Source: a virus | Direction: 5' to 3' (one strand) | Virus record (IMG/VR): IMGVR_UViG_3300042876_000267 | Span: 1 to 47,977 of that record | DNA length: 47,977 nucleotides | Part shown: in pieces, positions 1 through 47,977 of the stretch | How positions within the stretch are numbered: position 1 is the first letter of the stretch | Layout: each line of letters begins with the position of its first letter | Position numbers and translations under genes: made by a program | Notes under the pieces: model-generated | Told to the model about the DNA's origin: nothing | The model's input: only the letters and a program-made list of their open reading frames with translations | Database searches by the model: none

Positions 1-127
1 TGGTCCTTTGATCTACTTCGGAGCAGATACGCGAACCCGCGTAAGCGCCCACACCACCCGCACCCACCACGGCGGCCCGATCTGCTGCGCCACCTTCCGC
101 CAGTGTTGCAGGTCCACCCCCTGCCCA
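1..127. repeat. Terminal redundancy, copy 1 (assembly overlap)
   Basis: Bases 1-127 are identical to 47851-47977. A 127-base exact overlap is the usual k-mer overlap left when a circular genome is closed by a de Bruijn assembler. It is therefore read as a sign of circular (or circularly permuted) DNA rather than a biological terminal repeat. Gene content continues smoothly across the join. Confidence 0.9.
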
Positions 128-293
128 ATCGCCTCCCGCGTTCCGTGTTCTGCCGGATCACTGCCGTCGCAAACGCCAGCACCTTCTCGGGATCCTTGGT
201 GATCGCCTCGCGCATCTCAATCTCTGTGCTCCGCAGCAGGAACTCAGTCTCCGGCGGCAGGGCCTCCATCACCATCCACTGGTTCAAGCCCAT
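13..293 (-). pseudogene. Small lysis-operon gene split by a -1 frameshift
   Basis: The start ATG at 293 overlaps the endolysin stop (TGATG), so the gene is the third of the minus-strand lysis operon. Frame A gives MGLNQWMVMEALPPETEFLL and continues to about residue 52. Coding character then moves to the -1 frame, about 41 more residues (REAIGQGVDLQHWRKVAQQI onwards), ending in TAG at 15-13. The second frame has no ATG, GTG or TTG of its own. One extra G in the GGG run (plus-strand CCC at 135-137) would restore a single protein of about 93 residues. No slippery heptamer is present, so a sequencing or assembly error, or a real mutation, is likelier than programmed frameshifting. The break is eight bases from the assembly overlap. 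Its stop is one base from the stop of the convergent regulator gene at the other end of the contig. Function unknown. Confidence 0.6.
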
Positions 294-1513
294 CAGATCG
301 GCCTCACGGGGGGGCAGGTCCCTAGGGACCAGTTGACGAACAGTAAGCGCGGATCGTGTTTTCGCAGTAGCTCAACGCACCGTTTGACATCCGCAATGCT
401 CCGCAGCACCACGCATCCAGCGCTCCCCGGCGCTACGCCGTGGTTCTCGTCGTAGTGGATCCCAATGGCGCTTCGTTCCGTCTTGCCCGGCGCCTGGTAG
501 TTGAGTCCCACCCACACCGGCCCCAGCCCCGGCCCCCACGTCGCGTTGTAGTTGTCCCGTCCGCTGGCCCACTCGATGTTCTCCACGCCCCAGCGGCCCT
601 CCGGCAGCGGCTCCATGCTCTGCGCCCTGCTGTCTCGCCCTCGCCTGAACTTTTGCCGTCCCGGCGCCCCGCTTACCACCAGCAGATGCGCCATCGGGAT
701 GCTGTTCACCACAAACTCCAGCTTCAGCAGCTCTAGGCCACGGGGGTCAACCTGCCCCGTCCGCATCAGCGTCATGTGGTTGGGTAACCGCACTGGCACG
801 GCTTGTTGTGCAGGAAGCCGCAACTGAGGCAACGTCTTGCCCGCCAGGCTTTCCCTTGCCTGCTTTAGTGCCTTCTGCACCTCGGCCACCTTTGCGCTGG
901 CTCGATTGCCCGCAGAATCACCGTCGTAGAAGCCCTTGCCGTTGGCCATCGGGATGCTGGCCCACTCCTTCGCCAGCTCAAGCTGGGCATCCTCAAGGCT
1001 CACGTCCCCGCCCTGCAGGTAGTCCCGCAGCTTTGGCCGCTTCCCGCCCAGCAGCAGCGCTACCGCCAGCATGTCCTGGCCCTCAGGGTTGAACAGGTCA
1101 GACGGCAGCATCCCCGAGTCCCGTACTGCAATCTCCAGCGTGCTCGGGATAAATTGGTATCGGCCTACAGCGAAAATCCCCTCGTCACGCTGCAGGCTCC
1201 GTACTTGGCCGATGGTCAGCCGGTCAAGCCCCGGGTACCCACCAGGCGTGTCCCCGGCCCTTCCGCGGTTCACGCTGTTGTAGTTGCCTTCGCTCTGCGC
1301 GATCAGATCCAGCAGCGGCATCAGCCGGTCAAACAGGTTCATGCCCTTCGGCGCTGCAGGGCTTCCCTGCGCTCGCCACAGCTCGGTGAACTGTTGCTTC
1401 TGGGCATCGGTCATTGACTCCCACAGCGCCGAGAACGCCGCAAGCTGGTGGGGCGTGATCGTCCCAGTGCGGGCAATGTGCTCAGCAGCAGCACGGACAG
1501 AGGCGTAGGTCAT
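293..1513 (-). CDS. Endolysin: lysozyme-like muramidase fused to L,D-transpeptidase-like domain
   Basis: A 406-residue cell-wall enzyme. Residues 60-200 resemble the phage muramidase/lytic transglycosylase fold, with likely catalytic Glu75 in AQSEGNYNS and the helix GRYQFIPSTLEIAV (118-131). Residues 265-400 end in a YkuD-like Cys motif: His353 (IHYDENHG), then Ser364 and Cys367 in GSAGCVVL, matching the H...S-x-GC signature of L,D-transpeptidases. Its start overlaps the holin-like gene by ATGA, giving a classic holin-endolysin pair transcribed away from the terminase genes. No signal peptide is visible, so export would need the holin. The muramidase call is firm; whether the C-terminal domain cuts, anchors or merely binds peptidoglycan is inference. 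Confidence 0.85.
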   Translation of the reverse strand: MTYASVRAAAEHIARTGTITPHQLAAFSALWESMTDAQKQQFTELWRAQGSPAAPKGMNLFDRLMPLLDLIAQSEGNYNSVNRGRAGDTPGGYPGLDRLTIGQVRSLQRDEGIFAVGRYQFIPSTLEIAVRDSGMLPSDLFNPEGQDMLAVALLLGGKRPKLRDYLQGGDVSLEDAQLELAKEWASIPMANGKGFYDGDSAGNRASAKVAEVQKALKQARESLAGKTLPQLRLPAQQAVPVRLPNHMTLMRTGQVDPRGLELLKLEFVVNSIPMAHLLVVSGAPGRQKFRRGRDSRAQSMEPLPEGRWGVENIEWASGRDNYNATWGPGLGPVWVGLNYQAPGKTERSAIGIHYDENHGVAPGSAGCVVLRSIADVKRCVELLRKHDPRLLFVNWSLGTCPPVRPI

Positions 1514-1725
1514 CGGTCGTCCTCATTCAGCACATTGGTCGCCAGTGCCAGCGCATTAGTCGCCAGCCCTGCCCATGCACCTGCCGCCATATCCCTCGCC
1601 TCCCGGCACGCCTCGCCCCCGTCGTTGCCCATGCAGCTCAGCCAATCGGCCGAATACACCCCCGCACCAATGGCAAAGCCCGCCAGGCACGTCAGCAAAG
1701 CACCCGTGATCAGTCGGTAGCGCAT
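1510..1725 (-). CDS. Holin-like membrane protein
   Basis: A 71-residue protein with two hydrophobic stretches, residues 4-23 (RLITGALLTCLAGFAIGAGV) and about 50-66 (AGAWAGLATNALALATN), and a charged end (NEDDR). It directly precedes and overlaps the endolysin (ATGA), the usual holin position. The ATG at 1725 is chosen because a late-gene start-associated element (1744-1755) lies 18 nt upstream and because the longer reading has no membrane character. Holin is assigned by position and topology, not by recognisable homology. Confidence 0.6.
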   Translation of the reverse strand: MRYRLITGALLTCLAGFAIGAGVYSADWLSCMGNDGGEACREARDMAAGAWAGLATNALALATNVLNEDDR

Positions 1726-1743
1726 CGCATGATCGGCGGTCCC

Positions 1744-1755
1744 CCTAGCTTGCCC
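1744..1755 (-). promoter_or_regulatory. Start-associated element, minus strand (GGGCAAGCTAGG)
   Basis: Read on the minus strand this is GGGCAAGCTAGG, 18 nt before the holin-like start at 1725. It matches the late-gene consensus GGCAASCTARGCC and points in the direction of its gene. It shows that the element follows gene orientation rather than one strand. Confidence 0.7.
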
Positions 1756-1807
1756 ATTCGCAACATGGGCTAACATTCGGCCATAACGCTGCCGTGATAA
1801 CGTCCGT

Positions 1808-2140
1808 ATGGCTTGCCGCGACGTCGTAGATACACGCGTTGAAGAAGCCATGGCCGCGTTAGCCATTGGCCAGAAGCGCGACATTTCCAAGCTGGAACGA
1901 AAGCTGTCCGAGAAGTGGGGAGTCTCCACCCGGCAGGTACGCCGTTATCTGGCAGTGGCCCGCGCCCGCTTGCGTCGTTCATGGGATGAGCAAGGCCCCG
2001 ACATGGCTGCCCTTGTCTTCCAGGCATACACCGATCTCTACCGGCACGCCATGGAAAACAGCAAGGAGCCGCATCAGATCCAGAACGCACGCGCCATCCT
2101 TGACCGCATGACCGCCTTGGCTGGGCTCACCGGCACCTGA
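1808..2140 (+). CDS. terS: Terminase small subunit
   Basis: A 110-residue mostly helical protein directly before the large terminase (TGATG overlap). Residues 27-55 (SKLERKLSEKWGVSTRQVRR onwards) form a helix-turn-helix suited to recognising phage DNA, and the C-terminal half is helical, fitting oligomerisation. Small size, position and HTH fit TerS, which recruits concatemeric DNA to the packaging motor. The ATG at 1808 is used; ATG 1850 is an alternative. It diverges from the lysis operon, so 1726-1807 must hold promoters for both directions. Confidence 0.75.
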   Translation: MACRDVVDTRVEEAMAALAIGQKRDISKLERKLSEKWGVSTRQVRRYLAVARARLRRSWDEQGPDMAALVFQAYTDLYRHAMENSKEPHQIQNARAILDRMTALAGLTGT

Positions 2141-3501
2141 TGGGGATCCTGAGCAAGCGGGAGGGCTCTATCCTTGTGCGCCCCGGTGACTCGGGCGGCC
2201 CCCGCTATCCCGGCACCGCAGAGCAGCTTCTGGCCGAGCTGCGGGACCAGCTTCAGGAAGGCGGCCAGCGTGAGCTATTTGACGATGACCACTCCACAGA
2301 GATTGGCGTTGTGGCTGGCTACGGCAGCGGCAAGACAACGGCCGACTGCTACAAGGCCATCAAGCTGGCCATGCAGAACCCAGGCCACGTTGGTGCTGTG
2401 CTGGAGCCCATCTACGGGATGCTGGAAGAAATCTGGTTCCCCAAGTTCGAGGAGGTCTTAGACCGTCACCGGATCCCCTTCACTTTCAGTCGAAAGTCGG
2501 ATAGGCCCGAGCACGTCCTTCACCTTCCGACAGGGGATGCCACGGTTGCGGCCCGTGCCATGGAAGGCTGGCGGCGCATTGTTGGTCCTGACTGGGCCTG
2601 GGCCATTGGCGACGAATCAGACACCATCAAGACCAGCGAGGCCATCAAGGCATACAAGAAGATCACTGGCCGGATCCGTGTAGGCAACGTCCGGCAAGTG
2701 GTCATGACCAGCACGCCGGAGGGCTTCGGCTTTCACTATCAGACCTTCGGCAGTGAGGAGGCCGCCTCTGTCCCCGGTCGTCGCCTGATCCGCATGAGGT
2801 CGGACGATAACAAGTACCTGACGCCCGACTACTTCGAGCGGATGGAGCGCAACTACACGGTTGAGGAGCTGCGGGCCTACCGGGATGGCGTCTACGTCAA
2901 CCTTGCTACTGGGAGCGTCTGGTACAAGTTCGATCGGGCCAAGCACGTCAGGCCCGTGGAGTACGACCCGACCGACAGCGAGACGCTGATCCTTGGCTGT
3001 GACTTCAACATCGGCAACACGAACGGGATCGTGCAGGTCAAGCGTGGGCCGGTGATGCTGACCATCGATGAGATCCGCACGCACGACACCGAGCAACTGT
3101 GCCAGGAGGTGCGCCGCCGCTATCCTCATGCCACGATCCACGGCTACCCAGACGCCTCAGGAGCCAACCGCAGCACCAACAGCACCCGCAGCGACACCAA
3201 CATCCTTGCCGAGTACGGGATTGGCAACTACAGCCCCAAGGCGAACCCCCCTGTCAGGGATCGGGTCGCGGTGGGCAACAGCAGGCTTGAAAACGGCAAA
3301 GGCGAGGTGAACATCGTCATCGACCCGCGCTGTAAGGGGCTGATCCAAGACCTGGAGCGCCAGTGCTACGACGAGAAGGGCGAGCCGGACAAGGCGAACG
3401 GGAACGACCACCGGCCAGAGGCATGGAGCTACCCGCTGCACCGGATCTTCTCCACGGGCAAGCCGCTGGCGGGGCCGGTGCGCTCCGTCCGCGTCTACTG
3501 A
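2140..3501 (+). CDS. terL: Terminase large subunit
   Basis: The 453-residue packaging ATPase-nuclease. Walker A is GVVAGYGSGKT (56-66). Walker B with catalytic Glu is WAWAIGDE (152-159). Coupling motif III is MTSTPEG (189-195). The C-terminal RNase H-like nuclease carries its expected acidic residues: Asp288 in ILGCDFNIGN, Asp338 in GYPDASG and Asp423 in GNDHRPEAW. It powers translocation of DNA through the portal and cuts the concatemer. Length is normal for Terminase_3/6-type proteins. The start overlaps TerS by one base, suggesting translational coupling. Confidence 0.95.
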   Translation: MGILSKREGSILVRPGDSGGPRYPGTAEQLLAELRDQLQEGGQRELFDDDHSTEIGVVAGYGSGKTTADCYKAIKLAMQNPGHVGAVLEPIYGMLEEIWFPKFEEVLDRHRIPFTFSRKSDRPEHVLHLPTGDATVAARAMEGWRRIVGPDWAWAIGDESDTIKTSEAIKAYKKITGRIRVGNVRQVVMTSTPEGFGFHYQTFGSEEAASVPGRRLIRMRSDDNKYLTPDYFERMERNYTVEELRAYRDGVYVNLATGSVWYKFDRAKHVRPVEYDPTDSETLILGCDFNIGNTNGIVQVKRGPVMLTIDEIRTHDTEQLCQEVRRRYPHATIHGYPDASGANRSTNSTRSDTNILAEYGIGNYSPKANPPVRDRVAVGNSRLENGKGEVNIVIDPRCKGLIQDLERQCYDEKGEPDKANGNDHRPEAWSYPLHRIFSTGKPLAGPVRSVRVY

Positions 3502-3519
3502 GCGTTGCCCTTTGGCAAG

Positions 3520-3525
3520 TACAAT
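3520..3525 (+). promoter_or_regulatory. Possible -10 element (TACAAT)
   Basis: TACAAT lies just after the terL stop and 70-80 nt before the chosen start of the next gene. No good -35 is seen at 16-18 nt, so the call is weak. It could give separate transcription of the three small genes that end at the terminator 4453-4481. Confidence 0.25.
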
Positions 3526-3597
3526 GGCCCTGCCCACTGGACAGAGACCATGGACTTCGGCCTCGTCCGCTTCCTCCTCAAACTGGAGCGCACCGTC

Positions 3598-3909
3598 ATG
3601 ACCATCCTTGAACGCGTACAGCAACTGATCAACTTCCAAGCGCAGAAGGAGGCGCTGTACCTCGCGCAGATCGCAGACCTCCGTGGCCAGCTTGAGGTGG
3701 CACTGGGCAATGATGCTGCCGATGCTGCCCGCATCGAGGAGGCTCGCGCTGAGGCTGCTGCTGCGGTCGAGGCTGCTGCTCAGGCCCAGGCCCGTGCCGA
3801 TAGCCTGCAGATGAAGGTGGACGAGGACATGGTGGAGGACGAGGCGGTGATTGCGCTGATCGACTCGGTGGTGTCGCCTGTCGAGCCGATGCCTGAGGAG
3901 GGGGCCTGA
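3598..3909 (+). CDS. Small coiled-coil protein, unknown function
   Basis: A 103-residue protein (MTILERVQQLINFQAQKEAL...) with a long Ala/Glu-rich helix (ARIEEARAEAAAAVEAAAQA) predicted to form a coiled coil, and an acidic C-terminus. It sits between the terminase and two more small genes, all overlapping by ATGA/TGATG. Upstream in-frame ATGs exist at 3505 and 3550; 3598 is chosen as the point where conserved-looking sequence begins. It could be a virion-assembly accessory or regulator; no family is recognised. Confidence 0.65.
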   Translation: MTILERVQQLINFQAQKEALYLAQIADLRGQLEVALGNDAADAARIEEARAEAAAAVEAAAQAQARADSLQMKVDEDMVEDEAVIALIDSVVSPVEPMPEEGA

Positions 3910-4115
3910 TGCTTCCTCATCAGCAACGGGTGGTTGAGGAGCTGGACCAGCTCTCCGAAAGGCTGAGTCGCCTGTGCCACTTCTTTGACACCAGCACCTA
4001 CTCCGACTTGTCAGAGGCAGAGAAAGCGCGCCTGCAAGCACAAGAGCATTTCATGCGGGGCTACCAGCTCATGCTTGAGTGCCGGATTGCTGCGTTTGAG
4101 CCGGAGGCGGCCTGA
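3909..4115 (+). CDS. Small helical phage protein of the HQQRVVEE type
   Basis: A 68-residue protein, MLPHQQRVVEELDQLSERLS at the start and LMLECRIAAFEPEAA at the end. The pattern Q-RV-E-(x)3-L-(x)n-FF...L-Q-(x)3-M-Y-(x)3-L-RI-F matches a very common family of small helical-hairpin phage proteins (the crAss001_48-related group), usually of unknown role. Overlaps both neighbours by a few bases, so it is co-translated. The family match is from memory of the pattern; moderate certainty. Confidence 0.7.
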   Translation: MLPHQQRVVEELDQLSERLSRLCHFFDTSTYSDLSEAEKARLQAQEHFMRGYQLMLECRIAAFEPEAA

Positions 4116-4408
4116 TGGCGCTCATCTACCCACAAGAGGCATGGGAAAGGTTCGGGCCTGCCCCGATCCAGATTCACGATGCCAACGGCAAGCGTCTGAT
4201 GAACGTCTGTGCATCAGATCCGCTGACCGGCGAGGTGATTCAGAACTGGCAGCCCGGCCTCTATGGCAAGGATGTGCCGCTGATCTTTCGGTGCTATGCG
4301 CTGTTGATGCGCTACCTGTGGAAGCGTTGGGGGATTGAGTCCGCAGGGGAGATCCCGAGGGTTCACTGGTTTGCTCCAGCGCCCCTGACCATCAAGCCTG
4401 CGGCCTGA
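4115..4408 (+). CDS. Hypothetical protein, last gene before terminator
   Basis: A 97-residue protein starting MALIYPQEAWERFGPAPIQI, with a Trp-rich middle (LLMRYLWKRWGIES). No domain is recognised. It overlaps the stop of the preceding gene by one base and is the final gene of the terminase operon, 45 nt before the intrinsic terminator. Confidence 0.7.
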   Translation: MALIYPQEAWERFGPAPIQIHDANGKRLMNVCASDPLTGEVIQNWQPGLYGKDVPLIFRCYALLMRYLWKRWGIESAGEIPRVHWFAPAPLTIKPAA

Positions 4409-4452
4409 TGCGGTTCCGCATCCGCTAGGGTGGGTGCGTTGACTTTGGCCTT

Positions 4453-4481
4453 GCCCCCGAGTGATGACCGGGGGCTTTTTT
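4453..4481 (+). terminator. Rho-independent terminator
   Basis: A perfect 7-bp stem GCCCCCG/CGGGGGC with a 9-nt loop is followed by six T residues. It closes the 1.8-4.4 kb operon and separates it from the head genes, which need their own expression signal. Confidence 0.9.
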
Positions 4482-4634
4482 GTGGGCTGTTGTTGATCGC
4501 GGTTCTATAGTGCGATCGCACCGGCTTGGGCCTGGGTCCCAAGCTGCCGCAGTAGCGGGCCTCTGCCTTAACGGGCAGGGGCTTCGTGCTATCAGGGCCA
4601 GCTATCTGGAAAATCCGGACGACTGATAGGCGCC

Positions 4635-4647
4635 GGCAACCTAGGCC
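4635..4647 (+). promoter_or_regulatory. Start-associated element (GGCAACCTAGGCC)
   Basis: Exact consensus copy, 15 nt before the ATG at 4663, at the end of the spacer after the terminator. The rest of the spacer (4482-4634) holds a TATAGT at 4506-4511 next to GCGATCGC and no gene that I can support. Confidence 0.7.
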
Positions 4648-4662
4648 ACAGAGCTAGTGCCC

Positions 4663-4824
4663 ATGGCCCGCCCCGTCGTCACCGGCCTCGGCCGCCGCCT
4701 CCCGATGCCCCGCAGCTTCGCCACGTTGAAGGGCAACGAGGCGTACCGGGTGGAGATCAGCGGGAACGCGCCGGAGCGCATCGAGATCCAGTACGTCCTC
4801 GAGCCGGAGAAAAGCAATGGCTAG
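4663..4824 (+). CDS. Small hypothetical protein (53 aa)
   Basis: ATG to TAG gives MARPVVTGLGRRLPMPRSFA... ending EPEKSNG. It follows a start-associated element at a 15-nt gap and overlaps the next gene (ATG 4817) by 8 nt, the compact packing seen throughout the late region. No family recognised. Confidence 0.6.
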   Translation: MARPVVTGLGRRLPMPRSFATLKGNEAYRVEISGNAPERIEIQYVLEPEKSNG

Positions 4825-5320
4825 GAAGTACACCAGGGATAACCGGGGCAGGTTCGCCAGCACGGGGGCAACCGCTAGAGGCGGGAGGCTCAAGACCGCA
4901 AGCGGGAATAAACGCAAGACGCAGACGATGAAGGCGGCAGGCGCTGGCGGGGCTGGCGTGATGAAGGGCGCCGTTAAGCGAAACCCGGGGGCGATGGCCA
5001 AACGCACTAGCGAGGCCATGAAGCCTGCGCCTGCGACGCCCATTGGGCGGAGCACTGGTCAACTACGAGGATTCAACCTGAACGGTGGTTCGTCAAATCC
5101 GTTTGCCCTTACGTCGGCAAATCCCCCCGCGTTCTTTGGCAACAAGAAAGCCGCTGCGGCTTTTGCCAAGAAGGCCGGTTGGAACGCTAAGGACGCGATG
5201 CCGGCAGCTAGCCGAATGTTTGACGGCTGGATTATTGGCCAGCAAACAGGCGTCAACTCCTGGCGCGTTTTGGCCAAGCGAGGTGGGTTCATTGATGGCC
5301 CTAGTCCCGGGTGGTACTAA
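4817..5320 (+). CDS. Basic head-module protein with RGRF tag (paralogue 1)
   Basis: A 167-residue protein starting MARKYTRDNRGRFASTG. The Y-x-RD-x-RGRF tag recurs at the N-terminus of two more genes nearby (6876, 7239). After a Lys/Gly-rich low-complexity stretch (residues 20-75) there is a folded-looking C-terminus rich in Trp and Gly (GWIIGQQTGVNSWRVLAKRG). It lies directly before the portal. I infer an internal virion or head-assembly protein; an RD-x-GRF element occurs near the ends of many phage head-associated proteins. Confidence 0.75.
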   Translation: MARKYTRDNRGRFASTGATARGGRLKTASGNKRKTQTMKAAGAGGAGVMKGAVKRNPGAMAKRTSEAMKPAPATPIGRSTGQLRGFNLNGGSSNPFALTSANPPAFFGNKKAAAAFAKKAGWNAKDAMPAASRMFDGWIIGQQTGVNSWRVLAKRGGFIDGPSPGWY

Positions 5321-5327
5321 GTGACGG

Positions 5328-5340
5328 GGCAAGCTAAGCC
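5328..5340 (+). promoter_or_regulatory. Start-associated element abutting portal ATG (GGCAAGCTAAGCC)
   Basis: The element ends at base 5340 and the portal ATG begins at 5341. No Shine-Dalgarno purine run intervenes, so the element itself probably has the ribosome-recruiting or transcript-start role. Confidence 0.7.
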
Positions 5341-6873
5341 ATGACGTATTCCTACGGCACGGACAAGGCCCGCATCCAGGCCAACATCACCACGGCCCGC
5401 ACCCTTGAGGTCTGGCAGCCGGGGCAGGTGTGGGAGCGCATGGCCCCACGCTGGGAGCTGCCCGAGGCCCTGGCCGCTGGCACGATCTACCTGCAGCAGC
5501 AGGGTGAGCGGTGGCTGCCTAGGGAGCCTGAGGAGCAGGATGCCTCCTATGCCGTGCGGCTGGGCAACAGCATGTGCCCGCCGTACATGCTGCGGCTTGA
5601 GAACATGCTGGCGGGCCTGCTGTGCCGTCAGGCCATCCGGCTGGAAGACGTGCCCGACAACGTGCGGGAGCAGCTATTCAACGTTGACCTGCAGGGCAAT
5701 GACTTGGATGCGTGGATGTACCAGCAGGCCAAGTTAATGATCAGGTATGGCCATATCGGCACGCTGGTGGACATGCCCCGCGATAGTGAGGACGAGGACA
5801 ACCGGCCCTACTGGATCGGCTACACGCCCCGCGACATCCTGGGGTGGCGCACGGCCGTAGAAGGTGGCAGCCAGCGCATCACCGAGCTGCGCCTGCGGGA
5901 GGAGATCGTCCTGCCCTATGACCCCAGCGATGGGGTGGCATCGGCACGCTACGGGGAGGAGGCCGTGACCCAGATCAGGGTGCTGCGGCCCGGCAGCTTT
6001 GAGCTATGGCGCAGCAAGGGAGGGCGCACCCTCGACTTTGACATGGTGGATTCTGGCCCCACCACTCTGCAACAGATCCCCTTTGCCGTTGCGTATGCCA
6101 ATCGCGTGGGCCTGCTGGAGAGCGTCCCGGCGCTTGAGGAGGTGGCATGGCTGAACCTTGCGGCCTACCGGCGGACCAGCGACCTGGCGAACCAGCTCCA
6201 CATCGCGGCGGTGCCCAAGCTGTTCATCAAGGGCCTGCCCGGTGAGCCCGACAAGATCGACGGAGGCCCCAGCTTCGCCACGGCCATCCCGCTGGATGCA
6301 GAGCCCATCTACGTGGAGCCCCAAGGCACCAGCTACGCCTACCAGTTTCAGCATCTGGAGCTGCTGGAGAAGCAAATCAAGGAGCTGGGCCTCGCCACCG
6401 TCCACGGTGAAAAGGCCGTGGCCGAGAGTGGCCAGTCGAAGGAGATCAGCCGCAGCCAAGGCGACGGCACCCTGATGTCCATCGCCCTGCAACTGCAGGA
6501 CATGATCGATTCTGCCCTCCGGTTCCACGGCGAGTACCTGGGCCTGGCGCCTGACGCGGTCGGCCGGTGCATGGTCAACACCGAGTTCACTGAGGTTACG
6601 CTGGATGCCACCGTTGGCAAGTTCCTCCACGAGCTGCGGACGGCAGGCGACATCACCCAGGAGACCATGCTGATCAGCCTCGCCGCACGCAAGTGTTTTT
6701 ATGATGATTTCGATGTTGATCGTGAATTAGAGGAGACCGCGCAGCAGCAGGCCGAGATGCAGGCGCAGCGGGAGAAGGAGCTGAAAATGATGATGGAGGC
6801 TCAGCTCCCAGCAGCAGGTGGGAAGCCGCCAGCAGTTGGCCAACCTAGGCCGACGCCTGCACCCCCTGTCTGA
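5341..6873 (+). CDS. Portal protein (DUF4055-like)
   Basis: A 510-residue protein of portal size between the terminase and scaffold/capsid genes. The N-terminal region (Y-x(3)-RLGNSMCPPYMLRLENMLAG, then a long helical middle with RYGHIGTLVDMP) fits the DUF4055 portal group. The C-terminus is a Gln/Glu-rich helix ending in a Pro tail. Portals form the dodecameric vertex through which DNA is pumped and to which the tail attaches. The 3' end contains the start-associated element used by the next gene. Confidence 0.85.
   Translation: MTYSYGTDKARIQANITTARTLEVWQPGQVWERMAPRWELPEALAAGTIYLQQQGERWLPREPEEQDASYAVRLGNSMCPPYMLRLENMLAGLLCRQAIRLEDVPDNVREQLFNVDLQGNDLDAWMYQQAKLMIRYGHIGTLVDMPRDSEDEDNRPYWIGYTPRDILGWRTAVEGGSQRITELRLREEIVLPYDPSDGVASARYGEEAVTQIRVLRPGSFELWRSKGGRTLDFDMVDSGPTTLQQIPFAVAYANRVGLLESVPALEEVAWLNLAAYRRTSDLANQLHIAAVPKLFIKGLPGEPDKIDGGPSFATAIPLDAEPIYVEPQGTSYAYQFQHLELLEKQIKELGLATVHGEKAVAESGQSKEISRSQGDGTLMSIALQLQDMIDSALRFHGEYLGLAPDAVGRCMVNTEFTEVTLDATVGKFLHELRTAGDITQETMLISLAARKCFYDDFDVDRELEETAQQQAEMQAQREKELKMMMEAQLPAAGGKPPAVGQPRPTPAPPV
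6838..6851 (+). promoter_or_regulatory. Start-associated element inside portal 3' end
   Basis: GGCCAACCTAGGCC, with one extra C, lies in the last codons of the portal gene, 24 nt before ATG 6876. Its presence inside coding sequence suggests selection for the element itself. Confidence 0.6.
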
Positions 6874-6875
6874 TC

Positions 6876-7211
6876 ATGGCCCGTCGATATAGCCGCGATG
6901 CACGCGGCCGCTTCTCTGGTGGCGGCAGCGGAACTGCACCGCGCACGATGAAAACCAAGCTCGCCCGCACGGTGGCGCCGCAGGGGACGATCTCAAAGCG
7001 CAAGGCCAGCCGTGACGCCAACCGTGAGGCATACAAAGGCAAGGAGGAGATTGGCAACGTGGGGCCTTGGATCCTTCGCCAGCGCCCCCGCAGGCTTCCT
7101 GGCGGCCCCTTGGCCCCTGCCAAGTTGCGAGGCAATGCAGATGGCACCGCGAGCCCGATTGCAGCAGCAGGGAAACGGCGAAGGGGCGCCAGAACGCGGC
7201 GGGCAACCTAA
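6876..7211 (+). CDS. Basic head-module protein with RGRF tag (paralogue 2)
   Basis: A 111-residue, strongly basic protein starting MARRYSRDARGRFSGGGSGT. It shares the Y-x-RD-x-RGRF tag with genes 4817 and 7239; the rest is Arg/Lys/Gly-rich (KRKASRDANREAYKGKEEIG) and ends KRRRGARTRRAT. Probably a DNA-binding internal capsid protein; this is inference from charge, tag and location. The next gene's element (7202-7214) overlaps its stop. Confidence 0.7.
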   Translation: MARRYSRDARGRFSGGGSGTAPRTMKTKLARTVAPQGTISKRKASRDANREAYKGKEEIGNVGPWILRQRPRRLPGGPLAPAKLRGNADGTASPIAAAGKRRRGARTRRAT

Positions 7212-7214
7212 GGC
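7202..7214 (+). promoter_or_regulatory. Start-associated element (GGCAACCTAAGGC)
   Basis: Overlaps the stop of the 6876 gene and lies 24 nt before the ATG at 7239, the same spacing as the 6838 copy. Confidence 0.65.
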
Positions 7215-7238
7215 AACTCCCCAAGCCCCTGTCTAGTC

Positions 7239-7958
7239 ATGGCCCGCAACTACAAACGAGACGCACGAGGACGCTTTGCAAGTGGTGGCGGGTCGTCTGG
7301 TGGTGGCGGGAAGAAGGCTGCCGGCAAGCCCAAGGTCACGGGTAAGGGCGCCGGAATGGGCGGCACAAAAAAGGGGCCTAATCTAAACCGCGACATTGGG
7401 CAAACGTCTAACCCTCGCGGCACTGTGGCGGCAGGATCTTTTAACAACCGCTCCAAGGTCAACAACAGGATCAAGTCCACCAGCCCGGCCAACGCATCCG
7501 GTAGAGAGCGCAGGCAGGAAGCACGTATTCTCGGTCAAGGCGCCGGTACCACCGTCAGACCTGCAGCGCCAAGGGCTGGCAAGGAAGTTGCGCCAAAAGC
7601 AAGGGCCAACGCCAAGCCCAGCGCGAAGAAGATGCCAAAAGCAACCAAGGCAAACGTAACCAAGAAAACCAAAAAGGTTTTCGGTGAGATCAACGCCAAG
7701 CGCGAGGCAATCCGGCAAGCTGACCCAGGCTCTAAAGGTCTTAAAAACCAAGCCATGAGCAAAAAGGCAGAGGCCGCCTTTGCCAAAACCAAGGAAGGGA
7801 AGCGGGAGAAGGCCCTTGGCCGCATGATGTTCAACCGCGAGCAAAACCGCGAGGCGACCATGTCAAGCGGCAGCGGTAACAAGGCGAAGCGTCGCGCCAA
7901 GGCGATGGGGCTCAAAATCACCAAAAGCCGCCCCAGCAGCAATAAGCGGGGAAAGTAG
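7239..7958 (+). CDS. Lys-rich RGRF-tagged protein; zero-frame product of a frameshift gene
   Basis: A 239-residue, extremely basic protein (MARNYKRDARGRFASGGGSS..., then many KK/AK/RA repeats, histone-like in composition). It is the third carrier of the N-terminal Y-x-RD-x-RGRF tag. Its last codons are CGG GGA AAG TAG, placing a canonical slippery heptamer immediately before the stop. The predicted -1 product adds about 177 residues. Its position among portal, scaffold and capsid genes and its charge suggest a DNA-condensing or packaged internal head protein; no database family is recognised. Confidence 0.8.
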   Translation: MARNYKRDARGRFASGGGSSGGGGKKAAGKPKVTGKGAGMGGTKKGPNLNRDIGQTSNPRGTVAAGSFNNRSKVNNRIKSTSPANASGRERRQEARILGQGAGTTVRPAAPRAGKEVAPKARANAKPSAKKMPKATKANVTKKTKKVFGEINAKREAIRQADPGSKGLKNQAMSKKAEAAFAKTKEGKREKALGRMMFNREQNREATMSSGSGNKAKRRAKAMGLKITKSRPSSNKRGK

Positions 7959-7980
7959 CGGCGGTCCCGGCACCCTCGGG
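7949..7980 (+). other. Programmed -1 ribosomal frameshift signal (GGGAAAG + stop + GC stem)
   Basis: G GGA AAG at 7949-7955 is in the X-XXY-YYZ register relative to the 7239 frame and is followed directly by TAG (7956-7958). Seven bases further on, CCCG (7966-7969) can pair with CGGG (7977-7980). Slippage gives GGG AAA GTA GCG..., which stays open to 8488. The GGGAAAG heptamer is the one known from lambda gene G/T frameshifting. Confidence 0.75.
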
Positions 7981-8488
7981 CGCAGCAAACAGCATCCGCC
8001 CTACTGGCCGCCCGGGGCCGCGCAACAGCATCCGTCCCTACCGCCCGGCAACGCCGCGTGGTCGTGACCTACAGATCGACCGCCAGGCAAGGGCAGGCAT
8101 TGAGCGCATCAAAGACGCTGGCCAGAAGCTGCGCGATGGCGTCAGCAAGGCGATGCCAAAGCTGAACAAGCTGAAGATGAAGCTCCAGCGCGACAATGCC
8201 CGCGCCATCATCGACCGTGGCAAGAAAGGTATTGATGGGGAGCTTGCCCGGATCGAGCTGAACACCATCGGCGGGAACATGGGCCGCAAAGCCATTCAAC
8301 GCAGGCTTGCCCGTGCGGCAGAGGGCGTCAAGCGCGGCAGCAAGGTGGCGCAGAAGGCGCAGGGCATCTACATGAACCAGCTTGCAGGAGGCTGGCCGAA
8401 GGGGCCTAGCAAGGGGAAGAACAACGTGACGCCAGGGCCACGGAGTAAGGAAAAGCCGCCGAAGCGTAAGCGGAAGAAGAAGCCGTAG
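7955..8488 (+). CDS. -1 frame extension of the 7239 gene
   Basis: The -1 frame from 7955 is open to the TAG at 8486-8488 and encodes about 177 residues. It has two similar repeats (NSIRPTGRPGPR and NSIRPYRPATPR), then helical, highly basic sequence ending KRKRKKKP. No ATG, GTG or TTG occurs in this frame before ATG 8153, yet residues coded from 7979 onward look as protein-like as those after it. So it is best read as the C-terminal part of a 416-residue fusion. An internal start at ATG 8153 (111 aa) is the alternative. Confidence 0.7.
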   Translation, partial: VAAVPAPSGAANSIRPTGRPGPRNSIRPYRPATPRGRDLQIDRQARAGIERIKDAGQKLRDGVSKAMPKLNKLKMKLQRDNARAIIDRGKKGIDGELARIELNTIGGNMGRKAIQRRLARAAEGVKRGSKVAQKAQGIYMNQLAGGWPKGPSKGKNNVTPGPRSKEKPPKRKRKKKP

Positions 8489-8496
8489 GGCAGCGG

Positions 8497-8502
8497 TATA
8501 AT
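8497..8502 (+). promoter_or_regulatory. Possible -10 element (TATAAT) before scaffold gene
   Basis: A perfect TATAAT 24 nt before the scaffold ATG. No clear -35 is present at the right distance. It may serve the scaffold and capsid genes. Confidence 0.4.
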
Positions 8503-8525
8503 GATGGCGTTGTAGCGCCTTTGTT

Positions 8526-9218
8526 ATGCCCCCCGAAGATCAGGAATTGACGGCCCCTGCTGTGTCGGCAGAAGAGGCGCGGGCAGAGGTCGAGCGTCTG
8601 CGGGCGAAGAACAAGGAGCTGCTGGATGAGAAGGCCAAGCTGAAGGACAAGGTGAAGGCCATCCCTGATGGGGTGGATGTTGCCGAGCTGCTGCGGTTCA
8701 AGGAGGAGACCGAGCGGCAAAAGCTGGAGAGTAAGGGGGACTACGACAAGGCCCGCCAGCAACTGCAGGAGCAGTACGACCGTGACATCAAGGCCCGTGA
8801 TGCGCGGATTGCTGAGCTGGAAGCCAAGGTGCGCGACTTTGAGCTGATCACCCCTGCCGCGTCGGTGCTGGCCCAGGTGGTGCATGAGCCGCAAGACGTG
8901 TTCGCCACAGGGAGGCTGAAGCCCGAGATGATTGAGCCTGGCGATGATGGCCCGGTGGTGGTTGAGGGGCTGGCAAGGGTGCCGCTGGCCGAGTGGGCAA
9001 AGCAGAAGCTCCCGGCCTACATGCTGAAGGCACCGAAGCCGCAGGGTACCGGCGCACCGGCAGGTGGCAGCGGCAGCGTGCCTGGCGACATGGTGGCAGG
9101 GCAGAAGAACCCGTTTACGCGGGAGCACTTCAACCTCTCGGAGCAGCAGCGCATCTTCGTGAGCAACCCGGCGCTTTACCAACAGCTCAAGGCCGCCGCC
9201 GCGTCCGTCGCACGATGA
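8526..9218 (+). CDS. Capsid scaffolding protein
   Basis: A 230-residue protein immediately before the major capsid gene, the canonical scaffold position. Residues 15-110 are a long charged coiled coil (EEARAEVERLRAKNKELLDE onwards). The C-terminal half is less structured, with a final helix. Scaffolds direct assembly of the procapsid and are then lost. No protease motif is visible, so a separate or host protease, or release without cleavage, is implied. Confidence 0.8.
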   Translation: MPPEDQELTAPAVSAEEARAEVERLRAKNKELLDEKAKLKDKVKAIPDGVDVAELLRFKEETERQKLESKGDYDKARQQLQEQYDRDIKARDARIAELEAKVRDFELITPAASVLAQVVHEPQDVFATGRLKPEMIEPGDDGPVVVEGLARVPLAEWAKQKLPAYMLKAPKPQGTGAPAGGSGSVPGDMVAGQKNPFTREHFNLSEQQRIFVSNPALYQQLKAAAASVAR

Positions 9219-9242
9219 TCGTTGCGATTCCGAAAGAAGTGT

Positions 9243-9303
9243 GCTAACCATTGCGTTAGCGGAAAGGCTTGTGGCCCCGCGTCGGCTTGTGGCCACCTAA
9301 CCC
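9243..9303 (+). promoter_or_regulatory. Major-capsid leader: hairpin, direct repeat and degenerate start element
   Basis: A perfect 6-bp stem GCTAAC/GTTAGC (9243-9260) is followed by two copies of GGCTTGTGGCC (9266-9276 and 9284-9294). A degenerate start-associated element GGCCACCTAACCC (9291-9303) begins 28 nt before the capsid ATG, the same distance as several exact copies. Together these suggest an expression-enhancing leader for the most abundant virion protein. Confidence 0.5.
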
Positions 9304-9318
9304 TTCTCCCGCAGAGGC

Positions 9319-10404
9319 ATGGCCTTTCTGTATCGGTCTGATACTCAGATCCTCAACCCGTTCAGTGAGTACATCTCTGAACAGACCACCCTTCGTTCCC
9401 GCTTCATCACCTCCGGCCTCGTTGACACCAGCCCGGTGATCACCGAGAACATCCGCAAGGGCGACACTTTCCAGATCCCCAACTGGGCCGCCAACCTTCA
9501 AGGCGCCGTGCAGGTGCCTCAGGAAGGCGTGATGCTGGACGTCAACAAGCTGGGTTCCAACATCCAGCGTGGCGTCGTGCATCACCGGGCCAATGCTTGG
9601 GGCGCCTCCGAGCTGGCCAAGCTCGCTGTTGGTGCTGCCAACGACCCCATGGCCGCCATCGGCGCCAAGGTGGCCGACTGGGTGGCCAATAGCCAGCAGG
9701 CTGACCTTCTCGCCACCCTGCGGGGCCTCTACGGCATCCCTGGCACTTCGGTGTCCGGCTATGCCATGGCCAGCATGGTGATCGACGGTGGCGGCTCTGG
9801 TGAAACCGACTTCAGCGTGTCCCACGTCGTCCGTGGTGACCTGCGCCTCGGGGAGGATGCTGATGCCTACGGCATCCTGATCATCCATCCAGATGTCAAC
9901 GCCTTCCTGAAGATCAGGGAGATGATCAACTACGTCCGCGCTGGTGAGCTTCCTGGCATCACCGCCTCCACCATCGCTGCCGGCAGCATCACTGCTTCCA
10001 ATGCGGTGTTTGGTGACAGCTCCGGCCAGTTCGAGACCAACGACAAGCTGGTTCCGACCTTTGCTGGCAAGCGGGTGATCGTTTCGGATGATGCCCCTCG
10101 GACCGGCTCGCCCGGTTCCTACCGGTACATGAGTTATCTGGCCAAGCCCGGTGCCATCGGCCTCGGCTTCCAGGCTCCTGTCCGTACCGAGTCGGACCGG
10201 GACATCCTGACCAGCGGCGGTGAGGACGTGCTCAAGGTTCAGTGGGACTGCTGCATGCACCTGCTGGGCTCCAACTATGCCGGCCCGACCGGCAGCGGCG
10301 TCCCGACTGCCACTGAGCTGGCAGCCTCTACCAGTTGGACCAAGGTGTTCAACGACAAGAACATCCCCATGGTTGGGATCGTTCACACCTGCCCCGTTTT
10401 CTGA
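9319..10404 (+). CDS. Major capsid protein (HK97 fold)
   Basis: A 361-residue coat protein. N-terminal arm and E-loop residues (TLRSRFITSGLVDTSPVITE) are followed by the P-domain segment YGILIIHPDVNAFLKIREMI and the A-domain region GKRVIVSDDAPRTGSPGSYR. This pattern and length are typical of phage coat proteins of the group with YG-(I/L)-L-(I/V)-H-P-D-V. It follows the scaffold and precedes small beta-rich head proteins. No N-terminal delta domain is evident, matching the use of a separate scaffold. Confidence 0.9.
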   Translation: MAFLYRSDTQILNPFSEYISEQTTLRSRFITSGLVDTSPVITENIRKGDTFQIPNWAANLQGAVQVPQEGVMLDVNKLGSNIQRGVVHHRANAWGASELAKLAVGAANDPMAAIGAKVADWVANSQQADLLATLRGLYGIPGTSVSGYAMASMVIDGGGSGETDFSVSHVVRGDLRLGEDADAYGILIIHPDVNAFLKIREMINYVRAGELPGITASTIAAGSITASNAVFGDSSGQFETNDKLVPTFAGKRVIVSDDAPRTGSPGSYRYMSYLAKPGAIGLGFQAPVRTESDRDILTSGGEDVLKVQWDCCMHLLGSNYAGPTGSGVPTATELAASTSWTKVFNDKNIPMVGIVHTCPVF

Positions 10405-10415
10405 GGTAACTAACC

Positions 10416-10796
10416 ATGGCTGGAATGTTTCACCTTGAGGACGGCGCCAGTCGCCGGATGCTCAACGGGCGGGTGCTGCTGGCAGCCTCTGATGCTGCTA
10501 CCACGCTGACCGCTGCACAGTCGATCAACTCGGTCATCACGATGACCCCCACTGCTGGTCGTGCCGTCACCACTCCGGTGGCGGCCGACATCATCGCGGA
10601 GCTTTCTGAGTTCCGGGTTGGCAGCACCTGGGAGGTCACCATCGTGAACCTTGCGAGTGCTACCCATGCGATCACCTTCACCGCGGGCGCCACTGGCGTC
10701 ACGGTGGTGGGTCTGGCGACTGTGGCTGCCAACACGTCTGCGACCTTCATTGGGCGCATGACCACGGCCACCACGATTGCCTTCTACCGGAAGTGA
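10416..10796 (+). CDS. Putative head decoration protein
   Basis: A 126-residue beta-rich, Thr/Ala-rich protein (MAGMFHLEDGASRRMLNGRV...) directly after the capsid gene, a common place for decoration (cement) proteins. A degenerate start element GGTAACTAACC abuts its ATG. The assignment rests on position and composition only. Confidence 0.55.
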   Translation: MAGMFHLEDGASRRMLNGRVLLAASDAATTLTAAQSINSVITMTPTAGRAVTTPVAADIIAELSEFRVGSTWEVTIVNLASATHAITFTAGATGVTVVGLATVAANTSATFIGRMTTATTIAFYRK

Positions 10797-10800
10797 TCGG

Positions 10801-10950
10801 ATGGGCCTGACTGCTGCGAAGCGGTGGGCACAGGTGCGGGCCGCTGGGGGGCAACCTCCGGCGGCTTTGCCGTCTGTGAAGCCGCAGGAGGGTGAGCAAC
10901 CTAAGCAAAGACGACCCCGTAAGCCGAAGGTGACCCGCGATGAAGATTGA
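10801..10950 (+). CDS. Small basic protein (49 aa)
   Basis: ATG to TGA gives MGLTAAKRWAQVRAAGGQPP... with a C-terminal basic run (QRRPRKPKV). It overlaps the start of the next gene by 11 nt. Its middle contains the start-associated element used by gene 10940. Function unknown; short but well placed. Confidence 0.5.
   Translation: MGLTAAKRWAQVRAAGGQPPAALPSVKPQEGEQPKQRRPRKPKVTRDED
10895..10906 (+). promoter_or_regulatory. Start-associated element (AGCAACCTAAGC)
   Basis: One mismatch from the core consensus, 33 nt before the ATG at 10940. This is the longest spacing among the recognised copies. Confidence 0.5.
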
Positions 10951-11188
10951 CGTGTTTGACATGGGGTTTGAGCACATCTCAGACACCGCAGCGCATACGG
11001 GGAACTTCTGCCGGATCTATGCGCTGGCCACAGCGGTGATCGCGTCCGCGACCGTGAGGGGCCTGACGGCAGGCTCTAACGCTTTCACGAGTGTGCCGCT
11101 GCCTGCTGGGTCTTACATCGATGGGCAGTTCAGCAGCATCACGCTGGCATCGGGCCGGGTGATTGCTTACCGGGCGGATCGTGGCTAA
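10940..11188 (+). CDS. Small beta-rich virion protein
   Basis: An 82-residue protein (MKIDVFDMGFEHISDTAAHT...) whose pattern of alternating hydrophobic residues and final LASGRVIAYRADRG suggests a small beta barrel, like auxiliary head or decoration subunits. It is packed between head genes and followed by an overlapping 43-residue basic protein. No family recognised. Confidence 0.6.
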   Translation: MKIDVFDMGFEHISDTAAHTGNFCRIYALATAVIASATVRGLTAGSNAFTSVPLPAGSYIDGQFSSITLASGRVIAYRADRG

Positions 11189-11312
11189 GGCGAAGGCTGG
11201 GCATAGCGGCACCCTGAAGCCCGTGAGCGTGGAGAAGACGACGCGGCAGGGGAGCGGGCGGCGGAGTAGGCCCAGCCACGGGCGTAAGCTGTCCCGTGGG
11301 CAGGGACGATGA
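11181..11312 (+). CDS. Small basic protein, GTG start (43 aa)
   Basis: GTG to TGA encodes MAKAKAGHSGTLKPVSVEKT... ending KLSRGQGR, strongly basic. It overlaps the preceding stop by 8 nt, and its TGA is directly followed by ATG 11313. The tight packing argues it is real, but it is short and has no recognised family. Confidence 0.45.
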   Translation: MAKAKAGHSGTLKPVSVEKTTRQGSGRRSRPSHGRKLSRGQGR

Positions 11313-12353
11313 ATGGACCCCGTTGAGGTCTTTCTTCGCAATGCCCTGAAGCAGAAAGGCGTAGAGGACCGGGCCATCCGTGCAGCATTGAAGCGGCTGC
11401 GGCCGGTGATGGCCCAGATCAGGCTGCTGGTGACCGACTCCGGCGTGTTGGCACTGCGCCCCGACCGAGAGCGCCTGATTGCTGCCGTGACCAGCAGGGC
11501 AGCGCAGATCATCCAGCAGGAGTGGGGCCAGCCGGCGCTGGATCAGTTCCGCGAGTCGCTAGGGCCATATCTGAACGATCAGGCGCAGTTCGCCAGGGAC
11601 ATGGTGGAGTCGGCAGGGGGCACCCTAAACCGGCCCAACGTGGTGACGGCCAACCCCATTGCAGCGACGCAGCAGGCGATGGTGGGCGGGCGCCCGCTGG
11701 TGGATCAGATGCTGCTGGGAATCCCGGCGCAGGCAGCCGAAAGGTTGGCGCAGTTCATCAGGATGGGCAGCGGTGTCGAGCCTGGGGAGGTGCTGGCGCG
11801 ATATGACAACGCGGTGGTGCGCCGGGTGGAGAACACGATCAGCGCGACGATCACCAGCGGGGTGCAGGCGACGGGCGACCTGTACCAGATGGCGGTGTAT
11901 CAGCTAGAGGCCGATCCGGCATGGCTGGAGGGGAAGCTGCAATGGACGGCGACGCTGGATAGTGCTGTCTGCCCGGTGTGCGTTGGGCTAGACGGCAAGG
12001 ACTACACGATTGGCGAGCCTGGGCAGTATTGGGACGGGCAGAACAAGGTGGACCCGCACTACAACTGCCGGTGCTACATGGTGCCGCAGAAATGGCGCAA
12101 GGATGGGCAGGAGCGCATTGTCGAGGGGGACGACGGTGAACGTGCGCTGAACTTCCGCCGGTCGGCCAAGGTATGGGTGCGGGAGAACCCGGAGACGGCC
12201 CGCGAGATTTTCGGCCAGACTCTCGGCAGCAGGCTGGTGGGATCTTGGCCCGATAACGACTGGGGGCGGCGGCAACTGGAGCGGTTCGGCCCGCCGGAGG
12301 TGATTTCGTTCAACAAGGCGCTTAAGATATGGCAGTCCCCGGCGCCTGACTGA
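11313..12353 (+). CDS. Minor head protein (SPP1 gp7 / Mu gpF type)
   Basis: A 346-residue protein with the hallmark C-terminal module of the phage head morphogenesis family: WTATLDSAVCPVCVGLDG, then DPHYNCRCYMVP, i.e. C-x2-C followed by H-x2-CRC, a metal-binding pattern shared by SPP1 gp7 and Mu gpF. The N-terminal 200 residues are helical. These proteins sit in few copies inside the head near the portal and can assist DNA ejection. Here the gene follows rather than precedes the capsid gene, a moderate departure from the usual order. Confidence 0.85.
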   Translation: MDPVEVFLRNALKQKGVEDRAIRAALKRLRPVMAQIRLLVTDSGVLALRPDRERLIAAVTSRAAQIIQQEWGQPALDQFRESLGPYLNDQAQFARDMVESAGGTLNRPNVVTANPIAATQQAMVGGRPLVDQMLLGIPAQAAERLAQFIRMGSGVEPGEVLARYDNAVVRRVENTISATITSGVQATGDLYQMAVYQLEADPAWLEGKLQWTATLDSAVCPVCVGLDGKDYTIGEPGQYWDGQNKVDPHYNCRCYMVPQKWRKDGQERIVEGDDGERALNFRRSAKVWVRENPETAREIFGQTLGSRLVGSWPDNDWGRRQLERFGPPEVISFNKALKIWQSPAPD

Positions 12354-12517
12354 TGCTCGGCTATCCCCTGCCTGACATGAAGCAAGAGCTTATGGAAGCG
12401 CTTGCCAAAGGGCTGCGGAATGGCGTCACGACCGTTGAGGCCGTGGGGATGCTGCAGGTTCTCAGCAATGGGCTGCTGAACGACACCATCGACTTTGACG
12501 CAGAGGAGAGCGACTGA
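12353..12517 (+). CDS. Small acidic helical protein (54 aa)
   Basis: MLGYPLPDMKQELMEALAKG... ending TIDFDAEESD. The start overlaps the preceding stop by TGATG, and its own TGA overlaps the ATG at 12517. Two predicted helices and an acidic tail. Function unknown; translational coupling on both sides supports it. Confidence 0.65.
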   Translation: MLGYPLPDMKQELMEALAKGLRNGVTTVEAVGMLQVLSNGLLNDTIDFDAEESD

Positions 12518-13089
12518 TGCCGTCCGCCATTGATGCCACAGTCGGCGGCACCGCTGCCAATAGCTACATCACGGTGGCTGAGGGGACGGCGTTTGCTGAC
12601 GACGTGATTGGCACCGTGGCATGGACCGGGGCTTCCTCTGACAACCGGATTCGTGCCCTGCTGGCGGCCACGGCCCGCCTTGACGAACTTGAGTGGATTG
12701 GCGCTCAGGCTGCCACCACACAGGCCCTCGCATGGCCCCGGACGGGGGCTAAGTGCGGGGAGAAGGACTACGCCAGCAACGTGATCCCTGCGGAGGTGAA
12801 GCGGGGCACGTTCGATCTGGCCAACTTGCTGCTGAGCGACATCACCACCGACCCATTCAGCACGGTGGCGCAGGTGACGGGCGAGCTGGTGCCGGGGATC
12901 AGCAACCAGGCGCTTAAGTCCGTCAACCTTGGCAACGGCGCCCTTAGCCTCGACTTCAAGGATGCCAGCAGCGCCCCCAGCGTCCGCAATGCGCTGAACG
13001 TGCTGCCGTCGCTGGCCACCCTGTTCGGCTGCCTGTGCCTCACGTCGCCCGTCTCCACGGTGCGGCGCATTGCACTTTCCAGATCGTGA
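12517..13089 (+). CDS. Head-tail connector (DnaT-like adaptor family)
   Basis: A 190-residue protein with the pattern TAANSYITVAEGTAFADDVI, repeated Leu/Ala helices, LDELEWIGAQAATTQALAWP and IPAEVKRGTFDLANLL. This matches the adaptor family often annotated as DnaT-like ssDNA-binding protein in phages, which bridges portal and tail. Its position after the minor head protein fits. No role in replication is implied. Confidence 0.75.
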   Translation: MPSAIDATVGGTAANSYITVAEGTAFADDVIGTVAWTGASSDNRIRALLAATARLDELEWIGAQAATTQALAWPRTGAKCGEKDYASNVIPAEVKRGTFDLANLLLSDITTDPFSTVAQVTGELVPGISNQALKSVNLGNGALSLDFKDASSAPSVRNALNVLPSLATLFGCLCLTSPVSTVRRIALSRS

Positions 13090-13092
13090 GCC

Positions 13093-13668
13093 ATGGCCAG
13101 GAAGTGCCGCGATCAGCTCACTCTCCTGGTGCCGATGGGATACGCGGAGGAGAAGATCCGCGCCGAGCCGCTGCTGGAGAAGCCGCTGAGCCCTGAGGAG
13201 CGGCGCAGGATCGACCGGCTCTACAGGGAAAACCAGAGGCTGGTGTGGAAGTGCCAGCACGAGATGGCGTTGCTGTTTCCAAGCATCGGTCGGGAGCAGA
13301 TCAATTCATGCGTTGACGTGGGCTTCCTGAAGGCGGCAAGGGTGCACGATGCCGAGAAGGGCAAGCTGTCCACCCGGTTCTATGTGGACGCTCGGGGCGA
13401 ATGTACCCACTGGCTGCGGGCGCATGGCTACGGGGTGAGCGCACCGGGGAAGGTGCGGGAGCTGGGCGGGAAGCTGCGGCAACTGATGGGGCAGGGCCTG
13501 ACGACGGAGCAGGCGCTGAGGGAGATCAATGCACAGCGGAAGGTGCCTGCGACGCTGGAGGAGGCGAAGGATGCGCTGCTGGCCACGGCAGGCATCGCGC
13601 ACGAGGTGAACAACTGGGAAGCGCACTACTGCCCTAGGCCGCAGCCGTGGGAGGTTGTAGATCCCTAG
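13093..13668 (+). CDS. Sigma-70-like factor (regions 2-3 only)
   Basis: A 191-residue protein resembling an RNA polymerase sigma factor. Residues 44-110 match region 2: YRENQRLVWKCQHE, then DVGFLKAARVHDAEKGKLST and RFYVDARGECTHWLR, corresponding to the DLIQEG...FDP-KG-FSTYA...IR pattern. Residues 115-165 resemble region 3 (APGKVRELGGKLRQLMGQGL). Region 4 (-35 binding) is missing, as the protein ends soon after. If functional it would recognise a -10-type site only. It lies inside the structural module just before the tail tube gene, so a late regulator is plausible. The region-2 resemblance is good; activity is unproven. Confidence 0.65.
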   Translation: MARKCRDQLTLLVPMGYAEEKIRAEPLLEKPLSPEERRRIDRLYRENQRLVWKCQHEMALLFPSIGREQINSCVDVGFLKAARVHDAEKGKLSTRFYVDARGECTHWLRAHGYGVSAPGKVRELGGKLRQLMGQGLTTEQALREINAQRKVPATLEEAKDALLATAGIAHEVNNWEAHYCPRPQPWEVVDP

Positions 13669-13862
13669 CGGCGCCAAGGCAACAGGGACAGCAGGCGCTT
13701 CCATAAGCCCATCCGTGCATAGCGGGCTTTGCCGCGTGTCACACGGACACTGGAGATAAAACCAAGGCGCCAGACGTTCTGGCAATCGCTTGGATATGGC
13801 TCAGTTGGCTCAGAAAACTGCATAGCGGGGTGATGGTGCGAATCCGCATCCTAGGCCGGCGC
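13669..13862 (+). other. Non-coding spacer with stacked hairpins and a tRNA-like remnant
   Basis: Seen here: AAGCCC/GGGCTT stem (13705-13729, no T tract), GTGTC/GACAC stem (13736-13750), a strong two-part hairpin CCAAG...GCCAGA-cgt-TCTGGC...CTTGG (13762-13793), and TGCATAGCGGG twice. Bases about 13792-13852 recall a decayed tRNA: GGATATG can pair with CGCATCC (6 of 7), with GGCTCAGTTGG and GCGAATC where D- and T-loops would be. The total of about 60 nt is too short for a working tRNA. Probably an untranslated leader of the tail operon. Confidence 0.4.
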
Positions 13863-13863
13863 G

Positions 13864-13875
13864 GGCAACCTAGGC
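13864..13875 (+). promoter_or_regulatory. Start-associated element (GGCAACCTAGGC)
   Basis: Consensus copy, 15 nt before the ATG of the tail tube protein at 13891, at the end of the hairpin-rich spacer. Confidence 0.7.
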
Positions 13876-13890
13876 AAACGCGCTACGACC

Positions 13891-14637
13891 ATGCCTGCCG
13901 GCGAGTACCTGATCAACTTCGACCACGAGCTGTGGATTGCCAAGGGCACCACCAGCTCGGCCGTCCCCACCAGCACGTCTTCGATGACGCGGGTGTTCAA
14001 CCTGACTGATGCTTCGATGAGTAGCACCAGCAGCACCCAGAACGTGCAGGACTGGGATTCGGACCCGACCAGCGAGAGGGCCGCAGTTCTGAGCATCGCC
14101 AAGACGATGCCGGTTGTCCTGAACCTTTCGCCTGGGGATCCTGGCTATCAGATCCTGATGGAGGTGAACGAGGGCGGCACCAACAACCTGGCGGTGCAGT
14201 ATTGGCGCCAGTCGGCCAAGGTGCCCGGCACTGCTGGTTTCCCTGAGGTGCGGGCTGGCATTGCCACCGTCACCGGCTTCCAAGAAGGTCTGGCCGTGGC
14301 TGGCGTTGGCGCCATGACTTTCACCCTGACGGCGTTTGGCGGCTCGACCTGGTATCCGCAGGGTGCTGGGATTGCCACGCTGACCGTGACCACGGGCGGT
14401 AGCGGGCTGACCCCTGCGACCTACACCGGGGTGGCCCTGCAGCGTGTGGGCATCGGCGGGCGCAATGCCACGGCCACCATCGTGGTGGCTGCTGGTGGTG
14501 GAGTGACGGCGGCGCCGACCATCGTTGCCGGCGGCCAGAACTGGAGGGTTGGGGACGTGGTGACGGTGGCGCTGGGGGATGTGGGCGGCGTCGCGCCTGA
14601 TGTTGCCCCGACTTTCACGGTAGCCACGGTGGCCTGA
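13891..14637 (+). CDS. Major tail tube protein
   Basis: A 248-residue protein two genes upstream of the tape measure. The N-terminal half (EYLINFDHELWIAKGTTSSA..., VQDWDSDPTSERAAVLSIAK) fits a tail tube subunit. Residues 145-248 form a Gly/Thr/Val-rich beta domain, probably an Ig-like or surface-exposed addition common on siphovirus tail tubes. It is monocistronic in effect, since the next two genes face the other way. Assignment is by context and composition. Confidence 0.7.
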   Translation: MPAGEYLINFDHELWIAKGTTSSAVPTSTSSMTRVFNLTDASMSSTSSTQNVQDWDSDPTSERAAVLSIAKTMPVVLNLSPGDPGYQILMEVNEGGTNNLAVQYWRQSAKVPGTAGFPEVRAGIATVTGFQEGLAVAGVGAMTFTLTAFGGSTWYPQGAGIATLTVTTGGSGLTPATYTGVALQRVGIGGRNATATIVVAAGGGVTAAPTIVAGGQNWRVGDVVTVALGDVGGVAPDVAPTFTVATVA

Positions 14638-14639
14638 GG

Positions 14640-15071
14640 CTAGAGCCTTGCGGTGTTCTGGAGCCTGCGCCACTCGCGGGCGAAGAAGGTACCAATGGGC
14701 AGGGCGTCTAGGGCTGGCTTGATCCAGTCGCGTGGAGGGTATGCCTTCCCCGGGATGCCCTGGTAGATGTAGCCCGCGTAGGTGACGCCACCACTGCCGC
14801 CCCACTCGAAACGGATGGTCGTGAGGTTGATGCGGCGGCGACGCTGCGAGCGCAGGAAAGCGCCTGTGTCCACGATGTCGCGGGGGCTGGTGACGGTCTC
14901 CCCGTTGCGGCGGCGCGTCTCACCGGGCCAGGTGTAGCGCTCTGTGCGGATCTCCTCCTTGAGCTGCTGGTCGAGGGCCTTGCCGTAAGCCGTCATGATG
15001 GCAGGCACGCGGCGGATCAGATCCTCGTTGCGGAGGCTGCTCAGCCTAAGGCGCGACTGAACAAAGCTCAT
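14640..15071 (-). CDS. Tail/connector protein (HK97 gp10-like), reversed
   Basis: A 143-residue protein on the minus strand. The pattern PRDIVDTGAFLRSQRR, then FEWGGSGGVTYAGYIYQGIP and YPPRDWIKPALDALP recalls HK97 gp10-type tail-completion proteins (...YA-x-(Y/I)-x-x-G...PRPW-x-x-AL). It overlaps the preceding minus-strand gene by ATGA and converges with the tail tube gene with a 2-nt gap. Its inversion relative to neighbouring late genes is unusual; it needs its own start signal, provided by the 15464-15476 element. Confidence 0.65.
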   Translation of the reverse strand: MSFVQSRLRLSSLRNEDLIRRVPAIMTAYGKALDQQLKEEIRTERYTWPGETRRRNGETVTSPRDIVDTGAFLRSQRRRRINLTTIRFEWGGSGGVTYAGYIYQGIPGKAYPPRDWIKPALDALPIGTFFAREWRRLQNTARL

Positions 15072-15463
15072 CGCTGGCGGTAGCGGATCACGCGCAGCTC
15101 ATCGCCTAGCACGCTGCGGAGGGTGCCGCCGATGAGGCCGGTGTTGCCGAAGCTGCCGCCGATCTCGGAGACCACGCAGGGTTGCGAGGCTTCACCGCCC
15201 CAGGTCAGGGTGCCCCGGATGCCGCGCTTGACGCGAGCATCAACGGCGGCAGGGTTGACGGCATAACCAGCGAGCACGTCCCCGTCTACGTCAACGCCTG
15301 GGAGGTCGTTGGGGGTGAAGGTGCTGCGCTTGAGGTAGAGCTGAACGGTGACAGTTTCGGTCGCGGGGGTGACGTTACCGGTGGCAGGATCTGTAACCGT
15401 GCCAACAGTGGGGACCGTGAAAACGGCCGTGGCATTGGCGATCCCGACGAGTGCGCTGCTCAT
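15068..15463 (-). CDS. Putative head-tail joining protein, reversed
   Basis: A 131-residue beta-rich protein (MSSALVGIANATAVFTVPTV...) with a short C-terminal RYRQR. Paired by ATGA overlap with the gp10-like gene, so probably a head-tail stopper or joining component of the same interface. Its ATG abuts a start-associated element on the minus strand. The functional call rests on size and pairing. Confidence 0.55.
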   Translation of the reverse strand: MSSALVGIANATAVFTVPTVGTVTDPATGNVTPATETVTVQLYLKRSTFTPNDLPGVDVDGDVLAGYAVNPAAVDARVKRGIRGTLTWGGEASQPCVVSEIGGSFGNTGLIGGTLRSVLGDELRVIRYRQR

Positions 15464-15490
15464 GGCTTAAGTTGCCGGGCAAGCTAGGCC
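15464..15490. promoter_or_regulatory. Back-to-back start-associated elements filling a divergent spacer
   Basis: GGCTTAAGTTGCC (15464-15476; minus-strand reading GGCAACTTAAGCC) and GGCAAGCTAGGCC (15478-15490) face away from each other with a single G between them. Each abuts the start codon of its own gene (15463 minus, 15491 plus). There is no other intergenic sequence, so these two copies must serve both genes. Confidence 0.75.
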
Positions 15491-17389
15491 ATGGCGGAAA
15501 CACTCGGTCAGGCAGTGCTGGAGGTTGGGGTCGATGACTCCAGGCTCCGCGCTGGGCTGGCGGGCGTAGAGGGGCAGGTCAGAAGGACGAGCAGTGTCAT
15601 CGGTGAGCTGGGCGGGCTGATTGCTGGAGTCGGCGCTATCACGGCTTTCGGGGGGCTCATCAATGCTGCCTCTGAGCTTGAGAGCATCACCCGGAAGCTG
15701 GCGAATACGTTGGGCGATCAGGGCGCACAGCAGGCGCTGGGCTTCACGCGGGAGCTATCTGACCGGCTGGGGCTGAGCTTCACGGTCCTGTCCGATTCGT
15801 TCGCGGGCTTCACGGCGGCAGCATCGGCGGCGAACATCCCACTGCAGGAGCAGCAGGGCCTATTTGAGGCGGTGAGCACGTCGGCGCAGCGGCTGGGGCT
15901 GAGCAATGACGCGATCAACGGCAGCCTGCTGGCGCTGCAGCAGGTGGCGGCCAAGGGCACCGTGCAGATGGAGGAACTGCGGGGGCAGCTCGGGGAACGG
16001 CTGCCGACCGCGTTTGCCGCCACCGCCAGGGGCCTCGGGGTTAGCAACAAGGAGCTAATCAAGCTAGTTGAATCGGGGCAGCTCACCGCCGAGCAATTTT
16101 TCCCGGCGTTGACAAAAGGACTTACTGAGCTGAACGGAGCCGGGCCCGCTGGAGTGCCGACGGCAGCGCAGAACTTTGCATCCTTGCAAAATGTTTTACG
16201 AAACCTGCAGGCGGACTTTGGCAAAGAGTTCTTGCCTGGTGTCGTTGGGGCAACGCAAAAGCTGGCAGAGTTCTTGCAAGGATTCAGCACCAGCCAACGC
16301 GCCGCAGATCTAAGCGGAGCGTTTGGATTTGACCCCACGCAAGCCCAGCAGCTTGTAGGGCAGCTTGACTTTGTAGAAAAGAAGTTTGGGGTAACCAGAG
16401 AGCAGTCTAAAAACATCGTTAGCGATGCGCTGAAAATTATCAGTGATTCGCGTGGAGAGTTTGACCCTCTGCTTAACAGCTTTGGGCAGCTCACACTCAC
16501 TGGCGACGAATACGCCAAAGTCTTGGGCATTATTGAAGAACGAACCAAGAGCTTCACTGCGGAAACCAGAGCAGCCGCTAAGGCGCTCCAAGACAAGATC
16601 GCGTTAGACCGAGTTGAGCAGGCTATTGCAAACCGACAGTTTTTGCAGCGAAAGGCTGAGCGGTCAACGATTGCCCCAGCACGGCAAGAGCTTAGATTTG
16701 CAAGGGAAGCGTTGGGGCTTGAAGGTGAGCGGCTACGCGCTCTTCGACAGCGTCAAGAAATAGAAAAGCTACAACGAACAGAAAGAGAGGCCAGGGAGAA
16801 GTTTCAAGAGCTAGGAGGGCAGGCTGCTGTTGCAAAAGGCTCTGAAAAGGCAATTCAGGCAGACGCAGCTCTACAAGCTGCCGGGATCAACGTGCGGACG
16901 GAGATCGTCAAGGGCGCGGACGCCCTACGACGTGCCGCCAAGGAGGGCGCAGAGTCCTTCTTGGGTGCCGCCAGAAGCTTGGAGGGCGCACAGCGTGGCT
17001 TTGCAACTGCTGTGGCTGGAAACTCCGAGTTCGCGTCGCCCTTTGCTCTGCGTCGTTCTCGCGCCACGCTTGAGGACAGGGTCTTACGCAATGCACAAAG
17101 CGGTCTGATTGACGTGCGTTCCTTCCGGCAGTTTGGGGCGAGCGTGTCCCCAGACGCCAGTGACATCGGGCTCGGCCGCGTCTCTTTAGAAAATCTTGCG
17201 AAGCTGGATCAGGCCACGTCTCAGATTGTCGATGCCGAAACAGGCATCCAAGAAGCAAAGCAAGCGATCCGGGATCTCAACGCAACCATGGGCACCGTCA
17301 ACAAAGCTCTGGAGCTGGTGGCCCAGCGTGAATCCAACCTGAACATCCTTGTCCCGGTTGGCGCCACAAGGAGCATCTACTTGCCATGA
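15491..17389 (+). CDS. Tail tape measure protein
   Basis: A 632-residue protein with the N-terminal tape-measure domain: GQAVLEVGVDDSRLRAGLAG, a hydrophobic Gly-rich segment (GELGGLIAGVGAITAFGGLI), then the helical AA-x-x-LQ...QVAAKGTVQMEELRGQLGER pattern typical of siphovirus tape measures. At about 1.5 angstroms per residue it implies a tail near 95 nm. Codons in about 16.1-17.1 kb are visibly more AT-rich than the flanks, suggesting a recent exchange of the central segment. It overlaps the next gene by ATGA. Confidence 0.85.
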   Translation: MAETLGQAVLEVGVDDSRLRAGLAGVEGQVRRTSSVIGELGGLIAGVGAITAFGGLINAASELESITRKLANTLGDQGAQQALGFTRELSDRLGLSFTVLSDSFAGFTAAASAANIPLQEQQGLFEAVSTSAQRLGLSNDAINGSLLALQQVAAKGTVQMEELRGQLGERLPTAFAATARGLGVSNKELIKLVESGQLTAEQFFPALTKGLTELNGAGPAGVPTAAQNFASLQNVLRNLQADFGKEFLPGVVGATQKLAEFLQGFSTSQRAADLSGAFGFDPTQAQQLVGQLDFVEKKFGVTREQSKNIVSDALKIISDSRGEFDPLLNSFGQLTLTGDEYAKVLGIIEERTKSFTAETRAAAKALQDKIALDRVEQAIANRQFLQRKAERSTIAPARQELRFAREALGLEGERLRALRQRQEIEKLQRTEREAREKFQELGGQAAVAKGSEKAIQADAALQAAGINVRTEIVKGADALRRAAKEGAESFLGAARSLEGAQRGFATAVAGNSEFASPFALRRSRATLEDRVLRNAQSGLIDVRSFRQFGASVSPDASDIGLGRVSLENLAKLDQATSQIVDAETGIQEAKQAIRDLNATMGTVNKALELVAQRESNLNILVPVGATRSIYLP

Positions 17390-18132
17390 CGCTCACCATC
17401 GGCGCGTTCTCCACCAATGCCCTGACGGCACAGCCCTTCGGCTATGAGGGCGACGCCCGCCAGGGGCTGACTGCCCGTAAGTGGACCATCTCGGGCCTCG
17501 TGACCAAGGCGCAATGGACAGCGTTGATCAGCGTCTATGAGACGTGGCGCAACAGCAGGATCACAGATGCCGACACCCTGCTTTCGGGCAGCACCGGCAG
17601 CACGGTGCTGTTCAGCGGGACGGGCTTTGGCCAGACCTGGACGGACGTTGCCTGCTGGTTCACCGCGGCCCCCAGCGCCACACCCGCTGGTGTCTACCTC
17701 GACGCCACTTGCGAGATCGTGGACGCCACGCAGGCGCTGGCGGTGCTGCTGCGGGAGCAGGAGAAGCAGCGGCAGAACAGTGAGGCGACCATCCCCACGT
17801 TCTCCACCATCACGCTGGGGAGCGTCACGGTGACGCCCCTGGAGCCCCCTGACGGCTACGCGGACAGCCCCCAGCCTCAGCTATCCGCAGGAGGGCGCCA
17901 CTACTTCACCGGGCCTCTGGGGGCCACGGCCACCCGCCGCGTTCGTGCCCACGTCAACGCCACGGACTACGCCAGCCTCCGCTCATGGTTCGAGACGCAG
18001 GTAGCCACCCGCCCGGCGTCCGGCGTCTGGTATCCGATCAACTTTCCAACCCCCACCGCTGAGGTAATCATCACCGGGGGCGCGAAGTCCACCCGCTACA
18101 CGGTGGAAATTGAGCTGGTGTTCACCCGATGA
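17386..18132 (+). CDS. Distal/minor tail protein
   Basis: A 248-residue beta-rich protein between tape measure and tail hub (ATGA overlaps both sides), the position of the distal tail protein. Two similar halves can be seen: each ends in a strand pair after a W-containing turn (QWTALISVYETW, and YASLRSWFETQVATRP...VWYPINF). It likely forms the ring joining tail tube to hub. No precise family named. Confidence 0.65.
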   Translation: MTLTIGAFSTNALTAQPFGYEGDARQGLTARKWTISGLVTKAQWTALISVYETWRNSRITDADTLLSGSTGSTVLFSGTGFGQTWTDVACWFTAAPSATPAGVYLDATCEIVDATQALAVLLREQEKQRQNSEATIPTFSTITLGSVTVTPLEPPDGYADSPQPQLSAGGRHYFTGPLGATATRRVRAHVNATDYASLRSWFETQVATRPASGVWYPINFPTPTAEVIITGGAKSTRYTVEIELVFTR

Positions 18133-21100
18133 CCACCTACCTGCCGTATAGGGCCAATGTGTTCTGCAGCCTTGGCCACGTCATTGATGGCCAGTTTGCA
18201 GATTCCTACCTGCAGCAAGCTGGGCTGATCTTCTGCCGGGGCAGCGTGCGCCTGGCCGGCATCGTGCGGCCTGATGTGGGCACGGTGGTGAGCTTTGCCT
18301 ACACGCGGGACAACGTGACGGCAGCAAGGATCCCAAGGGTGCTGCGGGTGCTGAGCAGCTTTGCGGATCCCTTCACGAACATCACCACAGTGCAGCTCGG
18401 GTGCAAGCTGACGCTGCTGCAGGAAAACCGCGAACCAGAGGAACGGGTCACCCCGGAAGACAGCAATCCAAGTCTGCCCAGCAACTGGAAGGACTACATC
18501 GCGGCACCCGTCACGGCCCTATCCGTTGCAACGAAGTGCCTCGGCAAGCTGGGCATCACGGCAGCAGCCTCGATCCCCCTTGGCAACCGCTACACGCGGG
18601 ACTTTATCGACCTCTCTGACGGCTACGTGGCGGTGCTAGGAAAGCTGCTGGAATCGGAAAACCTTGTCGGCTGGCTGAATGACAACGAACAGCTAGCGGT
18701 CCGCAGTCTGGTCGGGCCAGACATGGCACTTGGGCCGGTGCTCAACAACACCAACGTGTTTACGCTGTCGCCCATTGGCGTGGGGAGCCTGCCAGGCGAG
18801 GCCGTGACGGTTAGCTATTCGCCTATGCGGCTGAGGGACTTCTCTATCACCATCGGGGTGTCCGAAACGCTTGGCGACCGTAGTGGCTGGAATGGGTCGG
18901 TCACCTATGGCTTCCCGGTTTCCTACTCGATTGCCTACAGCCAAGGCGGGACGCCTCAGACGTTCACGGGCTCCTACGTGCCCGTCCAACAGACGCGAAG
19001 CGACTTCTCAGGCGGTCTGATGGTTCGCTCGATAACGAGCACCAGCAAGCCCTACGCGGCGGCTGCGGGGAAGTATGCAAGCCAGGCGCTGACCATTGGC
19101 CTGTCGGTCCCCACCACCCCGGTAGCCAGCCGCACAATCACGGTCAACCGCTACGACTTTAACGGGCGGGTGGTGGAATCCACCGTGACTGAGACGCAGA
19201 GCCTTGTGGAGTTTGCGGGGAATCTGGATCTGACCTTTGTATTCTCTGAGTTAGATTTTGTTTCGATTCCTTCTGGCGGGAATGTCGTCACCCAGCGCAC
19301 CGTCACCCAGTACCTGTATAACCGCGATTCTGTGCGGCGGGAGGTGCATCGGTACGTTAACTGGGGCCTGCAGCAAACTGGGCAACAAGCTGTTAATGAG
19401 GGGCGATCTGCCTTCACTAACGCTGCTGAGGTTTCGGACTATATCAATCTGCTGCTAGGGGAGCCTGCCTATGTCGGCACAGAGGTGAGCATCTCTGATG
19501 CAGGTCCGCAAGTGCAGCAGATCCCAGGACCTGCTGCCTTGGTGTCTCAGGTGTATGCGGACGGCGAAAGCCGCCGTGAGGTGGTGACAGAGCTGGCCTA
19601 TGTGTTTGGTGGCAGCAATGCCCAGCGAGTGGTCAACTTCACCCTGCCTTATACCGGGGATGACTACTTCAACTTGAGCGGGTCGGTTTGGCTGCCGTTC
19701 AGCTTTCGTGAGCGTTCTGCTGTCATTGCTCGGAATTACGGGCGCGTACAGAACAGGCTGCGGCTGGGCAACTCGCAAGGAGTGAGCCTGCAGATCCCTG
19801 TGGAGCTGATGCCCACCAAACCCTTTGATGCGCTTTATTTGCAGGCCGGTGGCCTTACGGGTCAGTATCGGGCCAACGGGATGAGCTGGACGTTTGACCA
19901 AAATGGCATCGTCGGGCAGATTGATGCGCTGTTCTGGCTGGCCATTGGGCAGGATACATCGCCGGGGCCAATTTGGTTCCCCATGGCGCCAGGGGTGACG
20001 GCACTGCCTACCACACCGGGGCCAACGATCAATACGACGCCAGCGCCTGCGAATAGTGCGACGCTGCCGGGCGGGTGGGATCCGAGTGACCCGGATCTGG
20101 ATGAACTATTTGAGACGACGCTGCCCACCGATGAGCCCCCGGTGTTTCCGGTGGAACTTGACGTAGAGACTGGGCTAGAGCCGTTCGCAGAGACGGTCAA
20201 CGTGGACGCGGTCACGCGGGCCGTCTTTGAGATTGAGAGTTTTGACTACAGCCTGACGCCCCAAGAGGCGGACATGGATCTGGTGACGCGGGCCGTGTTT
20301 GAGGTGGGCGAGATTGCCCTTGTCAGTGCCCCGCGTGTTGACCTGCGGCTGACCCCTCAGGTGCCGTTCGTGTATGCGCCGACGCTGGTAATTGCGCCAC
20401 GGGCGGACTTCAGGCTTGTGCCGAGGGTGCCGGATGTCAGGGGGGCAGCCTACGTCAGGGGGCCACGGGCAGACTTGCGGCTGGTGCCGAGGGTGCCCGT
20501 TGTGGGGGCGCAGGGGCTTGTGGTGGCGCCTCGCGCGGACTTCAGGTTGGTGCCGCAGGTGCCAACCGTTAGAGGTGCTTTTGATCCACTGAGTCTTTCC
20601 CCCGTCGCCTGGTGGGATGCCAGCGATGCAAGCACCGTTACGACCTCAGGCGGTGCCATTACCGACTGGGCAGACAAGAGTGGCAACGGTTGGACGCTAT
20701 CGCAGGCCACATCCAGCCAGCGGCCAACATATGACACGGCTGCAATAAACGGCTTGAACGCTGCCCTATGGCCTTCTGCTAATAACGATGATTTCCTGCA
20801 ATCTGCTTCTGCAACGTTCACAACAGCAGAGTTCTACATTGTAGCCAAGTTTGCCAACAGCGACTTTAACAACTTTGAGTCAACGCTTAACCCTAACAGC
20901 TCTGCAGAAGGCTGGACAACTGGCAGCGGTTCTGGCGGTGGCTTGTTCTTTAACACTACAATGGATGTGTATTTGAACGGCAATAACGGGACCAGTCGCA
21001 AGCTCGACATGAGAACGGAAATGTCTAGCACCTGTCTATTTAGGTTTGTGCCTACGACCACGCGGGAATCCACAACGGGCGTCGTGATGGGCACAGACCG

Positions 21101-21230
21101 TAACAACGCTTCTCTGGGGCGCGGCTGGAATGGTCACATTTGCGAAGCTATCGTCCTGTCATCTGTGCTTAGCAGTGACGACAGAGGTTTGACAGAGACT
21201 TATCTTATGGACAAGTGGGGCATAACATAG
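18129..21230 (+). CDS. Tail hub/tip protein with 22-residue repeats and lectin-like C-terminus
   Basis: A 1033-residue protein. Residues 1-610 form the hub-like part (baseplate hub/tail-associated type, with DFIDLSDGYVAVLGKLLESE and later TYR-rich beta sequence). Residues 625-730 are a Pro/Asp-rich linker. Residues 734-821 are four exact-length 22-residue repeats (consensus APRADFRLVPRVPxVRGA). Residues 825-1033 look like a LamG/concanavalin-type jelly roll (SPVAWWDASDASTVTTSGGA, SGNGWTLSQ), a likely receptor-binding tip. It probably determines host binding together with the fibres downstream. Confidence 0.75.
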   Translation: MTTYLPYRANVFCSLGHVIDGQFADSYLQQAGLIFCRGSVRLAGIVRPDVGTVVSFAYTRDNVTAARIPRVLRVLSSFADPFTNITTVQLGCKLTLLQENREPEERVTPEDSNPSLPSNWKDYIAAPVTALSVATKCLGKLGITAAASIPLGNRYTRDFIDLSDGYVAVLGKLLESENLVGWLNDNEQLAVRSLVGPDMALGPVLNNTNVFTLSPIGVGSLPGEAVTVSYSPMRLRDFSITIGVSETLGDRSGWNGSVTYGFPVSYSIAYSQGGTPQTFTGSYVPVQQTRSDFSGGLMVRSITSTSKPYAAAAGKYASQALTIGLSVPTTPVASRTITVNRYDFNGRVVESTVTETQSLVEFAGNLDLTFVFSELDFVSIPSGGNVVTQRTVTQYLYNRDSVRREVHRYVNWGLQQTGQQAVNEGRSAFTNAAEVSDYINLLLGEPAYVGTEVSISDAGPQVQQIPGPAALVSQVYADGESRREVVTELAYVFGGSNAQRVVNFTLPYTGDDYFNLSGSVWLPFSFRERSAVIARNYGRVQNRLRLGNSQGVSLQIPVELMPTKPFDALYLQAGGLTGQYRANGMSWTFDQNGIVGQIDALFWLAIGQDTSPGPIWFPMAPGVTALPTTPGPTINTTPAPANSATLPGGWDPSDPDLDELFETTLPTDEPPVFPVELDVETGLEPFAETVNVDAVTRAVFEIESFDYSLTPQEADMDLVTRAVFEVGEIALVSAPRVDLRLTPQVPFVYAPTLVIAPRADFRLVPRVPDVRGAAYVRGPRADLRLVPRVPVVGAQGLVVAPRADFRLVPQVPTVRGAFDPLSLSPVAWWDASDASTVTTSGGAITDWADKSGNGWTLSQATSSQRPTYDTAAINGLNAALWPSANNDDFLQSASATFTTAEFYIVAKFANSDFNNFESTLNPNSSAEGWTTGSGSGGGLFFNTTMDVYLNGNNGTSRKLDMRTEMSSTCLFRFVPTTTRESTTGVVMGTDRNNASLGRGWNGHICEAIVLSSVLSSDDRGLTETYLMDKWGIT
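20328..20591 (+). repeat. Four 66-bp tandem coding repeats in tail hub gene
   Basis: Units begin at 20328, 20394, 20460 and 20526, each exactly 66 bp (22 codons), starting Ala/Gly-Pro-Arg and containing D-(F/L)-RL-(V/T)-P-(R/Q)-VP. Likely a stalk that sets the reach of the lectin-like tip; copy number could vary by recombination. Confidence 0.85.
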
Positions 21231-21264
21231 CCCGTAGCTTGACCAGTCCTACCGCGCTCTAACC

Positions 21265-21696
21265 ATGACCGTCCTCACCGTCTACAACCACACCACCCGA
21301 CTGATTCGCGCCGGGCTGGTCACCCCCTCCAGCACGCTGATCTGCAACTTGTATAGCGTGCTGCCGACTAACGCCACTGCCACCACCAAGACGGCGGCAG
21401 AGTCTGGCGCTACGCAGATTGCCACGGCCAACGGCTACGTACAGAACGCCAAGACCATCACCAGCCTGGCGGCCACCACGGTTACCACCAACGATGCCCA
21501 GTTCGCTGGTGCTCAGATCCTGTGGACGGCCAGCGGGGGCGCCATTGAGGCAGCGTTCGCCATGATCTACGTGGACAGCCTGACTGATGATCCGCCGCTT
21601 TATCGCTACGACTTTGAGGGGACGATCACGGCGCCCAACGGCATCCCGTTTGTGATCGACTTTCCCAACGGCATTGACCTGCTGGAGCGGATTTGA
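21265..21696 (+). CDS. Virion/tail-associated protein, unknown
   Basis: A 143-residue beta-rich, Thr/Ala-rich protein (MTVLTVYNHTTRLIRAGLVT...) with C-terminal GTITAPNGIPFVIDFPNGID. It shares length, style and the NGY segment with the next gene, so the two may be diverged duplicates. It follows the tail hub, so a tail-tip accessory is likely. No family recognised. Confidence 0.65.
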   Translation: MTVLTVYNHTTRLIRAGLVTPSSTLICNLYSVLPTNATATTKTAAESGATQIATANGYVQNAKTITSLAATTVTTNDAQFAGAQILWTASGGAIEAAFAMIYVDSLTDDPPLYRYDFEGTITAPNGIPFVIDFPNGIDLLERI

Positions 21697-21698
21697 TC

Positions 21699-21711
21699 GG
21701 CAAGCTAGGCC
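21699..21711 (+). promoter_or_regulatory. Start-associated element (GGCAAGCTAGGCC)
   Basis: Exact consensus, 15 nt before the GTG start at 21727, the same spacing as the 4635 and 13864 copies. It supports the GTG as the true start. Confidence 0.7.
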
Positions 21712-21726
21712 ACTGGATAGTCTCTT

Positions 21727-22137
21727 GTGGCCGACACGATCACTATTAGCCAGGCGTGGCTAAAGCGCAAGGCAGACCTCGCCTATGACGGCAAGACCTA
21801 CCGTGTGTTTCTGGTCAACAACACGACCAGCCTCACGGCTGAGAGCACGGCGTCGGCATGGCTGGCGGCAGAGCTGGCCAGCGCCAACGGCTACGCAGCC
21901 GTGACAGGGACGATCACGACTGGCAGCGGCGCCTGGAACGCAACAAATGGGCGGTATGAGTTCCCGCCGATTATTGCGGTGTTCACCGGGGCCAGCGCAG
22001 GCTTCACCTACAACACGGTGGTGGTCAGGATTGGCACAGAAACTTCCGTAGTGGGGATCCTTGAAGAGGATCCGGCTATCACGCTCCTGGCGGGCCAACC
22101 CAAGTCATACCGCATCGTGCTGGGCAGCGACGACTGA
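21727..22137 (+). CDS. Virion/tail-associated protein, GTG start
   Basis: A 136-residue protein (MADTITISQAWLKRKADLAY...) with YRVFLVNNTTSLTAESTASA and a final PKSYRIVLGSDD. Similar in size and layout to the preceding gene. Start GTG is supported by the element 15 nt upstream. The stop overlaps the next ATG (TGATG). Confidence 0.65.
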   Translation: MADTITISQAWLKRKADLAYDGKTYRVFLVNNTTSLTAESTASAWLAAELASANGYAAVTGTITTGSGAWNATNGRYEFPPIIAVFTGASAGFTYNTVVVRIGTETSVVGILEEDPAITLLAGQPKSYRIVLGSDD

Positions 22138-23135
22138 TGCCTGCACGCATCACGGTCAAGGCTGAGCTGCAGAGCTTGTTGAACAAGTCGCAGGCGCTGA
22201 CAGATGCCAACAGGCTGCAGCAGCTTGAGACGGAAAGGCGACGGCGTGAGGAAGTGGCGCAGCTTGCGGCAAAACGGCGGAAGGAGCAGGAGGAGGCACG
22301 GCGGCGGAAGGAGCCGGAGGATCGTGCCGGGCGCAACAGGCGCACGGCTGCGATGGGTCAACTCAGAACGGTGACCGTAGGCAGGGGCTATACCTTCAAT
22401 GGTCCCGGCGTTTCCTATGCTTGGTCTGGCGACGGTTTGCAGCGTCATGAGTTTAGCCCAAATGCGTTTAACCCATTCGTTTTTCCGATTGGTGGCGACC
22501 GAGCAATCTTTTCTGACATTACAAATAACGTTGCCGTGTATGTAGACAACACGTCGCTTCGCATCGTTACGCAGCCGCCAACGCTTACGGACACTTTGAC
22601 TTCTGCTTATCGCGTAGACTTTGGCTGGGCCATACGCCAGACCGACCCATCAGAAAACTACGACCAGATTTCTACGCCGTCCGTGTTCTTTAACGTTCCG
22701 GCACTTTACCCAGGTCTGCACCCCCCGCCGCCAGTGGACAACACGGCCTATTCGGTGATGCGGCCCTTGGTGGAGCCTATTGCTCCCGGCCTTAAAGAAG
22801 TGCTGATCGTTACAAATGACAGTTCCAACGGTTTTGTCAACAATGGCGAGTTTCTGAGTGTTGTGAGCAAGACGGGCTATGAATGGAACGCGCCAGACCC
22901 TGCTGATGATGAATCGCCAAATGCCCCGCTAACAGATCCCCGATGGCGACGGATTGGCGTGAAGCCGCCGCCGCCGTCCTTTGTGCCCATCATCCCAAGC
23001 GTCCCAACATCACAGACAGACATTGGCCCTAGTGCGACGTACTTCTGGGACTGGGGAAAGCCGTCATATTGCTATCAGCAACTAATCGCCCTAGGCTTCC
23101 TGCCTGAGGATTTGGCACCGCTGCCACCGCCATGA
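22137..23135 (+). CDS. Tail-region protein with N-terminal coiled coil
   Basis: A 332-residue protein. Residues 10-65 are a highly charged helix (LLNKSQALTDANRLQQLETE, then RRRREEVAQLAAKRRKEQEE) likely to form a coiled coil. Residues 75-300 are beta-rich with many aromatic residues, and the end is Pro-rich. The helix resembles the small protein encoded immediately downstream. A tail-tip or adsorption accessory is inferred from position. Confidence 0.65.
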   Translation: MPARITVKAELQSLLNKSQALTDANRLQQLETERRRREEVAQLAAKRRKEQEEARRRKEPEDRAGRNRRTAAMGQLRTVTVGRGYTFNGPGVSYAWSGDGLQRHEFSPNAFNPFVFPIGGDRAIFSDITNNVAVYVDNTSLRIVTQPPTLTDTLTSAYRVDFGWAIRQTDPSENYDQISTPSVFFNVPALYPGLHPPPPVDNTAYSVMRPLVEPIAPGLKEVLIVTNDSSNGFVNNGEFLSVVSKTGYEWNAPDPADDESPNAPLTDPRWRRIGVKPPPPSFVPIIPSVPTSQTDIGPSATYFWDWGKPSYCYQQLIALGFLPEDLAPLPPP

Positions 23136-23290
23136 CGGACACCATCCTCCAGAACGATGCAGCCTTGCTTGACCTGTTGAACCGTGCCGATGCGGTTCAG
23201 CAAGCGAACAGGCTAAGCCAACTGCGACGCGAACAGGAACGGCGTACGCTGGAGCGCATTGAGCGCACCCCTGTCAATGACGCTGTATAA
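23132..23290 (+). CDS. Small helical protein resembling the preceding coiled coil (52 aa)
   Basis: ATG to TAA gives MTDTILQNDAALLDLLNRAD..., with LLNRADAVQQANRLSQLRRE closely matching LLNKSQALTDANRLQQLETE of the gene before. It overlaps that gene by ATGA and the tail chaperone start by 14 nt. It looks like a partial duplication of the coiled-coil region kept as a separate small gene. Confidence 0.6.
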   Translation: MTDTILQNDAALLDLLNRADAVQQANRLSQLRREQERRTLERIERTPVNDAV

Positions 23291-23843
23291 GCAGCCTCCT
23301 GCCGCCCCGCAGACGCGGCTGATCGGTAACGAGCGCGTGGGCATCATTGAGGTGCCGGTGCTGGGCGGGCTGACGATTGAGGAGGATGAGACCATCGCAG
23401 AGCTGACCGATAAAGGCAGTTCTGTGATGGTGCTGGCATCGCGGAAAGCGCAGGCGATTGAACTGGCAGAGAAGATCAGCCTCGTTGAGGCTTACCGGAT
23501 CCTTGAGGATGCGGTGTGCGCCAAGCCGCAGGAGGAGGCTGCCAGGGTGATCGCCCTGCGTCATGCCGAGGCAGTGTCCGAGGTGCGGACGGCATGGACG
23601 GAGGCGGGCAGCCTCAACCGGCGGGCGACCGTGACCGCGCTGCTGCGCCATCGGCTGGGGGTGCCAGAGATCCCTCAGGGGTTCCCTAGGGTGCTGTTCA
23701 ATGCGCTGGCAGACCTCGCGGAGGAGGAGCAGGCAGCGGAGAACCTGCCGCCGCAGCCCGTGACGGCTGAGGCGCTGGGAAAGCCGCCAGAGGCAAAGTC
23801 GAGCGGGAAAAGACGGACTGGAGCGCGAAGTTCTGGGAGCTAG
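23277..23843 (+). CDS. Tail assembly chaperone (zero-frame product)
   Basis: A 188-residue protein (MTLYKQPPAAPQTRLIGNER...) with the Leu/Ala-rich helices of tail chaperones. In-frame CTG GGA AAG at residues 168-170 supplies a slippery site. The ATG at 23277 is preferred to a TTG 18 nt upstream. It normally coats the tape measure with its frameshifted longer form. Its position 6 kb after the tape measure rather than before it is unusual. Confidence 0.75.
   Translation: MTLYKQPPAAPQTRLIGNERVGIIEVPVLGGLTIEEDETIAELTDKGSSVMVLASRKAQAIELAEKISLVEAYRILEDAVCAKPQEEAARVIALRHAEAVSEVRTAWTEAGSLNRRATVTALLRHRLGVPEIPQGFPRVLFNALADLAEEEQAAENLPPQPVTAEALGKPPEAKSSGKRRTGARSSGS
23777..23783 (+). other. Programmed -1 frameshift heptamer in tail chaperone (GGGAAAG)
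   Basis: G GGA AAG is in the X-XXY-YYZ register of the 23277 frame. The -1 frame is open from here through 24415 and has natural-looking protein sequence well before any start codon of its own. This is the conserved lambda G/GT arrangement, and the heptamer is the same as at 7949. Confidence 0.85.
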
Positions 23844-24415
23844 CCCACGCTTACTCTGGCCAGTTTGACCGGGCCACGTTCAGGAAGGAGCTACGGGCGG
23901 ATGTGATCCGTGCGCTGCAGGCGCTGACGCGGATTAAGCGGCAGGAGGCGCACTTGGCCGAGGTGCCCATCGTCAGGGCCTGGGCCTCGTGGCTCAATGG
24001 CTACCGGAAGGAAGGGGCACCGCCAATCGAGGTGGCAGACCTGTATGCGTTCGGGGAGCCCAAGGCAGCACGGATCAGCGAGGAGGTGGCTGCCGTGATC
24101 ATGGAACTGCACCATGAGCAGAAGGCCCACCCGCTGCTGCTGACGGTGTGGGAGGACGTGGTGAAGGCTGCCAGTGAGCACGGGAAGGTGCCGGAGGTGC
24201 GGGCGCTGCGGAGCGATGACCAGACGGTGTGGATCGTGGCGCCGAAGTGGGAGGGAACAGCGTGCCGTGGGGGGCTGGTGGCAGTGGGGACGCAGCTCAG
24301 CGGTGAGGTGCTGGTGCGTGACATGGACCGCCCGCTGTTGACCTACCGGGTGGTGCTGCCGGAGCGCGAGGGATGCGGGTGGGTGGCGACAGGGGAGCTG
24401 CTGGCGGCGGCCTGA
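23783..24415 (+). CDS. Tail assembly chaperone, -1 frame extension
   Basis: The -1 frame adds about 210 residues (AARGKVEREKTDWSAKFWEL, then QFDRATFRKELRADVIRALQ...), giving a fusion of about 379 residues. The part before the first in-frame start (23903) is clearly coding-like, which supports frameshifting over independent translation. The extension presumably contacts tail tube subunits while the shared part binds the tape measure, as in lambda. Confidence 0.8.
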   Translation, partial: AARGKVEREKTDWSAKFWELAHAYSGQFDRATFRKELRADVIRALQALTRIKRQEAHLAEVPIVRAWASWLNGYRKEGAPPIEVADLYAFGEPKAARISEEVAAVIMELHHEQKAHPLLLTVWEDVVKAASEHGKVPEVRALRSDDQTVWIVAPKWEGTACRGGLVAVGTQLSGEVLVRDMDRPLLTYRVVLPEREGCGWVATGELLAAA

Positions 24416-24666
24416 CAAAGCCTCCCGCTTACCACATAAGCAATTCGCTTCTCGCCGTCTGGGGCAATCTCGGGGGATCGGGTCACGATCCATTGAAAGC
24501 GGCCGTCGTCCTCAACCGTTGTCAACTGACCAGGCCTGTAGTCATCAAGCTTCTTAACCGTCGTCGTGCCTTGACAAATCCTGCTGCGGACCTGGCGCTC
24601 TGGGATTCTGGTGGCCAAGGTCGCGTCCCAGCGGACAACGATGTAGTAGCGGTCTGGATCGACCAT
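24343..24666 (-). CDS. Small minus-strand protein overlapping chaperone 3' end
   Basis: Reads MVDPDRYYIVVRWDATLATR... then GQLTTVEDDGRFQWIVTRSP, an ordered-looking soluble protein of about 107 residues. It fills the otherwise empty 24416-24700 interval and ends antisense to the last 73 nt of the chaperone. A TTG at 24708 would extend it by 14 residues. A TACAAT on the minus strand lies just upstream. Function unknown; medium support. Confidence 0.45.
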   Translation of the reverse strand: MVDPDRYYIVVRWDATLATRIPERQVRSRICQGTTTVKKLDDYRPGQLTTVEDDGRFQWIVTRSPEIAPDGEKRIAYVVSGRLCQAAASSSPVATHPHPSRSGSTTR

Positions 24667-24703
24667 GCGAATACGCTCTGATGGTGCTCCGCCATTGTAC
24701 TTG

Positions 24704-24716
24704 GGCAACCTAGGGC
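24704..24716 (+). promoter_or_regulatory. Start-associated element (GGCAACCTAGGGC)
   Basis: One mismatch from consensus; it directly abuts ATG 24717. This is the most downstream copy found; none is seen in the recombinase or early regions. Confidence 0.65.
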
Positions 24717-25184
24717 ATGAGCGCCCTGCTGACGATCCGCAACGAGCTTGTAACCGCTCTGGCCGGGCGGCTGGGCACCTACACGCTGGCCAACGGCTCC
24801 ACCACCCCGGCTGTCCGCTGCTCCGATCCGCAGGAGACCCGCTACCCGGGCACGTTTGTCGAGGGGCTGGAGCTAGTGCTGTTGCGCTCCCCGGCCATGA
24901 CCGTGGTGCGGCAGTATCAGGAGGAGTTTGCGATTGCCGAGTGGACTGCCTTCCTTGTCAACTGGGACGGCGATGACAAGGCATTGGAGGCGGCAAAGAT
25001 TGTCGCCAATGAGATCCCCGGCACCGACATAGAGCGGCAGGAGATCCCGCTCGGCATCGGGCCTCAGGACCAATACCGGCTGACGCTGCGGAGCCGGGCA
25101 GCAGAGGCGCTGGATACGCCGACCTCTGGCCCTACGCCCATGGTGCCGATCCCTGCGGTGGTGCTGGACGGGGACTTCATATGA
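24717..25184 (+). CDS. Tail-completion-like protein
   Basis: A 155-residue protein (MSALLTIRNELVTALAGRLG...) with a compact alpha/beta core (EEFAIAEWTAFLVNWDGDDK, DQYRLTLRSRAAEAL). Size and pattern recall small tail terminator or minor tail proteins, but it sits before the fibre genes. ATGA overlap with the fibre gene. Assignment tentative. Confidence 0.5.
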   Translation: MSALLTIRNELVTALAGRLGTYTLANGSTTPAVRCSDPQETRYPGTFVEGLELVLLRSPAMTVVRQYQEEFAIAEWTAFLVNWDGDDKALEAAKIVANEIPGTDIERQEIPLGIGPQDQYRLTLRSRAAEALDTPTSGPTPMVPIPAVVLDGDFI

Positions 25185-27673
25185 GCGGCAACGTCAACTA
25201 CAGGATCCGGCTGCTGTTTAGCACGCTGGCGCTGATCGAGGCAGAGAACCCTGTCCTGCTGGAAGGAGAGACCTGGACAGAAAAGGATGCTGGCACGGGC
25301 CAAAGCACTGGACGCCGCAAGGTTGGCGATGGCGTTACGGCGTTCACGTCCCTGCCCTTTGAGCCGGGTGGGTCCGGCGGCACCGGCGACGTAGAGGGGC
25401 CTGCCTCCAGTGTTGACGGTCGGGCTGCCCTGTTTGATGGCACCACCGGCAAGCTCCTGAAGCAGTCGAGCGCGGCACCGGTGCTGGAGGGCGACGCACG
25501 GCTGACCGACAGCAGAACGCCCAGCACGCACGCCGCCAGCCACGGCAGCGCAGGCAGTGACCCCATCACCGTGGCGCAGTCGCAGGTGACAGGGCTTACC
25601 ACGGCGCTGGCAGGCAAGGAAAACACCGGGGTGGCAGCAGCAGCCGTCACGGCGCATGAGGGTGCTTCGGATCCGCATCCGCAATACCTGACCCAAGCCG
25701 AAGGGGATGGGCGCTACCGGCAGACCGCCACGGCCCTGACCGACTCGGACATTCCTGCAGGCATTGCCAGGGACAGCGAGGTGACAGCGGCCATCACGGC
25801 GCACGAGGGGGCAGCAGACCCGCACCCCGGCTACCTGACGGCAGCAGAGGGCAATGCGGCCTATGCAGCACTGCCGACTACCAACGCGAGCGTCACCGCA
25901 GGCACCAACGCGCAAGGACAGGGCGCGCTGACGGCTGACGTGAACATTGTGACCACGACGGCAGCCAACCCGTCTGGCGTGACGCTGCCCACGGCGGCAA
26001 TCAACCGGCAGCCGGTGGTGGTCGTTAATCGCGGGTCCAACCCGATCAACGTCTACCCAGCAAGTGGGGCGCAGATCGACACGGCAGGGACTAACAGTCC
26101 CTACTCGCTGGCGGTGGGAGCGCGGATCTCCTTCATCGCCAGCAGCACTACGCAGTGGCAAAGCAGCAGCATTGAGCGCACCAGCGTGGCGTTCCTTGCG
26201 GGCACCGGGACGGGCGTCAATGCGGCGCTGGCGGTCAACGTTGGCACGGCCGGCGCGTTTGTGGTGAACGGCGGCGCAGGTGGCACGCCCAGCAGCCTCA
26301 CGCTGACGAACGCTACAGGGCTCCCCATCGCCGGGCTCACCGGCCTGGGGACGGGCATCGCTGCCGCGCTGGCGGTGAACACCGGATCAGCAGGTGCCCC
26401 AGTGCTGTTCAACGGCGCGGGGGGCACACCGACCAGCCTGACCCTGACCAATGCCACAGGCCTGCCTTGGACCGCTGGCGTAACAGGCAAGCCGACCACC
26501 CTGAGCGGCTACGGCATCACCGACGCGCAGCCCCTCGACAGCGACCTGACCAGCATCGCGGCTCTGACGACGACGACTTTCGGACGGTCTTTCCTCGACC
26601 GGGCCGATGCCGCAGCAGGACGCACGCATCTGGGCCTGGGCAGTCTGGCCACTCAGAGCGGCACCTTTTCTGGCACCAGCAGCGGCACCAACACGGGCGA
26701 CCAGACGATCAGCAACAGCAGCGACGCAACGTCCCACACAGTCACGCTGTCGGCCTCTGGTGGGACTGTGCAGTTCGTCGAGGGGGCGAATATCACCCTG
26801 ACCACGACGGGCACCAGCTCGGCGGGGATTGTGACGATTGCAGCCACGCCAGGCGGCGGCGGGTCGTTGACGGTTCAGGACGAAGGCACCAACCTCAGCA
26901 CATCGGTCAGCACGATCAACTTCACCGGGGCAGGCGTCACGGCGACCGGGACCAGCACGGTGACGGTGGACATCCCCGGCGGCGGTGGGGGCATCAGCGA
27001 CGGCGATAAGGGCGACATCACGGTGTCGGGCAGTGGCGCGACCTGGACAATTGATAACGGGGCGGTGACGCTGGGCAAGGTCGTCAACTTTGACAATCAG
27101 AGACTCCCTCTCCGCAACAGCGCAGGCAGTGGCCCGCTAGAGCAGGGAACCCTGTCGCAGCTGCTGGATTGGGCCAGCAATACGCCAGGGGCAATTCTGT
27201 TCCGTGGCGCAAGTGCGTGGCAGGCGTTAGTCAGACCGGCCACAGGCAGCCACTTCTTGCAGGCAAATAGCGGGGCGATTGAATGGATCGAGAGCAGCAA
27301 CGTATCTTTATTCAACCTTCTCCAGTTTGAGGCAGGCCAGTCAACATCTGCCCAGCTCCGCACCATACTTAGCGACCCATCTGGCACGGGCGCGGCGTAC
27401 TTCCAAGGCGGCAACCTCGGCACCCCCAGCGGCGGCACGGTGACGAACTGCACGGGCCTCCCTCCTGCCGGCATCACGATGAACAGCGGCCGCCTGCTGG
27501 GGCGGTCAAGCGCTGGTAGTGGTGCTGCTCAAGAAATCACCATCGGCGCGAATCTCACCCTTTCCGGTGGCGTCCTTTCGGCATCTGGTGGTGGCGGCGG
27601 AGGTGGCGGCATCACTGCTGCCGAGGTCGCCTCAAGGGTCAACGCCCAGCTATTCCTTCCTCCCATCTTCTAG
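25181..27673 (+). CDS. Tail fibre protein
   Basis: An 830-residue Ala/Gly/Thr-rich fibrous protein. Two copies of a fibre motif, HEGASDPHPQYLTQAEGDGR and HEGAADPHPGYLTAAEGNAA, occur around residues 150-230. Later there are repeats of ALAVN-(V/T)-G-(T/S)-AGA...GGTPSSLTLTNATGLP, a low-complexity beta pattern common in phage fibres. The end is Gly-rich (GGGGGGGGI) then a short hydrophobic cap. It likely trimerises and contributes to host recognition. Confidence 0.8.
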   Translation: MSGNVNYRIRLLFSTLALIEAENPVLLEGETWTEKDAGTGQSTGRRKVGDGVTAFTSLPFEPGGSGGTGDVEGPASSVDGRAALFDGTTGKLLKQSSAAPVLEGDARLTDSRTPSTHAASHGSAGSDPITVAQSQVTGLTTALAGKENTGVAAAAVTAHEGASDPHPQYLTQAEGDGRYRQTATALTDSDIPAGIARDSEVTAAITAHEGAADPHPGYLTAAEGNAAYAALPTTNASVTAGTNAQGQGALTADVNIVTTTAANPSGVTLPTAAINRQPVVVVNRGSNPINVYPASGAQIDTAGTNSPYSLAVGARISFIASSTTQWQSSSIERTSVAFLAGTGTGVNAALAVNVGTAGAFVVNGGAGGTPSSLTLTNATGLPIAGLTGLGTGIAAALAVNTGSAGAPVLFNGAGGTPTSLTLTNATGLPWTAGVTGKPTTLSGYGITDAQPLDSDLTSIAALTTTTFGRSFLDRADAAAGRTHLGLGSLATQSGTFSGTSSGTNTGDQTISNSSDATSHTVTLSASGGTVQFVEGANITLTTTGTSSAGIVTIAATPGGGGSLTVQDEGTNLSTSVSTINFTGAGVTATGTSTVTVDIPGGGGGISDGDKGDITVSGSGATWTIDNGAVTLGKVVNFDNQRLPLRNSAGSGPLEQGTLSQLLDWASNTPGAILFRGASAWQALVRPATGSHFLQANSGAIEWIESSNVSLFNLLQFEAGQSTSAQLRTILSDPSGTGAAYFQGGNLGTPSGGTVTNCTGLPPAGITMNSGRLLGRSSAGSGAAQEITIGANLTLSGGVLSASGGGGGGGGITAAEVASRVNAQLFLPPIF

Positions 27674-27675
27674 CC

Positions 27676-28140
27676 ATGCCTGCAACCTCTGGAAACACTC
27701 TGGGCCTCTATGCCGGCGCGCCGGCATGGAACCCTGTGCAGATCCCCACAACGGCGATCAGCGTCAACTCCCAGGCGCCGGGCACCATCGGGACCAACTG
27801 CTTTCTTGTCGGCACCGTCAGCGGTGCGGATGGCGGCTACCTGCAAAAACTGAGATTTACCTTTACCAGCACCACCGGGACCATCTCTGTGGTGGCTACC
27901 AACATCAACATCTTTCTTTCGACGATCAGCAGCGGTGCCACATCGTCGGCAGATACCTATCTTTACCACACCCTGCAGGTCCCGGCGCAGACTATTTCAG
28001 CGGTAACGACGGCGCCGATCATGTATGAGGTTGCGGTTTCGATTCCGGTTCAGACCTCCCGCCATGTGCTGGTGGCCCAGACCGTGGCGGCCAACACCAA
28101 CAGCGCTTGGGTGGCGCATCTGATCCGAGGTGACTACTGA
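27676..28140 (+). CDS. Fibre-associated protein
   Basis: A 154-residue Ser/Thr-rich beta protein (MPATSGNTLGLYAGAPAWNP...), between two fibre genes and overlapping the next by TGATG. It is likely a fibre tip or structural partner. No family recognised. Confidence 0.55.
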   Translation: MPATSGNTLGLYAGAPAWNPVQIPTTAISVNSQAPGTIGTNCFLVGTVSGADGGYLQKLRFTFTSTTGTISVVATNINIFLSTISSGATSSADTYLYHTLQVPAQTISAVTTAPIMYEVAVSIPVQTSRHVLVAQTVAANTNSAWVAHLIRGDY

Positions 28141-29087
28141 TGGCTGAAGGCACCCTATTCCTGCCCTCAACGGAGAGAGGCTACCGCCTGCGGGTCGATG
28201 GCTTCTCTGGGCCTGTGCGGGCATGGACGACGTGGGAAAAACCGCGTGGGTTCATGTGGTTTGCGTTCCTCTGCGTCGGTGGCGGCGCAGGTGGAACATC
28301 GGGCTTCCCATCCGCTACGACCACGGCACGCGGTGGCGGCGGTGGCGGCGGATCAGGTGCGCTGACCCTTGTGATGATGCCCTCGTCAATGCTGCCTGAT
28401 GTGCTCTATCTGTCGGCAGGTCTCGGCGGCCTTGGTGGAGCCAGCTCCACCACCGTGAGCAACCCAGGCACTGCGGGGCAGACCTCTTTTGTGTCCGTTT
28501 CGCCCAGCCTGCCCGCTGCTTACACCATTGCGGCGGCGATTGGTGGCAACGCTGGAGCAGCCGCTACGGCAGCAGCGGCAGGCTCAGCCGGCAGTGGCCC
28601 TGCGGTGGTGGCACGCTCGGCGCTGCTGGCCGGCGGCTTCTCGTTTATCGAAGCATTGGCCGGCGCAGGTGGAGCAGCAGGCGGCCCAATCAATGGCGCG
28701 GGCGTGGCCACGACATACCCAGCGACTGGCCTGCCGTTGTCTGGTGGCGGCGGCGGCGGCGGGGGTACATCAGCCGGCGGCAACGCTGCAACGCTGGCGA
28801 CCCAAACCTCGCCTGTGCTGTTGCCAGCCCGCCTTGGCGGCACGGCTGGAGCGCCGGGCAACCCAGGGCAGGGCGGGTTCATCACATCTGATCCGTTGCT
28901 TACGACGCCGTATTCGATTGGCGGCGCAGGCGGCGGGGCGGCCAGCGACGGCGTTGCAGCCGGTGGCGCTGGTGGCGATGGAGGCCCCGGATCTGGCGGC
29001 GGCGGCGGCGGTGCTGGTGGCACCACTGGCGGCGGCGGGCCTGGTGGCCGTGGCGGCCCCGGCTGGATCGACATTTGGGGGTGGTAA
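28140..29087 (+). CDS. Glycine-rich tail fibre/adhesin
   Basis: A 315-residue protein. Residues 1-55 form a folded N-terminal domain (RLRVDGFSGPVRAWTTWEKP). The rest is Gly/Ala-rich, with dense GGG clusters and a long C-terminal polyglycine region (GGAGGDGGPGSGGGGGGAGG) before the final WIDIWGW. Gly-rich adhesins of this kind form polyglycine bundles at the tips of some phage fibres. The GGCGGC-type sequence is prone to slippage, so length variation is expected. Confidence 0.7.
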   Translation: MAEGTLFLPSTERGYRLRVDGFSGPVRAWTTWEKPRGFMWFAFLCVGGGAGGTSGFPSATTTARGGGGGGGSGALTLVMMPSSMLPDVLYLSAGLGGLGGASSTTVSNPGTAGQTSFVSVSPSLPAAYTIAAAIGGNAGAAATAAAAGSAGSGPAVVARSALLAGGFSFIEALAGAGGAAGGPINGAGVATTYPATGLPLSGGGGGGGGTSAGGNAATLATQTSPVLLPARLGGTAGAPGNPGQGGFITSDPLLTTPYSIGGAGGGAASDGVAAGGAGGDGGPGSGGGGGGAGGTTGGGGPGGRGGPGWIDIWGW

Positions 29088-29089
29088 CG

Positions 29090-29461
29090 ATGACTTTCCT
29101 GAAGCAAGGCGACACGATCCGCGAGGAGACCGATTCCGAGGTCATCGCGCAGCTCTACAACGCGGGATGGGAGCTTTGGGAGCCGCCACCGCCGCAGTGG
29201 GTTGGGTTCGGGGCGGCTCTCGGCGCTGACCAGCAGGTAAACCAGTTCGTCGGCAGCCTTATCCAAGCGGCCCCGGTGCTGCACCTGATGGTCGGCGTGG
29301 GGCTGGGCCAGGCGGCACAGGGCGACCCGCGCACGTTCCTGACGGCATGGACCATGGGCCTACAGACCGGGCTGGTCACCCCTGAAATGGCGGCCCATGT
29401 GGTGGAGGTGGCCCAGCCGTTCAATCTGCCCGCAGACTTCTTGGCGGAGCTGGTGCCGTGA
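29090..29461 (+). CDS. Fibre-downstream protein, possible fibre chaperone
   Basis: A 123-residue protein (MTFLKQGDTIREETDSEVIA...) with WELWEPPPPQW then helices. It follows the Gly-rich fibre, a common position for fibre-assembly proteins. ATG 29090 is chosen because it follows the fibre stop by two bases; its stop overlaps the next GTG start. Function inferred from position only. Confidence 0.5.
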   Translation: MTFLKQGDTIREETDSEVIAQLYNAGWELWEPPPPQWVGFGAALGADQQVNQFVGSLIQAAPVLHLMVGVGLGQAAQGDPRTFLTAWTMGLQTGLVTPEMAAHVVEVAQPFNLPADFLAELVP

Positions 29462-29823
29462 CCAGCTTCCACCTGCCGCACCTGCGCCAGCCGGTGTGTA
29501 TTCGCATGGTGGCAGCGAGGGTGCTGCGGGCAACCTATTTACAGAAAGCAACACCACAGGCCGTGCCCGCTGCAGAGGACAACCCGCTGGACTGGTCGTC
29601 CATCAGCAGCAACGTAATCGCCACGGTCTTGGGCGGCGCCTTGCTGGCGCTGGCGGGTGGGGTGCTTTACATCGCGTGGCAGGTGCCGAGGCAACAGGAT
29701 CAGATCCTCTACAACCAGGTGGAAATGAAGCGGACGTTGGCCAGCCTGACGGAGCGAATGGCGCGGCTTGAGGAGAATGACCGGAAGCAAAACGAGGATT
29801 TGATCCGGCTGGAGCACAAATGA
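29458..29823 (+). CDS. Membrane protein with coiled coil, second holin candidate
   Basis: A 121-residue protein starting with GTG that overlaps the preceding TGA. One transmembrane segment (about residues 52-74, SNVIATVLGGALLALAGGVL) is followed by a charged coiled coil (MKRTLASLTERMARLEENDR). This layout recalls small phage holin/hemolysin-type proteins, although the coil follows rather than precedes the membrane span. It lies far from the endolysin, so it could instead be an i-spanin-like or exclusion protein. Confidence 0.55.
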   Translation: MTSFHLPHLRQPVCIRMVAARVLRATYLQKATPQAVPAAEDNPLDWSSISSNVIATVLGGALLALAGGVLYIAWQVPRQQDQILYNQVEMKRTLASLTERMARLEENDRKQNEDLIRLEHK

Positions 29824-30017
29824 TCTTCGCCTTTGACCAGGACGGCGAGCTGTTCCCGGTCACGAGGGAGCAGCTTGTCAGGGTTTGGGTCTGGCAGCAA
29901 GGCAAGCTCCACAGCCAGCTAGTGCTTGCGGCAGACGCCGAGAACGTGATCGAGGAGAAGCGTGCCGAGGGCTGGCACGCATGGGCAACCGAGCCGCTTA
30001 TGGTGGTCTGCAACTGA
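29820..30017 (+). CDS. Small soluble protein (65 aa)
   Basis: MIFAFDQDGELFPVTREQLV... with a compact alpha/beta pattern. Overlaps the membrane-protein stop by ATGA. It is the last gene of the late block before the recombinase. No family recognised. Confidence 0.6.
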   Translation: MIFAFDQDGELFPVTREQLVRVWVWQQGKLHSQLVLAADAENVIEEKRAEGWHAWATEPLMVVCN

Positions 30018-30027
30018 GACAGGCTGC

Positions 30028-30046
30028 GCCGCAGCGGATCTGCGGC
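30028..30046 (+). other. GC-rich hairpin between late genes and recombinase
   Basis: A perfect 7-bp stem GCCGCAG/CTGCGGC around CGGAT. There is no T tract, so it is not a typical intrinsic terminator. It could end late transcription weakly or be part of the phage attachment site, which for serine integrases usually lies beside the integrase gene. Confidence 0.35.
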
Positions 30047-30120
30047 CTATGCCCCGAAGGACACCACACCTGGCGCGGGTGATGTAGGAGGTACAGTCCG
30101 GGCGCACCATTACCAGGCCC

Positions 30121-31398
30121 ATGCTGCGCGTCGCCTACCTGCGGGTGTCCACCGCCTCAGGGGAGCAGCTTTCGGCGTTGGTGGCGCAGAGGAGCCGTCT
30201 GGAGGCTGAGGCGCCTGACCTCGTGCTCGAGGACGTGGAGAGCGGCAGGAACCCCGGTAGGCCGCAATACCAGCAGCTTCGCAGGCTGATTGAGGCGGGG
30301 AAGGTGCGCGAGGTGGTGGCCGCCAGCTTCTCGCGGCTGGGGCGGGACGCCACGGAATCGGATGCGTTCGTGGCCCTGTGTGACCGGTGCCAAGTGGTGT
30401 GCCGGACGCTGGACGATGGCGTGCTGAGCATGGCCACGCCTGAGGATCTGCTGCTGACCCGGCTGCGGGGGAGCCTGAGCCAAGGGGAGAGCATGAGGCT
30501 GTCCACCAGGGTGCAGATGGGCTTCATGGAGGGCAGGAAGCTCGGAAAGCCGATGCGCCGGCCGTGCTGGGGCTACCGGCTGGCAGAGGACCGCCACAAG
30601 CTGGAGCCCGACCCGGTGGCCTTTCCGAGGGCGCTTCGGCTTGTGGAGACGCTGCGGGGCTGCGGATGGCGGCAGAAGGAGGCGCTACGGGTGTTTGCTG
30701 AGCCGGTCCCGTTCAGGGCCTGCACGTCACTGCGGGCGTGGCTGCTGAACCCGGTGATTCGTGGGGGGATCGGCTACCACAAGCGGAAGGATCAGACGTT
30801 TGCGTTCGTGCTGTGGGACCAGCATCCTGCGGTGCTTAGCCATGCGGACTTTGAGGAGTGGCGGGTGATTGCGGAGGGCAACCGCCGGATGTGGGGACAT
30901 AACGCTAGCGTTGTGCCGAGGATGCTGACAGGGCTGTGCCGGTGCGCTGAGTGCGGCTTCCGGCTGAAGTACATCAGCGGGAGAAGCATCGCCAGCCTGA
31001 AGTGCCAAGGCGTCGGCTGCAGCCAGCACAGCAAGGGCACCCGCGAGGAGGCGATTGTCCTTTATGCGCTAAAGGCCATAGCCAAGGATGCGGCAGCGGC
31101 TCTGGCGGCCACCGTGGAGCGGCGGGAGCCACCAGAAGCCGGGGATCTGCGGCGGCAGATTGAGGCGCTGGAGCGGCTGGGGGATCCTGAGTTAGCCGGC
31201 GTGATTGAGGGGAAGCGACAGCGGCTGGAGGGGGTGCTCAGGCAGCCCGGCGTTGACCCGCTGCTCGTGCAGAAGGTAAGCAACCCGAAGTGGCACCTGA
31301 CCGCGACCCTCGACGAGGTAGGCCTGATTTTGCGGCAGCTAGTTGTCGAGATTGTTGTAGCCAGACAGGAACCTTCGGCCATTCGCCTGAGGCTCTAG
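30121..31398 (+). CDS. int: Large serine recombinase (integrase)
   Basis: A 425-residue site-specific recombinase. The resolvase domain starts MLRVAYLRVSTASGEQL with nucleophile Ser10; the SRLGRD motif (71-76) holds the conserved Arg residues. A recombinase domain (about 140-260) is followed by a zinc ribbon, with Cys275/Cys278 and Cys295/Cys300. It is at the short end for large serine integrases, in the range of cyanobacterial XisF-like proteins. It would integrate the phage genome, so the phage is probably temperate. Its 3' end overlaps a convergent small gene. Confidence 0.9.
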   Translation: MLRVAYLRVSTASGEQLSALVAQRSRLEAEAPDLVLEDVESGRNPGRPQYQQLRRLIEAGKVREVVAASFSRLGRDATESDAFVALCDRCQVVCRTLDDGVLSMATPEDLLLTRLRGSLSQGESMRLSTRVQMGFMEGRKLGKPMRRPCWGYRLAEDRHKLEPDPVAFPRALRLVETLRGCGWRQKEALRVFAEPVPFRACTSLRAWLLNPVIRGGIGYHKRKDQTFAFVLWDQHPAVLSHADFEEWRVIAEGNRRMWGHNASVVPRMLTGLCRCAECGFRLKYISGRSIASLKCQGVGCSQHSKGTREEAIVLYALKAIAKDAAAALAATVERREPPEAGDLRRQIEALERLGDPELAGVIEGKRQRLEGVLRQPGVDPLLVQKVSNPKWHLTATLDEVGLILRQLVVEIVVARQEPSAIRLRL

Positions 31399-31471
31399 CG
31401 GCATCAAAGCGGGCGGTGATGGCCTCGACGATGGTGCCGATGCTGGCGGTGGTGTTTGGCATCTGCATCAT
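31238..31471 (-). CDS. Small protein antisense to recombinase 3' end
   Basis: Begins ATG at 31471, overlapping the stop of the preceding minus-strand gene (ATGA). It reads MMQMPNTTASIGTIVEAITA..., about 77 residues. The first 45 residues look natural; the rest is antisense to the recombinase and Arg/Ser-rich. As last gene of the replication operon it could be a recombination directionality factor candidate by position, but that is speculation. Confidence 0.35.
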   Translation of the reverse strand: MMQMPNTTASIGTIVEAITARFDAARASGEWPKVPVWLQQSRQLAAAKSGLPRRGSRSGATSGCLPSARAAGQRRAA

Positions 31472-31764
31472 GGCTCGGCGTTGAGGTGCTGTTTGAGGAG
31501 GGCGTCCCACTGCTGGGGGTTGGCGGCGATCCACTCGCGGGCAAGGTTGCGGTAGGGGGCAGGGTTGCGGACGTTGACCGGGCGCACGTCATTGGGGACG
31601 CGGGGCGGGTGGTCGAAGTGCTCCAGGGTCCACAGGCCCTTCAGGGTGCCAATCGCAAGGAGCTGGCCGGTGGCGATTTGGCCGTGTGCGAAGGGGTCGG
31701 TCTTGCTCATGCGTGGCCTGTGAATAGAGGTGAGGCGTTGCCAGAGGTTGCTGAGAGCGTTCAT
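31468..31764 (-). CDS. Replication-operon protein of unknown function (98 aa)
   Basis: MNALSNLWQRLTSIHRPRMS... then AHGQIATGQLLAIGTLKGLW. ATG 31764 is chosen because it overlaps the preceding stop (ATGA). The C-terminus includes AREWIAANPQQWDALLKQHL, a Trp-rich helix. Fourth gene of a tightly coupled minus-strand operon. No family recognised. Confidence 0.6.
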   Translation of the reverse strand: MNALSNLWQRLTSIHRPRMSKTDPFAHGQIATGQLLAIGTLKGLWTLEHFDHPPRVPNDVRPVNVRNPAPYRNLAREWIAANPQQWDALLKQHLNAEP

Positions 31765-32204
31765 AGCCCCTGCTGCAGTTGGGCAAGGACACCGCCCGGA
31801 GCATGGCGGGGGCCGTCGTAGGCAGGAAAGCACCCTGCGGCGACCTGTTCGGCCTCGCTGAGCGGCGGCGGTGCATCCACGGGCGGGAGGCGGTGGGGGT
31901 CAACCTTGAGGCGCCAGCCCATGGGCACCGGGCCGATGGTGAGGCCGGAGGTGGAAAGGTTGGTGTAGCTGTAGACCATCCGGTGCAGGCGCATATGGAG
32001 CGGGAGTTCCTTGTGCGCTTCGGGATCCTGAACGAGCTTAGCCGCTGCCCAGGTGAGGGCGTCGTTAGTGAGTTCTTCCTTTGCCTGATCGGGGAAGGAG
32101 GCCCAGGCAAGGAGGAAGGCGGATTCGCTGAGGGGCTTGGCGAAGGGCATGAGGCCCTGAAGACCGCGCAGGGTCTCGGTGAAGTGGGCGACGGAAAGGG
32201 TCAT
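31761..32204 (-). CDS. Replication-operon helical protein
   Basis: A 147-residue helical protein (MTLSVAHFTETLRGLQGLMP... SESAFLLAWASFPDQAKEEL). Position downstream of a replication-initiator-like gene suggests a helicase loader or partner, as with lambda O and P, but no AAA+ motif is present. ATGA overlaps on both sides show co-translation. Confidence 0.6.
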   Translation of the reverse strand: MTLSVAHFTETLRGLQGLMPFAKPLSESAFLLAWASFPDQAKEELTNDALTWAAAKLVQDPEAHKELPLHMRLHRMVYSYTNLSTSGLTIGPVPMGWRLKVDPHRLPPVDAPPPLSEAEQVAAGCFPAYDGPRHAPGGVLAQLQQGL

Positions 32205-32383
32205 TCGCCTTTGACCTCCAATTGGCCTTGGGGAATTGGTTCGATGTACATCCAGCCAGATTTGCCGTAGTCCGGGACATAACGTCCCAACAGCAACCCG
32301 TCGTTTGTCAAAGCGACAAGCAGTGGAACGCCGCTTTCATCACTGGCTGGGACACAAGTGATCTGAACAACCTTGCGAGTCAT
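32201..32383 (-). CDS. Small beta protein in replication operon (60 aa)
   Basis: MTRKVVQITCVPASDESGVP... ending IPQGQLEVKGE, an all-beta pattern of the kind that binds nucleic acid or protein edges. Its ATG overlaps the stop of the initiator-like gene and its stop overlaps the next start. No family recognised. Confidence 0.65.
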   Translation of the reverse strand: MTRKVVQITCVPASDESGVPLLVALTNDGLLLGRYVPDYGKSGWMYIEPIPQGQLEVKGE

Positions 32384-33309
32384 GCGATCCCCCGAGCGGC
32401 GAACATGGCCAGCACCCTGTCGGCGGCCTGATCGGTCGCGGACTTGCGGGGGCCACCGCCGGGGCGACCAGCGGGGCGGGTGTCGTACTTCTGCCAGTTG
32501 GCGAAGGTGATCGACCCCCACCCGTTCTGGATGCCGCCGTCCAGTTGCTCGCGGACGGCCTCCATGCCGCCGTCAGGATGGCGCCAGATGCGCTCCAGAG
32601 CCCCTGTGAGGCAGTTCCAGGCTTGCTGCGTACGTTGACCCCCTTTGACCTCCCAGAAGGCCCTCAGGGGCGCTTCTACGGGCAGGAGGCTGGCGGGTAT
32701 GTCTTCGGTGGTGGGTTCGAAGGCTGGTGGTTTGGCCATGCGGCGCTTGGGTGATGGTGCAGGGTCCGGCCGTTGCGGTTGCGGATCCGCAGCAACCTTA
32801 CCACCAGAGCATGAACTAGGCCAATCCCATCCCAGCACGTCCCCCCCCTGGGGGGGTAAGGGGGGTTCTTGGTCTTCTCTTGTTGGTGTTCTCTCTATTG
32901 ATCTTCTTATGGGGCCTGGAAAACCACTGGTGGATTTTCCACCACAGGCTTTCCCACCATCGGGTTCCCCACCGCTGGCCTCAGGCTCCTCGATCAGGCA
33001 GGGGTCATCGCAGAAGTGGAGCCCGCCAGGGAGGAACTGGCCGTTGGGGCCAATGACCCGCTCCGTGGCGAGGTAGCCAAGCTGCCGGAGTTCCTCCATC
33101 CCTGTCCGCACGGCGCTGTCCCCGTCCGTGCTGTTGCGGATGAACCACTCCCTGTTGAAGCGGAAGCCTGGCCCGTGGCTAAGAGCCCCGGCGAGGATCC
33201 CCTTCGCCTTCCAGCTCAGGCGCGGGTCGCGCAGGGCTGCGTTGGCGATCATGGTGAAGTGACCGTCAGCGCGGCGTGATGCGCGGGCGGTCGCGTTGGT
33301 CTGGGTCAT
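32380..33309 (-). CDS. Replication initiator / O-like protein with winged helix
   Basis: A 309-residue protein. The N-terminal 100 residues match the phage replication-protein winged helix: FTMIANAALRDPRLSWKAKG, then a two-helix unit and MEELRQLGYLATERV. A Pro-rich linker (about 120-195) leads to a C-terminal domain with LRAFWEVKGGQRTQQAW and GWGSITFANWQKYDTRP, resembling DnaD/O-type C-termini. It would bind the phage origin and recruit replication proteins. It is divergent from the repressor-like gene 33556 across a palindrome-rich spacer. Confidence 0.75.
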   Translation of the reverse strand: MTQTNATARASRRADGHFTMIANAALRDPRLSWKAKGILAGALSHGPGFRFNREWFIRNSTDGDSAVRTGMEELRQLGYLATERVIGPNGQFLPGGLHFCDDPCLIEEPEASGGEPDGGKACGGKSTSGFPGPIRRSIERTPTREDQEPPLPPQGGDVLGWDWPSSCSGGKVAADPQPQRPDPAPSPKRRMAKPPAFEPTTEDIPASLLPVEAPLRAFWEVKGGQRTQQAWNCLTGALERIWRHPDGGMEAVREQLDGGIQNGWGSITFANWQKYDTRPAGRPGGGPRKSATDQAADRVLAMFAARGIA

Positions 33310-33351
33310 GTAGATTCCGTGTGGGTGCTCAGCCCGTGCGTTACTTGGATT

Positions 33352-33525
33352 GCCCCGGTTCCCCCCGGGGCTTTCTGCTGCGCGTTTGCAGCAGCCTCAG
33401 CCTACGCGGTTCCACAACCCTGTCACTCGTGTGACACCTGTTTGGAACCGGTACACCATCGCGGCGTCATGTAGGTAGCCGTACGGACCACTTGTGTTCT
33501 GCGCCACAGCAGTACACCGTATGGT
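33352..33525. promoter_or_regulatory. Switch region: stacked hairpins and concentric operator-like dyad
   Basis: Seen in order: stem GCCCCGG/CCGGGGC followed by TTT (33352-33374); perfect stem CTGCTGC/GCAGCAG (33375-33394); and a concentric double dyad, outer CGGTTCCA/TGGAACCG (33407-33414, 33443-33450) around inner TGTCAC/GTGACA (33421-33436), all sharing one centre. CCGTACGG lies at 33479-33486 and TATGGT at 33520-33525. The 246-nt spacer separates divergent initiator and repressor-like genes, the layout of a lysogeny switch. Confidence 0.6.
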
Positions 33526-33555
33526 GGGGGACCACCGGCCTATGCGCCCTTAGCG

Positions 33556-34398
33556 ATGGACCCCAGCACCACCGGATCCCGCATCATGCGGCGCAGGCGT
33601 TCTGCCCTTGCTGAAGCACCACCCGAGGCCCAGCAGGTGACGGTGACAGCACCACGGCGGATCGCTGTTGCAAAGCGGATGAGCAACGGCCGGGCGCACT
33701 TCGCCAGTGTCCTCAACTGGTGGCTTGCCAAGTGCGGCTACAGCCATGCCCAGATCGGGGCGTTGGCGGACTGGTCACTGGGGCACGATGACTGGCTCAT
33801 CAGCAGCCAGATCAGCCACCTCCGCAACAACCACGTCCGCCAGCCGTCCTTCATCAACCTCGAAGCTCTGGGCGCCGTCAACGAGGCCCTGGCCATGTGG
33901 CACACCCAAGGCCCCCGGGAGACGTTCCACCGCTACGGGCCGTTTGGCAACGCGATCCTCACGGAGGAGCTTCTGGACCGTGGCCAGTGCCTCAAGCACC
34001 CCAAGACGGACCAGCCCCTCGACTTCGCGGGCTTCTGTGAGCTGTTCGTCGGTCGCATCAAGCTGCCCTATGCCAGCAGCGTCAACCTGTCAGGCCATGA
34101 AGCGCGGCGCCTGAGCGAGGAGCTGGGCGTGTTGCTGGATCAGCTTGCGGCCGAAACCGGCCTGAGCCCCCGCGATGCGATCACCGAAATGCTACGGCAC
34201 TACCCAGTCGATGACAAGACGCGGGTGACGCGGCTGCGGTCGGTGCTGCTGGGGATGGAGGTCTACAGCCAGTCGCAGGTCGAAACCGAGCTGTTCGCCA
34301 TCAGTGAGCTGGTGGCAGGGTTGCGGGGGCTTCCGGCAGGGAGCTACGGGCCGCAGGAGCTGTTCGCTGAATTGACCAGTCACCGGCAGCGGACCTGA
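33556..34398 (+). CDS. Repressor-like DNA-binding protein (lysogeny regulator candidate)
   Basis: A 280-residue protein. Residues 50-112 (FASVLNWWLAKCGYSHAQIG, then LISSQISHLRNNHVRQP) form an XRE-like helix-turn-helix. The middle (about 140-175, with DFAGFCELFVGRIKLPY) and the C-terminal AEVL-type helices match a family I associate with cyanobacteria and their phages, ending in a segment YPVDDKTRVTRLRSVLLGME. Position beside the divergent replication operon and recombinase suggests the phage repressor. It has no Ser-Lys peptidase, so it is not a self-cleaving CI. Confidence 0.6.
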   Translation: MDPSTTGSRIMRRRRSALAEAPPEAQQVTVTAPRRIAVAKRMSNGRAHFASVLNWWLAKCGYSHAQIGALADWSLGHDDWLISSQISHLRNNHVRQPSFINLEALGAVNEALAMWHTQGPRETFHRYGPFGNAILTEELLDRGQCLKHPKTDQPLDFAGFCELFVGRIKLPYASSVNLSGHEARRLSEELGVLLDQLAAETGLSPRDAITEMLRHYPVDDKTRVTRLRSVLLGMEVYSQSQVETELFAISELVAGLRGLPAGSYGPQELFAELTSHRQRT

Positions 34399-34552
34399 CG
34401 GCAGTGAAGCCGTGGCGGCCGCCGATGCGGACCTGCACCTCGTCGAACACGTCCTGTTGCGTGATCATCCGCCAAGCGCGGTCGGCGGCCTGGACGGTGG
34501 CTACGTAGATCACGGGAGTGGCCATCAGGAGTGCGGTGGTCGTGAGGATCAC
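34301..34552 (-). CDS. Small protein with hydrophobic N-terminus, convergent to repressor gene
   Basis: MILTTTALLMATPVIYVATV, then AADRAWRMITQQDVFDEVQV and GRHGFTAVRSAAGDW, 83 residues. The first 23 residues could be a signal peptide; a start at Met10 would remove most of it. It overlaps the last 98 nt of the repressor-like gene in antisense. A small envelope protein made in the lysogen would suit superinfection exclusion, but this is only inference. Confidence 0.4.
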   Translation of the reverse strand: MILTTTALLMATPVIYVATVQAADRAWRMITQQDVFDEVQVRIGGRHGFTAVRSAAGDWSIQRTAPAARSSLPEAPATLPPAH

Positions 34553-34645
34553 GGGTGAAGTGCAGCAGATATGCAGCTTTAGAGCGGCTTAAGCATTTCT
34601 GCCTAGGACTGTTGCGATCTGTTTCTGCCGATGGCAGCGGGCCTA

Positions 34646-34691
34646 CTGTTGCACGTCTGCAGCAGCCGCAGGGTGCCGCGCATAGTACGAT
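34646..34691 (+). promoter_or_regulatory. Second copy of CTGYTGCRCGTYTGCAGCAG element and TACGAT
   Basis: Bases 34646-34665 match 33375-33394 at 17 of 20 positions. TACGAT at 34686-34691 could be a -10 for the recombination operon. Shared sequence before two separate operons suggests a common regulator. Confidence 0.45.
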
Positions 34692-34733
34692 GGTGCAACG
34701 GGCGAGAGCCCAGCACCATCACCCCTGAAGACC

Positions 34734-35579
34734 ATGACGAACTTGACGCCAGAGCAGCTAGAGCGCCGGCCAAGGGCCACCAAGCCGCCGGAAGCACCGG
34801 CACGCCGGATCCCACACCTTGATGCCGTCGTCACGGCAGAGGACGTGAGCACCAAGGGCGCCGGCAACTACAAGGCCGATTACGTCAACTGGTGCCGCAC
34901 CGCGCACCTCCTTCGCCAGCACGCCCCGGACTGGCAGTTCCACCTCCGCAAGGCTCCCAACGGCGGTCACGTCTGGGAGGCCCCCAACGGCACCGGCTAC
35001 GTGGTCGGCTACTTCACCGATCCCAATGGCGAGCCCACTGCCGACTTCCCGCAGGCCGTGATGGGCAACAAGAACGACGCGATCCCCGTTGCTCGCATCG
35101 ATGCCCGCGACATCACCGACACCCACCGCCGCTGCCTCTGCACTGCTGCTGCCGCCACCTTCGGGCTGGCATGGCAACTGTGGGCACGGGAGCCGCTTGA
35201 GGATCCGCACCAGGCGCCTGAGCGTCAGCGAGTGACGCGCCAGCAGGCGGCTGCCTCTGTGGAAATGACCATTGACGAATTGCAGATGGAGGCCATCAGG
35301 GCTGCCAAGCGGTCGGGCTTGACCGGCATGGGCGTCGAAGCCCTGCGGCGTTCGCTGGCCAAGGGCACTAACGGCTGGGCCAACGTGCCGGAGAAGTTCA
35401 TGTATGCCCTGATTGAACAGGGGGTCAAGCCGGAGAACGTGGAGAAGTTCAACGCGGAAGGCGAAGCCCTGCGCGACCGTGCCATTGAGGAGTCGGCGCC
35501 CGAGGAGGAGCCGGCGTCTCATGCGGTGGGCCTTGCCGACCGCGACACCCTCGCGGCCTTGGCTCGGGGGGCAGCGTGA
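34734..35579 (+). CDS. Single-strand annealing protein (Sak3/DUF1071-like)
   Basis: A 281-residue protein matching the DUF1071/Sak3 annealing group: YKADYVNWCRTAHLLRQHAP, then the key stretch VMGNKNDAIPVARIDARDIT and HRRCLCTAAAATFGLAWQLW (residues 109-150), equivalent to the LPVMD...DIN-x-A-x-QRCL-x-KA-x-A-x-GLGL pattern. The C-terminal part is helical and acidic. These proteins anneal complementary ssDNA with SSB during phage recombination and replication. SSB and RusA follow in the same operon. Confidence 0.75.
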   Translation: MTNLTPEQLERRPRATKPPEAPARRIPHLDAVVTAEDVSTKGAGNYKADYVNWCRTAHLLRQHAPDWQFHLRKAPNGGHVWEAPNGTGYVVGYFTDPNGEPTADFPQAVMGNKNDAIPVARIDARDITDTHRRCLCTAAAATFGLAWQLWAREPLEDPHQAPERQRVTRQQAAASVEMTIDELQMEAIRAAKRSGLTGMGVEALRRSLAKGTNGWANVPEKFMYALIEQGVKPENVEKFNAEGEALRDRAIEESAPEEEPASHAVGLADRDTLAALARGAA

Positions 35580-35650
35580 TCATTCTCATGGCCGTTGTCT
35601 TGGCCTTTGTCTGGATTCTTCTGACCCTCCTCATCTTCTCCGAACCATGA
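35576..35650 (+). CDS. 24-residue transmembrane micropeptide
   Basis: GTG to TGA encodes MIILMAVVLAFVWILLTLLI plus FSEP, a single membrane span. The GTG overlaps the annealing-protein stop (GTGA) and its TGA overlaps the SSB ATG (ATGA), so it may exist partly to couple translation to SSB. Very short, but both junctions are the phage's standard overlap type. Confidence 0.5.
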   Translation: MIILMAVVLAFVWILLTLLIFSEP

Positions 35651-36036
35651 ACAACATCACCCTTGTCGGCCGCTGCGGCGCTGATCCCGAAGTCCGCTAT
35701 CTGGAGTCTGGTAAGGTCGTGGCTGAACTTAGGCTCGCCGTCAACCGTCGCAGCCGTGACGAAGAACCGGATTGGTTCAACCTCAAGATCTGGGACAAGC
35801 AAGCCCAGGTGGCTGCCGACTACGTGCGGAAGGGCAGCCTGATTGGTGTGATCGGCCGGCTGGAAATGGAGAAGTGGACGGATCGCGCCAGCGGGGAGCA
35901 GCGCAGCAAGCCGGTGGTTGTGGTCGGCCGCCTTGAACTGCTGGGGCCAAAGCCTGAGCTTGGCGGTGCGTCCCGTGCGACGGCTACTGCCAAAGCCGCT
36001 GGGCGGTTTGCTGACGACGAAGAACCACCGTTTTGA
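35647..36036 (+). CDS. ssb: Single-stranded DNA-binding protein
   Basis: A 129-residue OB-fold protein: MNNITLVGRCGADPEVRYLE, FNLKIWDKQAQVAADYVRKG, VIGRLEMEKW. It ends in the acidic tip DDEEPPF, the hook that recruits partner proteins in bacterial SSBs. It protects replication ssDNA and works with the adjacent annealing protein. ATG 35647 is the start because it begins the canonical MNN-x-(T/L)-L-x-GR motif. Confidence 0.95.
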   Translation: MNNITLVGRCGADPEVRYLESGKVVAELRLAVNRRSRDEEPDWFNLKIWDKQAQVAADYVRKGSLIGVIGRLEMEKWTDRASGEQRSKPVVVVGRLELLGPKPELGGASRATATAKAAGRFADDEEPPF

Positions 36037-36479
36037 TGCACACCATCCGCGTAGACGGAATTGAGCCTGCCCCGCAAGGCAGCAAGCGGGCCATTGCCCT
36101 CCGCAAGGGGGGCTCTTTCACTGGCAAGGTGGCATTGCTGGAATCCTCCGCAGGCGTCAAGCCATGGCGCGAGGCCGTACGGCAGGAGGTGATCCGCAGC
36201 GGGCTGGCGCTGCTGGAGGTGCCTGTGGGGCTGTCGGTGGAGTTCAGGCTCACCCGGCCCCGCTCACACCACACCAGCAAGGGGGCGCTGAAAAAGGGAG
36301 CGCCACGGCATCACCGCAGCAAGCCCGACACCGACAAGCTGCTGCGCTCCACCTTCGACGGGCTGACCGGTGCCGCGTTCAAGGATGACTCGCAGGTAAT
36401 GATGGTGTCGGCCGTGAAGCGGTACTGCGAGGCAGGGGAGCGGCCAGGGGCGATCATCATGATCTGGGCGCTGGATTAA
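36036..36479 (+). CDS. rusA: RusA-like Holliday junction resolvase
   Basis: A 147-residue nuclease. It has the RusA signatures PAPQGSKRA near the N-terminus, KPWREAVR (42-49), then KPDTDKLLRSTFDGLTG (96-112) and DDSQV (117-121); Asp98, Asp100 and Asp117/118 are the expected metal ligands. It cleaves four-way junctions and so completes the recombination cassette with the annealing protein and SSB. Its ATG overlaps the SSB stop (TGATG). Confidence 0.9.
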   Translation: MHTIRVDGIEPAPQGSKRAIALRKGGSFTGKVALLESSAGVKPWREAVRQEVIRSGLALLEVPVGLSVEFRLTRPRSHHTSKGALKKGAPRHHRSKPDTDKLLRSTFDGLTGAAFKDDSQVMMVSAVKRYCEAGERPGAIIMIWALD

Positions 36480-36492
36480 GCGCATACAGCAA

Positions 36493-36513
36493 AGCCCCCG
36501 GAGACCGAGGGCT
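36493..36513 (-). terminator. Terminator-like hairpin, better oriented on minus strand
   Basis: AGCCC...GGGCT stem; on the minus strand it is followed by TTT, on the plus strand only by AAGCC. It lies just after rusA. It may end rusA transcription weakly, or stop a minus-strand transcript coming from the 36.5-36.9 kb interval. Confidence 0.45.
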
Positions 36514-36890
36514 AAGCCTTGCACCATCGCCCACGGCGCAGTGCCGGGAGCCATGAGACTTCCCGGCACCACCCGGGTGAGTCGATTGAACTCTAACAGC
36601 ATGGGCGCATCGCTCAAGATGGGCGACCGCCTCAGGGCAAAGCCCGAGCATCAGGTCAGCAGCGGTCAGGTCGAGGCGCCCCAGGCGCACGTTGGTGATG
36701 GTGGTCATGGCGGAAGGTCATGGTGGTGGAGCGGTGGCGGGTCAGGTGGCCGCCTGATCTGCGTATAACGATACTGTATTAGCGCAAGCCACAGCGCTGC
36801 AATTGTCAAACCGCAACGCTCATGCCGTAAAATGTGATAGGGCCGCGCGGTGGAACGCCGGCCCCGTGATCAACCCGTAGCGGCAGGCTG
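36514..36890. other. Non-coding interval before HNH gene
   Basis: No well-supported gene. A minus-strand frame begins at 36708 (MTTITNVRLGRLDLTAADLM...) and looks plausible for about 36 residues, then loses protein character as it enters the terminator. The right end carries the HNH promoter and a leader hairpin GGGCCG/CGGCCC (36840-36864). Confidence 0.4.
36803..36833 (+). promoter_or_regulatory. Putative promoter for HNH gene
   Basis: TTGTCA (36803-36808) and TAAAAT (36828-36833) with a 19-bp spacer, 57 nt before ATG 36891. A private promoter is typical of free-standing endonuclease genes. Confidence 0.4.
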
Positions 36891-37613
36891 ATGGAAGGAT
36901 TATCGCAGACGGCTTTGGCACGGCTAGAGCCGCGTCCCTGGACTGACAAGGATCAACAGCAAGCCGAACTGCTGCAATCGCATGGCTATTCCTACTTAGC
37001 CATTAGCGAAGCAATGGCGAGACACGTAAGCGTTGTCTATTCTCGACTTACGATCAGCTATGCAGAGCGGAAGAAACTGCAGCGCCGAGCGTCACGAAAG
37101 CCAAACCCTCCTAGGCAGCTCAGCAAATGTCCCTGCGATCCCAAGTTAAAAAGACAGAGGTATCGCGCTTCAGATCTTCGCTACAGAGAAGCAAATCGCG
37201 AGAGGATCCGGCAGAAGGTCCGCGAATGGCAAAAGAAGAACCCGGATAAAGTGTCTGAGCAAAACCGACGCAGAAGCGCAATACGTAGAGCTGCTCATAA
37301 GGTGTCTTTGTCTCCTCTGACAGTTGCTCAAAAGACAGCCCAGTTTGCGCTTTTTGATAACACTTGCGCCTATTGTGGAATTGCTGACCGTTTATCGGTT
37401 GACCACATTCTGCCTCTTTCGCATGGTGGCTTAGACGAACTCAAGAACGTCGTTCCAGCTTGCCCCACTTGCAACAGCAGCAAAAGTGCCCGTCCGGTTG
37501 AGGAGTGGTACCGTCAGCAGCCTTTCTTTTCCGAAGCTCGCTGGCGCAAGATCCAGCGGCACTGCCCCGCTGCCGTTGCAGGCCAGCTCCCTCTGGCACT
37601 TTGCAGAACGTAA
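36891..37613 (+). CDS. HNH homing-type endonuclease
   Basis: A 240-residue protein. Residues 15-65 look like a helix-turn-helix for target recognition; 80-135 are highly basic. The C-terminus is a full HNH module: CAYC (159-162), DHILPLSHGG (171-180), then CPTCNSSK (191-198), i.e. zinc-binding Cys pairs around the His-Asn-Lys nuclease core. More AT-rich than its neighbours and flanked by its own promoter, it is probably a mobile homing endonuclease. It could also help packaging, as some phage HNH proteins do, but it is far from the terminase. Confidence 0.85.
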   Translation: MEGLSQTALARLEPRPWTDKDQQQAELLQSHGYSYLAISEAMARHVSVVYSRLTISYAERKKLQRRASRKPNPPRQLSKCPCDPKLKRQRYRASDLRYREANRERIRQKVREWQKKNPDKVSEQNRRRSAIRRAAHKVSLSPLTVAQKTAQFALFDNTCAYCGIADRLSVDHILPLSHGGLDELKNVVPACPTCNSSKSARPVEEWYRQQPFFSEARWRKIQRHCPAAVAGQLPLALCRT

Positions 37614-37623
37614 ACCGTTGCAG

Positions 37624-37652
37624 TTGCACAACAGCGCCATAGCCTGTACCAT
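37624..37652 (+). promoter_or_regulatory. Early promoter, TTGCAC-N17-TACCAT
   Basis: The -35-like TTGCAC (37624-37629) and -10-like TACCAT (37647-37652) are 17 bp apart, within GCGCCATAGCCTGTACCAT. Nearly the same sequence with the same spacing occurs at 40521-40549. Confidence 0.6.
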
Positions 37653-37697
37653 GACTGCAACGGGACAGGATCCCGCCGCACCATCACCACCACCACC

Positions 37698-38111
37698 ATG
37701 AACACCATCGCCCGCACCACGCTCCACGTCGCCCGCACCGACTGGGCGCCCCACATCGAGGCCGCTGCCCGTGCCTTGGCCGTCGCCGTCGCTGCCGTCT
37801 ACACCGCTGGCTATGTGACCGGCGCCTGGGTCCACCGGCTGAATGACCGTCTGAGCGCCCTGCTGGTCCGCAAGCCGGCCCCCTACCGCTCCCCTGCGGG
37901 GCTGCAGAAGATGTACAGCCTGATGGCCCAGCAGCTTGTTGAACGCAAGCCCACCGTCCAGCGTCAGGCTGCCGTCCCCCACCGTGCCGCCATCGCCGCC
38001 CCCCGCGTTCACCCTGCCGTTGCCCTCAAGGCTCAGGGCCTGTCGCAGCGGGCCATTGCTGCCAAGCTGGGCTGCACCCGCTACGAGGTCCGCAAGGCAC
38101 TCAAGGGCTGA
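37698..38111 (+). CDS. Membrane-anchored HTH protein
   Basis: A 137-residue protein. A hydrophobic stretch (residues 25-46, ALAVAVAAVYTAGYVTGAWV) spans the membrane. The C-terminal LKAQGLSQRAIAAKLGCTRY-EVRKAL (110-136) is a Hin/MerR-like helix-turn-helix. It could be a membrane-tethered regulator or a sensor of host state. It is first after the TTGCAC-N17-TACCAT promoter. No exact family named. Confidence 0.65.
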   Translation: MNTIARTTLHVARTDWAPHIEAAARALAVAVAAVYTAGYVTGAWVHRLNDRLSALLVRKPAPYRSPAGLQKMYSLMAQQLVERKPTVQRQAAVPHRAAIAAPRVHPAVALKAQGLSQRAIAAKLGCTRYEVRKALKG

Positions 38112-38167
38112 CCACCACGGCCCGCCGGAGCCTATCCGGCAGCACCATCACCCCATCACGACCACCC

Positions 38168-38593
38168 ATGACCGAGCAACACCGCGCCACGCCTGAGCAT
38201 TGGGCCAATATGCAGCAGATGGCCGAGGCTTTTCCGCTTTCCGGTGGAGCTGCCTGCATCCTTGAACTCCGCGCCCGCGTGGAGAGTCTCCAGCAGCAGG
38301 TCAGCGAGCTGCAGACCGCGCACAACACCGCCACGGATTGGCGTATGGAACAGGATGCGCGGCTGCGGGCGCTGGAGGCGGCGCAGCGGCCCAGCCTGAT
38401 CCCCTTGGGCTGCGATGCTTCCGCCGACTCTTTGGTGGAACGGGTGGCAAACGCGATTGGCGACAGCGACCCGGTTATTAATTAGTCAGAAGAAGCCCGC
38501 GCTGCGATTCGCGAGGTGGCTGCGTGGCTGCGGGACAGGGACGACGTTGCGCCAGCTACGGCTGACCTGCTCGACGCCGAGGCTAACGCCTGA
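38168..38593 (+). pseudogene. Coiled-coil protein gene interrupted by an in-frame amber codon
   Basis: Residues 1-105 (MTEQHRATPEHWANMQQMAE..., ILELRARVESLQQQVSELQT) end at TAG (38483-38485) after PVIN. The same frame then continues without a break as SEEARAAIREVAAWLRDRDD...LLDAEANA to TGA 38591-38593, only one base from the next gene. In this protein style a Trp commonly occurs at the position now TAG (TGG to TAG is one change). So it is either a recent nonsense mutation, suppressed or read-through translation, or a sequencing error. The full protein would be about 141 residues. Confidence 0.65.
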
Positions 38594-39169
38594 TTAGCGC
38601 CCAGACCACTCAGCCGCCTTCCGCCCTGCCGTCAGAGCCTCATGCGCCGAGCTGAGGCTCTCCTCAGCCTCCTGCAGCTCTGCCAGCGCAACGTCCGCAG
38701 CAATCACCTTCCGCCGGTCGAACCGCCGCGCTGCCTTCAGTTTCAGCTCCGTAAGCTGCCGTTTCGTCTCGACCAGGCTGCCCACGGTCTTGGTCAGGTC
38801 ATGCGCCAGCGGGTCGTGCTGCTCCATCGCCGGCTCAATTGGCGCCGTGGGCCGTGCCACCGTTGCCCTGACCACCGGCTCCTGCGTCGGCTCTGGGCAA
38901 ATAACCCGCACCTTCTTGATGAGTTGCCGCGCCTGGATCTCCCGGTACTTTTCCGCAGCGTCAGGATCGTCCCAGTTGAACGCCGGATGCAGCACCGCAT
39001 CCTCCGGCCGTGCCTCATCCACTACCGCAGCAGGCCGGATCGTCCCGTCTCGTTGCTTGATGCGCTCCAGCTCCTCCCCGGCCTCCTGGGCATCAATGCC
39101 AAACCGCATCGCATCCTCAAGCCCCTCCGCGTAGGTGTATTGCGGCCCGTGGTCGTGCTGGCTGGCCAT
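38594..39169 (-). CDS. Conserved phage protein with charged C-terminal helices
   Basis: A 191-residue protein (MASQHDHGPQYTYAEGLEDA...). It has HPAFNWDDPDAAEKYREIQA and a long C-terminal coiled coil (LVETKRQLTELKLKAARRFD onwards). The WDD-x-x-AA-x-x-YR...QARQLI pattern recurs in phage hypothetical proteins near recombination genes. A strong terminator ends one base before its start codon, so expression seems to depend on terminator read-through. Function unknown. Confidence 0.7.
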   Translation of the reverse strand: MASQHDHGPQYTYAEGLEDAMRFGIDAQEAGEELERIKQRDGTIRPAAVVDEARPEDAVLHPAFNWDDPDAAEKYREIQARQLIKKVRVICPEPTQEPVVRATVARPTAPIEPAMEQHDPLAHDLTKTVGSLVETKRQLTELKLKAARRFDRRKVIAADVALAELQEAEESLSSAHEALTAGRKAAEWSGR

Positions 39170-39170
39170 G

Positions 39171-39195
39171 AAAAAGGGGGGCGATACTGCCCCCC
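39171..39195 (-). terminator. Intrinsic terminator abutting a start codon
   Basis: On the minus strand: GGGGGGC-AGTATC-GCCCCCC followed by TTTTT, then C and the ATG of gene 38594-39169. It is a perfect 7-bp GC stem with T tract. It either ends the 39774-40427 transcript or gates expression of the next gene by read-through. Confidence 0.9.
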
Positions 39196-39773
39196 ATTCT
39201 GCTGCCTCAGCGGCTGCCTGCGCTACCGGGCGATGACGGGCGAAGCCTCACCGATCCGTGCCATTCGCAGCCGTGCCAGCCGTGCCCCGACGTGCGGAGC
39301 CGCGACGTGCCTGCAAGGCCATTCGAGAAAACGCCGGGGCAATCCTCGCCTGGTCATGCCGTGCCAGCCGTCAGCGCCTGTCCTGGGGACGCCACGCGTC
39401 GCCATTCCAGCAGCTCCTTGCCACCGAGACCATTCAGCGCAGAGCGCTTCCATCCCGTGCCAAACCAGCTGCGCGACTCGCTTCCGGGTCTCGCCATCCC
39501 GTTCCTGCCGGTTCATTCCCTGCTCAGCAACTCCGAGCCACGCCATGCCGGCGAGTCCCTTCGATGCAGATCCGAGCCATCCACGCCAGCAGTGCCGTGT
39601 GCTGCCGCACCGTGCAGAGCCTTGACGAGCCATGCCAGCCGTATCGCTCCCGGCCTGGCGTCTCCACACGTCGCGTTGCCTTGCCTGCCCTTCCGAGCGC
39701 AGCCGTCCGAAGCCACTCCAGCCGTGTACGGGGCCGCCGTGGAGTGCGGCGGCCTGCGTTGATGCGGCCAGCA
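39196..39773 (-). repeat. Non-coding interval with scattered ACGGCTGGCAYGGC repeats
   Basis: About 580 nt with no convincing gene. Plus-strand GCCRTGCCAGCCGT occurs at 39270-39283, 39358-39371 and 39629-39642, with a partial copy at 39714-39726, plus many shorter GCCATGCC/GCCGTGCC pieces. Long frames exist on both strands, but their translations are low-complexity (minus strand: GMARQGSAR, GMAWLGVAEQG), the usual result of GGCATGGC-type repeats. Possibly a replication, recombination or regulatory RNA region. Confidence 0.5.
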
Positions 39774-40427
39774 TCAGATGACGGAAAAGAGCCCGTAGCC
39801 CAGTCCCGCGCTGTTCTTCGAGTCGGGCCGCCCCTCCCCGATGCCAACCTGCATCCCGACGCGGACGATGAGGTTGGCCACGTCGGTCTCGGTGAACATG
39901 CCCGCGTCATAGCGGATCCGCAGCACGGCCCCCCACTCTGGGTACATGGGCCGCGACCGGAGGTCAACCACGCCCGTGGCATTGCGCGTGGGGGCCACCC
40001 ACTGCACGGCCTCTCCCTTGGTCAGCCGGATCAGGGGTGAGAAGTCCACCCTGTCGAGTCCGTCAGCTTCCACGGCGAAAGCCAGCTTGGCCCTGGTCAT
40101 CACATAGCCACAGGCTTTGCAGGCGCTGATGCCCGCGTTCCTGATGCTGCTGGCTGCAAAGCCCTCCCAGCCCTCGGTGCTGACGTGCTTCGCATCCTCA
40201 AACAGCGCGTCAAAGTCCTTTGCCTCACGGGCCTTCTTGGACTTGGCCGTGCTGCCTGCCTCCTGTGTTGCCCGGATCATCTCCATAGCCTTGGCACTGA
40301 AGCGGTTGATCACCAGCGGGCTGGTGCCCTCGATCTCGAAGGCGATGGTGCGGAAGTCAGGCGGGGTGATGTTCAGCGCCTTCACGGCGGACGCTGGCCG
40401 CTCCAGGGCGGTTGCCTTGCTTGGCAT
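39774..40427 (-). CDS. Conserved phage protein with RAMP-like glycine motif
   Basis: A 217-residue protein (MPSKATALERPASAVKALNI...). Conserved-looking blocks are IEGTSPLVINRFSAKAMEM (32-50), GWEGFAASSIRNAGISACK (86-104), RNATGVVDLRSRPMYPEW (148-165) and a C-terminal Gly-rich segment, GIGEGRPDSKNSAGLGYG (195-212). The last resembles the glycine loop of Cas5/Cas7-type RAMP folds, and the first the I-x-G-x-(S/A)-PL start of Cas7-like chains. I recall it as a widespread phage family of unknown function. A nucleic-acid-binding RAMP-like protein is inference. ATG 40427 has a minus-strand TGTACCGT upstream. Confidence 0.65.
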   Translation of the reverse strand: MPSKATALERPASAVKALNITPPDFRTIAFEIEGTSPLVINRFSAKAMEMIRATQEAGSTAKSKKAREAKDFDALFEDAKHVSTEGWEGFAASSIRNAGISACKACGYVMTRAKLAFAVEADGLDRVDFSPLIRLTKGEAVQWVAPTRNATGVVDLRSRPMYPEWGAVLRIRYDAGMFTETDVANLIVRVGMQVGIGEGRPDSKNSAGLGYGLFSVI

Positions 40428-40520
40428 GGTGTTCGTGGGGTCGTGTGGGCCGCCGGCAGTGCCGTTGCGATCTGGCAACGGTACACGGTGCAGCACCTTG
40501 CGAACTGTGACGGGTGACCG

Positions 40521-40549
40521 TTGCAAGATCGCGCCATAGGCTGTACCAT
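40521..40549 (+). promoter_or_regulatory. Early promoter, TTGCAA-N17-TACCAT
   Basis: TTGCAA (40521-40526) and TACCAT (40544-40549), 17 bp apart, inside GCGCCATAGGCTGTACCATT, nearly identical to the promoter at 37624-37652. It drives the long accessory operon beginning at 40574. Confidence 0.6.
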
Positions 40550-40573
40550 TGCAGAGCACCACCGCCCCACCCC

Positions 40574-40843
40574 TTGGCACTCTGCATCCCCCTTCCTGAC
40601 GCCCCTCCGGTCGCTGACCAGTCGGCCGATCAGTGGCACTTCCGCGACGACAGCGGCCATGAGGACTGGGTTCTCTATCCCGGTTACCTCGCCGCCATGC
40701 ACGCCCACTACAGGGCCAGCGTCTGGTACACGGTGCAGCGTTACCCCGCTGCGCTGCCGGATCCTGCCGACTTGATGGACTGGCACGACCAGACCGACCC
40801 CCGGCGGCACCCTTCCCTGAGTGCTGCTGAGCGCAACGCCTGA
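40574..40843 (+). CDS. First gene of accessory operon (TTG start, 89 aa)
   Basis: Translation from TTG gives MALCIPLPDAPPVADQSADQ... WHFRDDSGHEDWVLYPGYLA. It is rich in Trp and His, ending SLSAAERNA. TTG 40574 is chosen because it is the first in-frame start after the predicted transcription start (about 40556). No family recognised. Confidence 0.55.
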   Translation: MALCIPLPDAPPVADQSADQWHFRDDSGHEDWVLYPGYLAAMHAHYRASVWYTVQRYPAALPDPADLMDWHDQTDPRRHPSLSAAERNA

Positions 40844-40873
40844 CCGTTGCAGATTCCCAACGCCACCACCCCC

Positions 40874-41137
40874 ATGACACAGCCCCAAGTCTTGCAAGGC
40901 GACCGCTTGATGGTTGCCCTGGAAGCCTCCACCCTTGCCGCTGAGCGCCGTGAGGATGCCCGCACAGCCAACCCTGCGGTGTCCACCCTCTCTCGGCACG
41001 TCGATGCCATCGAGGCCCACGTTGACGACGTGCTGACCTTCTTCTCCCTTGCCGAGGCCAACCCTCAGGCCCTGTCCAACCTGCTGGCCCGTCTGCAACG
41101 TGTCCAGCAAACCATCGAGACCGCTGCCCGCAAATGA
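40874..41137 (+). CDS. Helical protein (87 aa)
   Basis: MTQPQVLQGDRLMVALEAST... with LSRHVDAIEAHVDDVLTFFS and ALSNLLARLQRVQQTIETAA, an all-helical, coiled-coil-prone protein. The stop overlaps the next ATG (ATGA). Function unknown. Confidence 0.65.
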   Translation: MTQPQVLQGDRLMVALEASTLAAERREDARTANPAVSTLSRHVDAIEAHVDDVLTFFSLAEANPQALSNLLARLQRVQQTIETAARK

Positions 41138-41346
41138 TCTACCTCGTTTCATACACAAGAGATTCGGCCTGCCTGCCTCCAGGCGCCGAAGGCCGAGACC
41201 CAGTGCAAGCCACCACATGGTGTGTCCCAACCGGATGGTCAGACCAGTGCATCATCAGCAATTTCCAAGAGCGTTTTCCTGGGGCAACGGTGCTCAGCCT
41301 GACCCCAAAAGCGCTTGAACCCATGCAACCAGGAGCCGCCCAATGA
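41134..41346 (+). CDS. Small protein preceding HNH-like gene (70 aa)
   Basis: MIYLVSYTRDSACLPPGAEG... with TTWCVPTGWSDQCIISNFQE, apparently a small alpha/beta protein. Codons are more AT-rich than in upstream genes. ATGA overlaps both neighbours. It may have travelled with the endonuclease gene that follows. No family recognised. Confidence 0.6.
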   Translation: MIYLVSYTRDSACLPPGAEGRDPVQATTWCVPTGWSDQCIISNFQERFPGATVLSLTPKALEPMQPGAAQ

Positions 41347-41963
41347 AATGGAGCCCGACCATGCAAACGAAAGCTGAGGTCATGGCAGCTTGCGGGACAG
41401 GAGTCCGCAAAATCGGTTTGCTGCTAGGTGTAAGCGAACGAACCGTAAGCAACCATTTGATCCCTTTGCTGGCAGAGGCAAACCGTCGCCGCGCAAAAGA
41501 ATGGCACTGGGCCAACCGAGAAAAAGCAGTGGCATACAGCAAGGCGTTCCATGCTGCCAACATTGAAAAGGCCATATGGCGAGGCATAATCCGCCGATGC
41601 CATAACCCATCTGATCCTGGCTATCAGCATTATGGCGGCAGGGGAATTGCTGTTTGCGATCGCTGGCAGCAATCTTTTGAGGCGTTCCTTAACGACGTAA
41701 GCTTTCGCCCATCTCAGGGTCATTCCATTGACCGTATCAACAATGACGGCCACTACGAACCAGGCAACGTCCGATGGGCGACGCGCCAAGAGCAGGCGCT
41801 AAACACTCGCCGCAACGTTTGGGTTGAGCTGGACGGAGAAATCATCAGATTGGCCGAAGGTGCAAAGCGAATGGGCGAGAAATACGGGGCCGTTCGTGCT
41901 CGGGTCGAGCGCGGTACGCATCCGCGTCTTCGCAAGGTTGGCAAAACGGAGGTGATCGCATGA
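41343..41963 (+). CDS. Homing-type endonuclease, YGGRGI family (copy 1)
   Basis: A 206-residue protein. The N-terminal HTH (residues 12-45, GVRKIGLLLGVSERTVSNHL) is followed by the nuclease-like core HYGGRGIAVCDRW (96-108), HSIDRINNDGHYEPGNVRWA (127-146) and T-x2-EQ-x-N-x-RRN. His-Asp-Arg and Asn-Arg-Trp blocks of this kind mark a widespread phage family of presumed HNH-like homing endonucleases. A related copy is at 46854. Lower GC than neighbours supports mobility. Metal ligands are not certain. Confidence 0.75.
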   Translation: MKWSPTMQTKAEVMAACGTGVRKIGLLLGVSERTVSNHLIPLLAEANRRRAKEWHWANREKAVAYSKAFHAANIEKAIWRGIIRRCHNPSDPGYQHYGGRGIAVCDRWQQSFEAFLNDVSFRPSQGHSIDRINNDGHYEPGNVRWATRQEQALNTRRNVWVELDGEIIRLAEGAKRMGEKYGAVRARVERGTHPRLRKVGKTEVIA

Positions 41964-42229
41964 TCTCGGCCGTCCCCGGCGAACTCACTGCCCGCCAGCG
42001 TGAAATCCTCGACTGGCTTGGCCGCTACGTCATTGATAAGGGCTATGCGCCCACCTACAGCGAGGTTGCCCGCGCCTTTGGGATGAAATGCCACAGCACG
42101 GCGCAGCACCACATGGGCAGCCTGCGGCAGCTTGGCTGGATCCGCTGGACGCCTGGCAGGTCTAACACGCTGGAGTTTTACCGCCCTGACGGCACCTGGA
42201 GCCGTCTCCCACCCCCGAAGGTCTTGTGA
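41960..42229 (+). CDS. LexA-like DNA-binding domain protein
   Basis: An 89-residue protein equivalent to the LexA N-terminal winged helix: LTARQREILDWLGRYVIDKG-YAPTYSEVARAFG, then HHMGSLRQLGWIRWTPGRSN. The autocleavage domain is absent. It could compete for host SOS boxes or regulate phage early genes. It overlaps the endonuclease gene by ATGA. Confidence 0.8.
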   Translation: MISAVPGELTARQREILDWLGRYVIDKGYAPTYSEVARAFGMKCHSTAQHHMGSLRQLGWIRWTPGRSNTLEFYRPDGTWSRLPPPKVL

Positions 42230-42369
42230 GCACCCCTATGGCTGATCTTGCCGCCACCCTGTTTGCCCTCGCGGTCGGCACCCTGCTGGGCTTCTGCCTC
42301 GGCAACCTCCAGCGCACGGCTCGCCCCCCGCACCGTCCCCAACGCACCCCCCGCTACCCCTGGCGATGA
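42226..42369 (+). CDS. Small single-span membrane protein
   Basis: GTG 42226 overlaps the preceding stop (GTGA); ATG 42238 is an alternative. Reads MSTPMADLAATLFALAVGTL-LGFCLGN, one membrane span, then a basic Pro/Arg tail. Its stop overlaps the next ATG. Unknown function; typical of small early phage inner-membrane proteins. Confidence 0.6.
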   Translation: MSTPMADLAATLFALAVGTLLGFCLGNLQRTARPPHRPQRTPRYPWR

Positions 42370-42539
42370 CCATTCAGATGTTCCCCATTCGCGTCAACAA
42401 GCGCACCGTTGCCACCCCCGCACGGCGCCCGGCCCCGATCACCCATCAGCTTGTGCTGCTGTCCGTGGTCCTGAACGTGTGCACCCTCGCTGTGGTTGCC
42501 CACCTGTCGCACACCCTCCTTTCGCTGGTGCAACGATGA
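42366..42539 (+). CDS. Small membrane protein (57 aa)
   Basis: MTIQMFPIRVNKRTVATPAR... followed by the hydrophobic segment QLVLLSVVLNVCTLAVVAHL. N-terminal basic, C-terminal membrane span. ATGA overlaps both sides. Unknown function. Confidence 0.6.
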   Translation: MTIQMFPIRVNKRTVATPARRPAPITHQLVLLSVVLNVCTLAVVAHLSHTLLSLVQR

Positions 42540-42772
42540 AACGAGTCACCACCCAGCGCCCCAGCAGCTACACGCTCGCCTGGCACTGGCCCACCAACCC
42601 CCGCGACACCCTCGGCCAGTCCAACTACTCCAACAGCGCCGTGGCCGACGTGCTCATGCACGCGGAGGCGCTGCTGAAGGACGGCTATGGGGTCACGATC
42701 ACCCCGCCGGCCACCGCACGGCATACGCCCCTGACGGTCGAGGTGGTCGATCTGGAGGTGATCCATGGCTGA
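42536..42772 (+). CDS. Hypothetical soluble protein (78 aa)
   Basis: MKRVTTQRPSSYTLAWHWPT... then VADVLMHAEALLKDGYGVTI and TVEVVDLEVIHG, a small alpha/beta protein. ATGA at its start. No family recognised. Confidence 0.6.
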   Translation: MKRVTTQRPSSYTLAWHWPTNPRDTLGQSNYSNSAVADVLMHAEALLKDGYGVTITPPATARHTPLTVEVVDLEVIHG

Positions 42773-42941
42773 TCGTCCGTTTCACGATTCGGCACGGCTG
42801 GGCCACCGCCAATGGGCTTATACCCATGGCGCGTGGCATGAGTGGGACGAGCGCACAGCAACTTGGCGTCTTTCTGCTCATCCACCACAAGACGCAAACT
42901 TTTTCAATCACCGAGAATCAATTTTGGGGAGGAGCAAATGA
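42765..42941 (+). CDS. Trp/His-rich small protein (58 aa)
   Basis: MADRPFHDSARLGHRQWAYT, HGAWHEWDERTATWRL... It overlaps the preceding gene by 8 nt and the next by ATGA. The 3' end holds the GGGGAGGA ribosome-binding sequence of the next gene. Unknown function. Confidence 0.55.
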   Translation: MADRPFHDSARLGHRQWAYTHGAWHEWDERTATWRLSAHPPQDANFFNHRESILGRSK

Positions 42942-43144
42942 CCGACCCCACATTCCGCGCGAAGGTCCGCCCCGAGCTGCACCCTGCGGCACAGGAGCTG
43001 GTCAACATCTACGAGGCCACCCCCGGCAGCACGGGGCCTGGCTGCTGCCCTGAGGCGCTGGCGGCGGTGCTGCAACAGGTTGCGGGGCTGGATGCTGCAG
43101 CACTGCGGGAGCTTGCTGCGTTCCTGCTCGGGTGGCAGCCATGA
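42938..43144 (+). CDS. Small helical protein (68 aa)
   Basis: MTDPTFRAKVRPELHPAAQE..., then LAAVLQQVAGLDAAALRELA. It has one of the few strong Shine-Dalgarno sequences in this operon (GGGGAGGA, 42926-42933). ATGA with both neighbours. Unknown function. Confidence 0.65.
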   Translation: MTDPTFRAKVRPELHPAAQELVNIYEATPGSTGPGCCPEALAAVLQQVAGLDAAALRELAAFLLGWQP

Positions 43145-43431
43145 CCACCACCGAAGCCCAGCAGCTCGACCGCTGCGCCAAGCGGCTGCGCACGCTGCGT
43201 ACGGCTGAGGAGTCCCTGGCGCTGGATGACCCCCGGCGCATCGCTGCCCTGATGGCGGCACGGGATGAGATCGACGCCACGATCAGGGTGCTGCGGTGGC
43301 GGCCACGGCCTCGCGTCAGCACTCCCGCTGTGGCGCTGCTGTCCGTGTGCGTTGCGCTGTTTGTGGCCGTTGGCCTCAAGACCGTGGTGCTGCTCACCGA
43401 AGGGCGGCCGGCGGTGGAGGTGCGGAAGTGA
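43141..43431 (+). CDS. Membrane protein with N-terminal helix (96 aa)
   Basis: MTTTEAQQLDRCAKRLRTLR..., a charged helical cytoplasmic part, then a single span AVALLSVCVALFVAVGLKTV near the C-terminus. ATGA start and GTGA end overlaps. Unknown function. Confidence 0.65.
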   Translation: MTTTEAQQLDRCAKRLRTLRTAEESLALDDPRRIAALMAARDEIDATIRVLRWRPRPRVSTPAVALLSVCVALFVAVGLKTVVLLTEGRPAVEVRK

Positions 43432-43694
43432 GCACCCGCAAAGTCACATCCCAGAAGGGCCTTACTCCTTGCCCCCGCTGCGGCAACCGGCACGCCTTCG
43501 TCGCCGTGTCGCAGCAGGTCAGCGAGGACTGCTGCGAGGTCTGGCTTCGCTGCGGATCCTGCGGCCACGAGCCGGACTGGCAGCACCGCCGCGAAGACAC
43601 CTGGGGCAGCCTAGGCAACGACATGGTGAATTGCCTCGGCCACGACTGGAACGACTGGGCTGGGCAGCAGTGCCACGCGGAGGCCCAGCGATGA
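43428..43694 (+). CDS. Zinc-ribbon protein (88 aa, GTG start)
   Basis: MSTRKVTSQKGLTPCPRCGN... with CPRC (15-18) and CGSCGH (46-51) flanking a short beta hairpin: a Lar/restriction-alleviation-like zinc ribbon. Proteins of this shape in phages can blunt host restriction or bind nucleic acid; the role here is inferred. GTG overlaps the previous TGA. Confidence 0.65.
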   Translation: MSTRKVTSQKGLTPCPRCGNRHAFVAVSQQVSEDCCEVWLRCGSCGHEPDWQHRREDTWGSLGNDMVNCLGHDWNDWAGQQCHAEAQR

Positions 43695-43924
43695 GCAAGC
43701 CACTGAGCCCACAGGCGCAGGCGGTGGCACAGGCAGCGCGTGGTGCCTATTGGCTGCCCGATCAGGAGTGCCCTGGCGAGCCTGACGCCATTGCTGCCGC
43801 CGCCCTCCGCGCCGCTGCGGATCAGATTCAACGCGATCCCAAGCAAAGTCATCAGGCCCTTGGAATTGCAGCATCTCGACGGCAGCTGCTCGCCATCGCC
43901 GCCGAGCTGGAGGCAGGGGGATGA
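43691..43924 (+). CDS. Small helical protein (77 aa)
   Basis: MSKPLSPQAQAVAQAARGAY..., AIAAAALRAAADQI, RRQLLAIAAELEAGG. Ala-rich, all helical, ATGA overlaps both sides. The pattern A-x-AAALRAAAD-x-I recurs in phage small proteins of unknown role. Confidence 0.6.
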   Translation: MSKPLSPQAQAVAQAARGAYWLPDQECPGEPDAIAAAALRAAADQIQRDPKQSHQALGIAASRRQLLAIAAELEAGG

Positions 43925-44301
43925 AAGCGCAGACCGGCTACACCTTTGGGCAAGCACTTTATCGCTACGTCGATACACGGGAAGGATTTTGGGATTCCGA
44001 CTTGGAGATGAGCGCCGGCTATCGCGTCCGAATTGATTGCCGAACTTATCGGGTAGTCAAGGTGACCCCACGTGGCGCCTGGATCCGCAGCGCCCTGCAC
44101 ATGGCTTGGGCAAACAATGATCGCTTCATCCGCTGGGAAGGTCGCAAAAAGTACGCCTATCCCACGCAGTCTGAAGCGTGGGAATCGTTCCTCATCCGCA
44201 AACGCCGCCGGGTTGAGTACCTGAACGATCAACTGGATTACGCCTTAAGAGTTCAGAGCAAAGCCGAATCCACCCCACCACCGCAAGGCGATACAGCATG
44301 A
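43921..44301 (+). CDS. Hypothetical protein (126 aa)
   Basis: MKAQTGYTFGQALYRYVDTR..., then YRVRIDCRTYRVVKVTPRGA and YAYPTQSEAWESFLIRKRRR. A small beta barrel followed by a basic helix, so possibly nucleic-acid binding. Lower GC than neighbours. ATGA overlaps. Confidence 0.65.
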   Translation: MKAQTGYTFGQALYRYVDTREGFWDSDLEMSAGYRVRIDCRTYRVVKVTPRGAWIRSALHMAWANNDRFIRWEGRKKYAYPTQSEAWESFLIRKRRRVEYLNDQLDYALRVQSKAESTPPPQGDTA

Positions 44302-44699
44302 CCCGCCCCCTCCCCGCCGTCGCCCTGCTGCTTCTCACCGCCTGCCAACTCGCCCCAGCCCATGCCGATGGACTACCAGACAGCCTGCCCCCCGACCCCG
44401 CCCGCCCCGGCTGGCGTCCCCCCGCCGCAAGGGCCTACCAGCCTGCTGTGGGCGCTGCCTTTGATTTTGAGCCTGGTCGGGGTCCTTTGGTTGACCCACA
44501 TGCAGAGGACCGCATCTGGCTCGTCACCCCCGGCGCCTGGGGGGCGGCAACGGGTCCGGTATCGCTACCCCCGCCGCTTGTGGTAGCGCCGCCCGGCTGC
44601 CGCCCTGCCCCTGCTGCTGTGCCGGGGCCTGCTGGGGTGGCAGTCGCTGCTGGTGCGTTCACGTTCTCTCGCAAACTTCGCAAACGGATCCATGTCTAA
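44298..44699 (+). CDS. Putative lipoprotein, Pro-rich
   Basis: A 133-residue protein. The signal MTRPLPAVALLLLTACQLAP has a lipobox LTAC with Cys16. The rest is Pro/Ala-rich. It overlaps both neighbours by a few bases, so the frame fits the operon. A second gene-like frame with a membrane span is nested inside (44362). Lipoprotein plus nested membrane protein recalls spanin pairs, but with the nesting reversed. Confidence 0.55.
   Translation: MTRPLPAVALLLLTACQLAPAHADGLPDSLPPDPARPGWRPPAARAYQPAVGAAFDFEPGRGPLVDPHAEDRIWLVTPGAWGAATGPVSLPPPLVVAPPGCRPAPAAVPGPAGVAVAAGAFTFSRKLRKRIHV
44362..44586 (+). CDS. Nested membrane-protein frame inside lipoprotein gene
   Basis: In the +1 frame relative to 44298: MPMDYQTACPPTPPAPAGVP..., a span LLWALPLILSLVGVLWLTHM (residues 29-48) and a basic tail. 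Membrane character is clear, but the frame is wholly enclosed and GC-rich sequence easily gives such frames. Either could be the real gene, or both, as in Rz/Rz1. Confidence 0.35.
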   Translation: MPMDYQTACPPTPPAPAGVPPPQGPTSLLWALPLILSLVGVLWLTHMQRTASGSSPPAPGGRQRVRYRYPRRLW

Positions 44700-45057
44700 C
44701 CTCACGCTTCAACTGGAAGGCGACGCACTGCGCGAAGCCATCGCACAGTCGATCCTTGGGCATCTCACTCCCGAGGCGCAGAAAGAGCTGCTGGACAAGG
44801 CCATTCAAGCGGTGCTGGCGCCCAGCACAAACAGCTATGACCGTGGCAAGTCACCACTGCAGCGAGCATTTGAGGATGCCGTTCAACGGGTGGCGCAGCA
44901 GGAAGCCGTCCGAATGATGACGGAAGACGAATCGGTAAAAGCCAAGATGCAGCAGCTTCTGCGCGACACTGCCGACAAGGTGCTGGCTGCTGACACCGAC
45001 AAGCTGGCCGAAAAGATGTCAGAAGCGTTCGTGGCCTCGATGCGGAGGGACTACTGA
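44692..45057 (+). CDS. Helical protein (121 aa)
   Basis: MSNLTLQLEGDALREAIAQS..., LTPEAQKELLDKAIQAVLAP, then RMMTEDESVKAKMQQLLRDT and a final helix. It resembles small all-helical phage proteins of unknown function. ATG 44692 overlaps the lipoprotein stop region. Confidence 0.65.
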   Translation: MSNLTLQLEGDALREAIAQSILGHLTPEAQKELLDKAIQAVLAPSTNSYDRGKSPLQRAFEDAVQRVAQQEAVRMMTEDESVKAKMQQLLRDTADKVLAADTDKLAEKMSEAFVASMRRDY

Positions 45058-45131
45058 TGACGGTTGGGCTGCTGGGGACGGGGGCCATGTTCCACGCTTC
45101 ACGACAACTTCGACGGAGGACTTCACGATGA
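45057..45131 (+). CDS. Possible 24-residue micropeptide
   Basis: ATG to TGA: MTVGLLGTGAMFHASRQLRR plus RTSR. Both ends use the overlap style of the operon (TGATG before, ATGA after). It may simply be a coupling frame that hands ribosomes to the next gene, whose GGAGG lies inside it. Confidence 0.3.
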   Translation: MTVGLLGTGAMFHASRQLRRRTSR

Positions 45132-45274
45132 CTCAAGAGACATACGAAAACTTGATGCGCGTCATAGAGAAACGGAAACGCCAGGCACGCATAACAGGCG
45201 ACTGGCACGCCTACCGCGCCGCATCAGAAGAAGCAATCAGGCTGCAATCCCAATTTCACAGTTGCCGACCATGA
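45128..45274 (+). CDS. Small charged helical protein (48 aa)
   Basis: MTQETYENLMRVIEKRKRQA, then ARITGDWHAYRAASEEAIRL. A GGAGG ribosome site lies 6-9 nt upstream, and the stop overlaps the next ATG. AT-richer than its neighbours. Unknown function. Confidence 0.55.
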   Translation: MTQETYENLMRVIEKRKRQARITGDWHAYRAASEEAIRLQSQFHSCRP

Positions 45275-45534
45275 CCACAACGCCAAACTTCGACGACCTC
45301 TCGCCGCCGGATGAGATGGTCGAGTGCTGGTCGCCACCTGGGCAGCGAGCGATCACCCTCGCCTACCGAGCCGGCGCCCGTCACGGCTGGGAGCAGGCCC
45401 GCCAGCTCTGGCCGGAGCCCATCACGGATCGGCCGCCGACTGAGGCGGATGGGGATGATGATGGCTGGGTGCAGATGCAGTCTCCGCTGGACTTCTGCCC
45501 CCTTGGTTGCCTGAAAAAATGGATCGACAAATGA
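45271..45534 (+). CDS. Hypothetical protein (87 aa)
   Basis: MTTTPNFDDLSPPDEMVECW..., RAGARHGWEQARQLWPEPIT, then an acidic stretch and DFCPLGCLKKWIDK. ATG 45271 is chosen for its ATGA overlap with the upstream gene. Unknown function. Confidence 0.6.
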   Translation: MTTTPNFDDLSPPDEMVECWSPPGQRAITLAYRAGARHGWEQARQLWPEPITDRPPTEADGDDDGWVQMQSPLDFCPLGCLKKWIDK

Positions 45535-45980
45535 CCCCCACCACCGACTACCGCGCCGCGCTGGCGGAGCTTGCGGACGAACTAGAGAGGCAGGCGAACT
45601 ACATCCACCGGATCGAAGGCGACGACCCTACCGGGCATCCACTGGCTGACCGCGCCCGCGAGCTTCTCGCCGCGCCCGAGGCGGTGGGGGTGGCGGATGA
45701 GGAGATTCTGGCGGTGGCCGGTGATGGCTTAGGGCGTTGGATCGACACAGATGAGACGGAGGGCCTTCTTGCGTTCTCCCGCGCCCTCCTGTCCCGCTAC
45801 GGCACCGCCCACCCCGCGCCGGTCCCGGTGGGCGAGCGTCTGCCGGAGCTACGAGGGATGTTTGAGCGGACGATTGCTGTTGCACAGGCTTCTCAGGATC
45901 CCGTTGGGCACATCCAACTGGCAGACCGTCTCATTGACGCCGTGAAGCAGTGGGCGCTGCCGCTGCCGGGGGATCCATGA
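45531..45980 (+). CDS. Helical protein of a multi-copy phage style (149 aa)
   Basis: MTPTTDYRAALAELADELER..., then PLADRARELLAAPEAVGVAD, ALLSRYGTAHPAPVPVGERL and a final helix. The modules RALL-x-RYG...P-x-PVGERLPE recur in proteins of unknown role shared by cyanobacterial phages as I recall. ATG 45531 overlaps the previous stop. Confidence 0.6.
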   Translation: MTPTTDYRAALAELADELERQANYIHRIEGDDPTGHPLADRARELLAAPEAVGVADEEILAVAGDGLGRWIDTDETEGLLAFSRALLSRYGTAHPAPVPVGERLPELRGMFERTIAVAQASQDPVGHIQLADRLIDAVKQWALPLPGDP

Positions 45981-46141
45981 ACGACGCCACTTACCAGGAT
46001 TACTGGGTCACCGTCCGCCACGACGAAAGCCGCACCGAGGACTTCCCCGTGCGCTCGCACTCTGCCCATGGTGCCCGTGCCCAGCACCTGCAGCGCCACC
46101 CTGGCGCCCGCGTCATTGCCGTTCGCCTGAAACAACGATGA
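45977..46141 (+). CDS. Small alpha/beta protein (54 aa)
   Basis: MNDATYQDYWVTVRHDESRT, EDFPVRSHSAHGARAQHLQR, then a final beta strand. Looks like a dsRBD- or modification-sized fold. ATGA overlaps both neighbours. Unknown function. Confidence 0.6.
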   Translation: MNDATYQDYWVTVRHDESRTEDFPVRSHSAHGARAQHLQRHPGARVIAVRLKQR

Positions 46142-46284
46142 AACCCAGCATCTACTTCGCTCTTGCCCCGGTCTGTTTTCTGGCCTCGCAACTGGTCACT
46201 AGCCCGCAATGGGAGGGGTTTCTTGGTGGCGCTGGTTTTGGCATGGTCATGGTCGGGCTAATCAAACTCAGCGCCAACCCATGA
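46138..46284 (+). CDS. Two-span membrane microprotein (48 aa)
   Basis: MKPSIYFALAPVCFLASQLV, TSPQWEGFLGGAGFGMVMVG-LIKLSANP. Two hydrophobic segments with short loop. ATGA overlaps both sides. Possible holin or envelope-modifying peptide; unproven. Confidence 0.6.
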   Translation: MKPSIYFALAPVCFLASQLVTSPQWEGFLGGAGFGMVMVGLIKLSANP

Positions 46285-46772
46285 CGCTGATCCGCGCCCG
46301 CTGGCACGACGGCGCCTTCTCACCCGATGGCACTGCCTCCCGTGCTGCCTGCCAGGCCCTCAAGCCCAACGAGCGCGTGGTGCTGGAGATTAACCGCACC
46401 CGCTCCTGGCGCTCCCACCGTCACGCCTTCCACGAGCTGGACGCTGCCTGGGCCACCCTGCCCGAGCACCTGCAGCAGGCACCATGGGCGGCAAACCCCG
46501 ATATGTTCCGCAAGCACCTGCTGATCGTCTGCGGCTACTCCCACAGCCGCGTCATCACCACGGCCTCGCCCATCGAGGCCCGTCACATTGCGTCGGTGCT
46601 GTCGCAGCTTGCCACTGAGGCGCATGGGTACTCGATCACCGATGTCAGGGGTGGCGTCATAACATTGTGGACTCCTAAATCAATGGCCTACCGCAGCATG
46701 AGCCGAAAGGAGTTTGAGGAGGTCAAAGCGGCTCTCCTAAACGCTGCTGTATCAATGCTAGAGACTGCCTAA
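46281..46772 (+). CDS. Conserved phage protein with substituted C-terminus
   Basis: A 163-residue protein (MTLIRARWHDGAFSPDGTAS..., HAFHELDAAWATLPEHLQQA, FRKHLLIVCGYSHSRVITTA). Its last about 30 residues (KSMAYRSMSRKEFEEVKAAL...) closely resemble the orphan segment at 47498-47620 after the endonuclease gene. Base composition drops around 46650-46770. I infer the native 3' end was displaced by the endonuclease insertion and replaced with a version carried by the mobile element. The fold is unknown. Confidence 0.65.
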   Translation: MTLIRARWHDGAFSPDGTASRAACQALKPNERVVLEINRTRSWRSHRHAFHELDAAWATLPEHLQQAPWAANPDMFRKHLLIVCGYSHSRVITTASPIEARHIASVLSQLATEAHGYSITDVRGGVITLWTPKSMAYRSMSRKEFEEVKAALLNAAVSMLETA

Positions 46773-46788
46773 TTAGGCCAATAGCTTG

Positions 46789-46794
46789 TATAAT
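46789..46794 (+). promoter_or_regulatory. -10 element (TATAAT) before endonuclease gene
   Basis: Consensus TATAAT preceded by TG; CTGCCT at 46765-46770 is a weak -35 with an 18-bp spacer. It lies within the inserted segment and gives the endonuclease gene its own transcription. Confidence 0.45.
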
Positions 46795-46853
46795 TGGGGT
46801 GCCTCAGCGGCTTGCAGGCCCTGAGGCGTGACCAACTCACTTGGGATGAGCTG

Positions 46854-47510
46854 ATGCGCAAGATCATAGACCAAGCTGGCCGCCGTTACGGCAAGCTGCT
46901 TGTGCTAGAGAGGGCACAAGATTACGTCACGCCTAGCGGAGCACGGGAGGTCAAATGGCGCTGCCAGTGCGACTGTGGCAACATTCTGGAAGTCAGAAGC
47001 CGCTCATTAGGCGCTGGCAACACCAAAAGCTGTGGTTGCATGAGGGATCTAGGGCTGGCGGCCAGAAGCACAACGCACGGCATGAGGAAAACCCCTGAAT
47101 ACAAAGCTTGGGCCGGGATGAAAGCACGTTGCTTTCGCCCCTCAGCCGGCCATTATCCCGATTATGGCGGCAGAGGCATTACGGTCGCTCCTGAGTGGCT
47201 AAACTTTGAAACTTTTTTTCGTGACATGGGGCCAAAGCCAAGCCCCAGCCATTCGTTAGACAGGATTGATGCCAATGGGGACTACTGTGCGGGAAACTGC
47301 AGATGGGCGACTACTGCTCAGCAGATGAGAAATAAGCGAAACACCGTGTTGGTTACATACAACGGCCAACGCATGCCACTCATAGCCGCTGCAGAGTTGG
47401 CTGGTATTAAGCCCGCTACTGTTCATGCACGGCGCCGGAACGGATGGCCGGATAATCGTCTGCTTGAGCCGGTTGCCCCATGGCCTAGGGCAGCCCTATG
47501 CAGAGCATGA
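46854..47510 (+). CDS. Homing-type endonuclease, YGGRGI family (copy 2)
   Basis: A 218-residue protein. An N-terminal zinc-binding segment (WRCQCDCGN at 35-43, SCGC at 59-62) precedes the nuclease-like core YGGRGI (104-109), HSLDRIDANGDYCAGNCRWA (133-152) and T-x2-Q-x2-N-KRN, shared with gene 41343. A C-terminal HTH (LIAAAELAGIKPATVHARR, 176-194) probably aids DNA recognition. ATG 46854 is used; an upstream GTG lies too close to the promoter. Low GC and the duplicated flanking sequence indicate a mobile gene. Confidence 0.75.
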   Translation: MRKIIDQAGRRYGKLLVLERAQDYVTPSGAREVKWRCQCDCGNILEVRSRSLGAGNTKSCGCMRDLGLAARSTTHGMRKTPEYKAWAGMKARCFRPSAGHYPDYGGRGITVAPEWLNFETFFRDMGPKPSPSHSLDRIDANGDYCAGNCRWATTAQQMRNKRNTVLVTYNGQRMPLIAAAELAGIKPATVHARRRNGWPDNRLLEPVAPWPRAALCRA

Positions 47511-47620
47511 GCTACCGCACGATGGACCGCGAGACGTTCCAGGCAGTCAAGGATGCGCTGCTGGATGCTGCCGCCAACCTGCTGGGCACTACCGCTGATC
47601 GCATCGACCCGGCCGCCTAA
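47498..47620 (+). pseudogene. Orphaned native 3' end of the 46281 gene
   Basis: In frame from ATG 47498 to TAA 47620: MQSMSYRTMDRETFQAVKDA, then LLDAAANLLGTTADRIDPAA. About half of 31 aligned residues match the C-terminus of the 46281 protein. A stop (TAG 47486-47488) lies just upstream in frame. GC is back to the genome norm here. It is read as the original C-terminal coding end left downstream of the endonuclease insertion; it might still be translated as a 40-residue peptide. Confidence 0.6.
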
Positions 47621-47626
47621 CGGGCC

Positions 47627-47649
47627 ATGCCGTACGGATGCCGTACAAT
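47627..47649 (+). promoter_or_regulatory. Tandem ATGCCGTAC operator overlapping TACAAT
   Basis: ATGCCGTAC at 47627-47635 and again at 47638-47646, 11 bp apart, overlap TACAAT (47644-47649), a -10 element 26 nt before ATG 47676. Tandem direct repeats at one helical turn are the classic operator form for ribbon-helix-helix repressors, which fits autoregulation of the next gene. Confidence 0.6.
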
Positions 47650-47675
47650 CACAGGGCAGCGCTTGGCTACTTGCC

Positions 47676-47861
47676 ATGACATCTCGACTTGAGCTTCGCC
47701 TTAGCGACACAGCGGCGCAAAACCTAGAGAATTTCGCAGAGGAAAGCGGCACCACTAAGGCGGAAATCATCAGAAGGGCTCTAACCCTGTACGCGCTGGC
47801 GAAAGACAGTGGCCTCTACACCCGCAAAGACGGCGTAGAGCAGCGGATCTTGGTCCTTTGA
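47676..47861 (+). CDS. Ribbon-helix-helix transcriptional regulator
   Basis: A 61-residue protein: MTSRLELRLSDTAAQNLENF, then AEESGTTKAEIIRRALTLYA. It has a beta strand LELRL for DNA contact and two helices typical of CopG/Arc-type repressors. The longer upstream reading lacks this logic, and ATG 47676 follows the operator/promoter. It probably dimerises and represses its own promoter. Its stop faces the stop of the frameshifted minus-strand gene 13-293 one base away across the circular join. Confidence 0.8.
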   Translation: MTSRLELRLSDTAAQNLENFAEESGTTKAEIIRRALTLYALAKDSGLYTRKDGVEQRILVL

Positions 47862-47977
47862 TCTACTTCGGAGCAGATACGCGAACCCGCGTAAGCGCCC
47901 ACACCACCCGCACCCACCACGGCGGCCCGATCTGCTGCGCCACCTTCCGCCAGTGTTGCAGGTCCACCCCCTGCCCA
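47851..47977. repeat. Terminal redundancy, copy 2 (assembly overlap)
   Basis: Identical to bases 1-127. Remove one copy to obtain the circular genome of 47,850 bp. The regulator gene 47676-47861 ends inside it. Confidence 0.9.

Follow-up and report, generated by a model that had tools for sequence, protein, structure and literature searches.

Does the gene at 7239–8488 of the viral DNA analysed here (IMG/VR record IMGVR_UViG_3300042876_000267, the whole stretch of 47,977 nucleotides being termed the window) encode one protein, two separate proteins, or two proteins that share a start? Its first reading frame ends in a stop codon, behind which a second frame continues in the −1 register. From the reading frames and from comparison with relatives, we consider it highly probable (roughly 0.9) that two proteins with the same start would be made from this gene, through a −1 slip on the heptamer G_GGA_AAG.

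Putative slip site and reading frames in the window

The 3' end of the open reading frame (ORF) 7239–7958 reads CGG GGA AAG TAG with the heptamer in frame, and thus G GGA AAG directly precedes the TAG (7949–7958), as the original prediction had stated. The −1 frame opens at 7946, behind a TAA, and ends at 8488. Since this TAA closes it just before the slip site, the frame cannot be entered earlier. It is devoid of ATG, GTG and TTG before 8153 and has a further ATG at 8177, which agrees with the predicted 177 open residues and a start-free stretch of about 200 nt. The predicted product lengths of 239 and 416 residues match the reading frames as well. Moreover, the gene does lie between portal and scaffold, being flanked by matches to phrog_145 and phrog_206. 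A portal, scaffold or minor head protein gene adjoins it in the window and in the contigs L002, L100, L124 and L138. The coordinates of all features are collected in Table 1.

Table 1. Features of the tagged gene and its surroundings (window coordinates unless a contig is named).
Feature	Position	Strand	Remarks
Portal	5341–6873		phrog_145, E 2.5e-93
N-terminal tag MARNYKRDARGRFASGG	7239–7289	+	also on genes 4817 and 6876 of the same phage and on nearly all family members
Zero-frame ORF, 239 aa, pI 11.9	7239–7958	+	tag plus variable basic segment; putative short product
TAA shutting the −1 frame just 5' of the slip site	7943–7945	+	
Slippery heptamer G_GGA_AAG	7949–7955	+	final two codons ahead of the stop; same in L002 at 6004–6010
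−1 frame read after the putative slip	7955–8488	+	177 codons plus stop, predicted 416-aa product; dN/dS 0.25 in the first 66 codons, 0.21 thereafter
Zero-frame stop TAG	7956–7958	+	kept in L002
Weak hairpin, possible stimulator	7966–7980	+	stability not above shuffles
NSIRPTGRPGPRNSIRPYRPAT motif	7988–8053	+	−1 frame, precedes any start codon; by alignment within a single ORF in L138, L139, L113 and others
Conserved helical C-terminal domain, Lys/Arg tail at its end	8090–8485	+	AlphaFold2 mean pLDDT 70, all helix
First ATG of the −1 frame	8153–8155	+	not conserved (AAG in L002)
Scaffold	8526–9218		phrog_206, E 2e-26
Major head protein	9319–10404		phrog_247
Double junction, L115	3333–1017	reverse	two A_AAA_AAG + TAG sites, open −1 frame after each
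Double junction, L117	5537–8012		two A_AAA_AAG + TAG sites, open −1 frame after each

The heptamer alone is common, GGGAAAG occurring 8 times in the window against 5.9 copies expected. Of the 199 ORFs that reach 80 aa on either strand of the window, only 7239–7958 carries a heptamer of the type X_XXY_YYZ (with Y being A or T) no more than three codons from its stop. None of 40 random Markov sequences of equal length and dinucleotide composition combined a heptamer so placed with a −1 frame that extends over 177 codons or more and lacks start codons for 60. The short GC stem that had been predicted behind the heptamer is present in the predicted fold as a 5-bp hairpin (7966–7970 paired with 7976–7980), but the region downstream is no more stable than shuffled sequences (z +0.43 for 95 nt, z −0.69 for 50 nt). 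The 4-bp core of the hairpin, CCCG/CGGG, also occurs in L002, the predicted fold of which differs. Because the heptamer by itself is not rare and the downstream fold is no better than shuffled ones, the case for frameshifting rests on comparison.

Relatives with and without a putative shift

The only close relative that was found is L002, an IMG/VR contig with the same arrangement, whose portal and major head protein are 88% and 98% identical to those of the window. Its tagged ORF likewise ends with CGG GGA AAG TAG, and its −1 frame is 84% identical to that of the window over 179 residues. Conservation of the heptamer and the downstream frame, which the original prediction had proposed to check, is thus seen in L002, together with that of the stop. 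The zero-frame ORFs of window (239 aa) and L002 (124 aa) have the tag in common and are not convincingly alignable in the remainder, whereas the DNA flanking the unalignable middle segment is 82–86% identical. The similarity of the DNA ends at 7324 and restarts at 7944, five bases 5' of the heptamer, which means that a wholly different middle segment was exchanged while frame, heptamer and stop were kept. Over the first 66 post-slip codons the comparison with L002 gives a dN/dS of 0.25 in the −1 frame, versus 2.7 and 1.3 in the other two frames, and the substitutions are distributed 5/8/18 over codon positions 1/2/3. For the remainder of the −1 frame dN/dS is 0.21. By this measure the 66 codons ahead of any start evolve as protein in the −1 frame only, which bears out the earlier impression that this frame looks coding.

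A family search with conserved C-terminal residues, followed by a degenerate DNA pattern, recovered about 30 further loci. Three of the four contigs found with the exact pattern GGGGAAAGTAGCGGCGG are chance matches, and an IMG/VR search with the zero-frame protein alone gave no relatives. In the majority of the approximately 30 loci, including L098/L099, L100, L103, L113, L124, L126, L127, L138, L139, L141 and others, tag, middle segment and C-terminal domain are fused in one unbroken ORF. The peptide that would follow the slip in the window, NSIRPTGRPGPRNSIRPYRPAT, aligns for example with NGIRPTGRPGPRNSIRRYNPAT inside the single ORF of L138. Because it aligns inside one-frame ORFs, the alignment shows the −1 frame of the window to encode the latter half of a protein for which other phages would need no shift. 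All forms of the family have a pI near 12 and contain 23–28% Lys plus Arg.

In a second clade (L101, L104, L119, L144) the tagged frame is followed by the C-terminal domain in its −1 register, and the site is A_AAA_AAG CGG TAG; in L144 the codon preceding the slip site is CCA instead of GCA. L136 has the same junction as L101, its sequence being cut before the tag. At least seven contigs of this clade have the alternative heptamer at the corresponding place. A GGCCGG/CCGGCC stem begins 5–6 nt past the heptamer in the clade of L101, with z values from −2.9 to +0.4 in GC-rich sequence. Of the predicted stems, only that of the A_AAA_AAG clade looks convincing, that of the window being weak. In a tree of the C-terminal domain, window and L002 are placed among fused members and the second clade elsewhere, and its strongly supported branches require that the state changed, from split to fused or the reverse, at least twice. 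Either direction, gain or loss of the shift, would be compatible with this tree alone. Both G_GGA_AAG and A_AAA_AAG have been reported to be highly shift-prone in E. coli (PMC5009743).

The gene of the second clade lies between terminase and portal on the opposite strand, which weakens a simple head-operon reading. In L101, L104, L115, L117, L119 and L144 the tagged gene runs opposite to terminase, portal and scaffold, its end coinciding with, or lying close to, that of the terminase gene on the opposite strand.

Two contigs, L115 and L117, have two slip junctions in series with all frames open. The tagged ORF runs for 354 or 440 codons to the first slip and ends with A_AAA_AAG CGA TAG or CGG TAG. 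The first −1 frame is open for 228 or 195 codons, its middle differing between the two phages. The second site reads A_AAA_AAG CGG TAG, and its −1 frame reaches the C-terminal domain. Two successive −1 shifts would apparently yield three nested proteins here. We know of no phage example of serial frameshifts from a limited search of the literature. In some retroviruses serial frameshifts are known (PMC5009743).

Some loci do not fit. In L090, an assembly from a cyanobacterium, tag and C-terminal domain are in the same frame, separated by a TAA at 1262–1264 with an ATG at 1328. Readthrough, a start codon of the domain's own or an error in the sequence would have to account for this arrangement, which neither type of slip would explain. 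The region 1–2400 of L090 carries two consecutive tagged genes ahead of the portal, the one split by the TAA being the first. In L128 and L134 the A_AAA_AAG site is kept, and altered sequence behind it places the C-terminal domain in the +1 frame (6337–6480 in L128). As judged from the frames, the domain is beyond the reach of one −1 shift, and these are possibly decayed copies. Finally, L011 lacks a tagged gene in the interval from portal to scaffold and retains an ATG-led remnant of about 60 aa, in which some 45 residues of the region are kept.

Proposed mechanism and alternative explanations

According to the proposed mechanism the majority of ribosomes would halt at the TAG (7956–7958) and release the tagged, very basic protein of 239 aa. 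A fraction would slip by −1 on G_GGA_AAG, the tRNA-Gly moving from GGA to GGG and the tRNA-Lys from AAG to AAA; both tRNAs could re-pair, and the adjoining stop may lengthen the pause. Shifted ribosomes would read 177 codons more, resulting in a 416-aa protein with the conserved helical, basic C-terminal domain. The N-terminal tag would direct the protein to the head, the middle segment would be exchangeable, and frameshifting would set the number of copies that carry the C-terminal domain. The sequences themselves show the layout of the frames, the selection on the new frame, the conserved junction, the homology to one-frame fusions and the different site of the other clade; that slipping occurs, its rate and the role of the protein we infer.

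The comparative data strongly support programmed −1 frameshifting as the reading that fits all of them best, because the junction is kept in L002, protein-type selection acts ahead of any start, one-frame homologues extend across the junction and the other clade has a −1 site of its own. Two separate proteins, with the C-terminal domain made from an internal start (ATG 8153, ATG 8177 or a non-standard codon) and reinitiation after the TAG, could draw on the ATG codons that are indeed present at 8153 and 8177, on L090, where the domain sits behind an in-frame TAA with an ATG further on, and on the ATG-led remnant in L011. This explanation is improbable. Selection of the protein type acts, in the −1 frame, on the 66 codons ahead of 8153, whose homologues form the middle of one-frame fusions, and the other clade has its first start codon 34 codons past the slip, behind conserved coding sequence. 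A separate start at 8153 is itself unlikely because the ATG is not conserved, being replaced by AAG in L002. A normal start codon in the second frame of relatives, which the original prediction had named as evidence against frameshifting, was found in the L011 remnant only and not in the other relatives.

We give still less weight to transcriptional slippage, in which RNA polymerase would gain or lose a base at a run so that some mRNAs are in the other frame. The six-A run in the second clade speaks for it, but the run in the window is only GGGG AAA, known sites of this type being generally longer homopolymers. The sites also agree to the base with the X_XXY_YYZ frame of ribosomal slipping, and the stop follows either directly or after a single codon. 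Least probable of all is an assembly error or a pseudogene, that is, a once-fused gene broken by the loss or gain of a base. Such a break might be suspected in a metagenomic sequence, most relatives of which are fused in one frame. Against it, break and heptamer are common to two independent contigs at 84% protein identity, selection persists on either side of the break, and at least seven contigs of the second clade have another heptamer at the corresponding place.

Known systems, likely role and gene neighbourhood

The slippery heptamer of lambda G/GT is GGGAAAG. The window resembles this system in the type of heptamer, in the −1 shift and in the predicted short and long forms with a common N-terminus. 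A tail chaperone of the lambda type was rejected as a candidate: the product matches no PHROG family significantly, and no chaperone, and its gene lies between those of portal and scaffold instead of ahead of the tape measure. The second clade shares the A_AAA_AAG site with E. coli dnaX, a bacterial polymerase gene. In dnaX the shift leads to early termination, whereas in the second clade it would give the longer product.

The original prediction had not recognised any frameshift in such a head protein. This does not hold in general, since frameshifted coat-protein genes are known from T7/T3 (gene 10), Lactobacillus phage A2 and the Listeria phages PSA, A118 and A500 (PMC5009743). As in these, the window has a head-module gene, a shift near the end of the zero frame and a longer form with a C-terminal addition. 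There, the protein is a coat protein, often extended by an Ig-like domain; the window, in contrast, has a tagged protein of pI 12 that belongs to no known family and whose extension of 177 codons is helical and basic, and relatives of the window fuse the parts in one frame, unlike the coat genes. A zero-frame product that is the major coat protein, as in T7 or A2, was rejected, the major head protein being the separate phrog_247 gene (Table 1). The mechanism is thus old; the gene family, its repeated use of the shift and the double site appear to be new.

Neither of the two parts, nor any fused form, had a relative among the 50,697 phage records searched. In the cyanophages with the nearest portals (KBS-S-2A, S-H1 and MED4-184) unrelated genes follow the portal. 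Among cyanobacterial genomes (390 of the class of the L090 genome and 400 of the family, partly overlapping) the only match was in L090's own genome. Pfam and PHROG scans of the family gave nothing convincing, an AlphaFold2 model of the C-terminal domain (pLDDT 70, pTM 0.43) had no PDB or BFVD match better than E 0.5, and a literature search for cyanophage frameshifts yielded nothing relevant. The virus of the window probably infects photosynthetic bacteria.

The product of the gene likely acts in the head as an internal or assembly protein associated with DNA, and a tagged internal head protein is probably its function. Because of its position, extreme basicity, shared tag and exchangeable middle, we liken this role to that of the internal proteins of T4, whose sole common element is a capsid targeting sequence and whose lysines contact packaged DNA (PMC3012670). 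Both are diverse proteins of one phage group with only a short N-terminal sequence in common. The likeness, on the side of the window the shared tag and the basic composition, is one of design and not of descent, and no frameshift is involved in T4. By analogy with T4, the exchangeable middle may carry diverse functions. Tentatively, and with the odds in our view rather against it, the tagged proteins of these loci could form an undescribed family that binds DNA inside the head. Their middles would be swapped between phages like cassettes, their slip-plus-stop joints would have arisen repeatedly and even have been duplicated, and a single gene would yield two nested proteins or, via two −1 shifts, three, in set ratios.

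With these loci, the small set of head-region genes that use programmed frameshifting would gain a new protein family. They also offer a natural experiment, in which the same long protein is encoded in a single frame, through a lambda-type or a dnaX-type site, and apparently through two serial sites. One can thus ask what purpose the frameshift serves, be it to fix a ratio, to tolerate the exchange of modules or to repair indels neutrally. Moreover, a tagged set of head-region proteins in probable cyanophages becomes testable.

Three genes of the window (4817–5320, 6876–7211 and 7239–7958) share the tag start MARxYxRDxRGRF. Both 7196–7324 and the portal end plus the start of gene 6876 match L002 5595–5730, as if a block of portal end and tag had been duplicated in the window. 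Further downstream, at 14640–15463, two ORFs that resemble connector or tail-completion genes are on the minus strand amid tail genes on the plus strand. In L138 a sigma-factor-like gene (1591–2517; phrog_351, E 2e-17) is located between terminase and portal.
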